This document shows positions 1-64,000 of a stretch of 64,000 nt of DNA, piece by piece. A program made the translations under genes and the position numbers. A model generated the notes under the pieces. It was not told where the DNA came from. It saw only the letters and a list, made by a program, of their open reading frames with translations, and ran no database searches. This DNA comes from Streptomyces sp. NBC_00525 (GTDB lineage: Bacteria > Actinomycetota > Actinomycetes > Streptomycetales > Streptomycetaceae), in the NCBI RefSeq assembly GCF_036346595.1, contig NZ_CP107834.1:3658001-3722000 (forward strand), written 5' to 3'. Position 1 is the first letter of the stretch; every line of letters begins with the position of its first letter.

Positions 1-1
1 G

Positions 2-775
2 GACGGGCGTCCGGCGGTGCTGAAGTTGCAGCTGGTGGACGAGGAGACCGCCGGGGAGCCGGTCGCGCTGCGGCTGTGGGGTGCGGCGGGGGCCGGGGCG
101 GTGCGGCTGCTGGCCCATGATCCGGAGACCGGGACGATGCTCCTGGAGCGGCTGGACGGGCGCCGTTCGCTGGAGGACATGGCGGACGCGGACCGGGCGG
201 TGCGGGTGATCGCCGGGCTGCTGGTGGGGCTGACGGCGGTGCGGCCGGGCGCGGAGTGCGGGCTGCGCGGGCTCGGGGAGGCCGCGGCCCGGATGACCGC
301 CGCCGCGCCCCGGATCGCGGCGGCGCTGGCGGACGACGGCGAGCGGCGGCTCGTACGCGACTGCGCGGCGGCGGTGCGCGAGGTGGCGGGGGAGCCGGGG
401 GACCGGCTGCTGCACTGGGACCTCCACTTCGGGAACGTACTGGCGGGCGGGGACAGCGGGGACGGCGGGGACGGCGAGGACGGCGGAGGTGGCGGGGGCG
501 GTGGCCGGCGTTGGGTGGCCATCGATCCGAAGCCGCTGGTGGGGGACGCCGGGTTCGAGCTGCTGCCCGCGCTGGCGAACCGGTTCGACGCGGACGCGGT
601 GGGGCGGCGGTTCGACGCGATGACCGGGGTGCTGGGGCTGGACCGGGCGCGTGCGGTGGCGTGGACACTGGGCCGGGTGCTCCAGAACGCGTGCTGGACG
701 GTCGGGGACGGGGCGCGGCGGCTGGCGCCGGAGCAGGCGGAGATCGCACGCGTACTGCTGGGCCGGCGCGGGTAG
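2..775 (+). CDS. Streptomycin-6-kinase/hydroxyurea-kinase-family phosphotransferase, 5'-truncated by window edge
   Basis: The reading frame is already open at base 2, so the N-terminal part of the kinase lies outside the window; 257 residues are visible. The kinase core is clear: a catalytic-loop motif LHWDLHFGNVLAG followed by the metal-binding segment AIDPKPLVGD, and a C-terminal helix with the WTLGRVLQNACW pattern typical of the APH(6)/hydroxyurea phosphotransferase family. Members phosphorylate aminoglycosides or other small hydroxylated compounds in the cytoplasm; the substrate here is unknown. Between the catalytic loop and the metal-binding segment sits a Gly/Asp-rich low-complexity insertion of about 20 residues that the paralogue at 49160-50083 lacks. 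Fold confidence is high; antibiotic resistance as a function is only a possibility. Confidence 0.8.
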   Translation, partial: DGRPAVLKLQLVDEETAGEPVALRLWGAAGAGAVRLLAHDPETGTMLLERLDGRRSLEDMADADRAVRVIAGLLVGLTAVRPGAECGLRGLGEAAARMTAAAPRIAAALADDGERRLVRDCAAAVREVAGEPGDRLLHWDLHFGNVLAGGDSGDGGDGEDGGGGGGGGRRWVAIDPKPLVGDAGFELLPALANRFDADAVGRRFDAMTGVLGLDRARAVAWTLGRVLQNACWTVGDGARRLAPEQAEIARVLLGRRG

Positions 776-860
776 TGCGGCCGGCGGTCTGCGGGGCGGG
801 TGATCTACGCCATGCGCGGCCCCCGCGGGCGTTGTCAGTGGCGTGCGTCACGATGGGGGC

Positions 861-1538
861 ATGGTGCGTGGTGGTGGTTCCGGTGGCGGTATCGCGGCGG
901 CGCGGCGGCCGGAGGTGCGGTTGCCGCCGCTGGTGGAGTTCGACGGGGACGGCCTGGAGCCGGACGGGGATTACGACGGGGTGCGGTTCGGGTCCGTGGA
1001 CCTGGCGGACGCGTCGGGGCGGGGCGCGCGGTTCATGGACTGCGCGCTGGATGGCTGCGCCCTGGACCGGGCGGCGCTGGGCCGGGCGCGCTTCATCGAC
1101 TCGGTGCTGACGGGCGTTCGGGGGGTGGGCACGGATCTCGCGTCGGCGTCCCTGCGGGACGTGGAGGTCGTGGACGCCCGCCTGGGCGGGGTGCAGCTGC
1201 ACGGCGCCGTGCTGGAACGGGTGCTGGTGCGGGGCGGGAAGATCGACTACCTGAATCTGCGCGAGGCCCGGCTGACCGATGTGGTGTTCGAGGGCTGTGT
1301 GCTGGCCGAGCCGGACTTCGGGGGCGCCCGGCTGAAGCGGGTGGAGTTCCGGGACTGCGTGCTGAGACGGGCGGACTTCAGCGCGGCGCGGATGGAGGCG
1401 GTGGACTTGCGGGCGGCGGCCGAGCTGGACATCGCGCGGGGGGTGGAGCGGCTGGCGGGCGCGGTGATCAGCCCGCTGCAACTGATGGAGCTGGCCCCGG
1501 CGTTCGCGGCCCAGATCGGGGTGCGGGTGGAGACGTAG
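861..1538 (+). CDS. Pentapeptide-repeat protein
   Basis: A 225-residue protein whose middle (about residues 50-190) is built of A(D/N)LXX-like five-residue units, such as GARFM, RARFI, ADFSA and AVDLR, which fold into a right-handed quadrilateral beta-helix. There is no signal peptide or membrane segment, so it is probably cytoplasmic. Some pentapeptide proteins protect DNA gyrase, but most have no known role and nothing here picks one. A GTG at 843 is an alternative start; the ATG at 861 fits the family better. The C-terminus (SPLQLMELAPAFAAQIG) is a helical tail common in actinobacterial members. It appears monocistronic and converges on the gene at 1626-2123. Confidence 0.75.
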   Translation: MVRGGGSGGGIAAARRPEVRLPPLVEFDGDGLEPDGDYDGVRFGSVDLADASGRGARFMDCALDGCALDRAALGRARFIDSVLTGVRGVGTDLASASLRDVEVVDARLGGVQLHGAVLERVLVRGGKIDYLNLREARLTDVVFEGCVLAEPDFGGARLKRVEFRDCVLRRADFSAARMEAVDLRAAAELDIARGVERLAGAVISPLQLMELAPAFAAQIGVRVET

Positions 1539-1625
1539 AACGCGCCCGCGCGGGTGTTACGGGGGCGCGCGCCGGTGCGTACGGGGGCTTCGGCGCGTAC
1601 GGGGGCGGGCTCCGGTCCGTACGGG

Positions 1626-2123
1626 TCAGAGGCGGGGGAAGCGGGACTGGAGGGTCCAGATCGTCGGGTTGTCGGCCAGGCCCTCGTGCATGTCGGCCAG
1701 GTCGGCGATCAGGTCGTGCAGGAAGTCGCGGGCCTCGCGGCGCAGCAGCGAGTGGCTGAACGTGAGCGGGGGCTCCTCGGCGTCCATCCAGTCGGCCTCG
1801 ATGTCCACCCAGCCGAAGCGGCGCTCGAACAGCATGCGGTCCGAGGACTCGGTGAAGTCGAGTTCGGCCTGCTGGCGGCGGTGCGAGCGGTTGCCGCGCG
1901 GGTCCTGGTCGATCCGCTCGACGATGTCGCACAGCGCCCAGGCGAAGTCGAGCACCGGCACCCATCCCCAGGCTGTGGACAGCTCCCGGTCCTCCTTGGT
2001 GTCCGCGAGATAGACGTCCCCGGAGAACAGGTCGTGGCGCAGGGCGTGGACGTCCGCGCGGCGGTAGTCGGTCTGCGGGGGGTCCGGGAAGCGGCGGGAG
2101 AGGGAGTAGCCGATGTCGAGCAC
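1626..2123 (-). CDS. Conserved actinobacterial protein of unknown function
   Basis: A 165-residue soluble protein with no signal peptide or membrane segment. It is rich in charged and aromatic residues (for example WGWVPVLDFAWALCDIVERID near residues 52-72), has a predicted mixed alpha/beta makeup and ends in helices with a weak heptad pattern (DFLHDLIADLADMHEGL). I recognise the type as a conserved Streptomyces hypothetical but cannot assign a fold. It lies just downstream of senR in the same orientation, about 45 bp away, so it could be co-transcribed with senS-senR, although nothing in the sequence links it to signalling. Confidence 0.6.
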   Translation of the reverse strand: MLDIGYSLSRRFPDPPQTDYRRADVHALRHDLFSGDVYLADTKEDRELSTAWGWVPVLDFAWALCDIVERIDQDPRGNRSHRRQQAELDFTESSDRMLFERRFGWVDIEADWMDAEEPPLTFSHSLLRREARDFLHDLIADLADMHEGLADNPTIWTLQSRFPRL

Positions 2124-2168
2124 GGGTCGATGGTGTCATGCCCGGTGCGCCGGTCCGGCATCCGCGGT

Positions 2169-2798
2169 TCAGGACAGCAGGCGCTGCTCCTTGGCGACGG
2201 CCACGGCTCCGGCGCGGGTGTCCACGCCGAGCTTGTCGTAGATCCGGCCGAGGTGGGTCTTGACCGTGGCCTCGCTGATGAACAGGGCGCGGGCGATGTC
2301 GCGGTTGCCGAGGCCTCGGGAGAGCTGGCCGAGGATGTCGCGTTCGCGGTCGGTGAGGGTGGGGCGCGGGGCGCGCATCCGGGCCATGACGCGGCTGGCG
2401 ACGGGCGGCGAGAGCGTGGTGCGGCCCTGGGCGGCGGAGCGGATGGCGGCGAAGAGTTCCTCGGGGCGTTCGGCCTTGAGGAGGTAGCCGGTGGCGCCGG
2501 CCTCGATGGCGCGGGTGATGTCGGCGTCGGTGTCGTACGTGGTGAGCACGAGGACGTGGGTGCCGGTGCCGGTCGAGATGCGGCGGGTGGCCTCGACGCC
2601 GTCGATGCCGGAGCCGAGCTGGAGGTCCATCAGGACGACGTCGGGGGTGAGCCGGGCGGTGAGGGCGACGGCCTCCTCGCCGCTGCCGGCCTCGCCGATG
2701 ACCTCGATGTCGGGTTCGCTGCCGAGGAGGGCGAGGAGCCCGGCGCGTACGACGGCGTGGTCGTCGCAGAGGAGGATGCGGATGCGGTCGGCGGTCAT
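2169..2798 (-). CDS. senR: SenR-like NarL/LuxR response regulator
   Basis: A 209-residue two-domain regulator. The receiver domain (residues 1-120) starts IRILLCDDHAVVRAGL with the acidic pair, has the phospho-acceptor Asp in DVVLMDLQLG, and the conserved Thr/Lys in LVLTTYD and GYLLKAE. The C-terminal LuxR helix-turn-helix (about 145-205) has LTDRERDILGQLSRGLGNRDIA and SEATVKTHLGRIYDKLGV in pieces. The ATG at 2798 overlaps the stop of the kinase gene by four bases, which implies translational coupling. The divergent HbpS-like gene at 4291 makes this the SenS/SenR/HbpS system known from S. reticuli, where SenR controls redox and haem-related genes. The symbol rests on this arrangement as well as on the domains. 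Confidence 0.85.
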   Translation of the reverse strand: MTADRIRILLCDDHAVVRAGLLALLGSEPDIEVIGEAGSGEEAVALTARLTPDVVLMDLQLGSGIDGVEATRRISTGTGTHVLVLTTYDTDADITRAIEAGATGYLLKAERPEELFAAIRSAAQGRTTLSPPVASRVMARMRAPRPTLTDRERDILGQLSRGLGNRDIARALFISEATVKTHLGRIYDKLGVDTRAGAVAVAKEQRLLS

Positions 2799-4108
2799 GC
2801 GGGGTCCTGGGGTGTGGGGGCCGCGGTGGCGGCCGGCGGGGTCGGCACGGTGGCGGTGACGACGGTGCCCTCGCCGGGGGCCGATTCGATGGTGAGGGTG
2901 CCGCCGAGCTGGCGCAGCCGGGCGCGCATGGCGGGCAGGCCGTGGCCGCGCACCCCGGCGGGGGCGGTGGGCCCGGCGGCGGGTGTGAAGCCGCGGCCGT
3001 TGTCGGCGATGTCGAGGACGGTGCGGTCGTCCAGGTGGGTCAGGGTGAGGGCGGCCTCGGTGGCTCCGGCGTGCTCGGTGACGTTGGCGAGGGCGCCCTG
3101 GGCGATCCGGAGCAGCGCGGACTGGGTGCGGCCGGGCAGGACGGTGTGCGGGGCGCCCTCGATGTGGCAGCGGACGGTGAGCCTGCCCTGTGCCTGGGCG
3201 GTCTCGCGGGCGGCGATGGCGTGCAGGGCGGCTTCGAGGCCGCCGCCCTCGGCGAGGTCGGCGGGGGCCAGGTCGTGGACGAAGCGGCGGGCCTCGGCGA
3301 GGTTGCGTTCGGCGATGCCCGCGGCGGTGCTGACGTGGCGGCGGGCGGCGTCCGGGTCGGTGTCCCAGGTCCGGTCGGCGGCCTGGAGGAGCATCTGCTG
3401 GCTGGACAGGCCCTGGGCCAGGGTGTCGTGGATCTCCATGGACAGCCGCTGGCGTTCGGCGAGGGTGCCTTCGCGGCGCTCGATGGCGGCGAGTTCGCGG
3501 CGGGTGCGCAGCAGGTCGTCGATGAGCCGTTCCTGGCGTACGGCCTGCCGCTGCATGTGGACGAACACGGCGGTGGCGACGGCGGCGACGGCCGGCGGGG
3601 CGAGGACGAGGTTGGGGTCGAAGCCGTCGGCGAGGCGGAGCTGCGCGGCGACGACGAACAGGGTGAGCAGGGCGACCAGGGCGTACGCGGCGCGCGGCGG
3701 CAGGATGCGCAGCCCCGTGTAGAAGAGGGGGACCGCGCACCAGGCGAAGCTGGGCGCGAGCACGACGAGGACCATCCACACGGCGACGAGCGCCCCCAGC
3801 CAGACGAGGCTGCGCGGGGTCGGGCGGGAGCCGAGCACGGGCCCGATCACGTAGAGGGCGGCCAGCGCGATGGAGAGGCCGATGATCCACGGCGTGCGGT
3901 CCTCGCCGGGGTGCCGGAGCAGGAAGCGGGCGAGCGAGGCGCCGAGCAGCAGGAAGAACGCGGCGTGCATGAGCAGGGCGAGGGACCGGGTGCCGATGTC
4001 GTCCCCGAGGCGTGCGCCCCGGCGCGCGTACGCGGGGCCCTGGCCCTGTCCCACCTCGTACCCCTGCTTCCGGTCCTTGGTCGGACCCCTGTTGACCTGC
4101 GCGGACAT
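2795..4108 (-). CDS. senS: SenS-like sensor histidine kinase
   Basis: A 437-residue membrane histidine kinase. Residues about 45-200 form five to six hydrophobic segments (for example SLALLMHAAFFLLLGASLARF and the region around SLVWLGALVAVWMVLVVLAP). A coiled linker leads to the HisKA_3 dimerisation helix with the phospho-acceptor His in RLSMEIHDTLAQGLSS. The HATPase domain follows, with the N box in GALANVTEHAG and the G1 box in DIADNGRGF. It overlaps senR by four bases. In the S. reticuli system SenS is kept in check by extracellular HbpS and activated under haem or oxidative stress; the divergent hbpS-like gene supports the same job here. The start could be one of several near 4108, because the first 35 residues are polar and poorly conserved in type. 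Confidence 0.85.
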   Translation of the reverse strand: MSAQVNRGPTKDRKQGYEVGQGQGPAYARRGARLGDDIGTRSLALLMHAAFFLLLGASLARFLLRHPGEDRTPWIIGLSIALAALYVIGPVLGSRPTPRSLVWLGALVAVWMVLVVLAPSFAWCAVPLFYTGLRILPPRAAYALVALLTLFVVAAQLRLADGFDPNLVLAPPAVAAVATAVFVHMQRQAVRQERLIDDLLRTRRELAAIERREGTLAERQRLSMEIHDTLAQGLSSQQMLLQAADRTWDTDPDAARRHVSTAAGIAERNLAEARRFVHDLAPADLAEGGGLEAALHAIAARETAQAQGRLTVRCHIEGAPHTVLPGRTQSALLRIAQGALANVTEHAGATEAALTLTHLDDRTVLDIADNGRGFTPAAGPTAPAGVRGHGLPAMRARLRQLGGTLTIESAPGEGTVVTATVPTPPAATAAPTPQDPA

Positions 4109-4168
4109 TCCATCGTCCCCCCGGTCGGGGGCCCTCGCATCATCCGATCGGCCGACAGGGGTGTCAGC

Positions 4169-4187
4169 CGTCCCGCGCGCCGGGACG
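4169..4187. promoter_or_regulatory. Inverted repeat between senS and hbpS (possible operator)
   Basis: CGTCCCG and CGGGACG form 7-bp perfect arms around a 5-bp spacer, in the 182-bp gap between the divergent senS and hbpS starts. SenR autoregulates this region in S. reticuli, so this palindrome is a candidate site; the assignment is inference. Confidence 0.35.
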
Positions 4188-4290
4188 AGCCGGTACGACG
4201 ACCGGATCGGGCCGGTTCCGGGCCAAGGATGGATTCAGGACGCGGGAACGACCCGCTTCCGTCCCTCCCCCCCCCGCTGAGGAGCCTCTG

Positions 4291-4848
4291 ATGAAGAAGA
4301 TGTCGCTGCGCACCCGTGTCCTGACCGGTACCGTCGTCGTCGCCGCCCTCGGGGCCGGCACCTTCGGCGCGATGTCCGCGAACGCCTCCACCCCGGCCGC
4401 CGCCCCCGCCACCACCGTCAAGGCCGACACCGCGAACCGCAACCTCCAGCAGACCACGCATCTGACCCTCGACGCCGCGAAGAAGGCCGCCGACGCGGCG
4501 CTGGACGCGGCGAAGAAGGAGAACCAGCGCATCGCCGTCTCGGTCGTCGACCGCAACGGCAACACGATCCTGACCCTGCGCGGCGACGGCTCGGGCCCGC
4601 AGGCGTACGAGTCCGCCGAGAAGAAGGCGTACACCGCCGTGTCCTGGAACGCCCCGACCTCCGAGCTGGCCAAGCGGCTCGCCCAGGCCCCGAACCTGAA
4701 GGACATTCCTGGCACGCTGTTCCTCGGCGGCGGTGCCCCGGTCCAGGTCAAGGGTGCTCCGGTGGCGGGCATCGGTGTCGCGGGCGCGCCCAGCGGCGAC
4801 CTGGACGAGAAGTTCGCGCGGGCCGGCGTCGCCGCCCTCGCCAAGTAG
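4291..4848 (+). CDS. hbpS: HbpS-like extracellular haem-binding sensor protein (GlcG/HbpS family)
   Basis: A 185-residue secreted protein. Residues 1-33 form a signal peptide (KKMSLRTR, a hydrophobic core, then NASTPA). The mature part is one GlcG/HbpS domain (about 55-180): a long helix with LTLDAAKKAADAALDAAKK, then IAVSVVDRNGNTILTLRGDG and a C-terminal glycine-rich turn segment GTLFLGGGAPV. In S. reticuli HbpS is an octameric haem-binding protein that tunes the SenS kinase according to redox state. Divergence from senS-senR and the same length class support orthology. A Shine-Dalgarno-like GAGGAG is absent; a weaker GAGGAGCC-type tract ends just before the ATG. The ankyrin gene starts 25 bp downstream and probably belongs to the same transcript. 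Confidence 0.85.
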   Translation: MKKMSLRTRVLTGTVVVAALGAGTFGAMSANASTPAAAPATTVKADTANRNLQQTTHLTLDAAKKAADAALDAAKKENQRIAVSVVDRNGNTILTLRGDGSGPQAYESAEKKAYTAVSWNAPTSELAKRLAQAPNLKDIPGTLFLGGGAPVQVKGAPVAGIGVAGAPSGDLDEKFARAGVAALAK

Positions 4849-4873
4849 TACGACCACCCCTGGGGAGACGGAC

Positions 4874-5590
4874 ATGAACGCCCTCGATCACCGGTTGCTC
4901 GACGCCGCACGCGCCGGCGACACCGATGCCGTGCGAGCCGCGATCGAGGGCGGTGCCCGTGTGGACGCCCGCGACGAGGAGTTGCGCACCCCGCTGCTCC
5001 TGGCCGTCCACGGGAACCACGTCGGGGCCGCCCGGCTGCTCGTCGCGGCCGGCGCGGACCCCGACGCGCAGGACCGGCGCGAGGAGAGCCCCTGGCTCGC
5101 CACCGGTGTGACCGGCAGCGTCGAGATGCTGCGCGTCCTGCTGCCGGCCGGCCCGGACCTGTCCCTGCGCAACCGGTTCGGCGGGATCGCGCTGATCCCC
5201 GCGAGCGAGCGTGGCCATGTCGCGTACGTACGGGAGCTGCTGCGGGCCACCGACATCGACGTGGACCACGTCAACCGGCTGGGCTGGACCGCCCTGCTGG
5301 AGGCCGTGATCCTCGGCGACGGGGGCCGGGCGCACCAGGAGATCGTGGAGCTGCTGCTCACGGCGGGCGCGACGCCGGGGCTCGCGGACGGCGACGGGGT
5401 GACCGCGCTGGAACACGCGGAGCGGCGCGGTTTCACCGCCCTCGCGGAGCTGCTGCGCGCGGCGACGGCCTCGGACCGGGACGCGGACGCGGGCGCGGCG
5501 ACGGCCTCGGACCGGGACGCGGACGCGGGCGCGGGGACGAACGAGGGCGTGGACCCGGAGACGAGCCCGGACGCGGGAGGCCCCCGATGA
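4874..5590 (+). CDS. Ankyrin-repeat protein
   Basis: A 238-residue cytoplasmic protein with about five ankyrin repeats: units such as DEELRTPLLLAVHGNH, GAARLLVAAGADPDAQD, GLADGDGVTALEHAERRG and FTALAELLRAA. Ankyrin stacks serve as protein-binding scaffolds. The C-terminus is an acidic low-complexity tail containing a perfect duplication of TASDRDADAGA. The start at 4874 is chosen because it follows a GGAG-type site and removes an N-terminal extension that merely shadows hbpS. It overlaps the lipoprotein gene by four bases (ATGA), so the two are coupled. In actinobacteria small ankyrin proteins often sit beside redox-enzyme or haem genes, which fits the hbpS neighbourhood, but no partner can be named. 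Confidence 0.8.
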   Translation: MNALDHRLLDAARAGDTDAVRAAIEGGARVDARDEELRTPLLLAVHGNHVGAARLLVAAGADPDAQDRREESPWLATGVTGSVEMLRVLLPAGPDLSLRNRFGGIALIPASERGHVAYVRELLRATDIDVDHVNRLGWTALLEAVILGDGGRAHQEIVELLLTAGATPGLADGDGVTALEHAERRGFTALAELLRAATASDRDADAGAATASDRDADAGAGTNEGVDPETSPDAGGPR

Positions 5591-6750
5591 CCCGCCGCCG
5601 TACCCTGCGCGCCGTTCCTCCCCTGCTGGCCGCCGTCGCGGCGGCGGCCCTGCTCGCCGGCTGTGCCGCGGACGAGCCCGCGCCCGCCGCCACCTCCGCT
5701 GCCGCCGAGGCGCCTGCCTCGCAGGCGCCCGCCTCGCAGGCGCCCGCGCCCTCCGTCACGCCGGAGTCCGGCGCCACCCCCGAAGGCACCCTGCTCGTCG
5801 CGGACTTCGGGGGCGACACCGTCACCTTCGTCGATCCGGAGCGCGGCGCGTTCGACCGGGTCGAGGTGGGCACTGCCCCGTACGGGCTCGTGGTCGGGAA
5901 GGACGGCCGGGCGTGGGTGGCCACCGCCGAGGGCGTCGCGGTCGTGGACACGACGAAGCGGACCCGGCTGGACCGCATCCCGTACAGGACACGCACCGGA
6001 CCCGCGACCACCGGCGAGTACCGGGGCGGCGGGATGGGTATCGCGCTGGCCCCCGACGGCCGGCGGGTGTACGTCGGCGTCAACGTGCCCGGCGACAACG
6101 GGGTTCTGGAGGTCATCGACACCGGCACCCGGAAGGTGACCGACACGGTTCCGGTCGGGCGCCGGCCCTTCGACGTGGACGTTTCGCGCGACGGCGCGGA
6201 GGTGTACGCCACCGGGCACGACTCGTTCGACGTGACGTCCGTCCGTACGGACACGCTGCGCACCGAGCGGATGGAGGTCGCCCCGTACGGCACCGAGGGC
6301 GGGCTCGGCTCCTGGCTGAAGCCGCACTACGCGGTGGTCCGGCCCTCGGACGGGAAGCTGCTGCTGCCGTTCGAGGGGGAGCGGCTCGCCGTCCTCGACC
6401 CGCGCACCGGGAAGGTGGCCGTGGAGCGGATGACGGCCGACACGCATCAGCACGGAGCGACGATGGCGCCGGACGGCACGCTGCTCGTCGTCGGCACGGG
6501 CCCGATCGTATCCGACGACCGGGAGGCGTCCCTGACGATCCGTGACCCGGACGGCTCCGAGCGCGTCGTGGACCTGGACGGCCCGCACGAGGACGTCGCC
6601 GTGTCACGGGACGGCCGAACCGCGTACGTCACCGGCGGGTTCACCCGCGACGGGTACTGGAACGGGATCACGATCGTCGACCTGGACGGCACGGCATCCC
6701 CGGTCCGCCTCGCGGCCGGCGAACGCCCGCTGGGCATCGCGGTGCTCTGA
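5587..6750 (+). CDS. YncE-like beta-propeller lipoprotein
   Basis: A 387-residue predicted lipoprotein. The signal peptide ends in the lipobox LLAGC at about residues 22-26, then comes an Ala/Pro/Ser linker with a short duplicated unit (ASQAP). From residue 65 there are about six to seven propeller blades of the YVTN/cytochrome-D1 type, such as VPVGRRPFDVDVSRDGAEVYAT in overlapping parts and LPFEGERLAVLDPRTGKV. Such proteins bind ligands or electron-transfer partners on the outer face of the membrane; the ligand is not evident. It is translationally coupled to the upstream ankyrin gene and probably part of the hbpS transcript. A weak hairpin follows at 6763-6789. Confidence 0.8.
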   Translation: MTRRRTLRAVPPLLAAVAAAALLAGCAADEPAPAATSAAAEAPASQAPASQAPAPSVTPESGATPEGTLLVADFGGDTVTFVDPERGAFDRVEVGTAPYGLVVGKDGRAWVATAEGVAVVDTTKRTRLDRIPYRTRTGPATTGEYRGGGMGIALAPDGRRVYVGVNVPGDNGVLEVIDTGTRKVTDTVPVGRRPFDVDVSRDGAEVYATGHDSFDVTSVRTDTLRTERMEVAPYGTEGGLGSWLKPHYAVVRPSDGKLLLPFEGERLAVLDPRTGKVAVERMTADTHQHGATMAPDGTLLVVGTGPIVSDDREASLTIRDPDGSERVVDLDGPHEDVAVSRDGRTAYVTGGFTRDGYWNGITIVDLDGTASPVRLAAGERPLGIAVL

Positions 6751-6762
6751 GCGGCGCCGCTC

Positions 6763-6789
6763 CCGGACCGGACACCGCTCCCGGTCCGG
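6763..6789 (+). terminator. Weak stem-loop after the beta-propeller lipoprotein gene
   Basis: CCGGACCG pairs with CGGTCCGG over an 11-base loop, 12 bp after the stop codon. An imperfect 18-base direct repeat overlaps it, so this may be repeat noise rather than a true terminator. Confidence 0.35.
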
Positions 6790-6867
6790 ACACCGCTCCG
6801 GGCCCCGGCGGCGGGGGCCGTCCTTCGACTCCCCGGATTACGACATTCCGCACATAGGATCATCCGT

Positions 6868-8283
6868 GTGGATCATCGAACTCCGGTACGTCGAAGGACG
6901 GCCCGCGCCGCCTTCCCGCTGCTCGCCCTCGCACTCCTCGCGCCCGCCTGTTCGGGCGGGGTGGAGGGCAGGCCGGGCGCGGCCGGGGTGCGCGATCCGT
7001 ACTTCCCGAAGCTGGGCAACGGCGGCTACGACGTCTCGCACTACGCCATCACGCTCGATGTGGACCCGGCCGGGCAGACGCTGCGCGGCACCGTGGAGAT
7101 CACCGCGCGGGCCACGCAGGACCTCAGCTCGTTCAATCTGGACCTGGCCGGGCTGACCGTGGACTCGGCGACGGTTGAGGGGCGTCCGGCCGCCGTGAAC
7201 CGGGCGGGCAACGAGCTGACGCTCCGTACGGACGCGGAGGTCGAGGACCGGCTGCGCCGGGGCGAGACCTTCCGCGCCGTCGTGCGCTACTCCGGCTCCC
7301 CGAAGACCGTCACGGACCCGGACGAGTCCGAGGAGGGCTGGCTGCCGACCGACGACGGGGCGGTGGCCCTCGGCGAGCCGACCGGTTCGATGGCCTGGTT
7401 CCCGGGCAACCACCACCCGAGCGACAAGGCCGCGTACGACCTGACGGTCACCGTTCCCGAGGGGCTTACGGCGGTCTCCAACGGTGTGCTCGCCGGACCG
7501 CCGGCGACGAAGGAGGGCCGCACCACCTTCCGCTGGCACACCGCCGAGCCGATGGCGAGCTATCTGGCGACGCTGGCGATCGGCCGGTTCGAGACGAAGA
7601 CGTCCACGATGCCGGGCGGCGTCACCGTGTTCACGGCGGTGGACCCGGAGGTGGCGAAGGCGAGCGCGCGGACCGTGGACCGGGTGCCGGAGATCGTCGC
7701 CTGGGAGGCGGAGCACTTCGGCCCGTATCCGTTCTCGGCGACGGGCGCGATCGTGGAGCGCGAGGACGACGCCGGGTACGCGCTGGAGACGCAGACCCGG
7801 CCGTTCTTCCCCGGCCCGCCGAGCGCCGGGCTGCTCGTCCACGAGATGGCGCACCAGTGGTTCGGCGACTCGGTCACACCGGAGAGCTGGCGCGACATGT
7901 GGCTGAACGAGGGTCTGGCGACGTACGCGGAGTGGCTGTGGGAGGAGGAGAAGGAGGACACCCCGGCCGAGGAGTCCTTCCGGGACGCCTACGAGGACGA
8001 GGACAACTGGGCGTTCGCCCCGGCCGCTCCGCCGTCCGCCGCGCGGATCTCGGACGATCCGGTGTACGGGCGCGGGGCGATGGTGATCCACAAGATCCGC
8101 GAGGCCGTCGACGACGACGAGGAGTTCTTCGCACTGCTCAAGGGCTGGACGCGGAAGTACCGGCACGGCAACGCGTCCACGGCGGACTTCACCGCGTATG
8201 TGGAGCAGGCGACCGGGCAGGACCTGTCGGGGCTGTGGAAGGCCTGGCTGTACGGCGGGAGCCGGCCGGCCGCGGACGGCTGA
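6868..8283 (+). CDS. M1-family zinc metallopeptidase, secreted or lipoprotein-like
   Basis: A 471-residue aminopeptidase-N-type protein. A short signal region ends in LLAPACSGG, an imperfect lipobox. The N-terminal beta domain begins DPYFPKLGNGGYDVSHY, typical of actinobacterial M1 enzymes. The catalytic zinc motif HEMAHQWFGD and the downstream Glu in WLNEGLATYAEW are intact. The usual GxMEN exopeptidase motif is replaced by a sequence ending ALETQTRP, as in other short Streptomyces M1 peptidases. The C-terminal helical domain is much shorter than in full-length aminopeptidase N (about 850 residues), so this is the compact subfamily. The role is presumably extracellular peptide trimming. The start GTG at 6868 precedes the basic residues of the leader. 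Confidence 0.85.
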   Translation: MDHRTPVRRRTARAAFPLLALALLAPACSGGVEGRPGAAGVRDPYFPKLGNGGYDVSHYAITLDVDPAGQTLRGTVEITARATQDLSSFNLDLAGLTVDSATVEGRPAAVNRAGNELTLRTDAEVEDRLRRGETFRAVVRYSGSPKTVTDPDESEEGWLPTDDGAVALGEPTGSMAWFPGNHHPSDKAAYDLTVTVPEGLTAVSNGVLAGPPATKEGRTTFRWHTAEPMASYLATLAIGRFETKTSTMPGGVTVFTAVDPEVAKASARTVDRVPEIVAWEAEHFGPYPFSATGAIVEREDDAGYALETQTRPFFPGPPSAGLLVHEMAHQWFGDSVTPESWRDMWLNEGLATYAEWLWEEEKEDTPAEESFRDAYEDEDNWAFAPAAPPSAARISDDPVYGRGAMVIHKIREAVDDDEEFFALLKGWTRKYRHGNASTADFTAYVEQATGQDLSGLWKAWLYGGSRPAADG

Positions 8284-8346
8284 CCGGCTCCCGGACCGCT
8301 CGTGGGTCGACGACCGATGTACTCGGCCGGAGACCGACGCGCTGGG

Positions 8347-8922
8347 TCAGAGGCTGACGCCGAAGTCCGAGGCGATGCCGCGCAGGCCGGAGGCGTAGCC
8401 CTGGCCCACGGCACGGAACTTCCACTCGGCGCCGTTGCGGTACAGCTCGCCGAACACCATGGCGGTCTCGGTGGCGGCGTCCTCGCTCAGGTCGTAGCGG
8501 GCGATCTCGGTGCCGCCGGCCTGGTTGAGGATGCGGATGTACGCGTTGCGCACCTGGCCGAAGTTCTGGCTGCGGGTCTCGGCGTCGTAGATCGAGACCG
8601 GGAAGACGATCTTGTCCACGTCGGCCGGCAGGCCCGCCAGGTTGACGTTGATCTGCTCGTCGTCGCCCTCGCCGGCACCCGTGAGGTTGTCACCGGTGTG
8701 CACGATGGTCTGGTCCGGCGTCGCCTTGTTGTTGAAGAAGACGAAGTGGGCGTCGGAGTAGACCTTGCCGCCCGCGTTGACCGCGATCGCCGAGGCGTCG
8801 AGGTCGAAGTCGGTGCCGGTGGTGGTACGGACGTCCCAGCCGAGGCCGACCGTGACGGCGGTGAGGCCGGGGGCCTCCTTGGTGAGGGAGACGTTGCCGC
8901 CCTTGGACAGGCTTACTGCCAT
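8347..8922 (-). CDS. TerD-family calcium-binding stress protein
   Basis: A 191-residue protein covering exactly one TerD domain: start [15 protein letters not shown], the acidic calcium site in [12 protein letters not shown], then [20 protein letters not shown] and a C-terminal [11 protein letters not shown]. TerD proteins are cytoplasmic, bind calcium and are abundant in Streptomyces; the tellurite-resistance label comes from other clusters, and the physiological role is in stress and differentiation. No ter operon partner lies nearby. The start ATG at 8922 follows AAAGGGACTTCCC, a good Shine-Dalgarno context. It is transcribed convergently to the M1 peptidase. Confidence 0.9.
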
Positions 8923-9091
8923 GGGAAGTCCCTTTCATCTGTCGGGTGCGGGCTTCGCGGTCACGAAGCTACCGTCATCGTTCATAACGCCGACAGGGGA
9001 CCACGAGGTTCCGCGCGCCTTTACTTTCTTTGCCGAAGGGGAGACCCGGCGCCGCAAAAAGAGGTGACGAACCCCTGGCGGGGCGGGGAAC

Positions 9092-9526
9092 ATGGGTGAC
9101 ATGTCCGGGCCCTATGTCATCCGCGGTTCGGTCTCCCTGCCGGAGGCCGAACTGATGTGGCGTTTCTCCAGGTCCTCGGGGCCGGGCGGGCAGCACGTCA
9201 ACACCAGCGACTCGCAGGTGGAGCTGCGGTTCGACCTCGCGGCCACCGAAGCGCTGCCGGAGGTGTGGAAGGAACGGGCGCTGGAGCGGCTGGCCGGCCG
9301 GCTGACGGGCGGCGTGATCGCGGTCCGGGCCTCCGAGCACCGCTCCCAGTGGCGCAATCGCGAGACGGCCGCCGTGCGGCTGGCGTCCCTGCTGGCCGAG
9401 GCGACCGCGCCGCCGCCCCGGCCGCGCGTGAAGCGGAAGGTGCCCCGGGGCATCAACGAACGTCGGCTGCGGGAGAAGAAGCAGCGCGGCGAGACGAAGC
9501 GGGGCCGTACGGGCCGCGACTGGTGA
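9092..9526 (+). CDS. arfB: ArfB-type alternative ribosome-rescue peptidyl-tRNA hydrolase
   Basis: A 144-residue release-factor-like protein. The catalytic GGQ lies in SSGPGGQHVNTSDSQ, and the basic C-terminal tail (RVKRKVPRGINERRLREKKQ, then RGETKRGRTGRDW) is the unstructured tail that enters the empty mRNA channel of stalled ribosomes. It releases nascent peptides from ribosomes stalled on mRNAs lacking stop codons. Length and motif order match ArfB (YaeJ). A second in-frame ATG at 9101 could be the real start; a GGGGAA tract precedes 9092. It is read toward the flavin reductase gene with four bases between the stop codons. Confidence 0.9.
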   Translation: MGDMSGPYVIRGSVSLPEAELMWRFSRSSGPGGQHVNTSDSQVELRFDLAATEALPEVWKERALERLAGRLTGGVIAVRASEHRSQWRNRETAAVRLASLLAEATAPPPRPRVKRKVPRGINERRLREKKQRGETKRGRTGRDW

Positions 9527-9530
9527 GTGC

Positions 9531-10094
9531 TCAGCCCAGTTGGCGGTAGCGCCCCCGGAAGTACGTCAGCGGGCCGCCCTCCCCGCTCGGCACCCGCGCG
9601 CTCAGCACCCGCCCGATCACCAGCGTGTGGTCGCCCGCGAGCACCCGCTGCTCCGTCCGGCACTCCAGCGTGGCCAGCGCGCCGCCCGCCAGCGGGGCGC
9701 CGGTGACCTCGCCGCGCGCGTACGGGATGTCCTCGAAGAGCAGCCGGTCGCTGATCCGGCCCTTCATCGCGAACCGGCCCGCGATGTGCCGCTGGCTCTC
9801 CGCCAGCACGGAGACCGCCCACAGCGGCTGCTCCGCCAGCAGGTCGTCCATCCGGGAGTCGTTGCGCAGACTCACCAGAACCAGCGGCGGGTCCAGCGAG
9901 ACCGACATGAAGGCGGTCGCGGTCATGCCGACGTCCTCGCCGCGGCCGTCCTCGTCGAGCGGCGGCTCCTGGGCGGTGACCAACACCACGCCGGCCGCCA
10001 GCCGCGACAGGGCGGCCCGGAACTCTTCGTTGCTCACCCCCTCAGCATGGGGGACGGACTCGGTACGCGGGGTGGGGGGCTTCGTCTGCAACAC
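9531..10094 (-). CDS. Flavin reductase-like FMN-binding protein
   Basis: A 187-residue flavin reductase domain protein: FRAALSRLAAGVVLVTA at the start of the domain, the FMN-phosphate loop GMTATAFMSVSLDPPLVLVS, and HTLVIGRVL near the C-terminus. Such proteins supply reduced FMN to two-component monooxygenases or bind FMN directly; no partner oxygenase is adjacent. The GTG at 10094 gives a 19-residue extension; a GTG at 10037 (VSNEEF) is an equally plausible start because the conserved domain begins there. It is divergent from cdgB. Confidence 0.85.
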   Translation of the reverse strand: MLQTKPPTPRTESVPHAEGVSNEEFRAALSRLAAGVVLVTAQEPPLDEDGRGEDVGMTATAFMSVSLDPPLVLVSLRNDSRMDDLLAEQPLWAVSVLAESQRHIAGRFAMKGRISDRLLFEDIPYARGEVTGAPLAGGALATLECRTEQRVLAGDHTLVIGRVLSARVPSGEGGPLTYFRGRYRQLG

Positions 10095-10252
10095 ACCGGG
10101 AACGCTAGTCGCGCGCCCCGCGCCCCCGCATCGGGCCAGGGGACCAGCCGGGTCCTAGGACCGGCTCCGGACCGGCTCCGCCTCCCGAGCCGCTGACCTG
10201 CGACGATCACTCCCTGCTCGTTTGTGACTTGAGTCACAGAGTGCAATATTTG

Positions 10253-10267
10253 TTGACCCTGTGTACC
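10253..10267. promoter_or_regulatory. BldD box 1 upstream of cdgB
   Basis: TTGACCCTGTGTACC matches the BldD consensus NTNACNC(A/T)GNGTNAN at eight of nine fixed positions. cdgB is an established BldD target in S. coelicolor. The box lies about 107 bp before the chosen start codon. Confidence 0.7.
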
Positions 10268-10297
10268 GGGTGCACAGCTCGCTGTGATTCAGTTGCC

Positions 10298-10312
10298 GTG
10301 ACACTGCAGTAA
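10298..10312. promoter_or_regulatory. BldD-like box 2 upstream of cdgB
   Basis: GTGACACTGCAGTAA matches seven of nine fixed positions of the BldD consensus and lies 45 bp downstream of the first box on the same DNA face region. It overlaps the region just before the upstream candidate start codons, which supports the later start at 10374. Confidence 0.55.
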
Positions 10313-10373
10313 GTACGTCATGTACGTCGATATGAATTCTGGAGTGCTGTCGAGGTCTCGGGGAGTGCGAGCA

Positions 10374-12002
10374 ATGGAGGCCGAGTCGGAGCCCTACGTC
10401 CGCCTCGCGACGATGCGGCAGCTGCACCAGGCCGTCGCCGATCTCAACACGGCACGGAGTCTGGCCGACACCCTGCAGACCGTGGCCGACGGGATCGTCG
10501 CCCACCTCGGCTACGAGCTTGCCTGCGTCAACCTCGTCCGCCACGACGGGGACCTCGTCGTCGCCTCCCTCGCCGGCAACCACGCCGCCGAGGCCCTGAT
10601 CACCGGCCGGGTCGGCTCCCGCGCCTCCTGGGAGCGCCGGCTCGTCATGGGCGAGGCGTGGGACGGGCTGCGGTTCATACCCCACACCGAGGGCTGGGTC
10701 CTCCTCGACGACGACGTACCGCAGTGGCACACCGAGGGCCCCGAGCCGCGCTTCGAGGACGAGTGGCACCCGCAGGACCGCCTCTACGCCCCGATGTACA
10801 CCTCCGGCGCCGGCTCGGACCTGCTCGGCGTCATATCCGTCGACCGGCCCCGCAACGGCCGCCGGCCGGGCGCCTGGGGGCGCGAGGCGCTCCAGATGTA
10901 CGCCTCGCAGTCCGCCATAGCCATCAGCAACGCCCGCCTCCGCGCCAATATGCAGCGGGCCCTGGTCCGGCTGGAGCGCGAACAGCAGGCGCTCCGGGCC
11001 AGCGAGGAGTCCTTCCGCCAGGCCTTCGAGTACGCCCCCAGCGGTATGGCGATCGCCGAGCTGGGCGGGGACCAGCAGGGGCGGCTGCTGCGGACGAACG
11101 ACGCGCTGTGCCGGCTGCTGGGCCGCCCCGCCTCGGTGCTGCGCCGCTACTCCTTCGCCGACCTGGTCCACCCCGAGGACATCGGCACCCTGCTCCGCAC
11201 CTCCGCCGAGGGCGGCCGCGCCGAGCTGCGCCTGGGCCGCCGGGACGGCACCTATCTGTGGGTCTCGCTGCGCAACTCCGTCGTCGCGGACACCACGGAC
11301 GGGCCCCGGTTCCTGCTGACGCACGTCGAGGACATAGAGGAGCGCAAGCGCCACGAGCTGAATCTCGCGCACCGCGCCTCGCACGACGCGCTCACCGGCC
11401 TGCCCAACAGCGCGGAGCTGCGCGCCCGGCTCGGCGCCCGGCTGTGCGCCCGCCCGGACGCGGCGGCCACCACCGACGTGGAGGCGCTGGACGCGGCGTA
11501 CGGGGACGACGGACGGGGTCCCTACCCGGCGACCGGCCCCGGCGCGCACCCCTTCGACCACCATGTGCACGCGGTGGCGCCGGACACGGCCCGCGACGAC
11601 GGCGCGAAGGGCCTCGCGGTCCTCTTCTGCGACCTGGACGGCTTCAAGTCCATCAACGACCGCTTCGGGCACCACACGGGTGACGCGGTGCTCATCGAGG
11701 TGGCCCGCCGGCTCAGCACCTGTGTCCGGGACGGGGACACCGTCGCCCGGCTCGGGGGTGACGAATTCGTCGTCCTCGCCGACGGGCTCGGCGCGGCGGA
11801 CGCCGCTGACCTGGCCGTTCGCCTGCGGAACGCCATCATTCCGCCGATCCGGGTGGACGGGCGCGCGGTGCGTGTCGGGGCGAGCTTCGGGATCGGCTGG
11901 GCGGAGTGCGGGATGACCGCCGAAGAGGTGCTGCGCTCCGCCGACCAGCGGATGTACATCGAGAAGCGGTCGAGGGCGAAGGTTCACCGCAGGGCCGGCT
12001 GA
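10374..12002 (+). CDS. cdgB: CdgB-like GAF-PAS-GGDEF diguanylate cyclase
   Basis: A 542-residue soluble enzyme that makes cyclic di-GMP, the effector that drives BldD dimerisation and represses sporulation. Domains in order: GAF (about 20-190), a short coiled segment, PAS (about 210-330, with EESFRQAFEYAPSGMAI), and GGDEF (about 340-540). The active-site motif RLGGDEFVVL is intact and the inhibitory I-site RDGD lies five residues before it. A 50-60-residue Ala/Asp-rich insertion separates the first helix of the cyclase domain (ALTGLPNSAEL) from AVLFCDLDGFKSIND. The start at 10374 is chosen for its GGGGAG site eight bases upstream; starts at 10320 and 10332 would sit within or beside the BldD boxes. 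A terminator follows immediately. Confidence 0.9.
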   Translation: MEAESEPYVRLATMRQLHQAVADLNTARSLADTLQTVADGIVAHLGYELACVNLVRHDGDLVVASLAGNHAAEALITGRVGSRASWERRLVMGEAWDGLRFIPHTEGWVLLDDDVPQWHTEGPEPRFEDEWHPQDRLYAPMYTSGAGSDLLGVISVDRPRNGRRPGAWGREALQMYASQSAIAISNARLRANMQRALVRLEREQQALRASEESFRQAFEYAPSGMAIAELGGDQQGRLLRTNDALCRLLGRPASVLRRYSFADLVHPEDIGTLLRTSAEGGRAELRLGRRDGTYLWVSLRNSVVADTTDGPRFLLTHVEDIEERKRHELNLAHRASHDALTGLPNSAELRARLGARLCARPDAAATTDVEALDAAYGDDGRGPYPATGPGAHPFDHHVHAVAPDTARDDGAKGLAVLFCDLDGFKSINDRFGHHTGDAVLIEVARRLSTCVRDGDTVARLGGDEFVVLADGLGAADAADLAVRLRNAIIPPIRVDGRAVRVGASFGIGWAECGMTAEEVLRSADQRMYIEKRSRAKVHRRAG

Positions 12003-12008
12003 TGTTTC

Positions 12009-12028
12009 CCCGCGCTGCTGCGCGGGGA
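12009..12028 (+). terminator. Terminator hairpin after cdgB
   Basis: CCCCGCGC and GCGCGGGG form an 8-bp perfect GC stem with a TGCT tetraloop, starting seven bases after the cdgB stop codon. Confidence 0.65.
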
Positions 12029-12086
12029 CTCCGGCGGCGATCCGTGTCAATTCTTGACATCGGCCATTCGGGGTAGGCTCGCCCGG

Positions 12087-12123
12087 TCGGCGACGGCTGG
12101 CGATATTCGGCGACGGCTGGCGA
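12087..12123. repeat. Two 17-bp direct repeats before the CBM-like gene
   Basis: TCGGCGACGGCTGGCGA occurs twice with a 20-bp period (12087-12103 and 12107-12123), ending about 20 bp before the start codon at 12146. It could be a regulator site or a chance duplication in the leader. Confidence 0.5.
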
Positions 12124-12145
12124 CATGGTGAGGAGTGACCCAGGG

Positions 12146-13123
12146 ATGGCCGGGAACAACGGCGCGAGCACACCCGAGGACGACGATCCGTTCGGCTACC
12201 TCTACGCGGACGGGCAGGCGGCCGGTGCGCAGCCGCCGGGACAGGGCGGCTACGGCTACCCCGGCCCCGCCGCCCAGCCGGGTGTGCCCAGGACCTCGTA
12301 CAACCAGGTGCGCAACGTGGGCGAGCGCCAGTACGGGCAGCCGCAGCAGCCTCCGCAGCAGGGGTACGGCTATCCGCCGCCGCAGGGCGCGTACAACCGG
12401 CCGAATCCGCAGTACGCCGCGCCGGAGACGTACCCCGGTGGCGCGACCACCGCGCAGGTGCCGCAGGGCGGGCGCGGCGGTGCGGGCGGGTCCGGCAAGG
12501 GCGGGCCGAACACCAAGGGTCTGCTGATAGCCGCTGTCGCGGTGGTCGCCGTGGTGCTGATCGGCATCGGCGCGGCGCTGCTCACGAGCGACGGCGACAA
12601 GGACAAGAAGAAGGACGAGGCCACGTCCACGCAGGGGCCGGGCTCGAAGGTCGAGGAGTCCCCGACGCCGACCCCGTCCCAGAGCGCCTCCGCCCCGGCC
12701 GACCTGCCGAAGCAGGACGCCGCCATGCTGAAACTGGGCGGCACGGCACGGCTCGACAACACGGTCTCGGGTGCCAAGGGCGCGAACGGGCAGTACGTCA
12801 ACCTCAACGAGGTGGGCCGCTCGGCGACCTGGACGGTGGAGGTGCCGCAGGCCGGTGAGTACACGCTGTTCGTGACGTACGGCGTGCCCGGCAAGGACGC
12901 CAAGACGTCCCTGACGGTGAACTCCGAGGCCCCGCGCGGCATCAACATGAAGAACTACGCGAACGCCCCCGAGGGCGATCTGGAGAAGGGCTGGACGACG
13001 ACGTACGCCTACGTCAACCTCGTCAAGGGCTCGAACACGCTGATGATCTCGTGCAACGAGGGCGATCAGTGCGACGCCAACCTGGACCAGCTGTCGCTGG
13101 AGGCCGGTCACCGGACCCGCTGA
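12146..13123 (+). CDS. Membrane-anchored protein with C-terminal CBM35/CBM6-like domain
   Basis: A 325-residue type II membrane protein. Residues 1-115 are cytoplasmic and rich in Gly, Pro, Tyr and Gln (for example GYGYPPPQGAYNRPNPQYAA). A single transmembrane helix lies at about 120-142 (LLIAAVAVVAVVLIGIGAALL in overlapping parts). A Ser/Thr/Pro linker follows, then a beta-sandwich of about 135 residues with SATWTVEVPQAGEYTLFVTY and ANLDQLSLE that looks like a family 6/35 carbohydrate-binding module. It probably binds cell-wall or extracellular polysaccharide. The start at 12146 follows GAGGAG at 12130-12135; a GTG-rich extension to 12125 is less likely. Confidence 0.75.
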   Translation: MAGNNGASTPEDDDPFGYLYADGQAAGAQPPGQGGYGYPGPAAQPGVPRTSYNQVRNVGERQYGQPQQPPQQGYGYPPPQGAYNRPNPQYAAPETYPGGATTAQVPQGGRGGAGGSGKGGPNTKGLLIAAVAVVAVVLIGIGAALLTSDGDKDKKKDEATSTQGPGSKVEESPTPTPSQSASAPADLPKQDAAMLKLGGTARLDNTVSGAKGANGQYVNLNEVGRSATWTVEVPQAGEYTLFVTYGVPGKDAKTSLTVNSEAPRGINMKNYANAPEGDLEKGWTTTYAYVNLVKGSNTLMISCNEGDQCDANLDQLSLEAGHRTR

Positions 13124-13148
13124 CCGGCGCTCGTCCCGTCTGCCTGCC

Positions 13149-14000
13149 TCAGCCCATCAGGGCGAGGAAGCCGGTGACCGTGGTGGCCATGGCCTCGCGG
13201 GCGGGTGCCAGGTATGTGCGGGGGTCGACGCCGGTGGGGTGCTCGGCGAGGTGGGCGCGGACGACTCCGGTGAACGCGGTGTTCAGGGCGGTGCCGACGT
13301 TGACCTTGACCATGCCGGACGCGGCGACGGCCCGGCGGATCTCGTCGTCCGGGACGCCGCTGGAGCCGTGCAGGACGAGCGGTACGGGCACGGCGTCGCG
13401 GAGCCGGCCGATCAGCTCGTGGTCGAGAGCGGCGGTGCGCTCGGTCATGGCGTGCGAGGAGCCGACCGCGACGGCCAGGGCGTCCACACCGGTCGCGGCG
13501 ACGTACGCGGCGGCCTCGTCCGGGTCGGTGCGGACGCCGGGGGCGTGGGCGTCGAGGGGGGCCTCGCCCTCCTTGCCGCCGACCTTGCCGAGTTCGGCCT
13601 CGATCCACACACCGCGTTCGTGGCCCCAGGCGACGGCCGCCGCGGTGGCCCGTACGTTCTCCTCGTAATCCAGCTTGGAGGCGTCGAACATCACCGAGCC
13701 GAAGCCCGCCTCGTGGGCTCGGTGGAGCAGGTCCACGGACTCGACGTGGTCGAGGTGGAGGGCGAGGGGGGCGCTGGAGGCGCGGGCGACGGCGGCGGCA
13801 GCGGCGGCGATGGCGGTGAGCCGGCCGCCGTGGAACTTCACGGCGTTCTCGGAGATCTGGAGGACGGCGGGGGCTCCGGCGCGTTCGGCGCCGGTGGCGA
13901 TGGCCTCCGCGTGTTCCAGCGTGATGACGTTGAAGGCGGCGATTCCGCGTCCCCGCGCCTGGGCGGCGGAGACGAGTTCACCGGTGCTGACGAGCGGCAT
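13149..14000 (-). CDS. Class II fructose/tagatose-bisphosphate aldolase family protein
   Basis: A 283-residue TIM-barrel aldolase of the GatY/KbaY/FbaA type. Zinc ligands are seen in ALHLDHVESVDL and VLHGSSGVPDDEI; the loop IEAELGKVGGKEGE and the C-terminal NVGTALNTAFT bind substrate phosphate. Family enzymes cleave fructose-1,6- or tagatose-1,6-bisphosphate. It lies 29 bp downstream of a PfkB-type sugar-phosphate kinase in the same orientation, so the pair would phosphorylate a hexose phosphate and split it into trioses. This suggests tagatose or amino-sugar catabolism rather than central glycolysis. The exact substrate cannot be fixed from sequence alone. Confidence 0.85.
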   Translation of the reverse strand: MPLVSTGELVSAAQARGRGIAAFNVITLEHAEAIATGAERAGAPAVLQISENAVKFHGGRLTAIAAAAAAVARASSAPLALHLDHVESVDLLHRAHEAGFGSVMFDASKLDYEENVRATAAAVAWGHERGVWIEAELGKVGGKEGEAPLDAHAPGVRTDPDEAAAYVAATGVDALAVAVGSSHAMTERTAALDHELIGRLRDAVPVPLVLHGSSGVPDDEIRRAVAASGMVKVNVGTALNTAFTGVVRAHLAEHPTGVDPRTYLAPAREAMATTVTGFLALMG

Positions 14001-14029
14001 GGCTGACCTCTGTGTTCGTGGTGCGGTGT

Positions 14030-14974
14030 TCAGACCGCTCCCGGTCCGGGTTCCTCGATGACGACGCGCGGCAGCAGCTCCTCGTACGCCGCGTGGTCGA
14101 AGTCGCCCGCGGTGGGGGCGAGCACGGTCGCCGTCGACAGTGCCACCGCCCGGCGCAGCCGCTCCGGCCAGCTCAGGGACTCCACCAGGCCGGAGAGCAG
14201 TCCGGCGACCGCGGAGTCGCCCGCGCCGGTCGGGTTGCCCCTGACGGCGGCGGGCGGCGAGGCCCGCCAGACGCCGTCCGGGGTGACCGCGAGCAGCCCG
14301 TCGGGGCCGAGGGACGCGACGACGCCGTGGGCGCCCCGGCGGCGGGCGTCGCGGGTGGCGCGCAGGGGTTCGCGGGAGCCGGTGAGCTGGGCCAGCTCGT
14401 CCGCGTTGGGCTTGATCAGGTCGGGCCGGGCGGCGATGCCCCGGCGCAGCGGTTCACCGCTGGTGTCCAGGAGCACGGGGACGCCGGCGGCGCGGGCGAG
14501 CCGGACGAGTTCGCCGTAGGCGCCGACGTGGATGCCGGGCGGGAGGCTGCCGCACAGGGCGACGGCGTCGGCGGTGTCCAGCAGCCCGGTGTACGTGTCC
14601 AGGAGGGCGGCCCACTCGTCGGCGGTGACCTGGGGGCCCGGCTCGTTGAACTGGGTGGTGTCGCCGGTGGCCGCGTCCACGACCGCGAGGGTGCGGCGGG
14701 TGTCGCCGGAGACGGGGACGAGCGCGTCGGTGAGGGTGCCGGCGGGGCGGGGGAGCGCGGCGAGCAGGTCGCGCAGGACGGTCCCGGTGGTGCCGCCGAC
14801 GAAGCCGGTGACGACGGTGTCGTGGCCGAGGGCGGTGAGGACGCGGGCGACGTTGATGCCCTTGCCGCCGGGGCGCTCGGAGGTTTCGGTGACCCGGTGG
14901 CCGGCGTGCGGTACGAGGGCGGGGACGGCGTAGGTCAGGTCGAGTGCCGTGTTCAGCGTGACCGTGAGGATCAC
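14030..14974 (-). CDS. PfkB-family 1-phosphofructokinase / tagatose-6-phosphate kinase
   Basis: A 314-residue ribokinase-fold enzyme. The N-terminus ILTVTLNTALDLTYAVP is the hallmark of the 1-phosphofructokinase/tagatose-6-phosphate kinase subfamily. The first PfkB signature is seen around RPGGKGINVARVLTALG and the catalytic Asp in NPTGAGDSAVAGLL. It transfers phosphate from ATP to a ketohexose phosphate, giving a 1,6-bisphosphate for the aldolase gene that follows 29 bp downstream. No PTS fructose gene adjoins, which argues against a classical fruK role. The GTG/ATG start near 14974 matches the family N-terminus exactly. Confidence 0.85.
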   Translation of the reverse strand: MILTVTLNTALDLTYAVPALVPHAGHRVTETSERPGGKGINVARVLTALGHDTVVTGFVGGTTGTVLRDLLAALPRPAGTLTDALVPVSGDTRRTLAVVDAATGDTTQFNEPGPQVTADEWAALLDTYTGLLDTADAVALCGSLPPGIHVGAYGELVRLARAAGVPVLLDTSGEPLRRGIAARPDLIKPNADELAQLTGSREPLRATRDARRRGAHGVVASLGPDGLLAVTPDGVWRASPPAAVRGNPTGAGDSAVAGLLSGLVESLSWPERLRRAVALSTATVLAPTAGDFDHAAYEELLPRVVIEEPGPGAV

Positions 14975-15064
14975 CGCGGCCGCCCTTCGATCCGTGCTGT
15001 GCGCCGGTTCCTCGCCGGAACGCGCTTTCCGTGCTGGTTTCCCAAAGGATCATGCCAAAGGGGC

Positions 15065-15096
15065 GGCGGTCGGCCCAGACCTCGGGGCCAACCGCC
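15065..15096 (-). terminator. Terminator after nagKA
   Basis: GGCGGT-C-GGCCC pairs with GGGCC-A-ACCGCC (11 pairs, one internal mismatch) around an 8-base loop, about 70 bp past the nagA stop on the minus strand and before the PfkB-aldolase unit. It separates the two catabolic transcripts. Confidence 0.65.
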
Positions 15097-15164
15097 GTCT
15101 CTTCGTTACGTGTGCGACCGGTCGCGGAACGCGTGCCGCCGGGCGCTCTCCGGGGCTGCGGTGC

Positions 15165-16313
15165 TCAGGGGCGGACGATCCATTCGCCCTTGCGCATGAC
15201 GCCCTTGAGCCGGAACTCCTCGTCCAGGACGACCAGGTCGGCGTCCTTGCCGGGCTCCAGCGAGCCGACCTTGTCGTAGACGCCGAGAAGGCGGGCCGGG
15301 TTGGCGGAGATGGAGCGGACCACGTCCTCGACCGGGATGCGGTCGATGGTGACGGCGCGGTGGAAAGCGGTGTCGAGGGTGAGCGTGGAGCCGGCGATCG
15401 AGTTGCCCTCGACGAGCCGGGCGACGCCGTTCTCGACGTTCACGGCGAGCGGGCCCAGCTGGTAGCGGCCGTCGCCGAAGCCGGCCGCGTCCATGGCGTC
15501 GGTGATCAGGGCGACGCGGTCGGCGCCCGCGTGGTGGTAGGCCAGTTCGAGCGCGGCCGGGTGCAGGTGCGTGCCGTCGTTGATCAGCTCGACGGTGACC
15601 CGCTCGTCCTCCAGGAGGGCGGCGATCGGGCCGGGGGAGCGGTGGCCGAGGGTCGGCATCGCGTTGTAGAGGTGCGTGGCGACGGTGGCGCCGGCGTCGA
15701 TCGCCTCGGCGGTCTGCTCGTACGTGGCGTCGGTGTGGCCGATGGCCGCGATGACCCCGTGCTCGGCGAGCAGCCGTACGGAGTCGATGCCGCCGGGCAG
15801 CTCGGTGGCCAGGGTGAACATCTTGGCGGTGCCGCGCGCGGCGTCCATCAGCTTGCGGACCTCGGCCGGGTCCGGGTGGCGCAGCAGGTTCTCGCTGTGG
15901 GCGCCCTTGCGACAGGGCGAGATGAAGGGGCCCTCGAAGTGGATGCCGGCGAGGTCGCCCTGCTCGACCAGCTCGGAGAGGATGCCGGCGCGCTCGGCGA
16001 GGAAGTCCATCTCGCCGGTGACCGTGGAGGCGACGAGGGTGGTGGTGCCGTGCTCCCGGTGGGTGCGGACACCGGTGAGGACCTCGTCGACGGTGCCCGA
16101 GGTGAAGGAGGCGCCGCCGCCGCCGTGGTTGTGCATGTCCACGAAGCCGGGGACGATCCAGTGGCCGGAGAGATCCAGGACCGGGGTGTCCGCCGCGGCC
16201 TGGGAGCCGGAGATGCGGGTGCCTTCGACGGTCACCCGGCCGTTCTCGACGGTGCCGGTGGGCAGCACCACCCGAGCCCCTGCGAGAACGGTGCTGTCAG
16301 CGCGTCCGGCCAT
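15165..16313 (-). CDS. nagA: N-acetylglucosamine-6-phosphate deacetylase
   Basis: A 382-residue amidohydrolase that converts GlcNAc-6-phosphate to glucosamine-6-phosphate and acetate. Characteristic motifs run in order: GFVDMHNHGGGG, HFEGPFISPCRKGAH, AIGHTDATYEQ, THLYNAMPTLGHRSPG, ELINDGTHLHP and the catalytic Asp in LITDAMDAAG. The start is placed at 16313, where its ATG shares one base with the nagK stop (TGATG), giving a typical length; a longer frame only reads into nagK. It forms the nagKA operon, controlled from a DasR-like dre box upstream of nagK. Confidence 0.93.
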   Translation of the reverse strand: MAGRADSTVLAGARVVLPTGTVENGRVTVEGTRISGSQAAADTPVLDLSGHWIVPGFVDMHNHGGGGASFTSGTVDEVLTGVRTHREHGTTTLVASTVTGEMDFLAERAGILSELVEQGDLAGIHFEGPFISPCRKGAHSENLLRHPDPAEVRKLMDAARGTAKMFTLATELPGGIDSVRLLAEHGVIAAIGHTDATYEQTAEAIDAGATVATHLYNAMPTLGHRSPGPIAALLEDERVTVELINDGTHLHPAALELAYHHAGADRVALITDAMDAAGFGDGRYQLGPLAVNVENGVARLVEGNSIAGSTLTLDTAFHRAVTIDRIPVEDVVRSISANPARLLGVYDKVGSLEPGKDADLVVLDEEFRLKGVMRKGEWIVRP

Positions 16314-17245
16314 CAGGCGGATACCTCCGTCGAGAGAAGATCCCAGGCGAGCAGCCCTGCGCCCAGGCATCCGGCGGTGTCCCCGAGGGCCGCCGGGACG
16401 ATGTGGGGCAGCTTCTGGAACGTGACACGTTCCTCGACGGCCGCACGGAGTGGTGTGAACAAGGTTTCCCCGGCCTCGGCGAGCCCGCCACCGATGATGA
16501 GCGTGCGCGGGTCCAGCAGGGTGAGCGCCGTGACGAGTCCGGCGGCGAGTGCCTCGACGGCCTCGCGCCAGACCTCCACGGCCTTCGGGTCGCCGGACTC
16601 GACGGCCTTGGCGCAGTCGGCCGCGTCGGCGTTCGGGTCGCCGGAGGCGGCGGCCCAGGCGCGGCTGACGGCGGAGGCGGATGCCAGGGTCTCCAGGCAG
16701 CCGCGCTGGCCGCAGCCGCAGTCCGGCCCGTCCGGCCGGATCACGATGTGCCCGATCTCGCCCGCGTAGCCGTGGGCGCCCTCCTCGATGGCTCCGGCGA
16801 TGCCGATGGCCCCGGCGATGCCGGTACCGAGCGGGATGAAGAGGAAGCGGTCGGCGCCCCGGCCGGCCCCGATGCGGCCCTCGGCGAGCCCGCCGGTGCG
16901 GACGTCGTGGCCGAGTGCCACGGGCACCCCGCCGAGCCGTTCGCCCAGCAGCCGGCGCATGGGTACGTCGCGCCAGCCCAGGTTGGCCGAGTAGACGGCG
17001 ATCCCCTGCGCGGCGTCCACGATGCCGGGTACGGCGACGCCGGCCGCGAGGGCGCTCTCTCCGAAGTGCTCCTCGCCGTACGCCCGCAGGTCGGCGGCGA
17101 AGCCGAGGATCGACTCCACGACGGCGTCGGGACCGCGCTCTCTGCTGGTCGCGCGACGTGCCTCGTAGAGCAGGGCACCATCGGCCCCGACCAGTGCGGC
17201 CTTCATTCCGGTGCCGCCCACATCGAGGGCGATGACGTGTTTCAC
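16313..17245 (-). CDS. nagK: N-acetylglucosamine kinase (ROK family)
   Basis: A 310-residue ROK sugar kinase. The N-terminal ATP loop is ALDVGGTGMKAALV and the ROK zinc motif is CGCGQRGCLE within the segment after EIGHIVIRPDGPD. It phosphorylates GlcNAc (or related sugars) arising from cell-wall turnover or chitin breakdown inside the cell. It overlaps nagA by one base, and a dre box lies 29-44 bp upstream of the start. In S. coelicolor nagKA has the same order and DasR control, which supports the symbol. Confidence 0.9.
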   Translation of the reverse strand: MKHVIALDVGGTGMKAALVGADGALLYEARRATSRERGPDAVVESILGFAADLRAYGEEHFGESALAAGVAVPGIVDAAQGIAVYSANLGWRDVPMRRLLGERLGGVPVALGHDVRTGGLAEGRIGAGRGADRFLFIPLGTGIAGAIGIAGAIEEGAHGYAGEIGHIVIRPDGPDCGCGQRGCLETLASASAVSRAWAAASGDPNADAADCAKAVESGDPKAVEVWREAVEALAAGLVTALTLLDPRTLIIGGGLAEAGETLFTPLRAAVEERVTFQKLPHIVPAALGDTAGCLGAGLLAWDLLSTEVSA

Positions 17246-17273
17246 GTGGAACAGTTTCGCCCGAGCGACCCCA

Positions 17274-17289
17274 AAAGGTCTAGTCCACT
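17274..17289. promoter_or_regulatory. DasR-like dre box upstream of nagKA
   Basis: AAAGGTCTAGTCCACT matches 13 of 16 positions of the dre consensus ACTGGTCTAGACCACT. It sits 29 bp before the nagK start codon, where repression by the GlcN-6-phosphate-responsive GntR regulator DasR is expected. Confidence 0.75.
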
Positions 17290-17367
17290 ATCGCTGTTTG
17301 TTGCGCACGCATACAAAATGCCCGGTACCGGTTACGGAGAGCGGGTCCGGTTTGTCGAGAAGGCCCC

Positions 17368-17399
17368 CCGGACGGGCCGGGCGTACCGGGCCCGTCCGG
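17368..17399 (-). terminator. Terminator after the SIS-domain gene
   Basis: CCGGACGGGCC pairs perfectly with GGCCCGTCCGG around a 10-base loop, 31 bp past the stop of the minus-strand SIS gene and upstream of nagK. Confidence 0.65.
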
Positions 17400-17429
17400 A
17401 ATCATGCCCCGCTCGGAGCGTGATCACGC

Positions 17430-18338
17430 TCACCCCGGCAGGATCACGCTCCGCGAGAGGTTGCGGGGGTGGTCCGGGTCGTATCCCTTCGACTCGGCGA
17501 GCGCCACCGCGAGCCGCTGCGCCCGGATCAGATCGGCCATCGGGTCCGCCGACCGGTGCGCGACGAGCGTGCCGCCGACCGCCGCCACCTCACCGGCCAG
17601 CCCCTCGGGCAGCGCGCCGAAGACCCAGGCGACCCGGTTCGGCCCGGTGATCGAGATCGGGCCGTGGCGGTACTCCATCGCCGGGTACGACTCGGTCCAG
17701 GCGCCGGCCGCCTCGCGCATCTTCAGCCCGGCCTCCTGGGCCAGCCCGTAGGTCCAGCCGCGCCCCAGGAACGTCCACTGCTCCGCCGCGACCACCGCCT
17801 CGTCCAGCGGCTCGGTCACCGCCAGCTCCGCGTCCACCGCCGCCTCGGTGACCGTCTTCACACCCGCCGGGAGCGGACCGGCCGCCTCCAGGCCGGCCCG
17901 CAGGAAGGCGAGCGCGGTGGTGGCGAACCGGGTCTGCACCACGGACTCCTCGTCCGCCCAGTCCAGCACGGCCACCGCGTCGGCCGCCTCCATGACCGGC
18001 GTCTTCGGGTCGCCGGTCAGCGCGACGGTGGCCGTACGCCCGCGCAGCTCGCCCAGGAGCGCCAGCACCTCGCTCGTCGTGCCCGAGCGGGTGATCGCGA
18101 CGACCCGGTCGTAGCGGCGGCCCACCGGGAACTCCGACGAGGGGTACGCGTCCGTCTCGCCCTGGCCGGCCGCCTCGCGCAGGGCCGCGTAGGCGATGGC
18201 CATGAACCACGAGGTGCCGCAGCCGGTGACCGCGACGCGCTCGCCCGGCCTCGGCAGTCCGTCGAACTCCGCGCCCGCCGCGGCGGCGCGCCGCCAGCAG
18301 CTGGGCTGGGTGGCGATTTCAGATGCGGTACGCGACAT
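17430..18338 (-). CDS. SIS-domain sugar-phosphate isomerase/deaminase-like protein
   Basis: A 302-residue protein with two SIS domains and no glutaminase domain. The sugar-phosphate loops are VAVTGCGTSWFMA and VVAITRSGTTSEVLALL, and a catalytic Glu/His region is seen in YPAMEYRHGPISIT. The layout resembles AgaS/FrlB-type amino-sugar phosphate isomerase-deaminases and the isomerase half of GlmS. Placement between nagKA and a sugar-binding lipoprotein, with dre-like boxes in the shared upstream region, suggests glucosamine-6-phosphate-type metabolism under DasR. Exact reaction (deaminase or isomerase) is undecided. It is divergent from the binding-protein gene. Confidence 0.8.
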   Translation of the reverse strand: MSRTASEIATQPSCWRRAAAAGAEFDGLPRPGERVAVTGCGTSWFMAIAYAALREAAGQGETDAYPSSEFPVGRRYDRVVAITRSGTTSEVLALLGELRGRTATVALTGDPKTPVMEAADAVAVLDWADEESVVQTRFATTALAFLRAGLEAAGPLPAGVKTVTEAAVDAELAVTEPLDEAVVAAEQWTFLGRGWTYGLAQEAGLKMREAAGAWTESYPAMEYRHGPISITGPNRVAWVFGALPEGLAGEVAAVGGTLVAHRSADPMADLIRAQRLAVALAESKGYDPDHPRNLSRSVILPG

Positions 18339-18430
18339 GCGGAACGACTCCTTGCGGCCGGGAGGGCGGGACGGACGAGCGAGAGGTGCGGGCGCGACGG
18401 ACGGGCGGGAGAGTTGACAGACCGTCGGTT

Positions 18431-18446
18431 AAAGGTCTGGACCAAT
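18431..18446. promoter_or_regulatory. DasR-like dre box, SIS gene/sugar-binding gene divergent promoter (site 1)
   Basis: Core AGGTCTGGACCA (18433-18444) matches 10 of 12 central dre positions (TGGTCTAGACCA). It is about 95 bp upstream of the minus-strand SIS gene. Confidence 0.65.
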
Positions 18447-18524
18447 AAGGCCCTTATATCGAGACCTACTTAGCAGTCGCCGCACGGCCCGTGCAATGCT
18501 GCGACGTTGTGGAAGCGATACCTC

Positions 18525-18540
18525 CGTGGTGTAGACCTCT
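18525..18540. promoter_or_regulatory. DasR-like dre box, SIS gene/sugar-binding gene divergent promoter (site 2)
   Basis: CGTGGTGTAGACCTCT matches 12 of 16 dre positions and lies about 95 bp before the chosen start of the sugar-binding lipoprotein. With site 1 it would serve the two divergent promoters separately. Confidence 0.6.
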
Positions 18541-18633
18541 ACGCCCATGGCGGGAAAAATCGCAGCTCACCCGAAGTGTCCCGAGTGGACCTGGGAGCGG
18601 TGGACGAAGCAGAACGAAAGAACGGACTCAGCT

Positions 18634-19899
18634 GTGCAGCGGCGTTACTTGGGACTGACGGCGGCGGTCGCCGCACTGGGAATGACGGCGACTCTGTCCG
18701 GCTGCGGAGGCAGCGGCGGCTCCGGAGACGTCACGCTGAAACTGGTCGCCGCCGACTACGGCACGAGTGACGCCAACAAGTCCGACAAATACTGGGAGGG
18801 CGTCGCACGCGGTTTCGAGGAGTCCCATCCCGGCATCAAGATCGACGTCACCGTCCTGCCCTGGACCGACATCGACCGCGAGGTCGCCAAGATGGTCAAG
18901 GACGGCAAGGCGCCCGACATCGCGCAGATCGGCGCCTACGCGGACTACGCCAAGGCCGGGAAGCTCTACTCCGCCAACCAGATGCTCAGCATCCCCACCC
19001 AGGCCAACTTCCTGCCGAAGCTCACCGACGCCGGGCGGGTCAACCGCATCCAGTACGGGCTGCCCTTCGTCGCCAGCACCCGGCTGCTCTTCTACAACAA
19101 GAAGCTCTTCCGTCAGTCCGGTCTCGACGCGCCCCGCACCTGGAGCGACATAGCCGACGACGCCGCCAAGCTCGAACAGGCCGGTGTGAAGTACCCCTTC
19201 GCCCTGCCCCTCGGGCCCGAGGAGTCCCAGGCCGAGACCCTGATGTGGATGCTCAGCGGGGACGGCGGCTACACCGATGACGCCGGCTCGTACGACATCG
19301 ACTCCCAGGAGAACATCAAGACGTTCAACTGGCTGAAGTCCAACCTCGTCGACAAGCGTCTCGTCGGACCGGTCGCCCCCGGCAAGCTCAACCGCGCGAA
19401 GGCCTTCGCGGCGTTCACGAAGGGGCAGGTCGGCATGCTCAACGGCCACCCCACGCTGATGGAGGAGGCCGAGCAGCAGGGCGTCGAGGTCGGCATGGTC
19501 CCGCTGCCCGGCGCCGAGGGCCCCACCGACCGGCCGATGGGCGTCGCCGACTGGATCATGGGCTTCAAGCAGAACGGCCACCGGGCGGAGATCGGGAAGT
19601 TCTTCGACTTCCTCTTCACCGACAAGAACATCATCCAGTTCGCCGACATGTACGACATGCTGCCGGTCACCGACAGCGCGTCCGCGTCGATGGAGGACGA
19701 CCCCCGGTTCAAGCAGCTGCACCAGTTCCTCGCCGCGCTCTCGCAGGCCGAGTTCTACCCCTTCGGCAAGACGTCCTGGGCGAAGGCGAGCGAGTCGATC
19801 AAGGAGAACATCGGCACGGCGGTGGAGCCGGGGGCGAGCCCGGAGACGGTGCTCGGGCGGATAGCCCGCGAGGCGATAGCGGCGGAGGCGGCGGAGTAG
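18634..19899 (+). CDS. ABC-transporter sugar-binding lipoprotein (family 1)
   Basis: A 421-residue extracellular solute-binding protein. From the GTG at 18634 the leader VQRRYLGLTAAVAALGM ends in a lipobox LSGC at about residues 23-26. The mature protein shows DVTLKLVAADYG, then VTVLPWTDIDREVAKMVKDG and DIAQIGAYADYAKAG, and the middle KLFRQSGLDAPRTWSDIADD, all typical of carbohydrate-binding proteins. No permease or ATPase gene adjoins, so it must work with a distant transporter (an MsiK-type shared ATPase is usual in Streptomyces). The upstream dre boxes suggest an amino sugar or oligosaccharide ligand. An in-frame start at 18547 would put 29 polar residues before the signal peptide and is rejected. 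Confidence 0.85.
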   Translation: MQRRYLGLTAAVAALGMTATLSGCGGSGGSGDVTLKLVAADYGTSDANKSDKYWEGVARGFEESHPGIKIDVTVLPWTDIDREVAKMVKDGKAPDIAQIGAYADYAKAGKLYSANQMLSIPTQANFLPKLTDAGRVNRIQYGLPFVASTRLLFYNKKLFRQSGLDAPRTWSDIADDAAKLEQAGVKYPFALPLGPEESQAETLMWMLSGDGGYTDDAGSYDIDSQENIKTFNWLKSNLVDKRLVGPVAPGKLNRAKAFAAFTKGQVGMLNGHPTLMEEAEQQGVEVGMVPLPGAEGPTDRPMGVADWIMGFKQNGHRAEIGKFFDFLFTDKNIIQFADMYDMLPVTDSASASMEDDPRFKQLHQFLAALSQAEFYPFGKTSWAKASESIKENIGTAVEPGASPETVLGRIAREAIAAEAAE

Positions 19900-19921
19900 G
19901 CCGCGCCATATATTGGCTGAT

Positions 19922-20209
19922 ATGACCGCCCAGCCCCCGAACGGCCCCACCGGCCCCACCGGCCCCACCGGCCCCGACGAGCCCGCCCCGCTGTCCGACC
20001 GCGACCGCGCGGTCCTGGCGGTGGAGCGGCAGTCGTGGGCGGGGCCGGGAGCCAAGGAGCGGGCGATCCGGGAGCGGCTGGGGCTGTCGCCCACCCGGTA
20101 TTACCAGCTGCTGAACGCGTTGCTGGACGATCGGCGGGCGCTGGAGGAGGACCCGGTGACGGTGAACCGCCTCCGGCGCGTCCGCGAAGCCCGCCGCAAC
20201 CGCCGCTGA
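19922..20209 (+). CDS. DUF3263 small helix-turn-helix-like protein
   Basis: A 95-residue protein. After a 20-residue Pro/Gly/Thr-rich head containing three GPT units comes the DUF3263 core: LSDRDRAVLAVERQSWAG, then GAKERAIRERLGLSPTRYYQLL and DPVTVNRLRRVREARRNRR. The core reads like a sigma-region-4 or HTH fold that could bind DNA, and the basic tail agrees. It starts just after the sugar-binding gene and is followed 30 bp later by otsB. The role is unknown, but the gene order here is conserved in Streptomyces. Confidence 0.8.
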   Translation: MTAQPPNGPTGPTGPTGPDEPAPLSDRDRAVLAVERQSWAGPGAKERAIRERLGLSPTRYYQLLNALLDDRRALEEDPVTVNRLRRVREARRNRR

Positions 20210-20239
20210 ACGCGGGGGTGCCCCGATACCCTCGGGCCC

Positions 20240-21103
20240 ATGGACAGCCATCCGTACCGCCCCGCCACCGCCGCCGGACGCCGCGGCCTGGACGCCGTCC
20301 TCGCCCGGCCCGAAGAGGCGCTCGTCGCGCTCGACTTCGACGGGACGCTGGCGGACATCGTGCCGGACCCGGAACAGGCGCGGGCGCACGAGAGAGCCGT
20401 TGAGGCGCTGGCCGCCCTCGCGCCCCGCGTCCGCGCGGTGGCCGTGATCACCGGCCGGCCGGCCGACGTCGCCGTGCGCTACGGCGGCTTCGCCGGGGTC
20501 GCCGGCCTCGACCACCTCGTCGTCCTCGGGCACTACGGCGCCGAACGGTGGGACGCGGCGACCGGCGAGCTCCACGCCCCCGACCCGCACCCCGGCATCG
20601 CCGCCGTGCGCGCCGCGCTCCCCGCCGTACTCGACGGCTCCGGGCTCCAGCAGGAGACCTGGACCGAGGACAAGGGCCACGCCCTCGCCGTCCACACGCG
20701 CCGCGCGGCCGACCCGCAGGCCGCGTTCGACGCGCTGCGCGGGCCCCTCGGCGAACTGGCCGCCGCGCACGGGCTGATCGTCGAACCGGGCCGCCTTGTC
20801 CTGGAGCTGCGCCCGCCGGGCATGGACAAGGGCGTCGCGCTCACCGCGTACGTACACGAGATCGGCGCCACGTCCGTCGTCTACGCGGGCGACGACCTGG
20901 GCGACCTCGCCGCTTACGCGGCCGTCGAGAAGCTGCGCGCGGACGAGGCGCGCCCCGTCCCCGGCCTCCTCCTCTGCAGCGGCAGCGCCGAGGTCCCGGA
21001 ACTGTCCTCCCGCGCCGACCTCTCGCTGCCGGGCCCCGGCGCGGTCGTGGACTTCCTGCACGACCTGGCCGACCGGCTGGCCGACCCTCCGTCAGCGCTA
21101 TAG
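20240..21103 (+). CDS. otsB: Trehalose-6-phosphate phosphatase
   Basis: A 287-residue HAD-superfamily phosphatase that dephosphorylates trehalose-6-phosphate. The nucleophile motif is ALDFDGTLADI, the motif II Thr lies in AVITGRPADV, the Lys in MDKGVALTAY and the metal-binding acidic pair in YAGDDLGDLAAY. It is placed with the trehalose-6-phosphate synthase gene (21499-22893, opposite strand) so the pair makes trehalose, the spore and osmostress sugar. Its stop codon overlaps by six bases the 3' end of the convergent membrane-protein gene at 21098-21415. Confidence 0.92.
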   Translation: MDSHPYRPATAAGRRGLDAVLARPEEALVALDFDGTLADIVPDPEQARAHERAVEALAALAPRVRAVAVITGRPADVAVRYGGFAGVAGLDHLVVLGHYGAERWDAATGELHAPDPHPGIAAVRAALPAVLDGSGLQQETWTEDKGHALAVHTRRAADPQAAFDALRGPLGELAAAHGLIVEPGRLVLELRPPGMDKGVALTAYVHEIGATSVVYAGDDLGDLAAYAAVEKLRADEARPVPGLLLCSGSAEVPELSSRADLSLPGPGAVVDFLHDLADRLADPPSAL

Positions 21104-21415
21104 CACCGACGAAAGCCACCCCAGCAACGCGATCGGGGCCGTGAAAGCCACCGTGCCCAGAGCGATTCCGGCCCACGCTCGACGGCGGTCGGCTTCCTTG
21201 TCGTGCCGCATGCCCCACAGCGCGCTCACTCCGAAGACAATCGCGCAGATCCCGAGGGGCATGCCGAGGTACACGGGGATGCTGCGGATCAACGGTGGCA
21301 GGAAGGTGAGGAACGGGCTCCCGTACGCCGTGACAGCGGCCACACCCAAGACCAGGGAACTCGTTCCACTTTCTCGGCCGACCTCGGCTTCATCCACGTG
21401 CGCGTCGGGGTTCAT
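21098..21415 (-). CDS. Small DUF4190-like membrane protein
   Basis: A 105-residue protein with two to three hydrophobic segments: SSLVLGVAAVTAYGSPFLTF, then GMPLGICAIVFGVSALWGM and a C-terminal AWAGIALGTVAFTAPIALL. A basic loop (RHDKEADRRRAWAG) follows the middle helix, the pattern of DUF4190 proteins, which lack a defined function. It lies between the convergent otsB and the otsA gene. Confidence 0.65.
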   Translation of the reverse strand: MNPDAHVDEAEVGRESGTSSLVLGVAAVTAYGSPFLTFLPPLIRSIPVYLGMPLGICAIVFGVSALWGMRHDKEADRRRAWAGIALGTVAFTAPIALLGWLSSVL

Positions 21416-21498
21416 GACTGAAGGTTAGGCGGCATGTGCCCGGTGCCGGGTGGGCGTGATGGCTCAAACCGTGTACGTACATGGGCCGCTGGCGGGCT

Positions 21499-22893
21499 TC
21501 AGTCGCGCCGCAGCGCCTCCAGCTGGTCCAGGAACCACTGTTGCGGCGGGAGCGCCGTCGCCGCCTCCGCCAGGCGCTCGGAGCGGGCCGCCCGTACGTC
21601 GTCCGGCAGTGTCAGCGCCTCGTGGAGCGCGGTCGCCGTGGCCGAGACGTCGTACGGGTTGACCGTGAAGGCGTGCTCGCCCAGCTCCTCGTACGCGCCG
21701 GCCTCGCGGGAGAGGACCAGGGCGCAGCCCTCGTCGGAGACGACCGGGACCTCCTTGGCGACGAGGTTCATGCCGTCCCGGATGGGGTTGACCAGGGCCA
21801 CGTCGGCCAGCCGGTACGCGGCGAGCGAGCGGGCGAAGTCGTCCTTCACGTGCAGCACGACCGGGGTCCAGTCCGCCGTGCCGTACGTCTTGTTGATCGC
21901 GTCGGCGACCTGCTGGACCTCCGCGGTGTACTCCCGGTAGACCGCGAGGTCCTGGCGCGAGGGGTAGGCGAACGCGACGTGCACGACGCGTTCGCGCCAC
22001 TCGGGGTGCTCGTCGAGCAGGGCGCGGTACGCGTGCAGGCCGCGGACGATGTTCTTGGACAGCTCCGTGCGGTCGACCCGGACGATGGTGCGCCGGTCCG
22101 GTCCGATCTGGGCGCGCAGCGACTCCATCCGCTCGTCCACGTCGGCCTCGTGCGCGCGGCGGCGCAGGAATCCGGCGTCGGCGCCCAGGCCGTGCACGCC
22201 GATGCGGGTGCGTCCGGTGCCGCCCAGGATCTCCGTGCAGCAGCCGATGAAGGCGTCCGACCAGCGGCGGGTCAGGAAGGCGGCGCGGTCGGCGCCGAGG
22301 ATGCCGCGCAACAGCTGTTCGGCGATGTCGTCGGGGAGCAGCCGGAAGTAGTCGACGGGCGCCCACGGGGTGTGCGAGAAGTGGCCGATGCGCAGGTCGG
22401 GGCGGAGTTCACGGAGCATGCCGGGGACCAGCGAGAGGTGGTAGTCCTGCACAAGCACGGCCGCGCCCTCGCCCGCCTCCTCGGCGAGCGCTTCGGCGAA
22501 GGCGCGGTTGTACGCCTCGTAGGACGCCCACTGCCTGCGGAACTCCGCATCGAACACGGGTTCGACAGGGGTCTGGTACAGCATGTGGTGGACGAACCAC
22601 AGCACGGAGTTGGCGATGCCGTTGTACGCGTCGGCGTGCGTCCCGGCGTCGATGTCGAGCATGCGGACGCCCGGTTCGCCGACGCCCCGGCGCACCGCCT
22701 CGCGGTCGCCGTCGCCGAGGGCCGCGCAGACCCACATCTTGTCGTCCACGGCGCTGAGGCCGGAGACGAGCCCGCCCCCGCCCCGTTTCGCTTCGAGCGA
22801 GCCGTCCTCGCACAGCGCGTACGACACGGGGCCGCGGTTGGACGCGACGAGGACCTGGGCAGCGGGCTGGTGGGGGGCGTGCTCGGAGACCAT
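21499..22893 (-). CDS. otsA: Trehalose-6-phosphate synthase (GT20)
   Basis: A 464-residue GT-B glycosyltransferase that joins glucose from a nucleotide sugar to glucose-6-phosphate. The N-terminal loop is VASNRGPVSYAL followed by GGGGLVSGLSAV; substrate residues are in VLWFVHHMLYQTP and VLVQDYHLSLVP; RVDRTELSKNIVRGL and EVPVVSDEGCALVLSREAGA mark the C-terminal nucleotide site. Together with otsB it forms the OtsAB trehalose route. It is followed on the other side by glucosyl-3-phosphoglycerate synthase (22957-23931, same strand, 63 bp upstream), so one transcript may make two compatible solutes. Confidence 0.92.
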   Translation of the reverse strand: MVSEHAPHQPAAQVLVASNRGPVSYALCEDGSLEAKRGGGGLVSGLSAVDDKMWVCAALGDGDREAVRRGVGEPGVRMLDIDAGTHADAYNGIANSVLWFVHHMLYQTPVEPVFDAEFRRQWASYEAYNRAFAEALAEEAGEGAAVLVQDYHLSLVPGMLRELRPDLRIGHFSHTPWAPVDYFRLLPDDIAEQLLRGILGADRAAFLTRRWSDAFIGCCTEILGGTGRTRIGVHGLGADAGFLRRRAHEADVDERMESLRAQIGPDRRTIVRVDRTELSKNIVRGLHAYRALLDEHPEWRERVVHVAFAYPSRQDLAVYREYTAEVQQVADAINKTYGTADWTPVVLHVKDDFARSLAAYRLADVALVNPIRDGMNLVAKEVPVVSDEGCALVLSREAGAYEELGEHAFTVNPYDVSATATALHEALTLPDDVRAARSERLAEAATALPPQQWFLDQLEALRRD

Positions 22894-22956
22894 GGCCGGA
22901 ATCTAGCCCGATCCGTAACCGTCCAAACGTACGAAGTCGGACGGGCGGGGGCGTGA

Positions 22957-23931
22957 TCAGGCCGCGCGGCGTGCGATGTACTCCTCGATCTCCCGCATCG
23001 GCGGCCTCTCCTGCGTGTCCACGGGGTACGTGTGCGGCACGAATCCGTGCGGCCCGCGCTCGAACTGGGTGAGCGAGGGGCGGATCAGATGGCCCCGCGA
23101 GAGCCGTACCTGCGCGGTCCGGTAGATGGCGGCGGCCATCCGGCCCAGCGCCTGCCCGTCCTGGTGCCGGTGGACGCGCCGGCCGACGTCCACCTGGGCG
23201 AGCGCGTCCAGGCCCACGGTGTGCAGCGCGTCCACGAGCAGGCCCAGCTCGACCCCGTAACCGACCGGGAAGGGCAGCCGCTCCAGGAGCGAGCGGCGCA
23301 CCGCGTACTCGCCGCCCAGCGGCTGGACGAAACCCGCGAGCAGCGGCCAGTGGAGGTTCAGCAGGGGCCGGGCGACCAGCTCCGTGACGCGGCCGCCCTG
23401 ACCCGCGAGCTCGCCGAGCGGGCGGTCGTACATCGCCTTGACGAACTGCACCTCGGGGTGGACGAGCAGCGGGGCGACGATCCCGGAGACGAAGTCCGCC
23501 GAGAAGTCCCGCAGGTCCGCGTCGATGAAGCACACGATGTCGCCGCCGGTGACCAGGAGCGAGCGCCACAGCACCTCGCCCTTGCCGGGGACGGCCGGGA
23601 TACGGGGCAGGATCGCGTCCCGGTGGACCACCCGGGCGCCCGCCCGGCGCGCGACCTCGGCGGTGGCGTCCGTGGAACCGGAGTCGATCACCACCAGTTC
23701 GTCCACCAGCCGGACCTTCTCCATCAGCTCGCGCCGGATGGTCGCGACGATGTCCCCGACGGTCGCCGCCTCGTTCAACGCGGGCAGGACGACGCTCACA
23801 CCCGTACCGTGCGCACCGCACCCGGCGGCCTGTTCGGCCGCCGGCGGGTGGTCGGCGGCGGACCAGGAACGCCTGGTCAGCCAGCGTTCGACCTCTTCGA
23901 GCACGGGCGATACTCCCTGTATGTGATCCAT
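22957..23931 (-). CDS. gpgS: Glucosyl-3-phosphoglycerate synthase (GT81)
   Basis: A 324-residue GT-A glycosyltransferase. Motifs: VSVVLPALNEAATVGDIV, VIDSGSTDATAEVA, the metal-binding acidic motif in CFIDADLRDFSADFV, and the acceptor region GRRVHRHQDGQALGRMA. It transfers glucose to 3-phosphoglycerate, the first step to glucosylglycerate, which protects under nitrogen limitation or salt stress. Position next to otsA suits a compatible-solute block. The partner phosphatase GpgP is not evident here. The gene begins 130 bp from the thrC riboswitch on the other strand. Confidence 0.88.
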   Translation of the reverse strand: MDHIQGVSPVLEEVERWLTRRSWSAADHPPAAEQAAGCGAHGTGVSVVLPALNEAATVGDIVATIRRELMEKVRLVDELVVIDSGSTDATAEVARRAGARVVHRDAILPRIPAVPGKGEVLWRSLLVTGGDIVCFIDADLRDFSADFVSGIVAPLLVHPEVQFVKAMYDRPLGELAGQGGRVTELVARPLLNLHWPLLAGFVQPLGGEYAVRRSLLERLPFPVGYGVELGLLVDALHTVGLDALAQVDVGRRVHRHQDGQALGRMAAAIYRTAQVRLSRGHLIRPSLTQFERGPHGFVPHTYPVDTQERPPMREIEEYIARRAA

Positions 23932-24061
23932 CTCGCGGTACGGACGACTATCTCAACAGTCCGCTCCTTCGGTTACAGTCTTGAACAACGCGGACGACCA
24001 TCGCATGCCGGGGTCGATCCGCCGACAAACGCTCGGATCATTCGTGATCCGGTGCCACAGC

Positions 24062-24186
24062 GCTCATCCAGAGGGACAGAGGGAACGGCCCGTTGAAGTC
24101 CCGGCAACCCTCCTGCCGACCGCGAGGTTCGGTGGGGAAGGTGCCAATTCCGTCTCGCGGCGAAACGCGTCGTGAGGAAGATGAGG
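24062..24186 (+). ncRNA. SAM-I (S-box) riboswitch upstream of thrC
   Basis: The conserved S-box core is plain: CTCATCC and the matching GGAAGATGAG close helix P1; inside are CAGAGGGACAGAGGGAAC, GGCCCGTTGAAGTCCCGGCA, ACC, and GGTGCCAATTCCGTC, the SAM-binding elements. P1 closes only about 20 bases before the thrC start, so SAM binding would act on translation initiation or on a terminator at that point. It links threonine synthase to methionine status: both use O-phosphohomoserine. Confidence 0.9.
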
Positions 24187-24204
24187 AGAAAGGGCCTCGC
24201 CATC

Positions 24205-25497
24205 ATGGCTGTTGAGACTGTCGCAGCATCCGCCGAATCCACCGTCGACCTCGGTCCCGCCGCAGCGCTTTCCTGCCGCGAGTGCGGTGAAAAGTTTGCT
24301 CTCGGCCCCATCTTCGCCTGTGCGTCCTGTTTCGGGCCGCTCGAAGTGGCGTACGACCTGCCGAGCGGCTCGCCCGAGGAGCTGAAGAAGCGCATCGCGG
24401 CCGGCCCGAACAACATCTGGCGCTACGCGCCGCTGCTGCCGGTCCCCGCGAACGTCGCCGACAAGCCCAATCTCAACCCCGGTTTCACCAAGCTGGTCAA
24501 GGCCGACAACCTCGCCCGCGAGCTGGGCGTCACCGGCGGCCTGTACGTCAAGGACGACTCCGGCAACCCGACGCACTCCTTCAAGGACCGTGTCGTCGCC
24601 ATCGCCGTCGAGGCCGCCCGCGCCTTCGGCTTCACCACGCTCTCCTGCTCCTCCACCGGCAACCTCGCCGGAGCGGTCGGCGCCGCCGCCTCCCGCGCCG
24701 GACTGCGCTCCTGCGTGTTCATCCCGCACGACCTGGAGCAGGGCAAGGTCGTCATGGCCGCGGTGTACGGCGGCGAGCTGGTCGGCATCGAGGGCAACTA
24801 CGACGACGTCAACCGCTTCTGCTCCGAGCTCATCGGCGACCCGCTGGGCGAGGGCTGGGGCTTCGTCAACGTGAACCTGCGCCCGTACTACGGCGAGGGC
24901 TCCAAGACCCTGGCGTACGAGATCTGCGAGCAGCTCGGCTGGCGGCTGCCCGACCAGATCGTCATCCCGATCGCCTCCGGCTCGCAGCTCACGAAGATCG
25001 ACAAGGGTCTCCAGGAGCTGATCAAGCTCGGCCTCGTCGAGGACAAGCCGTACAAGATCTTCGGCGCCCAGGCCGAGGGCTGCTCCCCGGTCTCCACGGC
25101 CTTCAAGGCCGGGCACGACGTGGTGCGCCCGCAGAAGCCGAACACGATCGCCAAGTCCCTGGCGATCGGCAACCCGGCCGACGGCCCGTACGTCCTGGAC
25201 ATCGCCCGCCGCACCGGCGGCGCCGTGGAGGACGTGAACGACGAGCAGGTCGTGGACGCGATCAAGCTGCTGGCCCGCACCGAGGGCATCTTCGCCGAGA
25301 CGGCGGGCGGGGTGACGGTCGGCGTGACGAAGAAGCTGATCGACGCCGGCCTGCTCGACCCGGCGCTCACCACCGTCGTCCTGAACACGGGTGACGGCCT
25401 CAAGACGCTGGACGCCGTGGCCGACACCTCGCAGGCGACCGCCACCATCCGCCCGAGCCTCGACGCCTTCCGCGCCGCCGGCCTCGCCACCAGCTGA
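24205..25497 (+). CDS. thrC: Threonine synthase
   Basis: A 430-residue PLP-dependent enzyme that converts O-phosphohomoserine to threonine. An N-terminal zinc-ribbon-like segment (CRECGEKFALGPIFACASC) precedes the PLP domain; the Schiff-base Lys is in NPTHSFKDRVVAIAV; SCSSTGNLAGAVGAAASRAG is the phosphate-binding region. The start at 24205 (MAVETV) is chosen because earlier codons lie inside the P1 helix of the SAM riboswitch. The CysO-like gene follows 29 bp later and is probably co-transcribed; a very strong terminator ends the unit. Confidence 0.93.
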   Translation: MAVETVAASAESTVDLGPAAALSCRECGEKFALGPIFACASCFGPLEVAYDLPSGSPEELKKRIAAGPNNIWRYAPLLPVPANVADKPNLNPGFTKLVKADNLARELGVTGGLYVKDDSGNPTHSFKDRVVAIAVEAARAFGFTTLSCSSTGNLAGAVGAAASRAGLRSCVFIPHDLEQGKVVMAAVYGGELVGIEGNYDDVNRFCSELIGDPLGEGWGFVNVNLRPYYGEGSKTLAYEICEQLGWRLPDQIVIPIASGSQLTKIDKGLQELIKLGLVEDKPYKIFGAQAEGCSPVSTAFKAGHDVVRPQKPNTIAKSLAIGNPADGPYVLDIARRTGGAVEDVNDEQVVDAIKLLARTEGIFAETAGGVTVGVTKKLIDAGLLDPALTTVVLNTGDGLKTLDAVADTSQATATIRPSLDAFRAAGLATS

Positions 25498-25526
25498 CCA
25501 CCCGAGACTTCAGGAAGGCACCCGCC

Positions 25527-25805
25527 ATGAGCGTCAAGGTCCGTATCCCCACCATCCTCCGCACCTACACGGGCGGCCAGGCCGAGGTGCCCGCCGAGGG
25601 CGCGAACGTCTCCGAGGTCATCGCCTCGCTGGAGCAGAACCACCCCGGCATCGGCGCCCGCGTCCTGGACGACCAGGGCAACCTGCGCCGCTTCGTCAAC
25701 GTGTACGTGAACGACGACGACGTCCGCTTCGAGGGCGGCCTGGAAGCGGCCACCCCGGACGGCGCCAACATCTCGATCATCCCGGCCGTGGCCGGCGGCT
25801 GCTGA
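25527..25805 (+). CDS. CysO-like ubiquitin-fold sulfur-carrier protein
   Basis: A 92-residue MoaD/ThiS-type beta-grasp protein: VKVRIPTILRTYTGGQAEV, NVYVNDDDVRFEGGLEA and the C-terminal tail PAVAGGC. Sulfur carriers use a C-terminal GG thiocarboxylate; M. tuberculosis CysO ends AVAGG and donates sulfur to CysM for cysteine. Here one extra Cys follows the diglycine, so the encoded tail already looks like a CysO-cysteine adduct and would need trimming by a Mec-type JAMM protease. The gene follows thrC closely in many actinobacteria. cysM and mec are not in the window. Confidence 0.8.
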   Translation: MSVKVRIPTILRTYTGGQAEVPAEGANVSEVIASLEQNHPGIGARVLDDQGNLRRFVNVYVNDDDVRFEGGLEAATPDGANISIIPAVAGGC

Positions 25806-25844
25806 CCCCACCCCCGCACCGGCCCCCGGCTGCGCAGAGTCACA

Positions 25845-25885
25845 AGAATTGCCCCCTCCGCAAGAGAAGCGGAGGGGGCAATTCT
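25845..25885. terminator. Strong terminator after thrC-CysO unit
   Basis: A 17-bp perfect stem (AGAATTGCCCCCTCCGC with its complement) closes a 7-base loop, starting 40 bp after the stop codon of the CysO-like gene. It can act in both directions. Confidence 0.85.
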
Positions 25886-26176
25886 GCATGGTTGAGCGGG
25901 GTAGAGTGTGGGAAGTCCCCTTCGCTGCGTGTGCCGCCCGCATATGAGAATGCGCCGCCGCACGACTAGATGCAGCCAAAGTGCGTGAACCTCTTGTGCC
26001 TTAAGTCACCTTTGCCTGGCCCGACTTGCCCCGCAATTTCGGCAATTCCTCATATTCGGGCGTTCGGTGCTGCGCAGAATTGTCGTCCGATTGACCTGTT
26101 GCAGAGGGCAGTTGGGCAGATACATTCAGCCGCGGTCGGCGCGTTCCGGCGCACACACGTAATAGGGGAGTTAGGC
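25886..26176 (+). other. Long leader region of the cold-shock gene
   Basis: This gap of about 290 bp after the terminator holds no supportable gene. It is less GC-rich than its surroundings and ends in GGGGAG just before the cold-shock start, consistent with the long structured 5' untranslated leaders typical of csp genes. No specific promoter or thermosensor element is claimed. Confidence 0.4.
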
Positions 26177-26383
26177 ATGGCTCAGGGCACCGTCAAGTGG
26201 TTCAACGCGGAGAAGGGGTACGGCTTCATCGCGGTCGACGGTGGTGCGGATGTATTCGTCCACTACAGCGCGATCCAGATGGACGGCTACCGCACCCTCG
26301 AAGAAGGTCAGCGGGTCGAGTTCGAGATCTCGCAGGGCCAGAAGGGGCCGCAGGCGGACATGGTCAAGCTCGCCGTCGGCTGA
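26177..26383 (+). CDS. Cold-shock-domain RNA chaperone (CspA family)
   Basis: A 68-residue single cold-shock domain: [19 protein letters not shown] contains RNP1 (KGYGFI) and DVFVHYSAI is RNP2. It binds single-stranded RNA/DNA and melts RNA structure. The start at 26177 follows GGGGAG at 26165-26170; longer in-frame extensions are leader sequence. In S. coelicolor a csp gene (scoF type) is next to groEL2 as here. A 15-bp terminator follows at 26422. Confidence 0.92.
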
Positions 26384-26421
26384 GCCCGGCACGACACGTC
26401 GGCCACGACGCACGCACCTGT

Positions 26422-26454
26422 GAAGGGTCCGTACCGCGACGGTACGGACCCTTC
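26422..26454. terminator. Terminator after the cold-shock gene
   Basis: GAAGGGTCCGTACC and GGTACGGACCCTTC form a 14-bp perfect stem with a 5-base apex, 38 bp after the stop codon. Confidence 0.8.
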
Positions 26455-26525
26455 GCGCGTGCCCGCGCGTGCCCGCGCGCGTGAGGGGTGGAGTGGGCGA
26501 GCTGTCCACACTCCGGCCGGAGGCG

Positions 26526-26552
26526 CTTGCACTCTCGGGGGTCGAGTGCTAA
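26526..26552. promoter_or_regulatory. CIRCE element 1 (HrcA operator) of groEL2
   Basis: Arms CTTGCACTC and GAGTGCTAA with a 9-base spacer match the CIRCE consensus TTAGCACTC-N9-GAGTGCTAA, with mismatches only in the left arm. Confidence 0.88.
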
Positions 26553-26561
26553 TCATTGGGC

Positions 26562-26588
26562 TTAGCACTCTCCAGGTGAGAGTGACAG
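26562..26588. promoter_or_regulatory. CIRCE element 2 of groEL2
   Basis: TTAGCACTC-N9-GAGTGACAG: a perfect left arm and a right arm matching at its first five bases. The two elements lie nine bases apart, a double operator 127 bp before the groEL2 start. Confidence 0.8.
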
Positions 26589-26609
26589 AATTTTGGACCG
26601 GGCCGGTGA

Positions 26610-28337
<1,728 letters not shown>

Positions 28338-28368
28338 TCCTGCCGGATCGGGATTCCAGCAGTACCAA

Positions 28369-28408
28369 GACACCGGCCCCCGGGGACTCGTCCCCGGGGG
28401 CCGGTGTC
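28369..28408. terminator. Terminator after groEL2
   Basis: An 18-bp perfect GC-rich stem (28369-28386 with 28391-28408) closes a CTCG tetraloop, 32 bp beyond the stop codon. It may also end the minus-strand TetR transcript coming the other way. Confidence 0.85.
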
Positions 28409-28474
28409 GTCGTGTGTACGCGTACGGCGTCGTGCGTACGCGTACGGGTTGCGGCTACGGCTACGCGTACGGGC

Positions 28475-29185
28475 TCAGCCCGCGTCGAGGCCGTCCACGA
28501 GCCGGGTGAGGAACCGGTCGAACATGGCCTCCGGGGTGACCGGCCGCCCCGCCGTCGCCAGCGCCTCCGCCAGTTCCGGATGGCGGCCGTCCGCCGCCAC
28601 CTCGGCCAGGTACAGCGCCTCGGCCGCCGCCCGCCCCGGCTCCCCGGCCGCCCGCGCCTGGCCGATCTCGTAGGACGCGTGGGCCGCCACGAACGAGGTG
28701 AGCTGGGCGAAGACCTCCAGCCGGGCCGCCCCGTCCAGTCCGCTGGGCCGCAGGGCGGCGAGCGCGTGTTCCAGGAAGTCCAGCGTGCGGGGCCCCAGGG
28801 AGCGGCGGGCCTGCACGGCGGCCGGCAGCCATGGATGGCGCAGCATATGGGCGCGCTGGAGGCGGCCGATGTTCTTGAGGTCGGCCCGCCAGTCGCCGGT
28901 GAGCGGGCCGGTCGTGGGCAGCTCACCGGAGACGTGGTCGATCATCAGGTCGAGCAGCGTCTCCTTGTCGGGGGCGTAGCTGTAGAGCGACATGACGCCG
29001 GCGCCCACCTCGGCGGCGACCCGCCGCATGGTGACCGCGTCGATGCCCTCGGAGTCCGCGAGGGCGATCGCGGCCGCGGTGATCGCCTCGCGGCTGAACG
29101 CGGGCCGCCGTCCGCGCCGGGGGCGGTCGTGCCCCAGCCAGAGCGTTCTCGGGTCCAGGCCGCCGGGCCCTTCGGTGCCGGTCAC
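28475..29185 (-). CDS. TetR/AcrR-family repressor, TetR_C_1-like
   Basis: A 236-residue regulator. The DNA-binding domain (about 25-85) has AFSREAITAAAIALADSEG, VTMRRVAAEVGAGVMSLY and the recognition tail YSYAPDKETLLDLMIDHV. The C-terminal ligand domain is helical and resembles the class II TetR_C group. The GTG at 29185 is preceded by GGGGGAGAGAGG, a good ribosome site. It is divergent from the CocE-type hydrolase, with a 23-bp palindrome between them, so it most likely represses itself and the hydrolase in response to a small molecule. Confidence 0.85.
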   Translation of the reverse strand: MTGTEGPGGLDPRTLWLGHDRPRRGRRPAFSREAITAAAIALADSEGIDAVTMRRVAAEVGAGVMSLYSYAPDKETLLDLMIDHVSGELPTTGPLTGDWRADLKNIGRLQRAHMLRHPWLPAAVQARRSLGPRTLDFLEHALAALRPSGLDGAARLEVFAQLTSFVAAHASYEIGQARAAGEPGRAAAEALYLAEVAADGRHPELAEALATAGRPVTPEAMFDRFLTRLVDGLDAG

Positions 29186-29255
29186 GGTCTCCGCCTCTCT
29201 CCCCCTCGGATCGCCTCCGCAGTCCATCCAAGCATCCAGTACGCTCGGCATCAGT

Positions 29256-29278
29256 ATTCTCGTACACAGTACGAGAAT
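29256..29278. promoter_or_regulatory. Palindromic TetR operator between the TetR and CocE genes
   Basis: ATTCTCGTAC-ACA-GTACGAGAAT: ten-base perfect arms with a 3-base centre, located midway between divergent start codons. A typical TetR-family operator. Confidence 0.8.
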
Positions 29279-29299
29279 GAGGTGCCGATGGAGGCGAAG

Positions 29300-31054
29300 A
29301 TGACCCGACCGACGCATGACGCCCGATCCCACACCGCGTGGACTCCGCCGGCCGGGAAGCCGCCGCTCGCCTCCCGGCTGATGCGCGCCACCTGGCGCGG
29401 CCTGCCCGCCGCGCGGTACGCGGTGGGCGTCGAGCGCGGGCTGACGGTCCCGGCGGCGGACGGCAGCCCGCTCGTCACCGACCACTACTTCCCGCGCGCC
29501 GGGGGCGACTTCCCGACGCTGCTGGTGCGGTCGCCGTACGGACGCGGAGTGCCGTGGTCCCCGCAGTACGGGATGCTCTTCGCCGAGCAGGGCTTCCACG
29601 TCGTGCTCCAGAGCTGCCGGGGCACCGGGGGCTCGGGCGGCGACTTCCACCTCTGGCGCAACGAGGCACCGGACGGCCGGGCGGCCGTGGCCTGGCTCCG
29701 CGAACAGCCGTGGTTCGACGGCCGGCTGGGCACGGTCGGCCCGAGCTACCTCGGCTACACGCAGGAGGCGCTGGCCCTCGAACCGCCCCCGGAACTGCGG
29801 GCGATGGTGGTGCAGGTGGGCCTGTACGACCCGTACGCCCTCTTCCATACGGACGGCATCCTGAACCTGGAGACGGCCCTCGCGGTGGGCGCCGGGATGA
29901 CGTACCAGCACCGCGGCCTCGGCCCGTTCGTCCGGGCGACGCTGCGGCTGCAGCGGGCGATGCGCGGGATCGCCGCGGCGAGGCCGCTGCGGGGGGCGTA
30001 CGCGGGGGCGCTGGGCGAGGTGCCGTGGCTGGAGGAGGTCATGGCCCACCCGGACGGGGACGACGCGTACTGGGCGGGCGCGTCCGTGGGGGCCGGAGCG
30101 CCCGGAGCGCCCGGAGCGCCCGGAGCGCCCGGAGCGCCCGGAGCGCCCGGAGCGCCCGAGGTGTCCGGGGCGCCCGGCCCGGCCGCCGTGCCCACCGCCC
30201 TGATCACCGGATGGCACGACGTCCTCGGGCGCCAGAGCTTCGAGCAGTACGAACGGCTGCGCCGCGCCGGCGCCGAGGTGTCCCTGCTCGTCGGCCCCTG
30301 GACCCACACCTCCGCGCTCCAGGCCGGCTGGTCCGAGGTGTTCGCCGAGTCCCTGGCCTGGCTGCGCGCCCATCTGTGCGACGACCCGTCCGGGCTGCGC
30401 CCGACGCCGGTGCGCGTGCACGCGGGGGGCGAGGGCGGCACCGTACGCGACCTCGAAGCGTGGCCCCCGGCCGCGCGCACGGCCTCCTGGTACCCGACGC
30501 GGGACGGCCACCTCACCCGCGAGGCGCCCACGGACGCCGCCCCCGTGGCCTCCCTGCGCCACGACCCGGCGGACCCGACGCCTTCACTCGGCGGCCCGGT
30601 GCTCTCCCGTACCGCCGGGGCGCGCGACAACAGGTCCCTGGAGGCGCGCGAGGACGTGCTGACCTTCACCGGACCCGCCCTGACGGACCCGCTCACCGTC
30701 CTCGGCCCGGTCTCCGCCCGCGTCAGCGCCGCCACGGACACGGGATATGGCGACATCTTCGTACGCCTGTGCGACGTGGACCCCGAGGGCCGCTCCACCA
30801 ACGTCTGCGACGGCGTGGCCCGGCTCCGTACCACCGGCTCCGACCCCGCCCGCCTCACCGTCCCTCTGGGCCACACGGCCCACGTCTTCGCCCCCGGCCA
30901 CCGCATCCGCTGGCAGATCGCTCCGGGCGCCCACCCCCGCTACGCCCCGAACCCCGGCACGGACATGCCGCGCACGGAGGCGACGGAGTTCGTCCCGATC
31001 CGCGTCACGGTGCACGCGGACTCGGAACTGAACCTGCCGGTGGCGGGGGAGTGA
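29300..31054 (+). CDS. CocE/NonD-family alpha/beta hydrolase (Xaa-Pro dipeptidyl-peptidase-like)
   Basis: A 584-residue serine hydrolase. The nucleophile is in GTVGPSYLGYTQEAL, the acid in TALITGWHDVLGRQ and the His in LVGPWTHTSA. The C-terminal jelly-roll (about 440-584) includes DPLTVLGPVSARVSA and RWQIAPGAHPRYAPN. Family members hydrolyse esters, amides or N-terminal dipeptides. An unusual GAP-type run of seven Gly-Ala-Pro units (about residues 266-286) is encoded by a perfect 9-bp tandem repeat and sits in the cap region. ATG 29300 has GGAGG five bases before it; ATG 29288 is the alternative. The divergent TetR gene probably controls it. Confidence 0.83.
   Translation: MTRPTHDARSHTAWTPPAGKPPLASRLMRATWRGLPAARYAVGVERGLTVPAADGSPLVTDHYFPRAGGDFPTLLVRSPYGRGVPWSPQYGMLFAEQGFHVVLQSCRGTGGSGGDFHLWRNEAPDGRAAVAWLREQPWFDGRLGTVGPSYLGYTQEALALEPPPELRAMVVQVGLYDPYALFHTDGILNLETALAVGAGMTYQHRGLGPFVRATLRLQRAMRGIAAARPLRGAYAGALGEVPWLEEVMAHPDGDDAYWAGASVGAGAPGAPGAPGAPGAPGAPGAPEVSGAPGPAAVPTALITGWHDVLGRQSFEQYERLRRAGAEVSLLVGPWTHTSALQAGWSEVFAESLAWLRAHLCDDPSGLRPTPVRVHAGGEGGTVRDLEAWPPAARTASWYPTRDGHLTREAPTDAAPVASLRHDPADPTPSLGGPVLSRTAGARDNRSLEAREDVLTFTGPALTDPLTVLGPVSARVSAATDTGYGDIFVRLCDVDPEGRSTNVCDGVARLRTTGSDPARLTVPLGHTAHVFAPGHRIRWQIAPGAHPRYAPNPGTDMPRTEATEFVPIRVTVHADSELNLPVAGE
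30095..30157 (+). repeat. Seven perfect 9-bp tandem repeats inside the CocE-like gene
   Basis: GGAGCGCCC is repeated seven times without a mismatch. It is in frame and encodes Gly-Ala-Pro units, so copy-number changes would alter a linker length without breaking the frame. Confidence 0.95.
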
Positions 31055-31093
31055 GCGGTACCGGCAGGGGCCGGGGGTCGTAGGGTCGGGGGG

Positions 31094-31124
31094 CCGTACG
31101 GGTTCGGCAACCGGGCCCGTACGG
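31094..31124 (+). terminator. Possible stem-loop after the CocE-like gene
   Basis: CCGTACGGG and CCCGTACGG form a 9-bp stem around a 13-base loop, 40 bp past the stop codon. Each arm is itself nearly palindromic, so this could instead be a binding site. Confidence 0.4.
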
Positions 31125-31168
31125 AGGGGAATCCGTCGTTCGTACGACCCATGGGAGAGGCTTCCGGT

Positions 31169-31807
31169 ATGGCTGTCATCCACCGCACCACCCTGGCTCC
31201 GACCAAGCTCGAACTGCTTGCCGACTGGCTGCCGACCCGCGCCTGGTACGTGGGTTCCCCGCGTCCGGAGCTCGTCCGGTCCGGCGGGTTCCGGCTGGAC
31301 GATCCGCAGGGTGAGGTGGGCATGGAGTTCATGGTGGTCACCGACACCTCGGGCGACGGGCCGACCGCGTACTTCGTGCCGCTCACCTATCGGGGCGCCG
31401 CGCTCGACGAGGCGCGCGACGCGCTCGTCGGGACGACCGAGCACGGGGTGCTGGGGAAGCGGTGGGTGTACGACGGGTTCCACGACCCGGTCCTGACCGC
31501 GCAGCTCCTCGCCCTGCTCGACGGCCGTGCCGAAGCGCAGGCCCAGAGCGTCAGCGACACCCCGGACCCGAGCATCGAACACGCCTCGGAGGCGGGGCCG
31601 TTCGACACCGTAACCGCCCAGGCCGCCGATGGCCCGGACGGTACGGACCTCACCCTCACGGGTGGTGCCGTTCTCCACATCAACCGCGTCCTGCGCCCCG
31701 GCGCCCTGTCTCTCCCGGAGGGCGCGACGGGTCACGTCTCCGGCCCGTGGCGTACGCCGGACGACGAGGAGGTCCGGGGGATCTTCGCGGTGCTGCGTAC
31801 GGCGTGA
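31169..31807 (+). CDS. Maltokinase N-terminal cap-like domain protein
   Basis: A 212-residue cytoplasmic protein resembling the N-terminal cap domain found on mycobacterial maltokinases but lacking the kinase: AVIHRTTLAPTKLELLADWL, then PTAYFVPLTYRGAALD and TEHGVLGKRWVYDGFHDPV. Such stand-alone cap proteins are common in Streptomyces and have no proven role; a regulatory or scaffold role is inferred only from the cap. The start at 31169 follows GAGAGG with seven bases of spacing. It converges on the VOC gene. Confidence 0.7.
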   Translation: MAVIHRTTLAPTKLELLADWLPTRAWYVGSPRPELVRSGGFRLDDPQGEVGMEFMVVTDTSGDGPTAYFVPLTYRGAALDEARDALVGTTEHGVLGKRWVYDGFHDPVLTAQLLALLDGRAEAQAQSVSDTPDPSIEHASEAGPFDTVTAQAADGPDGTDLTLTGGAVLHINRVLRPGALSLPEGATGHVSGPWRTPDDEEVRGIFAVLRTA

Positions 31808-31819
31808 GTGCCGTGTGTC

Positions 31820-32236
31820 TCAGCCGGTGACGTACTGGTCGCGATACTCCTCCGTGGGGGCGATCGGGGTGATGACGTCGATCAGGACCCCGTTGGGGTC
31901 GGCCACGATGAAGTGCCGCTGGCCGAAGTCCTCGCTGCGCAGTTCGAGGACGGGGTGCAGTCCTTCGCCGGTGACGAGGCGGTCCCACTCCGCGTCCACG
32001 TCCTCCACCTCGAAGTTGAGCAGCAGGCCCTGCGCGGGGACGCGGTGGTCGGCGGGGACGGTGGGGTGGGTGTGGTCGAGGAGGGCGAGTTCGTAGCCGG
32101 GGGCTTCCGGGCGGCGCAGGCTGACGTACCAGTCGGCCTCGAAGGTCGTCTCGAACCCCAGGAGGCGGGTGTAGAAGGCGTGGGACTCTCGCAGCTTCGC
32201 TGTGCCGATCACGGGATAGAAACCGGTCAGCTTCAT
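31820..32236 (-). CDS. VOC-family (glyoxalase/bleomycin-resistance fold) protein
   Basis: A 138-residue protein with two beta-alpha-beta-beta-beta modules: [20 protein letters not shown] and [18 protein letters not shown], ending in [20 protein letters not shown] with the Glu/His-type metal positions partly kept. Members bind, sequester or isomerise small compounds. A TetR gene lies divergent with two palindromes between, so expression is likely induced by its ligand. Start ATG 32236 chosen over 32254 because it fits the family and leaves the operator free. Confidence 0.82.
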
Positions 32237-32249
32237 GTCTGAACCCTTT

Positions 32250-32268
32250 CGCATACCGTCAGTATGCG
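32250..32268. promoter_or_regulatory. TetR operator 1 (VOC/TetR intergenic)
   Basis: CGCATAC-CGTCA-GTATGCG: seven-base perfect arms, 5-base spacer, core CATAC-N5-GTATG. Confidence 0.8.
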
Positions 32269-32280
32269 AAGAAGCTATTC

Positions 32281-32297
32281 ACATACCTTCGGTATGT
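32281..32297. promoter_or_regulatory. TetR operator 2 (VOC/TetR intergenic)
   Basis: ACATAC-CTTCG-GTATGT shares the CATAC-N5-GTATG core with operator 1. Their centres are 30 bp apart, about three helical turns, so two dimers could bind on one face. Confidence 0.8.
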
Positions 32298-32311
32298 CAA
32301 TGAGGAGTGCG

Positions 32312-32941
32312 ATGCGACAGGACGGCATCCGGGCGCAGCAGCGGGAGCTGACCAGGCAGACGTTGCTGCGGGAGGGCCGGCGCCTGTTCTCGGCCGGTGG
32401 CTACGGCGCGGTGGGCCTGGCGGAGATCGTCGGGGCGGCCGGGGTGACGAAGGGCGCGCTGTATCACCACTTCACCGGCAAGGCGGAGCTGTTCCGTGCC
32501 GTCCTGGAGGAGATGCAGCAGGAAGTGGGGCGCCGGGTGGCCGCCGCCGCCGATGCCCACGACGATCCCTGGGACCAGTTGGTCGCCGGCTGCCAGGAGT
32601 TCCTCACGGTGACGACCGATCCGGACATCCAGCGCGTCATGCTGGTCGACGGGCCCGCCGTGCTGGGGTGGAGCGAGTGGCGGGCGATGGACGAGGCCGC
32701 CTCCGCCCGCCACCTCGCCGACGCGCTGACCTCCCTCGTCGAGGCGGGGATCATCGCCCCGCAGCCGGTCGCGCCCCTGGTCCACCTGCTGTCCGGCGCG
32801 ATGAACGAGGCCGCCCTGTGGCTCGCCTCCTCCGCGTCCGGGCCCGAGGACCTGCCCCACACGCAAGCGGCACTGACGCGACTGCTGCAGGCGCTGCGCG
32901 CGGGCACGACGCCGGGGCGCGGAGGAGAGCGTGACAGCTAG
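32312..32941 (+). CDS. TetR-family repressor of the VOC gene
   Basis: A 209-residue regulator. The N-terminal HTH (about 10-60) shows RQTLLREGRRLFSAGGYGAV and IVGAAGVTKGALYHHFTGKAELF, the classic TetR recognition helix. The C-terminal domain is of the TetR_C type with a Leu-rich helix. ATG 32312 is selected because earlier in-frame ATGs (32294, 32300) lie within operator 2 or next to it; AGGAG precedes it by four bases. Transcription would be autoregulated through the paired palindromes. The next gene overlaps its end by eleven bases. Confidence 0.83.
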   Translation: MRQDGIRAQQRELTRQTLLREGRRLFSAGGYGAVGLAEIVGAAGVTKGALYHHFTGKAELFRAVLEEMQQEVGRRVAAAADAHDDPWDQLVAGCQEFLTVTTDPDIQRVMLVDGPAVLGWSEWRAMDEAASARHLADALTSLVEAGIIAPQPVAPLVHLLSGAMNEAALWLASSASGPEDLPHTQAALTRLLQALRAGTTPGRGGERDS

Positions 32942-33641
32942 ACCGGCGGTCGGTGGGCCGTACTGGGTCTGGACCGTACGCGCGGTTGCTCTGGTGGTCC
33001 TCTGCCTGGGGTGCCTGAGCGCCATGTCCGCGGTGTGTCCGCGGGGCGTGGGGATGGACGAGTTGCGGGAGGACGTGCGGGGCGGGCGGGTGGACGTCGT
33101 GCATGTGGTCTACGTGTCCCCGGCGGAGGTCCAGGCGCGGTGGTCCGTGGGGCTGTTGGGGGACAAGGCGGTCACGTACCGCTTCGAGGAGCTGGGGGGT
33201 GGGGTCGAGGAGGAGTTCATCGCTCTGGCCCGGACGGAACTCGGCCCGGCGGGCGAGGGCGTCGCCTTCGACGACGTGGACCCGCTGGCCGGCCTCGGCG
33301 GCCTCTCCGTCCTGGCGCCCGTGCTGTACTGGCGGTTCATCGAGCCCGGCCTGCTCCAGTGGGCGGTGCTCGCGGCGTTCCTGGGCGTGCTGGTGGACGC
33401 CTGCTTCCGAGGCTCGCTGCGGAGTGTGAACGCCGGGTACTGGCTGGTGGCGTGCGTGCTCACGGGGTCGGGTGCGCAGGCGTACCTCTGGTCGGAACCC
33501 GCCTCCCCACGGCACCCGGGCAACCCGGCGGCCGCTACCCGAATCTCGGGACTCGGCGTGGCCGCGAGAACCCTGCTCTGGTCCGGAGCGACGCTGCTCG
33601 GCGGGTGGGCGGTGCTGCGGGGGCTGCCGTGGGGGCGTTGA
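32931..33641 (+). CDS. Integral membrane protein of unknown function
   Basis: A 236-residue protein that begins at a GTG eleven bases inside the TetR gene, so it is translationally coupled. Segments: an N-terminal hydrophobic helix (VRAVALVVLCLGCLSAMSA), a soluble region of about 80 residues with DVVHVVYVSPAEVQARWSVG and ELGPAGEGVAFDDVD, then three or four helices around LLQWAVLAAFLGVLVDACF, YWLVACVLTGSGAQAYLW and LLWSGATLLGGWAVLRGL. I do not recognise the family. Overlap with a repressor gene suggests a linked membrane partner, but no function can be given. Confidence 0.6.
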   Translation: MTARPAVGGPYWVWTVRAVALVVLCLGCLSAMSAVCPRGVGMDELREDVRGGRVDVVHVVYVSPAEVQARWSVGLLGDKAVTYRFEELGGGVEEEFIALARTELGPAGEGVAFDDVDPLAGLGGLSVLAPVLYWRFIEPGLLQWAVLAAFLGVLVDACFRGSLRSVNAGYWLVACVLTGSGAQAYLWSEPASPRHPGNPAAATRISGLGVAARTLLWSGATLLGGWAVLRGLPWGR

Positions 33642-33745
33642 GGTGCGCCGCAGGCCGGATGGCGCGGGGAGGTTGGCCGGATGCGGGCTGTCGGGGGACG
33701 TTCTGAGGTGAGTGGGCGTCAGGATGGGTACGATCCGACTGTGTT

Positions 33746-34165
33746 GTGTCAGGGGTGACTGTGGAGCAGGCAGGCATGCTGGGGTACGGGGCGCTTGGCG
33801 GCCTGTTCATCTCCGGGTTAACGATGTTTCGCTACTTGCAGGGCGAGAAGATCTGGCCCTGGCATGCACCGGGCGGCGTGACGTTCAAGATCTGGCTCGC
33901 CATCGAGATCCTGCGCACGGGTCTGGGGGCGGGGGTGGCCTGGGTGTTGGCCATTTCCGGACCCCTCAGCGCCTTCGGCGCGGTCCTGGCGGGGGCCGGG
34001 GCTCCTGCCATTATCGACAAGTGGGGTCGCGCGGCGCCCAAGGAGGTCACCTTGGCGCCCGTCTATGACATCCCGCCGCAGCAGAGTGTCGGAGTTCAGC
34101 CCGCTCAACCCGGCGCAGCACAAGGGGCGCCGTCGAATGTGGCAAGTGGAGGTGGCAATGTCTAA
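33746..34165 (+). CDS. Small membrane protein with TTA codon, first gene of an unknown two-gene module
   Basis: A 139-residue protein with two or three hydrophobic stretches: GMLGYGALGGLFISGLTMF, then FKIWLAIEILRTGLGAGVAW and VLAISGPLSAFGAVLAGAG, followed by a polar Pro/Gln/Gly tail. It resembles holin-like small membrane proteins in topology only. Leu 25 or so is a TTA codon at 33818-33820, so synthesis needs the bldA tRNA and is tied to development. A GTG at 33755 or 33761 may be the real start. It overlaps the next gene by eight bases. Family not recognised. Confidence 0.55.
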   Translation: MSGVTVEQAGMLGYGALGGLFISGLTMFRYLQGEKIWPWHAPGGVTFKIWLAIEILRTGLGAGVAWVLAISGPLSAFGAVLAGAGAPAIIDKWGRAAPKEVTLAPVYDIPPQQSVGVQPAQPGAAQGAPSNVASGGGNV

Positions 34166-34742
34166 GTCGACGCTCGATTCGATTTGGTCCGCTTTTACTC
34201 ACAGCGGGCCGAGCTATCGCGTGGCGCCTCACGCTCAGTCGTCGCTGGACGGATCAACCCTCGTGAGCGCGTTGACCCGCAGCGGGCCGAGCTACGTGGT
34301 CGGGATGACGCGCAAGCTGTCGCCGGCGGAGGCGGACGTCATCCTGACCGAGGAAATCGGGCCACTGGTCATGTCCATCCGCCCCACCCTCGCGAAGGTC
34401 AAGACGGAGGTCATGCAACTCGACCGGAACAGGCCCGAGGCGAGCTGCGAGCATCTGGCGGAGATCCAGCGGCTCCTTGGGCACATGATCGAGTCGATCG
34501 AACTCGACTACATCGAGATGACGAACCGGTTCCGGCGCTCCCTCCATCCGTTCTCCCTCGTGGAGCACTACCGGATCTGGCATCAGCGACGTCAGATGCT
34601 GGGGATCTCCCGTGCGGCGCGCGGCGTACGGGAGACGGCTGCGGAAGCCGTGCTGGAGCTGCGACGCATGGGCATCGGTTCACCGACGGTCGGCACGTTC
34701 TTCGACCGCCTGAACGTGGCCACAAACCTGATGGCGGTCTAG
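34158..34742 (+). CDS. Unknown soluble protein with duplicated SGPSY motif, second gene of the module
   Basis: A 194-residue protein preceded by GGAGG at 34148-34152. Its N-terminus carries two copies of one motif: SAFTHSGPSYRV (about residues 8-19) and SALTRSGPSYVV (about 36-47). The rest is helical and charged, with an acidic metal-like patch in EASCEHLAEIQRLLGHMIE and RNRPEA, and a C-terminal region HPFSLVEHYRIWHQRRQML. No signal peptide or membrane segment. It overlaps the membrane-protein gene, so the two products probably act together at the membrane. I do not recognise the family and offer no function. Confidence 0.5.
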   Translation: MSKSTLDSIWSAFTHSGPSYRVAPHAQSSLDGSTLVSALTRSGPSYVVGMTRKLSPAEADVILTEEIGPLVMSIRPTLAKVKTEVMQLDRNRPEASCEHLAEIQRLLGHMIESIELDYIEMTNRFRRSLHPFSLVEHYRIWHQRRQMLGISRAARGVRETAAEAVLELRRMGIGSPTVGTFFDRLNVATNLMAV

Positions 34743-34757
34743 GTCCAGGGCCTGCCC

Positions 34758-35660
34758 GTGATGCACGATGACCAAGTCGAGTTGACCGTCGAGGTCGTCG
34801 CGGCCCTCGTGGGGGCGCAGTTTCCGCAGTGGGCGGGGGAGCCGGTTCGGGCGTTGGCGTCGACCGGGACGGTGAATGCGATCTTTCGCATCGGGGACGG
34901 TCTCTCCGCGCGGTTCCCGTTGCGGCGCGTCGGGGCCGACGAGGCGCTGGTCGTGCTGGAGCGGGAGGCGCGGGCGAGCGCGGAGTTGGCGGGGGTGTCG
35001 CCGGTCCCCGTTCCGGAGCCCGTCGCGCTGGGGCGGCCCGGCGCGGGGTATCCCATGCCGTGGTCGGTGCAGACGTGGGTGCCGGGGAGGGTCGCCCTGG
35101 AGGAGGACCCCAGCGGGTCGGACGCCTTCGCCGAGGATCTCGCGGGCTTCGTCGCCGCCCTGCGCACGGCCGATACGCGCGGGCGGGTCTTCGACGGTGA
35201 CAACCGGGGCGGTGTCCTCACCGATCATGACGCGTGGATGGCGCGGTGCTTCGAGGAGAGCGAGGGCCTGCTCGACGTGCCCCGGCTCCGCCAGATCTGG
35301 TCCGGGCTGCGGGAGTTGCCGCGTACGGCGCCCGACGTGATGAGCCACGGAGACCTGATCCCCGGCAACGTGCTGGTCGCGGGAGGCCGACTCGGCGGCG
35401 TACTCGACACCGGGGGCTTCGGCGCGGCCGATCCCGCGCTGGACCTCGTCGGCGCCTGGCACCTGTTGCGGGCGGGCCCGCGGCAGGCGTTCCGGCGCGC
35501 ACTGGGCTGCGACGAGCTGGAGTGGGAACGTGGCAAGGCGTGGGCGTTCGAGCAGGCGATGGGCCTGGTCTGGTACTACGCGGAGAGCAACCCACCGATG
35601 AGCGAACTGGGCCGCCGAACGCTGACCCGCATCCTGAACGCAACGACGCCCCGGCCGTAG
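34758..35660 (+). CDS. Aminoglycoside phosphotransferase (APH)-family kinase
   Basis: A 300-residue APH-fold kinase of PF01636 type. N-lobe: STGTVNAIFRIGDGLSARFP with the ATP-site Gly loop. Catalytic loop DVMSHGDLIPGNVLVAG has the Asp, and the metal-binding loop is GGVLDTGGFGAADPALDL, where the usual DxxD pattern is altered to DTGG. It phosphorylates an unknown small hydroxylated compound. The start is GTG 34758 or ATG 34761. It follows the SGPSY module by 15 bp and may be co-transcribed with it. The altered metal loop might affect activity. Confidence 0.8.
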   Translation: MMHDDQVELTVEVVAALVGAQFPQWAGEPVRALASTGTVNAIFRIGDGLSARFPLRRVGADEALVVLEREARASAELAGVSPVPVPEPVALGRPGAGYPMPWSVQTWVPGRVALEEDPSGSDAFAEDLAGFVAALRTADTRGRVFDGDNRGGVLTDHDAWMARCFEESEGLLDVPRLRQIWSGLRELPRTAPDVMSHGDLIPGNVLVAGGRLGGVLDTGGFGAADPALDLVGAWHLLRAGPRQAFRRALGCDELEWERGKAWAFEQAMGLVWYYAESNPPMSELGRRTLTRILNATTPRP

Positions 35661-35678
35661 GCTGCGCCCCCCGTACAC

Positions 35679-36437
35679 CTACGAACCCGCCGCGTCCCGG
35701 CGGAAGAGTGCCGTCCACAGGAACGGCACGCCGAACAACTGGGACTCGGGCGGTTCCTCCCGCATCCGGCGCAGTTCGATCTCTTCCAGGTCGGAGAAGA
35801 TCCAGCGCAGCGATTCGGGGGTATAGGCGAGGCCGCCCTGCAAGTGGCGTTCGCGGTAGAGGTCGGCGTCGCTGCGTTCGGACCCCATCCCCGCCTCGCC
35901 GGCGGCGAAACACGTGAGCGCGAGGTGGCCGCCCGGCGCGAGGACGCGGTCGAGGAGATCTAGGTAGCTGACACGTCGGTGGGGCGGCAGGTGGTGGAAG
36001 CACCCCGAATCGACGACCAGGTCGTACCGCCCGCTCGACGCGATCACGGGCAGCGCGAAGGCGTCACCGCACAGGAAGCGGACGTCGACCCCGGCCTCGG
36101 CCGCCCGTTCCTCGCCCCATGCGACGGCCACGGGCGAGAGGTCGACCGCGTCCACGTCGAAGCCGTGCGCCGCGAGGTACAGGGCGTTGCGACCGGGCCC
36201 GCAGCCCAGATCCAGGGCCCGGCCGGGTGTGATCACGCCCCGGTTCAGGCAGTCGGACAGGTTCTCGTCCGGCTTTGCTGCGAAGAAGGGGACGGGCTTT
36301 GACCGGTCGGCGTAGAAGCCGTCCCAGAAGCTCCGGCCGTCACCGGTCGCCGCCCCGCGATCGGCCTGGGACTCAGAGGCGAAGAGCCCGTCCAGAAGCG
36401 TGAGTACGTCCTCGACAGTGCGTACGGTCCGGTCCAT
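35679..36437 (-). CDS. Class I SAM-dependent methyltransferase
   Basis: A 252-residue Rossmann-fold methyltransferase. Motif I is ALDLGCGPGRNALYLAA, motif II includes FDVDAVDLSPVAVAWG, and the post-I acidic residue binds SAM. The segment YDLVVDSGCFHHLPPHRR places it with thiopurine-methyltransferase/tellurite-resistance-like (TehB/TPMT) small-molecule methyltransferases. N-terminal WDGFYADRSKPVPFF positions the substrate. Substrate unknown. It converges on the APH gene (stops 18 bp apart). Confidence 0.8.
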   Translation of the reverse strand: MDRTVRTVEDVLTLLDGLFASESQADRGAATGDGRSFWDGFYADRSKPVPFFAAKPDENLSDCLNRGVITPGRALDLGCGPGRNALYLAAHGFDVDAVDLSPVAVAWGEERAAEAGVDVRFLCGDAFALPVIASSGRYDLVVDSGCFHHLPPHRRVSYLDLLDRVLAPGGHLALTCFAAGEAGMGSERSDADLYRERHLQGGLAYTPESLRWIFSDLEEIELRRMREEPPESQLFGVPFLWTALFRRDAAGS

Positions 36438-36801
36438 CCGGCCCTCCTCTCGACCATGTTCGATCGTAAGGACGGCGAAGGTGAAAGACCAGGTCAGGTG
36501 GCATATGGCGATTGCTGCTCCGGCGTGCTGCGCCTCCCCGGAGCACGCGAGGGAGGCAACCCCTTTGCCCTCGGGACGACAGCCGCCCCTACGGCTGTCG
36601 GAGGCCCGGCAAGGGGCCGATACCGGCTGCGGGACGAAGCCTGATTCGGCGGTTTTCCAGCCGTCCGCAGCCAGCCGCCTCCGTGCCCACCCGCTGCGCG
36701 ATTCTCAGCTCAAGAGACCCTTGACGTCGTTCATGCTCGGGAGAAGCCTCGTTCGCAAGCACCCGCAAGTACCCGCAACTGGCTGGACAAGGGAGATCGC
36801 C

Positions 36802-36936
36802 ATGGCGCTACGGTTCGTCGGCATACCCGACGGCGACTGAGCCGGACGCGAGTTCGCTGAAGAGCCCTCGGTCGTCAAGCTCGTCACGGATGCCTTCGAG
36901 ATGGTGTGGGAGCGGGCAACCCCGCACGACCAGTAC
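36802..36936 (+). pseudogene. 3' remnant of a DUF6879-family gene, with nonsense codon
   Basis: Translation gives MALRFVGIPDGD, a TGA, then AGREFAEEPSVVKLVTDAFE and MVWERATPHDQY. The second half is the DUF6879 C-terminus, in which the TGA sits where family members have Trp (GDW), so it looks like TGG to TGA. No upstream two-thirds of the gene precedes it. The surrounding gap of about 560 bp (36438-37001) holds nothing else I can support. DUF6879 proteins accompany XRE/DUF5753 regulators in Streptomyces. Confidence 0.55.
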
Positions 36937-37001
36937 ACCGCCCGTGACGCCCGTGTCGGAGGTGGTGCCACGGGCGCGGCGATCATCGAGCGGCGCTTGA
37001 T

Positions 37002-38036
37002 CTATTTGACCGACCACGTCGAGCCCGTCCATGCCGTGCGAAGGTATTGTCGGCCCGAGAAGACCACGTACTCCTTCGGGTCGTTCGGCATCTGCATCAC
37101 GGCGTCGATTCCCGACGCGAAGCTCGGGTAGCGGTCGAGTCCGCCCCAGTTGCTCAAGGGCTTCGGGTTCTGTACCACGTCATCGTCGTGGATTGATCCG
37201 TCAGCCACTTTGAGGCGGAGGTAATGCGAACCCGAGAAGACCCAGTACTCGTTTCTGTTGTCCGGTGTATTCGCTACGGCGTCGATCTTCGCGAATGATG
37301 GAGAAGTGTCGCTGAGGGAACCCCAGTAGCTCAACGGATTCGGCTGCGGATTCGGCTGCGAATCTTCCGGAACCCTGGTGTCCACATGGTAGAAACCGTC
37401 GTTCACATGAACACGAAGGAAACGTGAACCCGAGAAGAGCCAGTACTTGTTTCTGTCGTCCGGCCACCGCATCACAGCGTCGATCTTCTCGAACGGTGGG
37501 GAGTCTTCGCCAGGGGCGGCCTGGAGGGAGCCCCAGTTGGTCAGCGGTCCTGGGTTCTGTACCACGTCGGCGAAATTGCTCTCCCCGTCCGTCACTTGGA
37601 TGCGAGTGACCTGCGCCCCGGAGAAGAGCCAGTACTCGTTCTTGTTGTCCGGCGTCTGCATCGTGGCGTCGATCCGCTTCGTGAACCCCGCTTCGATGAA
37701 GGGGGCGGAATCACGTTTGCTGAAGGCGAATAAATCGCTCAGCGGCCTCGGGCCCTGCGGCTTCCTGCCGTCGTCCGTGCCGGTGAGGCGTACGGCGACC
37801 AGTGTGCCGGCCGTCGCGGCCAGTGCGGCGCCGCCGAGCAGGACCGCGCGGCGGCTCGGGGCGCGCGAGGCGCCGCCCAGTGCCTTCTTGGCCTCGGCCG
37901 CGGTGCCGACGTGAATGTTGATTTCCTGGCGCAGGTCCCTGCCGACGACGTTGCCGTTCGCGCCCTGCGCGGTTTCGGGGCGACGGGCTGTGCGTCGGCG
38001 GAACGCCTCTCGGGACTTCTTCGGCGGCTCACCCAT
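37002..38036 (-). CDS. Membrane-anchored hemopexin-like beta-propeller protein with N-terminal N-x-V motif
   Basis: A 344-residue protein. Residues 1-55 are basic and cytoplasmic and include GANGNVVGRDLRQEINIHVG (about 22-41). A Tat-like/transmembrane segment follows (SRRAVLLGGAALAATAGTLV). The outer part is four hemopexin-like blades: each has an (I)DAVM-xxPDN-xNEYWLFSG-xxxLRxxV core and a PLSNWGSL-type link, giving a full four-bladed propeller. Such domains bind proteins, polysaccharides or haem; the ligand is unknown. Leu in PLSDLFAF is a TTA codon (37731-37733), implying bldA dependence. It overlaps the upstream gene by eight bases. The start at 38036 is set by this overlap. Confidence 0.7.
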   Translation of the reverse strand: MGEPPKKSREAFRRRTARRPETAQGANGNVVGRDLRQEINIHVGTAAEAKKALGGASRAPSRRAVLLGGAALAATAGTLVAVRLTGTDDGRKPQGPRPLSDLFAFSKRDSAPFIEAGFTKRIDATMQTPDNKNEYWLFSGAQVTRIQVTDGESNFADVVQNPGPLTNWGSLQAAPGEDSPPFEKIDAVMRWPDDRNKYWLFSGSRFLRVHVNDGFYHVDTRVPEDSQPNPQPNPLSYWGSLSDTSPSFAKIDAVANTPDNRNEYWVFSGSHYLRLKVADGSIHDDDVVQNPKPLSNWGGLDRYPSFASGIDAVMQMPNDPKEYVVFSGRQYLRTAWTGSTWSVK

Positions 38037-38376
38037 TCTGGTGTTGACCGAAATCGCCCTTGACGCGGTTCCGGTGCGCTTCCTGCGCCGTGGGTCCGGA
38101 GGACGCCTGGGTGAAATTGCCGTCGACCTGGTTGTCATCGGCCCGTTGGCTTCTGTCCGGCTCCGATGTCACCGGAAGCCACCACTGCACCGCGGTTCCG
38201 ACCACGAGCAACACCGCCGCAGAAACCCACCACGCCGTCGATCGGTGGTCGGTGAGGAATCCGGTGGCCACGTTCACCAACGCGGCGACCGCCACCGTTC
38301 CCACCGCACCCACGAAACGCTGCACACCTGGAACCATCTGTGCCCCCGGGCAGGATCGAGATTTCCTGCTATCCAT
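38029..38376 (-). CDS. Small two-helix membrane protein with C-terminal N-x-V-x-G...Q motifs
   Basis: A 115-residue protein: two hydrophobic helices (FVGAVGTVAVAALVNVATGF and TAWWVSAAVLLVVGTAVQWW) and a polar C-terminal tail that carries two copies of a motif, DNQVDGNFTQ and RNRVKGDFGQ. The next gene, which starts inside its last codons, opens with the related GNVVGRDLRQ. The tail would be in the cytoplasm with both termini inside. Paired short motifs in neighbouring genes are seen in bacterial amyloid-type signalling; this is inference. The family is not known to me. Confidence 0.55.
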   Translation of the reverse strand: MDSRKSRSCPGAQMVPGVQRFVGAVGTVAVAALVNVATGFLTDHRSTAWWVSAAVLLVVGTAVQWWLPVTSEPDRSQRADDNQVDGNFTQASSGPTAQEAHRNRVKGDFGQHQNG

Positions 38377-38458
38377 AATCCGCTCACTACTATCCGTCGA
38401 TGGTAGAGCCGCAGCACGATGAACGTCCGGGGTATGGAGAAACCTGACTTGAACTCAT

Positions 38459-38983
38459 TCAGCCGGTGGGCGTGGTTCCCTGGGCTTTTTTGGCGCAGGC
38501 GTCCTCGAAGCTGCCCAGGCTGAGCACTCGGAAGTCCGAGGACTGGCGGTAGTCCATGACCACGGTCCAGCCGCGCTTCTTGAACACCGACCGGATCACG
38601 GCGGTCCCGTGGTCCGACGCCTTGCTGTCGTCGTCGCGTCCCCGCTTCTCCGACCAGCCACGGTCGGTCAGCGCGGTCGCCACGGCTCTGGCGTGGTCGA
38701 TGTTCAGCTTGGTGGCGGTCTTGTCGAATCCCTTGTACTCGACGAAGCACTTGCCCAGCGGGTTGTCGGTGGTCTCCGTTCTCGCGGCGACCTCCGGGTC
38801 GTTGGCCGGCGCCCCGACGTCCTCGGTGATGCCGTCGAGCACCAGGCGCATCTTGGCCTTGGTGATCGGACCGGAATCCTCCGGCCTCGGACCGGAGGCC
38901 GCCGGGTCGGACGTACAGCCGGTCAGTCCGATCGCCACCGTGGCCATGCAGACGACAGCCCACCGCACCCTGTTCACACGCAT
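38459..38983 (-). CDS. Small lipoprotein of unknown function
   Basis: A 174-residue lipoprotein: leader [19 protein letters not shown], lipobox LTGC at about residues 20-23, an acidic linker, then a compact domain with one Cys pair ([15 protein letters not shown] near residue 78 and [10 protein letters not shown] near the end). No known family is evident. It lies 82 bp upstream of the two-helix gene in the same direction and is probably the first gene of that operon, putting an exported protein beside two membrane-linked motif proteins. Confidence 0.65.
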
Positions 38984-39130
38984 CCCCCCACCCTCAGCCA
39001 GTGCAGTGTGTCACGGGGCACCGACAAGGCCGGTTGCGAGCCCTGTTGGGGCGCGGAGGGGTACGGAGGGGTACGGCGGTGCGCTCGGCCGTGATCGTGT
39101 GGCCGAGCGCACCGCGCGTACGGGCGGTCT

Positions 39131-39691
39131 TCACGCCGGCAGGCAGAACCCGGCTTCCGCGAGCAGTTCCCTCAGCAGTTGGCGGAGGTATTCCGGGCTG
39201 GGCGGGTCACCGGCCTCGCCCTTGGGCCCGCGAGGTCCGCGTGGACCCACGGGCCCCTCGGGCCCCGTGTCGCCGCGAGGGCCCTGGGGTCCACGGGGGC
39301 CGACAGGGCCGTCCTTGCCGTCGATCCCCGAGAGCCCCTGGATGCCGGGTTTGCCGTCGCGGCCGTCCTGGCCCGGACGGCCCTCCGGACCGGTCGCGCC
39401 CACCGCACCCTCGGGGCCGGTCTCGCCCTCCGGGCCGTACGGGCCCGTCGCTCCCTGGGGGCCCTGCGGTCCCTGGGGCCCCTGGGGTCCGGGCGGGCCC
39501 TGCGGGCCGGACGGTCCTTGTGGTCCGGGAGGGCCCTGGGGTCCGGGCGGGCCCTGCTCGTCGGTGGGGGGAAGGGGTTCGCAACCGTGGTCGCAGGTGG
39601 GGGCGGCCTGACCGGCCGCGATGGAGCGTGCGTCGTCGGACCGGGCGGAGGGTGGGCTCTTCGAGGGACGGGGGACGGACGAGGGGGCCAT
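39131..39691 (-). CDS. Collagen-like protein with 39 uninterrupted Gly-X-Y triplets
   Basis: A 186-residue protein. A Ser/Pro-rich head (about 1-40) with a CDHGC pair is followed by 39 consecutive Gly-X-Y triplets (about 47-163), rich in GPQ, GPP and GPE and with charged triplets such as GRD GKP and GID GKD that stabilise triple helices. The C-terminus [21 protein letters not shown] is an amphipathic helix with a Cys, a plausible trimerisation unit. No signal peptide is seen. The start at 39691 follows GGAGG. Bacterial collagens serve as surface or spore filaments; location here is unknown. Confidence 0.8.
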
Positions 39692-40030
39692 GCTGCCTCC
39701 TGGTGCTCTTGGCACATGCGTCGTGCGTGTGGGGGGATGCCGTCCTGCCGGGGGGGAGAGAGGCGGGACGGGCGGTCGGCAGCGACGGAGAGCGGCTGGA
39801 CTTCCCCTTCTCCGACAGAGGTGCGAAGTGTGAATCGTGAAGAGGAAGTCTGCTTTTCCGTGCCCTCGTAATATTCCCTTGGGGTATTTCGACTAACCAC
39901 ACCAAAGAGTGGCAGGAAAAGTACTACTTGGGTGCCGAAACGAATATGCGGGATGAATTTACGAAATGCGCCCGGCGTGCTCGGGCGTGCGGAAGCACAT
40001 TCAAGCCCCGAGCCACGAGCCCGAGCCCCG
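39692..40030. other. Intergenic stretch with no supportable gene
   Basis: This region of about 340 bp upstream of the collagen-like gene includes an AT-richer stretch near 39860-39920 that probably holds its promoter. No operator or RNA could be supported. Confidence 0.4.
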
Positions 40031-40885
40031 TCAGCGGCCTGGGCGTTCGCCCTTGGGGATCAGGCCCGCTCGGGCGGCTCGTGCCTGAGCCCGGACCTTG
40101 TGCGGAGGAAGCGCGGGCGCGGCGGCCCGGGTTCGCGGCCTGGCGCCACGGCAGGGTGCGCACTTGCCGCCCAACAGCGCCTCCGGCGGTCCCGGTACGC
40201 GGCATTCGCTGCACTCCAGCGTGCGCAGCACCGTCCGGGGCGTGGCCTCGCGCGCGGGCGGGAGCTTCGTGCGGAGGCGGTTCGCGACGAACGCCGCCGG
40301 GTGATGGATGCGGTCCGGGAGGCCCGTGGTGAGGGCGTTCAGGATCTCCGGGGGCGTCGCGCCCCGCCGTAGCCACTCGCTCATCGAGGGCTCCAGCGCC
40401 ACGCAGTCCCGCTGCGCCAGCGACAGCGCGGGGGCGGTGCGTCCGAGCGCGGCGAGCAGAATGAACGCCCTTGACCGCGTGGCCCGTTCGGGCTCCGTGG
40501 GGGCGTCGCCCCGTGCGAACGCCGTCCACCACGCGTCGTCCCGCGCGGTCCGCGAGAAGAACGTACGCGTCACCCACACGAGTTGTTCCCCGCTCGCCAC
40601 GCAGTCGCTGCCCCGGCGCAAGTGCCCGGCTTCCTGAAGGCGGTTGAGGCTTGTACGGACCGCGCACTGCCCGTACGGCAGTGTCTTCGCGAGCGTCTTT
40701 ACGGAGATGTCGGCGCCGTCCGGCAAGCCGTCGATGTACGAGGCGATGGCCGCGTCACGCGGTACGAGGTGAGTGAAGTCGGCGCCGGTACGAGGGCGTT
40801 GATCGGGTGCAGAACGCTTGCCGTAACCGGGGTTCGCCATCGGGTGGTTGGGCGAAGGGTCGCCACTAAACTGGCCGTCAGCCAT
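40031..40885 (-). CDS. MarR-like winged-helix protein with C-terminal Cys4 motif
   Basis: A 284-residue putative regulator. Residues about 35-110 form a winged helix: HLVPRDAAIASYIDGLPDG, SVKTLAKTLPYGQCAVRTSL and NRLQEAGHLRRGSD. A helical middle (about 115-215) follows, then a zinc-ribbon-like CSECRVPGPPEALLGGKCAPC in pieces and a basic tail. This type is common in Streptomyces near XRE/DUF397 genes and its targets are unknown. It is upstream of the collagen-like gene in the same orientation but separated by 340 bp. Confidence 0.65.
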   Translation of the reverse strand: MADGQFSGDPSPNHPMANPGYGKRSAPDQRPRTGADFTHLVPRDAAIASYIDGLPDGADISVKTLAKTLPYGQCAVRTSLNRLQEAGHLRRGSDCVASGEQLVWVTRTFFSRTARDDAWWTAFARGDAPTEPERATRSRAFILLAALGRTAPALSLAQRDCVALEPSMSEWLRRGATPPEILNALTTGLPDRIHHPAAFVANRLRTKLPPAREATPRTVLRTLECSECRVPGPPEALLGGKCAPCRGARPRTRAAAPALPPHKVRAQARAARAGLIPKGERPGR

Positions 40886-40923
40886 CAGATCGTTTTCCCT
40901 TTAGCTTGCGATCGAGGTGGTCA

Positions 40924-40957
40924 GGCCCCTGGCGGTGTTTGCGCACCGGCAGGGGCC
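40924..40957 (-). terminator. Terminator after the XRE-DUF397 unit
   Basis: A 14-bp stem with one mismatch (GGCCCCTGGCGGTG with CACCGGCAGGGGCC) closes a 6-base loop, about 175 bp past the last DUF397 stop on the minus strand. Confidence 0.6.
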
Positions 40958-41130
40958 GTCTGTGTCTAAGTCCTCGCCGAAGCTAGAACGGGACTACGCT
41001 CCGTCGCAAGTCAATCGCCAGAAGTCACCCTTGCGGGTCACAAGGGTGGGCGGGTGGGTACAAGTCCCCCCAACCATTCCGCTCAAAGAGCGCTCGGAGC
41101 CCGAAACTTGAGCCTCGGGCCCCACCTGCG

Positions 41131-41340
41131 TCAGGCGAGCTTGAGATCCGAAACGAACGTCTGCCAGGCGCCCGCGCCGAAGATGACGGCCGGCCCTTCG
41201 GTGATCTTGGAGTCGCGGATAGGGACGGCGTTGGGGATGCCGTCGAGGACTTCGAGGCAGTCGCCGCCGCTGGCTCCGCTGTACGTGGACTTGCGCCAGA
41301 CGGCCGTGGAGAGGTCGTAGTGCGTGCTGGTGTGCTTCAT
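41131..41340 (-). CDS. DUF397 protein, second copy
   Basis: A 69-residue DUF397 protein: VWRKSTYSGASGGDCLEVLD, then VPIRDSKITEGPAVIFG and WQTFVSDLK. DUF397 proteins are small partners of XRE/DUF5753 (Scr1-type) regulators and are thought to act as a toxin-antitoxin-like or developmental pair. It is 51 of 69 residues identical to the copy at 41435-41644, a tandem duplication with a 304-bp period. Both lie downstream of the XRE gene on the same strand. Confidence 0.85.
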   Translation of the reverse strand: MKHTSTHYDLSTAVWRKSTYSGASGGDCLEVLDGIPNAVPIRDSKITEGPAVIFGAGAWQTFVSDLKLA

Positions 41341-41434
41341 GCTTGCAATCCTCCGCCGCTCGGTTGAGTGAGACGCGCTGTTCGTTGCAAGAGGGCACGG
41401 GGCCACGGAGCTTGTGCTCCGGGCCCCTTCTGCG

Positions 41435-41644
41435 TCAGGCGGTCTTGACGTCCGCGACGAACGTCTGCCAGGCGGCCGCGCGGAACACGACGGCCGGGCC
41501 GTCCGTCACCTTGGAGTCGCGGACGGGGACGGCGTTGGGGATGCCGTCGAGGACTTCGAGGCAGTTGCCGCCGCTGCCGTCACTGTACGTGGACTTGCGC
41601 CAAGTGCTCGTGGCCAGGCCGTAGTCAGTACTCGTCTGCTTCAT
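41435..41644 (-). CDS. DUF397 protein, first copy (overlaps the XRE gene)
   Basis: A 69-residue DUF397 protein with TWRKSTYSDGSGGNCLEVLD and VPVRDSKVTDGPAVVF. Its start lies 20 bases inside the XRE gene, so translation is coupled to the regulator. It is the partner proper; the copy at 41131 appears to be a duplicate that has drifted. In Streptomyces such XRE/DUF397 pairs are numerous and involved in morphology. Confidence 0.88.
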   Translation of the reverse strand: MKQTSTDYGLATSTWRKSTYSDGSGGNCLEVLDGIPNAVPVRDSKVTDGPAVVFRAAAWQTFVADVKTA

Positions 41645-42467
41645 GCTCGTAATCCTCCGCCACCGACTCGATCAAAGCCAGTGACGCTGTCGGTGAAAGC
41701 GCGCTGGCCACGAGTAGATCGTAGGTCAGTTCGTACTGCCTGACGGTCGCTGGATCGTCCAGCAATCGGCCCGAACCGAGGGCGTCCGGGTAGGCGAGTG
41801 GCGGTGCATCGGAGAAGGCCATGAGCTTGAGGCTGCCGCCCATTGCCGGGTGCGCACCCGCCGCGAACGGCAGTACTTGCGCGATGATCCGATGCTGCCT
41901 TATCAGGCTGGCGACGTGACGCAGTGCCTCTGCCATGACCTTCGGGCTGCCCACCCGTCGACGTAACACCCCTTCGTCCAGTACGACCCACAACATCGGG
42001 GTTGTTGGATCGGAGAGGAGCTGAGTTCGTTCGAGGCGTCCCGCTACCAGGTCCTCGATCACACTTTCGGCAGCAGTTGGCTGGTACGACCGGAACACCG
42101 CGCGCGCGTACGCCTCCGTCTGCAACAGGCCGGGGATGAGCTGGGGCGCGTACTCCTTAATTTCCGTCGCACGGGCCTCCGCCTCAGCGGCCTCCGCGAA
42201 GTGATCCGGGTACTTGGACTTCGCGAGGGCCTTGCAGTTCCGTACGAAGAAGCCGTCAGCGTCGAAGAAGTCATCCAACTGGATGGCTTGTTCCATCTGC
42301 ATCCGCCGTACGCCGGACTCCAGCTGGCCGATGAACGAGCCGCTGACAAAGAGGCGTTCGGCCAGTTCCGTCTGGGAGAGGCCCGCCTTCTCTCTTCGGT
42401 GGCGCAGTTCGGCGCCGAGTAGGGCGCGCGGCGAGGAGGAGGGGTCCAGCTTCTTGGGACCTGGCAT
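41625..42467 (-). CDS. XRE-family regulator with DUF5753 (Scr1-type antitoxin-like)
   Basis: A 280-residue regulator: an N-terminal Cro/CI helix-turn-helix (LGAELRHRREKAGLSQTELA, then RLFVSGSFIGQLESG) and a C-terminal DUF5753 domain with EYAPQLIPGLLQTEAYARAV, VVLDEGVLRRRVGSP and PLAYPDALG. The ATG at 42467 (MPGPKKLD) fits the family. It overlaps the first DUF397 gene by 20 bases. The likely role is DNA-binding partner of DUF397 in a paired regulatory module. Confidence 0.88.
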   Translation of the reverse strand: MPGPKKLDPSSSPRALLGAELRHRREKAGLSQTELAERLFVSGSFIGQLESGVRRMQMEQAIQLDDFFDADGFFVRNCKALAKSKYPDHFAEAAEAEARATEIKEYAPQLIPGLLQTEAYARAVFRSYQPTAAESVIEDLVAGRLERTQLLSDPTTPMLWVVLDEGVLRRRVGSPKVMAEALRHVASLIRQHRIIAQVLPFAAGAHPAMGGSLKLMAFSDAPPLAYPDALGSGRLLDDPATVRQYELTYDLLVASALSPTASLALIESVAEDYEHEADEY

Positions 42468-42580
42468 GACTACTCCCGGTTGCACAGATTGCGTTGTTGG
42501 GCAGGAACCTCTTCCACCGTAGCGACAGGATCACCACTCTGGGTATGCATCGTCGTTACTCAGTGTGGAAGGAATGGATC

Positions 42581-42817
42581 ATGACGACTACGGAACGGCG
42601 CGAGACGGCAGTGGAGACGATCAAGCACGCGGAAGAGGTGGTGGCGCTGTTGCGCGAGGGGTTCCTGAAGGCCGGGGTGAAGCTCCCGTCCCTGCGGATC
42701 GACGCGGCGTCGTGCGTGGGTGAAACCCCGGCGATCCTCGTTGACCTCGGCCGCTGCAACATGGAGGCGGCGACCCGCCTGGCCCAGGTCCTGGAGGAGA
42801 AGGCGGCGGCCTCATGA
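42581..42817 (+). CDS. Small conserved Streptomyces protein, partner of the next gene
   Basis: A 78-residue soluble protein with a helical N-terminus (VETIKHAEEVVALLREGFLK) and a beta segment LRIDAASCVGETPAILVDLG, ending in a helix. A GAAGGAA tract lies just before the ATG. It overlaps the following gene by four bases (ATGA). The pair is a recurring neighbour of XRE/DUF397 genes in Streptomyces and divergent from them here; function unknown. Confidence 0.7.
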   Translation: MTTTERRETAVETIKHAEEVVALLREGFLKAGVKLPSLRIDAASCVGETPAILVDLGRCNMEAATRLAQVLEEKAAAS

Positions 42818-43059
42818 CACACGGTGAGCCGACCGGGCCGGCGGCCTTCGCCCCGGAGCGCGGCTCCTTCGCGGTGGACGGCCGGGACGGCCGCGTGGGC
42901 CGGGTGATGGGCCACGTAGGCCCGTCCGTACAACTGCGCCCACCGGGGGGTGGCACCGAGTGGGACTGCCCCCTGGAACTGCTGAAGGCCGCACAACCGG
43001 CGGACGTACTACGCGCACGACTGAGCGAAGTGAACTGGGAGGGCCAACTGCCCCGGTGA
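42814..43059 (+). CDS. Small conserved protein coupled to the preceding gene
   Basis: An 81-residue beta-rich protein: SFAVDGRDGRVGRVMGHVGP, SVQLRPPGGGTEWDCPLE and the end SEVNWEGQLPR. It starts within the stop of the preceding gene (ATGA overlap). I recognise it only as the usual companion of that gene. Confidence 0.7.
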   Translation: MTHGEPTGPAAFAPERGSFAVDGRDGRVGRVMGHVGPSVQLRPPGGGTEWDCPLELLKAAQPADVLRARLSEVNWEGQLPR

Positions 43060-43202
43060 GGCGGCGACGTCCTACCCGTACGCGCGGGGCTGTCGGGCCC
43101 TGCGCGAGCGGGCGGTACTTCGCGATGAGGTTCGGGGTGATCGTGAGTCTGTATCTCCGAGGGGCCGCGAGGGCGCCGGCTGATCATCGGGAGAGGGACG
43201 GC

Positions 43203-43855
43203 ATGGAAAGTCCGGAACTGGGAAGAGGCGTCTGGCCGGTCGTGCACGCGGAGCGTGCCGCGCTGATCCGCGACCTGGAGGGCCTTGGCGACGAGCAGTG
43301 GGAGCGGCCGTCGCTGTGCGAGGGGTGGACGGTTCACGACGTCGTCGCCCACCTGGTCGACTCGGCCCGCACGACCCGCCTCGGCTTCGCGGCCGGGCTT
43401 GTCCGGGCGCGGTTCGACTTCCACCGCCAGAACGCCCACGGCGTGGCACGCGAGCGTGGTGCCTCGCCCTCGGAAACCCTGGCGCGCCTTCGCCGGGTGG
43501 CTACACGAACGTCGACTCCCCCTGCTCCCCTCGACAGCCGTCTCGTAGAGGAGATCGTCCACGGCGAGGACATCCGGCGCCCGTTGGGAGTCACCCGCGC
43601 CTACCCCCGTAACGCGGTCGTCCGGGCGCTCCGGCTACAGGTCCGCACCCCCGCGTCCTTCGGCGGCTCCAAGGAAGCGGCTCCAAGGAACTGGTCTCCC
43701 CTCTTCGCCTCACCGCGACCGACGCCGACGTGGTGATCGGCACCGGCCCGGAAGTCACCGGCCCGGTGCTCTCACTGCTTCTCGCGGTGATGGGCCGGCA
43801 CGTGGCGCTCGACGACCTGGAGGGGGAGGGGGTCCACGCGTTGCGGCCACGTTGA
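43203..43855 (+). pseudogene. Mycothiol-dependent maleylpyruvate-isomerase-like enzyme, frameshifted by a 14-bp tandem duplication
   Basis: The N-terminal part is an MDMPI/DinB-like domain: HAERAALIRDLEGLGDEQWE, SLCEGWTVHDVVAHLVDSAR and RLVEEIVHGEDIRRPLG, with the His residues that bind metal. The frame then breaks at GCGGCTCCAAGGAA, which is present twice in tandem (43663-43676, 43677-43690). Removing one copy restores one frame of 212 residues ending at 43855 with LTATDADVVIGTGPEVTGPV and LLLAVMGRHVALDDLEGEG. The mutated frame stops at 43736. Hence a recently inactivated gene or an assembly error. Confidence 0.85.
43663..43690 (+). repeat. 14-bp tandem duplication causing the frameshift
   Basis: Two exact adjacent copies of GCGGCTCCAAGGAA; 14 is not a multiple of three, so the downstream frame is shifted. 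Confidence 0.95.
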
Positions 43856-44227
43856 ACCCGTACGCCCGTCACCGGGCGCCCCACCTCTCGGGCGCGTGCC
43901 CGCACCGCGCCGGCCGCCCCGCACTGAGGCAGGATCGAGACAGCCTGGCGTGGCATGGAGGGTGGGTTCTCGCAGCGATGATCACTCATCGTGGGGGCGG
44001 AGTGGTGGTCTCTGCCTGCATTGTCCGTCTTGGCTGACTCGCCGATGACGTAGAGCAATTGTGGAGGATTTCCGTCCGGCGGGGTTCGCCAAAAGCGACG
44101 CAGCCGTGAACCAGCCATCGCTTTAATCGTTGTTGACCCTTCCTGTCGCTGTCGTGAAAGGGTGCCTCTTGGTGGGCGTACAACAACGGCGGCAGCATGC
44201 GGCCCCACACCAGAAGGCGAACCAGGA
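43856..44227. other. Intergenic stretch with no supportable gene
   Basis: About 370 bp of unexplained sequence before the lipoprotein gene. Short open frames on both strands lack ribosome sites or recognisable composition. It presumably holds the promoter of the exporter operon. Confidence 0.4.
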
Positions 44228-44746
44228 ATGCGCAATCATCTCGCGTCGTCGCTGGCCGCAGCCGTCCTGGCAGCGCTGATGCTGTCGGGCTGCGCCACGA
44301 CCGACGGTGAAGCGAAGGGCTCCGGCCCCGGGGTGGGGGAGTCTGCGGACTCCCGCGATGCGATGAGTGATCTGCCGCGCGGAACTCCCGTACCGTTTTC
44401 CGACCTCAAGGTCGGCATGTGCTCCAACTTCCAGGGCGATGTTCGGTCGGACGAAGAGGTCGGGACGGTGGACTGCGCGACGCCGCACCGCTTCGAGATC
44501 CTTTCCGAGGGCACGCTGCCGGAGGGCAAGGACAGTCCGTTTCCCGGTGATCGTGGTGTCATGAGCGCCATGCGTACGGTGTGCGAACCCGTGCTGGAGC
44601 CTCTTGTTTCGAAGAACCGGGGCTCCATCATCGGCCTGCTCTTCGTGCCGCTCAACAAGGAATCCTGGGAATCCGGAAACAGGACCGGCTACTGTGCCGT
44701 GACCTTCCCCGAACCCAAAACCGGAAAGCTCGGTAAAGCGGCGTGA
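44228..44746 (+). CDS. Septum-formation-like lipoprotein, first gene of ABC exporter operon
   Basis: A 172-residue lipoprotein: leader LASSLAAAVLAALM, lipobox LSGC at about residues 19-22, Gly/Asp linker, then the Septum_form-like domain with FSDLKVGMCSNFQGD, VGTVDCATPHRFEIL and the late Cys in GNRTGYCAVTF. Such lipoproteins occur in actinobacteria with cell-wall or export functions but are poorly defined. It overlaps the ABC ATPase gene by four bases, which ties it to the exporter. Confidence 0.75.
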   Translation: MRNHLASSLAAAVLAALMLSGCATTDGEAKGSGPGVGESADSRDAMSDLPRGTPVPFSDLKVGMCSNFQGDVRSDEEVGTVDCATPHRFEILSEGTLPEGKDSPFPGDRGVMSAMRTVCEPVLEPLVSKNRGSIIGLLFVPLNKESWESGNRTGYCAVTFPEPKTGKLGKAA

Positions 44747-45750
44747 CGCGGGAACCCGTAAACATCGGGCCCTCCGACCCGCTCGTCCGATTCGACAACG
44801 TACGAAAGTCCTTCCGCACCGCGCGCGGGCGCAGGCAGCAGGCCCTCGACGGATTCTCCATGTCCATTCCGCGAGGCTCGATCGTGGGCCTCCTCGGACC
44901 GAATGGCTCGGGGAAGACCACCGCTCTCAAGACGCTTCTCGGCCTGGTCCGGCCCGACAGCGGCACGGTCCACGCCTTCGGCCACCCGCTGCCCCAGGAC
45001 CAGCGCCATGTCGCCGGCCGTATGGGGGCGCTCATCGAAGGCCCCGCGTTCAACGCTTCGCTGACCGGTGAGCACAACCTCCGGCTGATCGGCGAACTGC
45101 ACGGCGCGGGCGCCGCCGAGGTGTCCGAGGTGCTGGAACTGGTCGGGATCGCCCATGCCGCCCGGCGCGCCTACTCCGGCTACTCGCTCGGTATGAAACA
45201 AAGGCTCGGTGTGGCCGGGGCGCTGATCTCCGGCCCCGAACTGCTCGTGCTCGACGAGCCGATGAACGGGCTCGACCCCGAAGCCGTGCGGGACATGCGG
45301 GAATTGCTCAAGAGGCTGCGCGACGAGCGCGGTATGACCGTGGTCGTCTCCTCCCACATCCTGGCCGAGGTCGAATTGGTCAGCGACTGGGTCACCATCG
45401 TCAGGAACGGCCGCGTCATCTGCGACGCCGGGATCTCCGAGCTGATCTCGCGGGGGACCGAGCACTTGGTGGTGCGGCTGCACGACACGGTCGCCGAGCA
45501 GGCCGTCGCCATACTGGAGCGCAACGGCCACATCCTCACCCGGACCGCAGGCCCGCGCGGCACGGACGAGCTGCGCATGGCCGCCCCGCAGTCCCCCGCG
45601 TCCTCGCCCGACGTGCTGAAACTGCTCACCTCCCAGGACGTGTATCCGCGCGAACTGCTGGTGGAGGCCGTGTCCCTGGAGGACATCTACGTCGCGGCCG
45701 TCCGGGCCGCCGACGCGGCGGCGGAGGACGGCTCCCTTGACCGTCGTTGA
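44743..45750 (+). CDS. ABC transporter ATP-binding protein
   Basis: A 335-residue ABC ATPase: Walker A GPNGSGKTTALK, Q-loop in MGALIEGPAFNASLTG, signature YSLGMKQRLGVAGALISG (the LSGGQ-type motif is SLGMK), Walker B LLVLDEPMNGLDP and the switch His in VVSSHILAEVELV. Architecture is of the ABC-2 drug/peptide/bacteriocin exporter type. It begins on GTG 44743 overlapping the lipoprotein stop and is followed with a 14-base overlap by the first permease, so all four genes form one operon. Confidence 0.92.
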   Translation: MTREPVNIGPSDPLVRFDNVRKSFRTARGRRQQALDGFSMSIPRGSIVGLLGPNGSGKTTALKTLLGLVRPDSGTVHAFGHPLPQDQRHVAGRMGALIEGPAFNASLTGEHNLRLIGELHGAGAAEVSEVLELVGIAHAARRAYSGYSLGMKQRLGVAGALISGPELLVLDEPMNGLDPEAVRDMRELLKRLRDERGMTVVVSSHILAEVELVSDWVTIVRNGRVICDAGISELISRGTEHLVVRLHDTVAEQAVAILERNGHILTRTAGPRGTDELRMAAPQSPASSPDVLKLLTSQDVYPRELLVEAVSLEDIYVAAVRAADAAAEDGSLDRR

Positions 45751-46693
45751 CCAGGCGCGCGGCCACGGCGCCCCGCCCTGGCGCCGCCTCGTACGGTCCG
45801 AGCTGCACCGGCTGACCGCGCCCCCGGCCGTACGCCGCGTCGCGGTCGCGCTGCCGCTGCTGACCCTGGCCTTCGGCCTGTCGAAGCTGTTCACCCACAG
45901 CCCGGACACCGGCCCGGCGCTGCGCGAATCGGAGGCCCGCTACCGGGAGTTCCTCGATCAGGCCGCCCGCACGGGCATGCCGACCGGCACCATCGGACGC
46001 GACAACTTCTTCGACGACCCGCGCTACCTGATGGAGTCGCTCTCCTTCGGCGATCTGCGCACCGTCCTGCTCGGGCTCTGCGTGGCCGCCACGGTCTTCG
46101 GGATCGTCGGCGGCGGGGCCGACTGGGCTTCGCGGGTGATGCTCACGCTCACCGCCGCCGAACCCCGGCGCGCCCGGCTCTTCCTCACCCGTGGCCTGCT
46201 GGCCGGTGGCCTGTCGATGGCGGTGACCGCCCTGTGCGGGCTGCTGCTCGTGCCGTGCCTGCTGCTCGCGGCCCGGTTCCGGGGGAGTACGGCGGGCCTG
46301 GACGCGACGTACTGGGCGGTGCTGTCCGGCCAACTCCTGCGGGGCACCGTGCTCGTGGGGCTGCTGGCCCTCCTCGGCTACAGCCTCGCGGCGATGACGC
46401 GCCACGTTCCCGTCGCGCTCGCCGTCGTCTTCGGCTACCTCGCCGGCGCGGGCTGGGCTTTCGAGGGGCGGGGGCCGCGGCTGGCCGAGTACGACATGGA
46501 CGGGCTGACCTTCGCCGTTCTCAACGAGAAGCCCGTGATCCCCATGGCGGAGTCCGACTGCGTCGCGGGGCCCGGCTGCGAAGCGGTGCACGTCGACCTG
46601 ACCTCTGCGGACGGCTTCGCCGGAATCCTCCTGTACCTCCTCCCGGTCCTCCTCCTGGCTTTGTGGCGCGCCACCCGAACGGATGTCGGCTGA
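45737..46693 (+). CDS. ABC-2-type permease, first copy
   Basis: A 318-residue membrane protein with about six helices (for example VAVALPLLTLAFGLSKLF at the N-terminus and LLYLLPVLLLALWRATR at the C-terminus) and a conserved block EFL...FFDDPRYLMESLSFGD. It is a close paralogue of the next gene: both share DDPRYLM and SRVMLTLTAAEPRRAR-type blocks and the same length. The two would form the heterodimeric membrane part of the exporter with the ATPase. Substrate unknown. Confidence 0.85.
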   Translation: MTVVDQARGHGAPPWRRLVRSELHRLTAPPAVRRVAVALPLLTLAFGLSKLFTHSPDTGPALRESEARYREFLDQAARTGMPTGTIGRDNFFDDPRYLMESLSFGDLRTVLLGLCVAATVFGIVGGGADWASRVMLTLTAAEPRRARLFLTRGLLAGGLSMAVTALCGLLLVPCLLLAARFRGSTAGLDATYWAVLSGQLLRGTVLVGLLALLGYSLAAMTRHVPVALAVVFGYLAGAGWAFEGRGPRLAEYDMDGLTFAVLNEKPVIPMAESDCVAGPGCEAVHVDLTSADGFAGILLYLLPVLLLALWRATRTDVG

Positions 46694-47649
46694 TGACGAC
46701 GACTCTCCTGGCGAAGCCCTCGTCGCCGCCCCTGGGACGGCTCGTCCGCGCGGAACTGCACCGGATACTGGGTCCGAAGCCCATCCGGTACGGCCTCTAC
46801 GCGCTCCCTGTGATCCTGCTGGCCCTTGCCGTATCCGCCTTCGTCGGCCATCACACCGATGTGGCGGCGGCGTGGCGGGCGGCCGAAGCCGCCTACCGTA
46901 CGTACGCGCAGGAGGCGGCGACCCGGCCTGCGGGGTCGGTGGAGTCCTTGTCGCCCCGCGAGTTCTTCGACGACCCCCGCTACCTCATGGCGAAGGCGTC
47001 CTTCGTCGATCTGCGCGCCGTGCTGTCCGGGCTGTCGCTGGCCGCCCTGGTTCTCGGGGTCCTCAGCGGGGGCGCCGACTGGTCGTCCCGCGTGATGCTC
47101 ACGCTCACCGCCGCCGAGCCCCGGCGCACGCGGCTCTTCCTCACCCGTGGCCTGCTCGTCACCGTCGTCGCGACCGGCGTCGGCCTCCTGGCCACGGTCT
47201 TCTTCGTGCCTCTCCTGCTGGGCGTGGCCCACTTCAAGGGATCGCTGGACGGCGCCGACGGGCGGTACTGGACGGTGCTCGCCGTCGTCGGGGCGCGCGG
47301 CGCGGTCCTCGTCGGCCTGATGGCGCTGCTGGGTTACGCCCTTGCCATGCTGACCCGCCGTACGACCACGGCCCTCGGCATCGCCCTCCTGTACCTGGTC
47401 GCCTCCGCCCGCGTCGTCCAGGAGTACGCCCCGGACCTGGCCGCGCATCAGCTCTCCGGGATCACGTTCGCCGTTCTCAACGAGCGCCTTCTGATGGAGA
47501 CGGACCGGACCACGTGTTTCGGCGAGGCCGCCTGTCTGGCGATGCGGGAGGGCACCACGGCGACCACGGCCTTCCTCGCCCTGGCCGTGCACCTGATTCC
47601 GGTGGTGGCGGCGGCGTGGTGGCGGTTCGCACGCCGGGATGTCGGCTGA
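46693..47649 (+). CDS. ABC-2-type permease, second copy
   Basis: A 318-residue paralogue of the preceding permease with FFDDPRYLMAKASFVDL and SRVMLTLTAAEPRRTRLFL conserved, and hydrophobic segments such as YALPVILLALAVSAFVG, LSLAALVLGVLSGG and ALGIALLYLVASARVV. The start shares a base with the previous stop (TGATG). The operon resembles lantibiotic-type self-protection exporters in layout, but no lantibiotic genes are adjacent. A resistance or export role is only inferred. Confidence 0.85.
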   Translation: MTTTLLAKPSSPPLGRLVRAELHRILGPKPIRYGLYALPVILLALAVSAFVGHHTDVAAAWRAAEAAYRTYAQEAATRPAGSVESLSPREFFDDPRYLMAKASFVDLRAVLSGLSLAALVLGVLSGGADWSSRVMLTLTAAEPRRTRLFLTRGLLVTVVATGVGLLATVFFVPLLLGVAHFKGSLDGADGRYWTVLAVVGARGAVLVGLMALLGYALAMLTRRTTTALGIALLYLVASARVVQEYAPDLAAHQLSGITFAVLNERLLMETDRTTCFGEAACLAMREGTTATTAFLALAVHLIPVVAAAWWRFARRDVG

Positions 47650-47714
47650 GGCTTCGTGTAAGCGTGCATGCTGCATACCGGCGGTTTCCGGGCGGGTGCG
47701 GGAGGACAGTGATC

Positions 47715-48527
47715 ATGGGCGTGGAGAGCGAGGCGGCGTTGGCCGTTCGGGCGGCTCGGGCGGGGGCGGCGGTGGTTCGCCGCATGTACGGGGGTGCGCT
47801 GACGCGGTACGAGAAGGGCGGCGGTGACTTCGCCACGACCGCCGACATCGCGGCGGAGGAGGCGGTGCTCGCGGTGCTCCGGGAGGCACGGCCCGGTGAC
47901 GCGGTGACGGGGGAGGAAAGCGGGGCGGCGGGGTCGGTCGATGCCGGGCGGCGGTGGCTGGTCGATCCGTTGTGCGGCACGTTGAACTACGCCGTGGGCA
48001 ACATGCTCGTCGCGGTGAACGTCGCCCTGCGCGAGGGCCCGGCCGTCGTGGCCGCCGCGTCGGCCGATCCGTTCAGCGGCGAGGTGTTCTGGACGGACGG
48101 GGCGGGCGCCCGGGTCCGGTCGGCGGACGGCCGCGACGCACCGCTCGCGCCCTCGGCCGGCTCGCGGCTGGTGGACGTCAACCTGGACCCGCCGTTCCCG
48201 CACGCGCCGGCCTTCCGGGCGGTGGACCTGCTGGCCGCGCCGGAGTTCGTCGCCGGGTTCCGGCCGCGCGTCGTCTCCAGCACAGTGGCCGTCGCCTGGG
48301 TCGCGGCCGGTCGCCGCGCGGCGTACGTCACGGACGGCGGGCCCGGCCTCCGCCTCGACAGCGTCCACTTCGCGGCCGGCATCGCGCTCTGCGAGGCCGC
48401 GGGCTGCGTGGTCACGGGGCTCGACGGCCTGCCGGTGGACCGGGGGACGGGCGGGCTGATCGCGGCGGCGGACCGGGAGACGCATGGGGAGTTGCTGGGG
48501 TTGGTGGCGCGGGGCGGGGGGCGCTGA
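47715..48527 (+). CDS. Inositol-monophosphatase-family protein lacking a canonical metal ligand
   Basis: A 270-residue IMPase-fold protein. The metal-site Glu pair is seen in AVTGEESGAAG, but the signature WLVDPxDGT appears as WLVDPLCGTLNYAV, with Cys for the second Asp, and the C-terminal WDxAA motif reads LDSVHFAAGIAL, with His for its Asp. Two metal ligands are therefore replaced, so ordinary phosphomonoesterase activity is doubtful. This divergent group occurs in Streptomyces. It stands alone 65 bp after the exporter genes. Confidence 0.78.
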   Translation: MGVESEAALAVRAARAGAAVVRRMYGGALTRYEKGGGDFATTADIAAEEAVLAVLREARPGDAVTGEESGAAGSVDAGRRWLVDPLCGTLNYAVGNMLVAVNVALREGPAVVAAASADPFSGEVFWTDGAGARVRSADGRDAPLAPSAGSRLVDVNLDPPFPHAPAFRAVDLLAAPEFVAGFRPRVVSSTVAVAWVAAGRRAAYVTDGGPGLRLDSVHFAAGIALCEAAGCVVTGLDGLPVDRGTGGLIAAADRETHGELLGLVARGGGR

Positions 48528-48639
48528 GGGGGGGGCGAGGCGGCGGTGGTGTCTCTGCGGTGGGTCTCCCCCGTGCGGTGGAGGGCCTCCTGCTGTGAGG
48601 CGACGCCCCGCCCCCGCCCCGGCTCCTAGCGTCGAGGCC

Positions 48640-49170
48640 ATGCGAACCATGCGAACCGAACCTGGGAGCACCCGGCGCTGGGCGTACGCCGCCGTCGCCT
48701 GGTTGGTGGTGTGCTTCGGATGGCACGTCCAGATGGGCGTCATGTACGAGGACTCGATGGGGCCGGACGACGGCACCCCGGTGTGGGTCTTCCTCGCCTA
48801 CGACATCCTGATCGTCCTCATGTCGGCCGCCGGTGTGGCGTGCGTGCTCGCGACGATCCGGCCGTGGGGCCGGCGCGTACCGGCCTGGCTGGTGCGGGTG
48901 CCGCTGTGGATCGGCTGCGCGGTGCTGACGTTGCGGGGTGTGCCCGGCCTGGTCGAGAACATCACCACGGCCACGGGGCTCACCCCGTACGGCCTGCTCG
49001 GCCTGGAGGACGAGGCCGTCGACACCGGGTCCTGGCCCTTCTGGAAGACCATGGTGATCAACGGCTACTTCTTCCTCGGTGCGATGTTTCTCGTACCGGC
49101 CACTGTGCTGTCCCGCCGGAGCGGGCGGGGGAGGCGGGAGCGGGAGCCGGAGCCGGAGGTCACCGGCTGA
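48640..49170 (+). CDS. Four-helix membrane protein, hypothetical
   Basis: A 176-residue protein with four hydrophobic helices (WAYAAVAWLVVCFGWHVQMG, PVWVFLAYDILIVLMSAAG, LVRVPLWIGCAVLTLRGVP and VINGYFFLGAMFLVPATVL) and a charged C-terminus. The start at 48640 avoids a long upstream frame in repeat-rich DNA. A truncated copy of its last quarter lies at 51096-51227. Its last 11 bases overlap the 3' end of the convergent kinase gene. Function unknown. Confidence 0.7.
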   Translation: MRTMRTEPGSTRRWAYAAVAWLVVCFGWHVQMGVMYEDSMGPDDGTPVWVFLAYDILIVLMSAAGVACVLATIRPWGRRVPAWLVRVPLWIGCAVLTLRGVPGLVENITTATGLTPYGLLGLEDEAVDTGSWPFWKTMVINGYFFLGAMFLVPATVLSRRSGRGRREREPEPEVTG

Positions 49171-50083
49171 GCAGTGCGTTCGTGATCGCGACGGCGGACG
49201 GGGCGAGCCGGGTCTCACCGTCCTCGATGTCCCAGAGCGCGTTCTGCAGCAGCCGTCCCAGGGTCCAGCCGGTCGCGCGTGCGCGGTCCAGGCCGAGGGC
49301 GTCGGTGAGCAGATCGAAGCGGCGCCGCACGATGCGCGGGGTGTCGCCCTTCGCCACGTCGTCGTCCCACCTGCTGTCCAGGGCGGGCCACAGATCGAAT
49401 CCCGGGTCGCCGGCGAGCGGCTCGGGATCGATGGCGATCCACGGCTCGCGCCGCCCGGCGAGCACGTTGTCGTAGTGCAGATCCCAGTGCAGCATCCGGT
49501 CCCCGGGCTCGCCGGCCAGTTCGGCCACCGCCGAGGCCCAGCCGCGCAGGAGCCCGCGGTCGTCCGGGGCGGCCAACCTGGTGACCGCCTGCGGGAGTTG
49601 ATCCAGCATCTCGGAGGCGATGGCGCCGAGACCGCGCAGGCCCTGCGGCGCCGGGACCGCGACCAGCCGCGCCAGGAGTGCGGCGAGGGTGCTCATCGCC
49701 ACGTCGTCATCGTCGACCGAGGCCAGCGTGCGGGCTCCGTCCAGGCGCTCCAGGAGCATGCTGCCGCTCACCGGGTCGTGATCGAGCAGCCGCACCATCC
49801 CGTCGCCGTTCCAGGTACGGAGGCCGATCAGCGCGGCGGCGGTCTCCTGCCGGGGCATCTGGAGTCTCAGGACGGCGGCCGTACGGTCGGGGCGCAGCAC
49901 CGGCAGGACGAGTGAGGCCTCTCCGGCTCGCGCGGCCCCGTCCCGTTCCAGGTCCCAGCGTTCCAGCATGCTCGCCGCGAGTGCCGGCAGGCCGGCGATC
50001 CAGGCCCTCCCCTGCTCCCCGAAGCCCGTGGCGTAGGACGCCGCCAGGCGATGCGGGACCTCGACCGCTTCCCACGTGCCCAC
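49160..50083 (-). CDS. Streptomycin-6-kinase/hydroxyurea-kinase-family phosphotransferase
   Basis: A 307-residue full-length member of the same kinase family as the partial gene at 2-775. Motifs: ATP-site AAVLRLQMPRQETAAAL, DHDPVSGSMLLERLDGARTL, catalytic loop MLHWDLHYDNVLAGR, metal loop IAIDPEPLAGDPGFDL and C-terminal WTLGRLLQNALW. It phosphorylates a small compound in the cytoplasm; resistance cannot be concluded. The GTG at 50083 follows AAGGGGG; a longer frame adds a polar head. Confidence 0.8.
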   Translation of the reverse strand: MGTWEAVEVPHRLAASYATGFGEQGRAWIAGLPALAASMLERWDLERDGAARAGEASLVLPVLRPDRTAAVLRLQMPRQETAAALIGLRTWNGDGMVRLLDHDPVSGSMLLERLDGARTLASVDDDDVAMSTLAALLARLVAVPAPQGLRGLGAIASEMLDQLPQAVTRLAAPDDRGLLRGWASAVAELAGEPGDRMLHWDLHYDNVLAGRREPWIAIDPEPLAGDPGFDLWPALDSRWDDDVAKGDTPRIVRRRFDLLTDALGLDRARATGWTLGRLLQNALWDIEDGETRLAPSAVAITNALLSR

Positions 50084-50281
50084 TTCGAACCCCCTTCGCG
50101 GCGAACCGTGTTCGCGCCGCAACCTACCCGAGGCCGGCCCCGGAAAGCGGCAGCGGATTGGTGCGGTCGTTGGTCTGGACCTATGGATGAAGGGCTGGCT
50201 ACGCTGCCCCCGGCTGCGACGGGATGCCTTTCCGGGGCTGCTGATACGCAGTCAAGTCGCCTACTCATTCAGGGAGTTCTC

Positions 50282-50512
50282 ATGAAGCGACGCATTGCCA
50301 TGATCGCGGCCACAGTCGCCGCCGCGGTCGCCATTCCGCTGGCCGGAGCGACCACCGCCCAGGCTTCCTCCTGGCACTTCCAGGGGGCCTACTACACCGC
50401 CAGCGAATGCAACGCCGCAGGCCGGCAGGGAGCCCTCCTGTGGGGCCCGCTGTTCAACTGCAGCCCGATGCAGATGGACGGCCACACCTGGTACGCCCTC
50501 TACGTGCACTGA
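50282..50512 (+). CDS. Small secreted protein with two cysteines
   Basis: A 76-residue exported protein: signal peptide KRRIAMIAATVAAAVAIPLA with cleavage near TAQA-SSW, leaving a mature peptide of about 48 residues: HFQGAYYTASECNAAGRQGA, then LLWGPLFNCSPMQMDGHTWY. Two Cys probably form a disulfide, as in small Streptomyces secreted peptides, some of which act on competitors. GGGAG lies just before the ATG. Function unknown. Confidence 0.7.
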   Translation: MKRRIAMIAATVAAAVAIPLAGATTAQASSWHFQGAYYTASECNAAGRQGALLWGPLFNCSPMQMDGHTWYALYVH

Positions 50513-50528
50513 TCCACCCCGTGCACAT

Positions 50529-50565
50529 GGTCCGCCCCCGGCCCTGACCGCTCCGGGGGCGGACC
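50529..50565. terminator. Bidirectional terminator between the small secreted protein and the DUF6879 remnant
   Basis: GGTCCGCCCCCGG and CCGGGGGCGGACC form a 13-bp perfect stem with an 11-base loop. The small-protein gene ends 16 bp before it. Confidence 0.75.
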
Positions 50566-50647
50566 GCGTACCGCCGACGGGGCTGTCGGGGTGGTGATTG
50601 GCGCCGAGGGAGCCGAGGCCGGCGGTGGTGAAGGCGAAGGCGACGAG

Positions 50648-50956
50648 TTCCCCGGCGGCCAGGTTCACGGTGGTTCCGGCGTGCTCGAACCGGATGCAGT
50701 CGGTGACGGGCTCGGACACGATGCGGGCGCGGCGCATGACGACACCCCGGGCGACGGCCTCCTTCACCAACGAGACCCAGCCGCCCCAGTCGGCGGTGGC
50801 GGGGTCCGCGTCGGGGTGAACGCCCGTACGCCTGAACAGCTCGAAGTCCGTGCTCTCGTCGCCGACGCCGTACACGTCGCGCATCTCCAGGTGCGCGGCG
50901 GAGTGCTGCGCGGCCCTGAGCAGCTCATCGAACTCAAGCACCTCGTTCTGCGACAT
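50648..50956 (-). pseudogene. 5' part of a DUF6879-family gene, truncated
   Basis: From the ATG at 50956 (AGGGAG upstream) the first 103 residues match DUF6879: FDELLRAAQHSAAHLEMRDV, then WVSLVKEAVARGVVMRRARI and SEPVTDCIRFEHAGT, ending VNLAAGE. After that the frame runs on into unrelated sequence and through a terminator, with no sign of the RWLPRRxA and LPGxDFW blocks and the WERAxPHxEY end. It is therefore a truncated gene. The missing end type is present at 36802-36936 on the other strand. Confidence 0.65.
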
Positions 50957-51095
50957 CGCTCGCTCCCTGTAAATCCATGACGATCTCGCTGTCGAGTCGG
51001 CCGAGCGTTCCTGCCCGCCGATTTCGCCCAGGCGCAAGCGCGTCAAGGTCGGCTTGAGCCAGAACAGCTGCGCGCACGACCGGTCGGCGATGGAG

Positions 51096-51227
51096 AGCCT
51101 GGAGGGGGAGGCCGTCGCCACCGGGACCTGGCCCTCCCGGAGGACCATGGTGATCAACGGCTACTTCTTCCTGGGCGCATTCCTTCTCGTCCCGGCGACC
51201 GTACCGACGGGGACAGGCAGGGTTTGA
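51096..51227 (+). pseudogene. Truncated copy of the 3' end of the membrane-protein gene at 48640
   Basis: The frame reads SLEGEAVATGTW, then MVINGYFFLGAFLLVPATVP up to a TGA. This matches GLEDEAVDTGSW and MVINGYFFLGAMFLVPATVL in the intact gene, and ACCATGGTGATCAACGGCTA is identical at DNA level. No start codon or upstream helices exist. It is a dispersed duplication 2 kb from the parent. Confidence 0.75.
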
Positions 51228-51518
51228 TCGGCGCCACGGCAGCCCCCTCGCAGGGCTCTGCTCGTCGTTCTCCGCGAACTCTTCTCAGCCACTTTCTGTG
51301 GCGGAGGGTGAGGGCGCCAGCGCTGAAGGATCGGGCGGAATGTTGTAGAAAAGTCGAACTTAATTGACGTGTTGGGGTGCAGAAATATCCCGACAGAGCC
51401 TATGGATCGGGCATACCGGACCTCGGACAACCGTCCTCGTCCCGCTTTACGGCCGGGCGGCATATGCAATTCGATGATGTCGTCCCCCGCAAGGGGAATC
51501 ACTGGGGAGGGATTGCTC

Positions 51519-52016
51519 ATGAAGATCACTGGTAGGTCCGTCGCGCTTGTCGTCGCCGGTGCGGCTCTTACTGCCGGCAGCTTTGCAACGCCGGCTGTCG
51601 CGGACAGTTCTCAGCTCAGCGCTTCCGCGAGCGCCAGCACGCCCGGAGTCTCTGTCACCGTCCACCATCGCGGGGACGGAACTCAGCCGCCTGCGGCGCT
51701 GGGCAACCCCTCGGAGTGGGGTGTGGTGACGATCAAGATGGACGATTCGGCGGGCACTGTCCGTCCGCTGTCCGAAGCCTGCGTCAACGCCAGTGGCGGA
51801 AAATGGTGCTATGGCTGGTACACCACGGAAGTGAGCACCGGAAACTTCCGCAAGTACTGCTACTCGAACTACTACCACTACACCAAGGGTCACTCGTCCA
51901 CGGTGAAGATCGCGGGCGGTACCAATAAGGACTGGGCTCCGGCCAACGGCACCTCGAACGCCCACCTCACGGCTGGTTTCGCCTACACGTGCTCCACGTA
52001 CTACAGCATCGACTAG
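51519..52016 (+). CDS. Lactococcin-972-like secreted bacteriocin
   Basis: A 165-residue exported protein. The signal peptide KITGRSVALVVAGAALTAG ends around TPAVA. A Ser/Ala-rich propart follows. The C-terminal 75 residues resemble the lactococcin-972 family: ASGGKWCYGWYTTEVSTGN, YCYSNYYHYTKGHSSTVKI, GTNKDWAPANGTSNAHLTA and a YTCSTYYSID end. Lactococcin 972 blocks septum formation by binding lipid II. Four Cys here are an unusual addition that could form disulfides. The usual partners (a large multi-pass protein and an ABC ATPase) are not adjacent; a DUF6518-like membrane protein is next. GGGGAGG precedes the ATG. Confidence 0.75.
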   Translation: MKITGRSVALVVAGAALTAGSFATPAVADSSQLSASASASTPGVSVTVHHRGDGTQPPAALGNPSEWGVVTIKMDDSAGTVRPLSEACVNASGGKWCYGWYTTEVSTGNFRKYCYSNYYHYTKGHSSTVKIAGGTNKDWAPANGTSNAHLTAGFAYTCSTYYSID

Positions 52017-52161
52017 GCTCGTCACCCTGCACTGACCGGTAACTGCGGTCAGAGCGCGGTCGGTTGGTGTGCTGCTCAAGGGCCTGGCCATCGTCCTTGT
52101 GGCCCTTGGGCAGCGCCGCCTCCGGTTCTGACCTCATCACGGAACGAGAAGTAAAGAGACT

Positions 52162-52761
52162 ATGCGCAATCCGGCCGCTCGCGCCGTGCCGATCGTCGTG
52201 GCCCTTGGGGCGGGGCTGGTGCTGGGCCTGGCCGGTCCCGTTGCCGGAAAGTTCGACAACACCCTCTGTGAGGCCTTGAGCGTGGTCTTCTCCGGCGGGT
52301 GGCCGTGGGCCTGTTACGCCTTCGTGGTGGGCTTGCTCCGGCGATCGAGAATCGAGTCCGCGCTGCTGGCGGCCACGGGGCTGGCTGTCGGAGTGATGGC
52401 GTACTACGGCTTCAAGGACCTGTACCCGGCCGTCCCGGTCGGACTGGAAGCAGGCACCGCCGGCGACGGAGTGTCCTCCCGTGTTTTCGTGTGGGGCACA
52501 GCGGCGTTCATTTTCGGAGCGCCCGTGGGACTTGCCGGGAACTTCGCGCGAACGCCCGGAGTCGGCGGCCTGCTCCTTCGCCTTCTCATTCCACTGATCG
52601 CCTACATCGAGACCTCCCAGCGTCTGCACACCGAAGCGGACGCACGGGACGCCATTGTCGGCATCACGTGGGCCACGATCCGCGTCGCCGCCTGCCTGGC
52701 CGGTGCGTTCTTCGTGGGGCAGGCGGCACGGAACTGGTGGCGCGGGCGGCAGCCCACCTGA
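52162..52761 (+). CDS. DUF6518-like integral membrane protein
   Basis: A 199-residue protein with five to six helices: VPIVVALGAGLVLGLAGPV, FSGGWPWACYAFVVGLL, LLAATGLAVGVMAYYGF, VWGTAAFIFGAPVGLAGNF, LLLRLLIPLIAYIE and VAACLAGAFFVGQAA. It resembles DUF6518 proteins. Lying 145 bp downstream of the bacteriocin-like gene, it might give self-protection, though nothing in the sequence proves that. It converges with murP (10 bp between stops). Confidence 0.6.
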   Translation: MRNPAARAVPIVVALGAGLVLGLAGPVAGKFDNTLCEALSVVFSGGWPWACYAFVVGLLRRSRIESALLAATGLAVGVMAYYGFKDLYPAVPVGLEAGTAGDGVSSRVFVWGTAAFIFGAPVGLAGNFARTPGVGGLLLRLLIPLIAYIETSQRLHTEADARDAIVGITWATIRVAACLAGAFFVGQAARNWWRGRQPT

Positions 52762-52771
52762 CCGATCGAGG

Positions 52772-54253
52772 TCAAGTCGTTGCCGTTGCCACGGGTGCCG
52801 GTGGGTGCGAGGCCGGTTCCGCTTCCCGCTCCGCGTTGAACTCTGCCAGGAGGTCCTTGCTGAAGCCGAAGAAGTACGTGGCGAGGAAGCCCGTCAGGTA
52901 GCCGGTCAGGAGGCCGCCGCCGTAGATCGCGGCTGTTGCGGCCAGGCTGTGGTTGCCGTCCAGGAGGGGGAACAGGGCCCAGCCGGAGGGGCCGATCGCC
53001 GTGGAGCCGACCGCGTCGCCCAGTTGGTTGAAGAAGCCGACGAACGCGCCGCCGAAGGCACCGCCCACGCAGGCCGTGATGAACGGGCGGCCCAGTGGGA
53101 GCGAGACGCCGTAGATCAGGGGTTCGCCGACGCCCAGGAAGCCTGCGGGGAGCGCGGACTTGATCGTGCGGCGGATCGACTCGTTGTGGGGGAGGCGGAA
53201 GTACGCCGCCACCGCCGCGCCGACCTGGCCCGCGCCGGCCATGGCGAGGATCGGGAGTAGCACCGTGTACCCCTGCTGCTCGATCAGCGTCGTGTGGATC
53301 GGGATCAGCGCCTGGTGCAGGCCCAGCATCACCAGCGGGAGGAAGAAGCCGCCCAGGATCAGGCCCGCGCCCGCGCCGCCGTTGGACAGCAGCCAGTCCG
53401 CGAAGTCGCCGATCGCCGTGGAGACCTCGCCCGCCACGTACATCAGGCCGAAGATCGTGACCAGGCCCGAGACCAGGACCGTCAGCGTCGGCGTGACCAG
53501 CACGTCCAGCGCCTCCGGCACCCAGCGGCGGCACCACCTCTCCACGTACACCGCGAGCACCGCCGCGCCCAGCGCGCCGAGCACGCCGCCCTGGCCGGGC
53601 GAGAGCTTCTGGCCGAACGCCTCGATGTTCGCCACGCCGGGGAACACGATGATCGCCGCGACCGCGCCGCCCAGGATCGGTGTGCCGCCGAACTCCTTCG
53701 CCGTGTTGTACCCGACGAACACCGCGATCAGCGCCATGAAGCCGGACGCCATCGCCGCGAGTGCCGGGGTCACCGAGGGCAGCCATTCCAGGTTGACCAG
53801 CAGGCCGTTGAGCCCGGCGATGATGCCGCAGCCGATCAGGGCCGGGATCAGGGGCACGAAGATGTTCGCGATCCTGCGCAGGAACAGCTTGAACGGCGTC
53901 GCGTTCTTCTCCTTGCGGGCCGCCTTCATCGCGGCCCCCTGCGCGGCCAGCTCCCCCGCCGTGGGCGGGGCGGCGGGCGGGGCCTCCGCCCGCCCCTCCT
54001 CGACCAGTTTCTCGAACTCCGGGGTGACCCGGGCGACCGTGCCGGGGCCGAGCACGATCTGGTACGTGTCGTCCTCGACCACGCCCATGACCGCGGGCAC
54101 GGCCTTCAGCGCCTCGTCCTGGACGAGCGAACGGTCGCGCAGGCCCAGCCTGAGCCGGGTCATGCAGTGGGCGATGGAGCTGACATTCGCGGCGCCACCG
54201 ACGAGCGGAAGGATCGCGGCGGCAGTGGCGCGGTTCTTGTCTTCTGTAGCCAT
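52772..54253 (-). CDS. murP: PTS IIBC transporter for N-acetylmuramic acid/glucose-type sugars
   Basis: A 493-residue EIIB-EIIC protein. EIIB (1-80) has the phosphorylation Cys in SSIAHCMTRLRLGLRD. A charged linker leads to EIIC (about 110-470) with eight to ten helices, including IANIFVPLIPALIGCGIIAG and the sugar-site loop GVGEPLIYGVSLPLG. The next gene upstream is the MurQ etherase, which acts on MurNAc-6-phosphate, so MurP-like uptake is the best fit. It depends on a separate EIIA (Crr-type). The tail is Ala/Pro/Thr-rich. Confidence 0.82.
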   Translation of the reverse strand: MATEDKNRATAAAILPLVGGAANVSSIAHCMTRLRLGLRDRSLVQDEALKAVPAVMGVVEDDTYQIVLGPGTVARVTPEFEKLVEEGRAEAPPAAPPTAGELAAQGAAMKAARKEKNATPFKLFLRRIANIFVPLIPALIGCGIIAGLNGLLVNLEWLPSVTPALAAMASGFMALIAVFVGYNTAKEFGGTPILGGAVAAIIVFPGVANIEAFGQKLSPGQGGVLGALGAAVLAVYVERWCRRWVPEALDVLVTPTLTVLVSGLVTIFGLMYVAGEVSTAIGDFADWLLSNGGAGAGLILGGFFLPLVMLGLHQALIPIHTTLIEQQGYTVLLPILAMAGAGQVGAAVAAYFRLPHNESIRRTIKSALPAGFLGVGEPLIYGVSLPLGRPFITACVGGAFGGAFVGFFNQLGDAVGSTAIGPSGWALFPLLDGNHSLAATAAIYGGGLLTGYLTGFLATYFFGFSKDLLAEFNAEREAEPASHPPAPVATATT

Positions 54254-54298
54254 GGTGCGTGGTGCCTTGCTGTGCGGGGGGTGGTGGTGCGGTGGGGG

Positions 54299-55264
54299 TC
54301 AGGTGGTGCCGGAGGCGGTGGCCGCGAGGGCCGCGCGGAGGTGGCCGGACGAGTCGGACAGCAGCGCGGCGGCCGTGGGGCCGTCCACCCGGCCGAGGAT
54401 CGTCAGGATCGCGTTCTTCACCTCGCCGTCCGTCGCGGCGAGCGCCGTCTCGATCTCGTCGTCGGACGCGCCGGTCGCCAGCGCGACGATGCGCCGGGAG
54501 CGGGCCCGCAGCTTCTCGTTGGAGGCCCGGACGTCGACCATGAGGTTCCCGAACGTCTTGCCGAGCCGGATCATCGTGATGGTCGAGATCATGTTGAGCA
54601 CGAGCTTCTGCGCCGTGCCGGCCTTGAGGCGGGTGGAGCCGGTCAGCAGCTCGGGGCCGACGACGACCTCGATCGGATGCTCGGCGGCGGCACCCAGCGC
54701 GGAGCCCGCGTTGCACGACAGGCCCAGGGTCAGCGCGCCCTCCGTGCGGGCGTGCTCCACGGCCCCGATCGCGTACGGCGTACGGCCGGAGGCGGAGATG
54801 CCGACCACCGTGTCGTCGGTGGTGAGGCCCAGCGCCGTCAGGTCGGCGGCGGCCAGCTCCTTGCTGTCCTCCGCGCCCTCCACCGCCGTCACCATCGCGG
54901 ACGGGCCGCCGGCGATCAGGCCCACGACCACGGCCGGGTCGGTGTTGAACGTGGGCGGGCACTCGCTGGCGTCCAGCACGCCGAGGCGGCCCGCCGTGCC
55001 CGCGCCCGCGTAGATCAGCCGGCCGCCGCGCGCCATGCGCTCCGCGACGGCGTCGATCGCGGCGGAGATCTGGGGCAGCCGGTCGCCGACCGCGTCGGGC
55101 ACCGTGCGGTCCTCGCCGTTCATGATCCGGGCTATCTCCGCCGTGGACAGCCGGTCTATCTCGGCCAGCTCAGGGCGGAACGCCTCGGTGGTGAGGGTGT
55201 CGAGCTGTGCGCGCAGCTCGCCGTAGCCGTGGCCGTTGGCGTCGGCGTCGGTGAGGGAGGTCAT
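54299..55264 (-). CDS. murQ: N-acetylmuramic acid-6-phosphate etherase
   Basis: A 321-residue SIS-family lyase that splits the lactyl ether of MurNAc-6-phosphate to give GlcNAc-6-phosphate and lactate. It shows LDASECPPTFNTDP, GISASGRTPYAIGAVEHART and the AGTAQKLVLNMISTITMIRLG block, all standard for MurQ. Its product feeds nagA in this same window, linking wall recycling to the nagKA block. It lies between murR and murP on one strand, 70 bp after the regulator. Confidence 0.92.
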   Translation of the reverse strand: MTSLTDADANGHGYGELRAQLDTLTTEAFRPELAEIDRLSTAEIARIMNGEDRTVPDAVGDRLPQISAAIDAVAERMARGGRLIYAGAGTAGRLGVLDASECPPTFNTDPAVVVGLIAGGPSAMVTAVEGAEDSKELAAADLTALGLTTDDTVVGISASGRTPYAIGAVEHARTEGALTLGLSCNAGSALGAAAEHPIEVVVGPELLTGSTRLKAGTAQKLVLNMISTITMIRLGKTFGNLMVDVRASNEKLRARSRRIVALATGASDDEIETALAATDGEVKNAILTILGRVDGPTAAALLSDSSGHLRAALAATASGTT

Positions 55265-55334
55265 GAGGAACGGTCTGCTTTCTCGTACGGCGTGGGGTGG
55301 GGGGTTCGGAGTTCGGACGTGTGTCTGGGGGCGC

Positions 55335-56252
55335 TCAGCGGGTGCGGGGTGTGTGGCGGTGGGCCAGCGCCTCGTACGAGGCGGCCAGGGCCGGGGCCGC
55401 CGTCTCGTACGTACGCTGGGCGACGCCTATGAACAGGCAGTCGACCACCAGCAACTGGCTGGTCCGGCTCGACATCGCGGCCGGCCGCAGCTCGCTCTCC
55501 CGCGCCGTGGACGTCGTCAGCACGTGGTCCGCGTACTGCGTGACCGGGCCGGCCGGGCGGCCGGTGATCGCTACGGTCGTCGCCCCCCGGTCGAACGCGA
55601 CCCGCAGCGGTTCTATGACGTCGCCCGTCGAGCCGGAGTGCGTGATCGCGATCGCCATGTCGCCCGAGCGCAGCTGCACCGCGTTGGTCACCGCGAGGTG
55701 CGGGTCCGTGTGGGCGTGGGCGATCAGGCCGATGCGGGCCAGCTTCTGGGCCAGGTCCTGGCCGACGAGGGAGGACGCGCCCACCCCGTAGATGTCGATC
55801 CGCCGCGCGGTGGCCGCCGCGGCGACGGCGGCCCCGAGCTGCACGGTGTCCAGCCCGGCCGCCGTGTCCGCGAGGGTCTGCTGCTCGTCGTACGCCAGCT
55901 TCGCGACCACGTCCGCGATCGGGTCGTCCACGGCTATGTCCGCCGTGACCGCCGGGGCCCGGCCGGACTCCTGGTGGGCGGCGAGACCGGCGAGCGCGAG
56001 GCGCAGATCGCGGTAGCCCGGGTAGCCGAGGAGGCGGGCCGTGCGGACCACCGTCGCCTCGCTCGTCCCCGTCAGCTCCGCCAGACCGGTGACCGTCAGG
56101 GCGGCGCAGCCCGCCGGATCGCCGGCGACGGCCTCGGCGACCCGCTGCATCGAACGCGTCATGGACGGCGACAGCGTCCGCACCTTGGCGGCCAGGGCCG
56201 CCGGTGCGGGCGGTGAGTCCGCATTGAAACTTTCCTTCAAGTCATGGGTCAC
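55335..56252 (-). CDS. murR: RpiR-family regulator of the mur genes (MurR-like)
   Basis: A 305-residue protein: an N-terminal RpiR HTH (LSPSMTRSMQRVAEAVAGDP, then LTGTSEATVVRTARLLGY) and a C-terminal SIS domain with RIDIYGVGASSLVGQDLAQ and MAIAITHSGSTGDVIEPL that senses a sugar phosphate, probably MurNAc-6-phosphate. It is first in the murR-murQ-murP unit. The start is GTG 56252 with almost no ribosome site, suggesting a leaderless or weak start; two TTGAA-N7-TTCAA palindromes flank it. Confidence 0.85.
   Translation of the reverse strand: MTHDLKESFNADSPPAPAALAAKVRTLSPSMTRSMQRVAEAVAGDPAGCAALTVTGLAELTGTSEATVVRTARLLGYPGYRDLRLALAGLAAHQESGRAPAVTADIAVDDPIADVVAKLAYDEQQTLADTAAGLDTVQLGAAVAAAATARRIDIYGVGASSLVGQDLAQKLARIGLIAHAHTDPHLAVTNAVQLRSGDMAIAITHSGSTGDVIEPLRVAFDRGATTVAITGRPAGPVTQYADHVLTTSTARESELRPAAMSSRTSQLLVVDCLFIGVAQRTYETAAPALAASYEALAHRHTPRTR
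56224..56240. promoter_or_regulatory. RpiR operator 1 at the murR start
   Basis: TTGAAACTTTCCTTCAA follows TTGAA-N7-TTCAA; it lies just inside the 5' end of murR. Confidence 0.65.
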
Positions 56253-56254
56253 CT

Positions 56255-56271
56255 TTGAAAGATATTTTCAA
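56255..56271. promoter_or_regulatory. RpiR operator 2 upstream of murR
   Basis: TTGAAAGATATTTTCAA follows the same TTGAA-N7-TTCAA pattern, 31 bp from operator 1, immediately before the GTG start. Two such sites suggest cooperative binding by MurR. Confidence 0.75.
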
Positions 56272-56364
56272 CGCTTGGGCCCGTCAACCCCCTTTGGTAC
56301 GACCTGTGGAAGAAGCGGCGGATGTGACGGATGAGGGGTGCGCAGAGGGGTGGACAATGGCTGC

Positions 56365-56793
56365 ATGGAGCAGAACCCACCCGAGCCCGGCCCACCCGAG
56401 CCCGGCTCGTCGGAGTCCAACCCGACCGCGCCCGATCACCTGGAGCGGGCGCTGCACACCGCCCGCGCCCTCGTCATGGCCGACCTCGCCGCCGGGGACG
56501 TCGCCGAGGCGCAGATCGTCTCCATGGTCGAGGACGCCGTGACGCACCGCCGCTGGTGGGTGGAGCAGTGGCCGGAGGGCGCGGAGTTCGTCGTGGGCCT
56601 CGTCGCCCAGGACGTCCAGGACGCGCTCCTGGAGCGGTACGGCCGGTGGCCGCTGTGCCCCGTCTGCGACGCGGGCGACCCGCACGCGCTGGACGTCGAG
56701 CCGGAGCTCGGCCCCCACCCGCACTGGGTCTGCGCCAAGGCCGCCGTCGCCGTCGCCCCGGTCGGCGCGCTCAGCGGGATACTGCGGCCGTGA
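56365..56793 (+). CDS. Small conserved protein with CPVC-type metal site
   Basis: A 142-residue soluble protein. After a Pro/Glu-rich head, residues 35-110 are helical (VEDAVTHRRWWVEQWPEG, then GLVAQDVQDALLERYGRW). The end has CPVCDAGDPHALDVEPELG and HPHWVCAKA, a likely zinc site (Cys-x2-Cys ... Cys). It precedes the DUF4031 gene with a four-base overlap. Conserved in Streptomyces, function unknown. Confidence 0.7.
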   Translation: MEQNPPEPGPPEPGSSESNPTAPDHLERALHTARALVMADLAAGDVAEAQIVSMVEDAVTHRRWWVEQWPEGAEFVVGLVAQDVQDALLERYGRWPLCPVCDAGDPHALDVEPELGPHPHWVCAKAAVAVAPVGALSGILRP

Positions 56794-57059
56794 CGCTCTA
56801 CATAGACCCGCCGACCTGGCCCGGTCACGGGCGGCTCTGGTCGCACCTGGTCAGCGACGTGTCCTTCGAGGAACTGCACGCGTTCGCGGCGTCGATCGGC
56901 GCCCCGCCGCGCGCGTTCGAACGGGACCACTACGACATCCCCTCCATCCGGTACGGGGACGCGGTGCGGGCGGGGGCGCTGGAGATCGGCTCCAAGGAGC
57001 TGGTCCGGCGGCTCACGGCGGCGGGGCTGCGCCGCCCGAAGGGACGCCCGGCGCCGTAA
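56790..57059 (+). CDS. DUF4031 domain protein
   Basis: An 89-residue DUF4031 protein: TLYIDPPTWPGHGRLWSHLV, then FERDHYDIPSIRYGDAV and LVRRLTAAGLRRPKGRPAP. It begins at a GTG inside the stop of the preceding gene, so they are coupled. DUF4031 proteins are widespread in actinobacteria and may act on nucleotides or sugars, but no activity is established. Confidence 0.82.
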   Translation: MTLYIDPPTWPGHGRLWSHLVSDVSFEELHAFAASIGAPPRAFERDHYDIPSIRYGDAVRAGALEIGSKELVRRLTAAGLRRPKGRPAP

Positions 57060-57123
57060 CCCGACGCCGTACCCCGCCCCCGGCACCGTAACCGTGCCGC
57101 CGCCCCCGTAACCGCGCGGGCGT

Positions 57124-58380
57124 TCAGCCCGTCGCGCAGTCCGCCGACTCCACCGCCGCGCCCTTGGGCGTACCCCGCGCCACCAGCCGGGACGTCGAGG
57201 CGTGCGACCGCTGGAGCCGCAGCGAGACCACCACGACGGCCAGCGCCACCACGGTCATCGCCGCCCCGGCCCAGGCCGTCGCCTCGAACCCGAAGTCCGC
57301 GTCGATCACCGCGCCGCCCAGCCACGGGCCGCCCGTGTTGCCCAGGTTGAACGCGGCGGTCGTCGTCGCGCCCGCCAGCGTCGGGGCCGCCCCCGCCACG
57401 TTGAACATGCGGGCGTTGAGCGCGGGCGCGGTGTAGAACGCCGACAGGCCCAGCAGGAACGACAGCGTGATCACCGCCGCCTGGTTCGACGCGAACAGGG
57501 CCAGCGCCCCCAGGAACACCGTGGACGCCGCGATCCCGCTCAGCAGCACCCCGAAGAGGTGCGCGTCCGCGACCCGGCCGCCGATCGTCGTACCGACCAG
57601 GGCGCCGGCCCCGAACAGCGCCAGCACGGTCGGCACCCAGCCCGAGTCCAGCCCGGCCACATCCGTCAGCAGCGGGGCGAGGTAGCTGAACGCGCAGAAC
57701 ACGCCGCCCGCCGCGAGTGCGGTGATCACGATCGACAGCCACACCTGGCGGTCCTTGTAGATCCCCATCTCACGCCTGAGCTGCGGCTTCTCCGCCGGGA
57801 GCGGGATGCGCGGGATCAGCGTCACGACGCCGACCAGGGCCACCGCCGAGGCCGCCCCGACCGCCCAGAACGCCGACCGCCAGCCCAGGTTCTCGCCGAG
57901 GAACGCGCCCAGCGGCACGCCCAGCACGTTCGCGATGGACAGCCCGCCGATCATCACGGCCATCGCCCGCGCCCGCGCGTTCACCGGCACCATCGCGATG
58001 GCGACCGCCGCCCCGACCGCCCAGAACCCGGCGCACGCGAACGCGCTGATCACCCGGGAGGCGAACAGCACCTCGTACGAGGGCGCCAGCGCGCCCGCGA
58101 CCTGGCCGACGCCGAAGACGGAGATCAGCGAGATCAGGGTCGTCCGGCGGGGCAGCCGCAGCGTCGCCACGGCGAGCAGCGGGGCGCCGACCACCATGCC
58201 GATCGCGAACGCGGATATGAGGAGCCCGGCGCGCGGAATCGATACGCCCATGTCGTCGGCGATCGGCGGCAGCAACCCGGAGAGCATGAACTCACTCGTG
58301 CCGAGGGCGAAGACCGAGAGGCCGAGGATGTAGACGGCCAGAGGCATACGGGAACGGCCGCGCGCGGCAGAGTCAGGCAT
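57124..58380 (-). CDS. MFS drug-exporter-type transporter (Cmx/CmrA-like)
   Basis: A 418-residue 12-helix major-facilitator protein: RMPLAVYILGLSVFALGTSE, MLSGLLPPIADDMGVSIPRA, RLPRRTTLISLISVFGVG (motif A-like) and LASRV-type loops, ending with a charged tail. The FALGTSEFMLSGLLPPIA pattern is typical of the Cmx/CmrA chloramphenicol and sugar-efflux group. The start at 58380 removes eleven residues that precede the family start. The substrate is unknown. Confidence 0.85.
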   Translation of the reverse strand: MPDSAARGRSRMPLAVYILGLSVFALGTSEFMLSGLLPPIADDMGVSIPRAGLLISAFAIGMVVGAPLLAVATLRLPRRTTLISLISVFGVGQVAGALAPSYEVLFASRVISAFACAGFWAVGAAVAIAMVPVNARARAMAVMIGGLSIANVLGVPLGAFLGENLGWRSAFWAVGAASAVALVGVVTLIPRIPLPAEKPQLRREMGIYKDRQVWLSIVITALAAGGVFCAFSYLAPLLTDVAGLDSGWVPTVLALFGAGALVGTTIGGRVADAHLFGVLLSGIAASTVFLGALALFASNQAAVITLSFLLGLSAFYTAPALNARMFNVAGAAPTLAGATTTAAFNLGNTGGPWLGGAVIDADFGFEATAWAGAAMTVVALAVVVVSLRLQRSHASTSRLVARGTPKGAAVESADCATG

Positions 58381-58438
58381 AACAGCCCCCAACGCGAACG
58401 GACGGTTCCGCATTCCCGCCGGACCGTGCGTCGGGGCA

Positions 58439-58479
58439 CGTCAGCGGGTCAGCAGGTCGGCGCGTCAGCGGGTCAGCAG
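58439..58479. repeat. 17-bp direct repeat at the 3' end of the HD gene
   Basis: CGTCAGCGGGTCAGCAG occurs at 58439-58455 and 58463-58479. The second copy is the last codons of the HD gene, so the first is a duplicate of its 3' end. Confidence 0.6.
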
Positions 58480-59115
58480 CGCCAGCTCCGTCAGCAGGTT
58501 CTGCCGTGCCCGCGGCTCCCACTCCGCCACCCCGTACGGGGTACGGAACAGTCGCGGCAGGTCCAGGAGCTGCCGCAGCACTTCCGCGCGGCCCTCGCGG
58601 AACGCCTCCTCCGGCACGAAGCCGTACTCCTCGCGGACCCGGGAGGCGTACGCCGCGTACTCCGCCGGCGGGGACGCCAGGATCGCCAGGTCCGCGTCGC
58701 ACAGCACCTCGCCGTTGGTGTCGCCCGCGGCCGGGTCGTGCGTGACCGTGAGGCGGACGAGGCGGGCGACCTCCGCCACGACCGGGGCGGGCACACCGGC
58801 CTCCGGCAGGGCGCGTTCGGCCAGGGCCGCGCTGCGCTCCTCGTTCTCCGAGCGGTCGGGCCGGTAGACCGCGTCGTGGAACCAGGCCGCCAGGCGTACG
58901 GCGTCCGCGTCGGCGGCATGGTCCGCGAGCGTGTCGACGCGGTCCAGGACCGCCGTCAGGTGGGCGGTGGTGTGGTACTTGCGCTGCGGCTCCGCCCAGC
59001 GGTTCAGCAGGTTCTCGGCGTACGGAAGGGGGTCGGGGCCCTCGCCGCCGCGCCGGGCCGCGACGAGGGCGTCCTGCCAGCGGGTGCGGAGACTCTGCGC
59101 GCTGTCGTCGGTCAT
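58465..59115 (-). CDS. HD-superfamily metal-dependent phosphohydrolase
   Basis: A 216-residue HD protein: metal-site His in KYHTTAHLTAVLDRVDTL, the HD doublet in AWFHDAVYRPDRSEN, and late Asp in VLCDADLAILASP. It is the stand-alone predicted HD type without nucleotidyl or GGDEF parts; the substrate may be a nucleotide or sugar phosphate. It is 350 bp from the solute-binding operon on the same strand, with a short gap, so it could be its last gene. Confidence 0.82.
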   Translation of the reverse strand: MTDDSAQSLRTRWQDALVAARRGGEGPDPLPYAENLLNRWAEPQRKYHTTAHLTAVLDRVDTLADHAADADAVRLAAWFHDAVYRPDRSENEERSAALAERALPEAGVPAPVVAEVARLVRLTVTHDPAAGDTNGEVLCDADLAILASPPAEYAAYASRVREEYGFVPEEAFREGRAEVLRQLLDLPRLFRTPYGVAEWEPRARQNLLTELALLTR

Positions 59116-59155
59116 GACGGCGACTCTAGGCCGTGTCCCGAAGGCCCCGCACCCG

Positions 59156-60067
59156 TCAGTCCGGTGGGCTGTCGCCCGGCCGGTCCACGCAGGACAGGGC
59201 CATGATCTCGTCCTCGGTCGGCTTCGCCTCGTCCCGCGTCTCCTTGGGGACCTTGCCCAGGCTGTTCTGGAAGTCGCGTTCCCAGGCCGTGGCCCGGCGC
59301 ACGTACTCGATCAGCGCGTCGCGCAGCCGGACGCAGTCCTTGCGGTGGCCCTTGGCCATGGCGATGCCGTAGTCGTTCGGCTCGCCGAACTTGATGCCGG
59401 GCACCACCCGGAGCGTCGGGTTCGCCGCCTCGAACCCGTAAAGGATCAGCTGGTCCGTGGAGACGGCGGCGACGTCCTCCTTCCCGTCCTTGAGCGCCCG
59501 CACACACGCACTCGCGTCCTCTTCCGTCCGCAGGACGATCTTGTCGTGCGAGGGCTTGCTCAGCTCGTTGGCGGAGGTGGTGCCCTTCCATACGCAGACG
59601 ACCCTGCCGTTGAGGTCGGCCAGCTTCCGGATGCTCTTGTCGTCGTCGCGGATCAGGAACCCCTGCTGGGTGGAGGCGTACGGGCCGACGAAGTCGAGGC
59701 CGTCACCGCCCTCGTCCGCCGGCGCCATCCGGCTGGGGGTGATCGAGTACGTGGCGGCCACCAGCTGCACATCGCCGTCGTGCAGCAGCCTGGCCCGGTT
59801 CTTGGACAGCACCCCGCTGAAGCGCGGGGTGTCGTAGCCGAGCATGTTCATGAGGTTGCCGACGACGGAGATGTCGAAGCCGTTGTACTCGCCGTCGTGC
59901 GGCGAGTAGCTCGTACCGGGCTGGTCGCTCTTGGCCGCGACCTCCGTGCGGTCGCTGAGGATCGACTCCGGTTCGGAATCGCAGCCGGTCGCGGTCACGT
60001 ACAGCGCGGCCGCCGCGACGGCCGCCGTGACGGTCACCGCCCGCCGGTGCCGGACTGCTCGTGTCAT
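59156..60067 (-). CDS. Solute-binding lipoprotein (family 3), orphan
   Basis: A 303-residue exported protein: signal TVTAAVAAAALYVTATGC with a TATGC lipobox-like site at about residues 25-29, then a family-3 binding domain with NGFDISVVGNLMNML, AATYSITPSRMAPAD and LDFVGPYASTQQGFLIRD. Such proteins normally bind amino acids, but no permease or ATPase genes adjoin. It is the third gene of an operon with the membrane protein and the motif protein, so it may serve as an external sensor rather than a transport component. Confidence 0.8.
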   Translation of the reverse strand: MTRAVRHRRAVTVTAAVAAAALYVTATGCDSEPESILSDRTEVAAKSDQPGTSYSPHDGEYNGFDISVVGNLMNMLGYDTPRFSGVLSKNRARLLHDGDVQLVAATYSITPSRMAPADEGGDGLDFVGPYASTQQGFLIRDDDKSIRKLADLNGRVVCVWKGTTSANELSKPSHDKIVLRTEEDASACVRALKDGKEDVAAVSTDQLILYGFEAANPTLRVVPGIKFGEPNDYGIAMAKGHRKDCVRLRDALIEYVRRATAWERDFQNSLGKVPKETRDEAKPTEDEIMALSCVDRPGDSPPD

Positions 60068-60112
60068 CTGTGCCTCGCTCCCTGTGCGTTGTCGCCCTGC
60101 GCGTTGGCGGCG

Positions 60113-60856
60113 TCAGTCGTTGTGGAGGACGGCCCGCCAGTCGACCAGCCGCAGGGTGCAGCCCTCGACGGTCCGGACCTGCAGTTCGAAGGAGGTGCCG
60201 GACCGGTCGGCGAGATCGCCCAGCGCGAAGTCGGTGGTGGAGCGGGCGGGCAGCCGGGACCGGCGCGGGGTGACGCCCTGGGTGACCGCGGTGAGCAGGA
60301 CGTGCGTCTTGTGGGAGCACGCCGGGGCGTCCGGATCGTCCTCCCCGATCTCCAGGGTGAGCCGGAGCCGGTCCCGCCGGTCGGCGTGGTCCGGCTGGGG
60401 CAGCGTGAGGGTGAGGGCGCTGCCCGGCTCCCCGGTGAGCGGCTGCTCGCCGGTCACCCGGATCGTCGCCGGGACCTCGCCGTTGCGTACGACGTTCTGG
60501 AAGGACCACCAGCTGACCAGGGAGAGGACGAGCGAGGCGATGAGCAGCCAGGTCCGCGCCCGGTACCGGAACCCCCGGCCCTGCGGCCGGCTCGTCCCGA
60601 TGTGGATGACGGCGGTCAGGAAGGCGAGGATCAGAAAGACGAAGAAGGCGGTGTACTGCTTGCGCGGGCCGCCCGGCCAGTTCCAGGCGGCATAGCCGGC
60701 GAAGACGGTCGCCAGGACGAGGAAGAGCCAGCCCGCGACGGAGGGCATCCGCTGGAAGAAGATCTGGACCATGGTGCCGACACGGCTGATGATCGTGCCG
60801 CCGTCACCGTAGTTCTTGCCGTCGAACGAGCTCCCTGTGCCGGGACCGTCGCTCAT
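60113..60856 (-). CDS. Three-helix membrane protein with N-terminal TIISRVGTMVQ motif
   Basis: A 247-residue protein. Residues 1-35 are cytoplasmic and contain YGDGGTIISRVGTMVQIFFQ. Three helices follow: WLFLVLATVFAGYAAW, YTAFFVFLILAFLTAVIHIG and TWLLIASLVLSLVSWWSF. The rest (about 120-247) is a beta-rich exterior domain with Cys pairs (DAPACSHKTHVLLTAV and VEGCTLRLVDWRA). Its ATG overlaps the motif protein by four bases, and the solute-binding lipoprotein lies 45 bp downstream. The N-terminal motif resembles the C-terminal motif of the upstream gene. Family unknown. Confidence 0.6.
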   Translation of the reverse strand: MSDGPGTGSSFDGKNYGDGGTIISRVGTMVQIFFQRMPSVAGWLFLVLATVFAGYAAWNWPGGPRKQYTAFFVFLILAFLTAVIHIGTSRPQGRGFRYRARTWLLIASLVLSLVSWWSFQNVVRNGEVPATIRVTGEQPLTGEPGSALTLTLPQPDHADRRDRLRLTLEIGEDDPDAPACSHKTHVLLTAVTQGVTPRRSRLPARSTTDFALGDLADRSGTSFELQVRTVEGCTLRLVDWRAVLHND

Positions 60857-61284
60857 GGCCGGTCGTCTCTCAGGTGCTGGTTGAACGTCCCGACGGTGCC
60901 GATCACCGTGTTGTAGTCGCCGTGCGACTCGACGCTGATCCGCTGGGTGGGTGCGGTGGCCCTGACCACGTTCACGAGGCCGGGGTCCTTCTCCGGGTCG
61001 GCCAGCCAGGTGGTCAGCGCGGTGGCGAGCCTGTCGCGTTCCTCATCGTTCAACCCCGCCAGCATGGCGTCCAGCCGGTCGGCGTCCTGCGAGGTGAGCG
61101 CGCCCTCGTCGGCGGACGCGGGATCGTCCCGGCCGATGAGGCGCCGGAACGTGCCCTCGCCCGCGTCGAGGGCACGGTCGGAGATCCGGTCCACGGTGCC
61201 CTGCAACACGCCGTCGGCCGCGCGGGAGGCGAAGAAGGAGAAGTAGGGAGCAAGCTGGCCGGCGAGATCGATCAAAAGAGACAC
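60853..61284 (-). CDS. Small helical protein with C-terminal N-x-V-x-G...Q motif
   Basis: A 143-residue protein: an amphipathic N-terminus (LLIDLAGQLAPYFSFFASRA), helices with RDDPASADEGALTSQDADRL and LNDEERDRLATALTTWLAD, and the tail SHGDYNTVIGTVGTFNQHLR. Its tail pairs with the start of the next gene: TVIGTVGTFNQ and TIISRVGTMVQ share T, I, V, G, T and Q at the same positions. The family is unknown to me. It heads the three-gene operon; the design suggests a cytoplasmic component passing a conformational signal to a membrane partner. Confidence 0.6.
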   Translation of the reverse strand: MSLLIDLAGQLAPYFSFFASRAADGVLQGTVDRISDRALDAGEGTFRRLIGRDDPASADEGALTSQDADRLDAMLAGLNDEERDRLATALTTWLADPEKDPGLVNVVRATAPTQRISVESHGDYNTVIGTVGTFNQHLRDDRP

Positions 61285-61395
61285 GATGGCTCCAGGAGGG
61301 GCGTGAGGACACTGCCAACTCTCTTGATGCCCAAGGGTAGTTGAGTGGACACAAATCCGGCATACGAAAATTGGTACGTCCGGTGGGTGTACCGC

Positions 61396-62577
61396 TCAAC
61401 TGGTGACGGACGGCAGGCCGAAGTGGTCGGCGATGATCCGCAGGGTGACGCCGCCGTCGTCGTTGAAGCCGGGCTCGGCCTCATAGCGCGGGATCTCCCG
61501 GCCGATGACTCCGGCCGCCAGCAGCTCATGTATCAGCAGGTCACCGTGGCGGCGGGACTCGCGGCGGCACCCGACGTTGAAGTACGTCGTCTCGAAGCCG
61601 CGCCGGCTGTGCTGGAAGTGGAACGGATGCGCCGCGCAGTGCGGGACGCCGTAATGCTGCCCGTCCGGGCACTCGCAGGCCGGGGCGGAGGACAGGAACA
61701 CGGTCTCCACCGGGTTGGGCTTGCCGAACCGGTCCTCGTAACGGAATCCGGTGACGAACCCGGCCTGCTGGCGGGCGTCGCCGCCGTTGTCCCTGGCCGG
61801 GTCGTGGGTCACCCAGGCCCAGCCGTCCGCCTCGCCCGACGTACGGGCGGGGAGACCGGCGTCGGCGTAGATCGCGGTGAGCGTGGGCAGGTCCACGCCC
61901 TTGGCGTACGTGACGTACGTGTTCGGCGGGACGAGGGGCGCGGCCGAGGGACCGGCGGGGGCGACGCCGGCCGGCGCGGCAGGCTCCGGTTCCGCCGCGG
62001 CAAGGACCGCCACCGCCGCCCCGCCCGTCACCTCGCGCGCGAGCGGCGGCGACGGCAGTCCGAAGCACGCGGCGATCGCCCGTGCGACCCGCTCGTCCCG
62101 GTCGTCCCGGTCCCCGTCGTGCTCCCAGCAGTCGTGGGAAGGGTCCGTCTCCCACACCCGGCACTCCGAGTCCGGCCCGATGAGGTTCGCGGCGAGCAGT
62201 TCGGCCGACAGGTAGTCCGGGCTGGTGCCGACGCGCTGTTCCAGGTCCTCGAAGCTGAAGTGGATCGTGCAGACGCCGTCCCGCAGCAGTGTGAAGGTCG
62301 GCGGGTGCGCCTTGACGCTGCACGGTTCGGTCACCAGCACCACGACCTCCGCCCCCGGCGGGCAGATTCGCCGGTAGTCGACGTCGTCGTAGTCCTCGGC
62401 CTCCGCGTTGACCATGTCGTGCACCGCCCACGCCCACCCGTCGGCCTCCCCCGAGGCCAGCGGCTCCCGCGCCAGCTCACGCAGCCCGGAGACGAGCGCG
62501 TCCAGGGAGATCCCTCGCGCGAACACGAGATTGGTCTCGTGCCACATGAACTCGCAGGTGCTGTCGATCCACGTCAT
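61396..62577 (-). CDS. Protein with two tandem copies of an unknown domain
   Basis: A 393-residue soluble protein with two related halves. Both contain the block SGEADGWAWxxHD: the first at about residues 41-53 (EADGWAWAVHDM), the second near 260 (EADGWAWVTHDPA). Each half has Cys/His-rich positions, such as CECPDGQHYGVPHCAAHPFH in the second. An Ala/Pro-rich linker (about 190-220) joins them. The start at 62577 is set by a clean ATG that leaves out a polar head. It is common in Streptomyces but its function is unknown. Confidence 0.65.
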   Translation of the reverse strand: MTWIDSTCEFMWHETNLVFARGISLDALVSGLRELAREPLASGEADGWAWAVHDMVNAEAEDYDDVDYRRICPPGAEVVVLVTEPCSVKAHPPTFTLLRDGVCTIHFSFEDLEQRVGTSPDYLSAELLAANLIGPDSECRVWETDPSHDCWEHDGDRDDRDERVARAIAACFGLPSPPLAREVTGGAAVAVLAAAEPEPAAPAGVAPAGPSAAPLVPPNTYVTYAKGVDLPTLTAIYADAGLPARTSGEADGWAWVTHDPARDNGGDARQQAGFVTGFRYEDRFGKPNPVETVFLSSAPACECPDGQHYGVPHCAAHPFHFQHSRRGFETTYFNVGCRRESRRHGDLLIHELLAAGVIGREIPRYEAEPGFNDDGGVTLRIIADHFGLPSVTS

Positions 62578-62747
62578 ACGCCGAGCGTAGAGGCGCCCAC
62601 TGACAACGGGGAGTTGCTGCGGTCCCGCCGGGGCGACCGGGTCCGGCATATTCGCGCGACACGTCGCCGAGGGCTCTGGAATTCTGCGGGCGGACCGCGT
62701 GCGGCTCCGTCTCGGTGTTCCTTTTCCTGGACTTGAATGGGTGAGCG

Positions 62748-63377
62748 ATGACTTTTGTGCTGGAAGGGCCGGTTCTGCGGGGCTCACGGGTACGGCTGGA
62801 ACCGCTGGAACACCGGCACGCCGAGGGGCTGTCGCGGGCCGGGCAGGAGAACCGGGACGCGTACGGATACACCTGGGTCCCCGAGCCCGACGAGGTCGAG
62901 GGCTACATCGAGGCCCAGCTCGGCCGGGCCGCCGCCGGGAAGCTCGTGCCGTACGTGCAGGTGGACCCGGCGTCCGGGCGGGTCATCGGGGCCACGGCGT
63001 TCTGGGAGCCGCGGTACTGGATGGGCGAGGACGTCCTCACCGCGATCGAGGTCGGCTTCACCTGGCTCGCCGCCTCCGCGCAGGGCACCGGCGTGAACAC
63101 CGAGGCCAAGTACCTGCTCTTCCGGCACGCGTTCGAGGAGTGGTACGTCGAACGCGTCGACCTGAAGACCGACGCCCGCAACGCGCGCTCGCGGGCCGCG
63201 ATCGAATCCGTGGGTGCCCGCTTCGAGGGCGTCCTGCGCAACTGGTCCCGGTCCTGGGCGCCCGGCGAGGGCGACCGGCTGCGGGACTCGGCGATCTTCT
63301 CCATCACGTCCGACGAGTGGCCGGCGGTCCGGGAGCGCCTGGAGGCGCGGATGCGGCGGGCACCGGCCGGAGGGTGA
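62748..63377 (+). CDS. GNAT-family N-acetyltransferase (RimJ/RimL-type)
   Basis: A 209-residue GNAT protein: [20 protein letters not shown] at the start, [20 protein letters not shown] with the acetyl-CoA Q/RxxG-like motif (QGTGVN), and [20 protein letters not shown], the RimJ/RimL signature end. It acetylates an amino group, of a protein N-terminus or a small amine; the substrate is unknown. A strong terminator follows. Confidence 0.88.
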
Positions 63378-63383
63378 GCGGAC

Positions 63384-63427
63384 GCAGGGAGCCGCCCGCG
63401 CCGGGTTCGGCGCGGGCGGCTCCCTGC
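63384..63427. terminator. Bidirectional terminator between the GNAT and P-type ATPase genes
   Basis: A 19-bp perfect stem (63384-63402 with 63409-63427) and a 6-base loop lie between the convergent genes. Confidence 0.85.
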
Positions 63428-63440
63428 CGCGACGTACGGG

Positions 63441-64000
63441 TTACGCCTGCGCTCGGAAGCCCCGCAGGCGGAGCGAGTTGCCGACCACGAAGACCGACGA
63501 GAACGCCATCGCCGCGCCCGCGATCATCGGGTTCAGCAGGCCCGCGGCGGCCAGCGGGAGCGCCGCCACGTTGTAGGCGAAGGCCCAGAACAGGTTCGTC
63601 CGGATCGTGCCCAGGGTCCGGCGGGCCAGGCGGATCGCGTCCGCGGCCGCCCGCAGGTCGCCGCGCACCAGGGTCAGGTCACCGGCCTCGATCGCCGCGT
63701 CCGTGCCGGTGCCCATCGCGAGGCCGAGGTCGGCCTGGGCGAGAGCGGCCGCGTCGTTCACGCCGTCCCCGACCATCGCGACCGAACGGCCCTCCGCCTG
63801 GAGGCGCTTGACCACGTCCACCTTGTCCTGCGGCATGACTTCCGCGTACACCTCGTCGATCCCGACCTCCGCGGCGACCGCCTCCGCGACCGCACGGTTG
63901 TCACCGGTCAGCAGGATCGGCTTCAGGCCCAGCCGGCGCAGCCGCTCGATCGCCTCCGCGCTGGTGTCCTTCACCGCGTCGGCCACCTCCAGGACCGCTC
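63441..64000 (-). CDS. Copper-type P1B ATPase, C-terminal part (5' end outside the window)
   Basis: The frame stays open to the window edge; 186 C-terminal residues are visible. It holds the end of the phosphorylation and hinge region: [20 protein letters not shown], then [20 protein letters not shown] with [13 protein letters not shown] (the GDGxNDxP-type hinge motif), and the last two helices with [15 protein letters not shown] and [16 protein letters not shown]. The AxxSSVxVVxNSLRLR end is that of CopA-type copper exporters. Metal specificity motif (CPC) lies outside the window. Confidence 0.9.

Follow-up and report, generated by a model that had tools for sequence, protein, structure and literature searches.

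Three genes on the minus strand, here called g1, g2 and g3, form an operon near the end of the window, the 64,000-nucleotide stretch of Streptomyces sp. NBC_00525 DNA (contig NZ_CP107834.1) that was analysed (Table 1). The first encodes a small helical protein with a motif close to its C-terminus (the tail), the second a membrane protein with a similar motif close to its N-terminus (the head), and the third a binding lipoprotein that starts 45 bases past the end of g2. A promoter and terminator scan found none. The flanking genes (61396-62577 and 58465-59115) have no Pfam match over cut-off, and the gene at 58465-59115 holds its position 3' of g3 in L036-L042.

Table 1 Genes and features of the operon, in coordinates of the window
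Feature	Position	Strand	Description or source
g1	60853-61284	minus	143 aa, GTG start
g1 residues 1-110, helical Bell-like domain	60955-61284	minus	AlphaFold model and hhalign to ten Bell proteins
g1 tail motif, residues 120-136 (SHGDYNTVIGTVGTFNQ)	60877-60927	minus	operon comparison
ATGA stop/start overlap of g1 and g2	60853-60856	minus	4 bp
g2	60113-60856	minus	membrane protein of 247 aa in which the head motif precedes three TM helices and a C-terminal beta domain
g2 head motif, residues 15-31 (NYGDGGTIISRVGTMVQ)	60764-60814	minus	cytoplasmic by prediction
g2 beta domain, residues 126-247, predicted to lie outside the cytoplasm; Cys180 and Cys233 conserved	60116-60481	minus	model
g3	59156-60067	minus	303 aa, family-3 solute-binding lipoprotein (amino-acid type, GlnH-like)

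The operon is a conserved unit. By the gene calls, g3 lies directly 3' of g2 in 55 of 57 distinct g2 copies, which bears out the gene order described from the window. The two copies without a called g3 are L071, in which a six-frame search finds the gene, and L068, which lies at a contig end. A 4-base overlap joins 30 of the 38 automatically called g1-g2 neighbours. With g2 as a single-sequence query, matches are found in 31 of 392 genomes of the genus (own genome included), and named carriers are Streptomyces sp. AC1-42W, OfavH-34-F, ATexAB-D23 and A1277; the g2 of AC1-42W is 93% identical to that of the window. A g2 profile matches 39 of 293 genomes of the order, some of them through short partial matches alone, and 3 of 198 genomes across the phylum, own genome included, all from the same genus. 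The g1 profile matches 47 of 392 genomes of the genus, 29 at E < 1e-26 and the rest at 5e-10 or weaker. L037 and L038, whose places are identical to L040 and L041, and repeat fetches of loci were dropped before counting, and L066, L069 and the short partial matches ranked lowest in the g2 and g1 searches were counted as unrelated. One genome (G199) holds a second g1 copy (C17).

The N-terminal domain of g1 is related to Bell, in passages of the literature an effector of bacterial amyloid signalling (PMC7889193, PMC8086366). The gene calls include a homologue of 128-148 aa at 12 of 20 loci with remote g1-profile matches and none at the other 8; ten of the 12 (E under 1e-9) entered an alignment of Bell proteins (A6), while L145 and L148 were left out. 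With hhalign, the g1 alignment (26 sequences) matches these ten over roughly its whole length (98.5%, E 3.3e-15). By profile comparison g1 is homologous to the ten proteins, which we equate with the published Bell family through their architecture: nine of them adjoin a large protein with NLR features, and the tenth (L133) has none in the gene calls. The neighbours match NACHT (L138) or NB-ARC (L132) over the Pfam cut-off, NB-ARC below the cut-off together with strong TPRs (L136, L142, L149) or nSTAND6 just under the cut-off (L140, L141), and those of L144 and L131 have TPRs with, respectively, a weak AAA match and a P-loop recognised by eye. The N-terminus of the neighbour matches the Bell tail at 7-9 of 11 positions in L136, L138, L141, L142, L144 and L149. 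The AlphaFold model of g1, at modest confidence (mean pLDDT 62.8), consists of helices only and opens with a hydrophobic helix (H3-23). A PDB fold search with this model gave no usable match (best E 4.5). Neither g1 nor g2 gave a PADLOC match, a Pfam match over cut-off or an NCBIfam match near cut-off.

In the model of g2 (mean pLDDT 83.7), three helices and a C-terminal beta domain follow the head, which at a pLDDT of about 50-60 is largely devoid of secondary structure. In 53 of 56 homologues the somewhat longer loop between helices 2 and 3 is richer in K/R than the loop between helices 1 and 2, and both Cys180 and Cys233 are kept in 55 of 56. The loop bias and the paired cysteines suit an N-in, C-out protein, and g2 is predicted to hold its head in the cytoplasm and its beta domain outside. 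Fold matches to Eph ligand-binding domains, carbohydrate-binding modules and others are too weak to name the domain, with TM-scores by query length of at most 0.33 among the matches listed. Neither Pfam nor NCBIfam gives an NB-ARC, NACHT or STAND NTPase match in g2, and the protein models as three TM helices and a beta domain. A standard NLR-BASS pair was rejected because the partner, g2, is not an NLR.

The lipoprotein g3 matches PF00497 (E 5.9e-10), and its PDB matches include amino-acid-binding proteins and GlnH; against M. tuberculosis GlnH (6h1u) the E value is 9.1e-13 for the window's g3 and 1.3e-29 for the family profile. A lipobox pattern is present in 21 of 27 g3 proteins as called. 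The residues SIT..R, TS and D are invariant in the g3 family and align with amino-acid-binding proteins including GlnH; we take these positions to be ligand contacts. The genes downstream of the window's g3 encode a protein of 216 aa, to which Pfam assigns no family over cut-off, and an MFS transporter, not an ABC permease. At L063, inspection showed a further binding protein and a gene for an ABC-type ATPase at least 1.4 kb past g3. With g3 an amino-acid-type binding lipoprotein and g2 predicted N-in/C-out, it is plausible, as had been suggested, that the operon could link a ligand outside the cell to a partner in the cytoplasm.

In the window, TVIGTVGTFNQ (g1 residues 126-136) and TIISRVGTMVQ (g2 residues 21-31) share six of their 11 residues in register (T, I, V, G, T, Q), a count that the sequence-only reading had given correctly. 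To judge chance agreement, same-strand neighbours with a gap of up to 60 bases were compared: the last 40 aa of one protein were set against the first 45 aa of the next, and the highest count of identities over 11 ungapped residues was recorded. Of 103 control pairs, 3 reach at least 6, as do 33 of the 34 pairs with a Bell-type first gene (g1-g2 and Bell-NLR pairs together). Since three controls score as well, the 6 of 11 in the window is weak evidence when taken alone. Both segments are unstructured in the monomer models of g1 and g2. The window's g1 tail differs from that of L036 by 0 synonymous and 4 replacing changes in 26 codons, numbers too small for a claim on selection. With the tail as query against the window's genome (E up to 10), g1 alone was matched; the g2 head itself was missed, so further carriers of the motif are possible.

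The comparison between operons carries the pairing. The set of 41 operons was made up of that in the window, those in two named records and those in 38 further genomes. From each tail and head we took 14 columns around an invariant glycine, and with these anchors, chosen by eye, tails and heads of the same operon are identical at 6.41 of 13 columns on average vs 3.21 between operons, and 0 of 20,000 shuffles reach the own value. Among the 15 operons at less than 60% g2 core identity the values are 6.60 (own) and 2.71 (other), and with shuffling restricted to clades joined at 50% core identity or more they are 6.41 and 5.89 (0 of 20,000). Local alignment without anchors gives mean scores of 33.7 for own and 22.7 for other pairs (0 of 20,000 shuffles); by this score the own head ranks first among all heads for only 7 of the 41 tails. 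When the tail is compared with the whole open g2 frame, no other segment matches it as well as the head in 38 of 41 operons, the window included. With a matrix built from the tails, each operon's own tail among the 41, and with 329 other N-termini as background, 39 of 41 heads score above the 95th percentile. The motifs are alike within an operon and different between operons, as in L065 (HTGSG in both tail and head), L096 (NTGPG in both), L058 (GDNSPAIG in both), L081 (GPNSPAIG in both) and L062 (GFGYV in both). Poorly matched pairs occur as well, in L123 (2 of 13) and in L082 and L129 (4 of 13 each). L083 stands outside the 41 operons because a long g2 start hid its head; read separately, its pair resembles the poor match of its sister L082. 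The paired motif is real, and tail and head diversify together: independent variation of the two segments, which the sequence-only reading had set against its own proposal, is not seen across the 41 operons. The likeness to RHIMs that was also proposed did not hold in sequence. The RHIM core tetrad, which we take to be [IV]Q[IVL]G, is present in 0 of 41 tail-head pairs, and membership of that family was rejected.

Copies of g2 that lack g1 also lack the motif, and the tail matrix recognises 0 of 15 of their heads. On the g2 core tree at least 3 changes are needed, and as 13 of the 15 copies group together the loss of the motif among these amounts to about one event, which leaves few independent events. 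The g2 homologues without g1 and without the motif include L064, L067, L068, L085, L086, L091-L094 and L097-L100, and g3 adjoins all of these except L068, where the contig ends. It may be that g2 and g3 together represent an older sensor unit.

How tails and heads change together was followed in 18 operon pairs with g2 core identity of at least 0.75. L075 and L076 are 82-100% identical (mostly at least 90%) along g2 from the first membrane helix and likewise 82-100% over the beginning of g1 and most of the flank upstream, whereas identity is 43-77% from about g1 residue 60 through the tail and the overlap to the end of the head, and then 93%. Their own pairs match at 5 and 6 of 13 columns and the cross pairs at 4 and 3. 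A single recombination across the g1/g2 overlap would explain this block. Rapid local divergence is also possible because further gapped dips in identity occur in the same alignment, at 688-807 and 2212-2458. Cassette exchange as a general rule was not supported, as L075/L076 is the only clear case among the 18 pairs; in the remaining close pairs the tail-head change is gradual or partial. Across the 41 operons, identical tail and head residues share a codon in 211 of 304 cases vs 171 expected from codon usage, and occasional conversion between tail and head DNA is possible. The corresponding 42-base blocks have a mean DNA identity of 66%.

In passages of the published accounts, Bell/BASS systems combine a C-terminal motif on Bell with a matched N-terminal motif on an adjacent NLR (PMC7889193, PMC8086366). 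As far as these passages describe Bell-BASS/NLR pairs (see also PMC9815663), the operon resembles them in having a Bell-type helical protein with a C-terminal motif, an adjoining or overlapping gene with a matched N-terminal motif, and motif families that differ from locus to locus. The arrangement across the overlap, with a Bell homologue as first gene, is a published signalling layout, as the sequence-only reading had proposed. The two differ in the partner, which is an NLR in the described pairs and here a membrane protein with an outside domain, accompanied by a binding lipoprotein. HeLo, MLKL and Bell are described in passages of the same sources as membrane-targeting, for Bell as a hypothesis (PMC7889193, PMC8086366, PMC9815663).

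We consider it rather likely that the operon is a transmembrane, NLR-independent relative of bacterial amyloid signalosomes. As we infer the pathway, g3 would bind a small ligand outside the cell, probably an amino acid, and in its ligand-bound form would act on the beta domain of g2. The g2 proteins, altered or clustered, could then bring their cytoplasmic N-terminal motifs together into a seed, onto which the matching motif at the C-terminus of g1 would be templated by homotypic beta-stacking. Once clustered, the Bell domains of g1 may in turn act on the membrane, by analogy with HeLo/MLKL-type proteins, and lead to permeabilisation or cell death. That the contact between tail and head would take an amyloid form is suggested by analogy, from the arrangement of the motifs and the kinship of g1. 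The receptor plan has a counterpart in Drosophila PGRP-LC, a membrane receptor with an outside sensor and a RHIM-like cytoplasmic motif of the amyloid type; the proteins are unrelated and the operon motif is without the RHIM core.

The same matching could arise if tail and head met homotypically without forming an amyloid, in a small beta complex or by docking on a shared third protein, and if g1 were thereby kept inactive at the membrane until the sensor lets go. The data are of matching and not of fibres, the segments are unstructured alone in the models, and a head placed just before the first TM helix would keep g1 at the membrane, all of which suits such a contact. We nevertheless regard it as unlikely, given that Bell and NLR partners with this layout form the amyloid signalling pattern of the published passages (PMC7889193, PMC8086366) and that the nearest kin of g1 outside the operon occur in the Bell-NLR pattern. 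Another reading, that tail and head resemble each other as a functionless remnant of a short stretch of DNA duplicated across the junction of the two genes, could draw on the excess of shared codons; we think it very improbable, as the 42-base blocks are only 66% identical on average, the match persists across divergent operons while the motifs change, and the motif is absent from g2 copies without g1.

A different function for the whole operon, nutrient sensing in the manner of GlnH-GlnX-PknG, with g1 regulating metabolism and not acting as a death effector, seems to us unlikely as well, slightly more so than the non-amyloid contact. In passages on mycobacteria and corynebacteria, that system likewise has three genes on the same plan of amino-acid-binding lipoprotein, membrane protein and cytoplasmic partner (PMC6069109, PMC9769921), GlnH of M. 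tuberculosis being its aspartate sensor (PMC6069109), and g3 is related to GlnH by sequence. The other two proteins speak against the likeness: GlnX is described there as all-helical with four TM segments (PMC9769921), unlike g2 with its three TM helices and beta domain, and PknG is a kinase, whereas g1 is Bell-like and has no kinase match in Pfam or NCBIfam. The coupling through a paired motif that we propose for the operon also sets it apart from GlnH-GlnX-PknG.

The NLR-independent signalosome can be extended, more tentatively and somewhat short of probable, to a system driven from outside the cell, in which a ligand-bound lipoprotein and a transmembrane receptor would nucleate a Bell death effector, and in which the motif pair could be exchanged as one cassette across the overlap, giving a strain-specific, allorecognition-like specificity. 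A review, one of the two sources on the Bell/BASS arrangement (PMC7889193, PMC8086366), raises the question whether signalling amyloids act in NLR-independent bacterial pathways. The operon is a concrete candidate for such an amyloid, recurrent in many Streptomyces. It has an identifiable input side, a binding lipoprotein with a measurable ligand, and its differing but matched motif pairs are a natural series for testing specificity. In the open-access literature we found no bacterial Bell/amyloid-motif pair with a membrane receptor; the founding Bell-BASS paper or its supplement could list such cases.

Two of the 15 g2 copies without g1, L051 and L095, lie outside the group of 13 on the tree and are leads. 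In L051 (genome G377), no g1 lies beside g2 and no g1-profile match occurs in the genome, and the g2 head (THNSVSGGQQQGGVTQAHTVNNL) is of another motif class. Elsewhere in that genome, VHNTISGGVQHGTVIQAHTIGDL ends a protein of weak Bell likeness (19.8 bits against the Bell profile, no match to the g1 profile), and VHNTVSGDAVIHGPVVQASMINSL opens an NLR-like P-loop protein whose NB-ARC match is below cut-off. The L051 head resembles both segments, and it is possible that the motif is shared in trans with these two proteins (L152, L153). At L095, a different small membrane protein takes the place of g1 upstream of g2, and its ASGGGSANSG looks like ASDGGTAVSG in the g2 head. At L070 (6079-7230), a weakly Bell-like protein (16.8 bits) has a RHIM-like tail (NQISGTVHGSVIQGQNI) and is followed by a different membrane protein with a similar-looking N-terminus (NNEISDGAKVGGNAYQARHMHF), possibly another Bell-membrane pair. 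In the window's genome, the Bell profile (A6) gave one match (E 0.02), and the stretch concerned holds no Bell gene; this is a weak negative because g1 itself was missed too. The same genome has 13 NB-ARC matches. Among the N-termini of four of these, one (L161, C1 about 3306467) looks RHIM-like (HRNEISGDTTLNGPTIQAREVHGGVHF); as it is unlike the operon motif, two motif classes may coexist in this genome.
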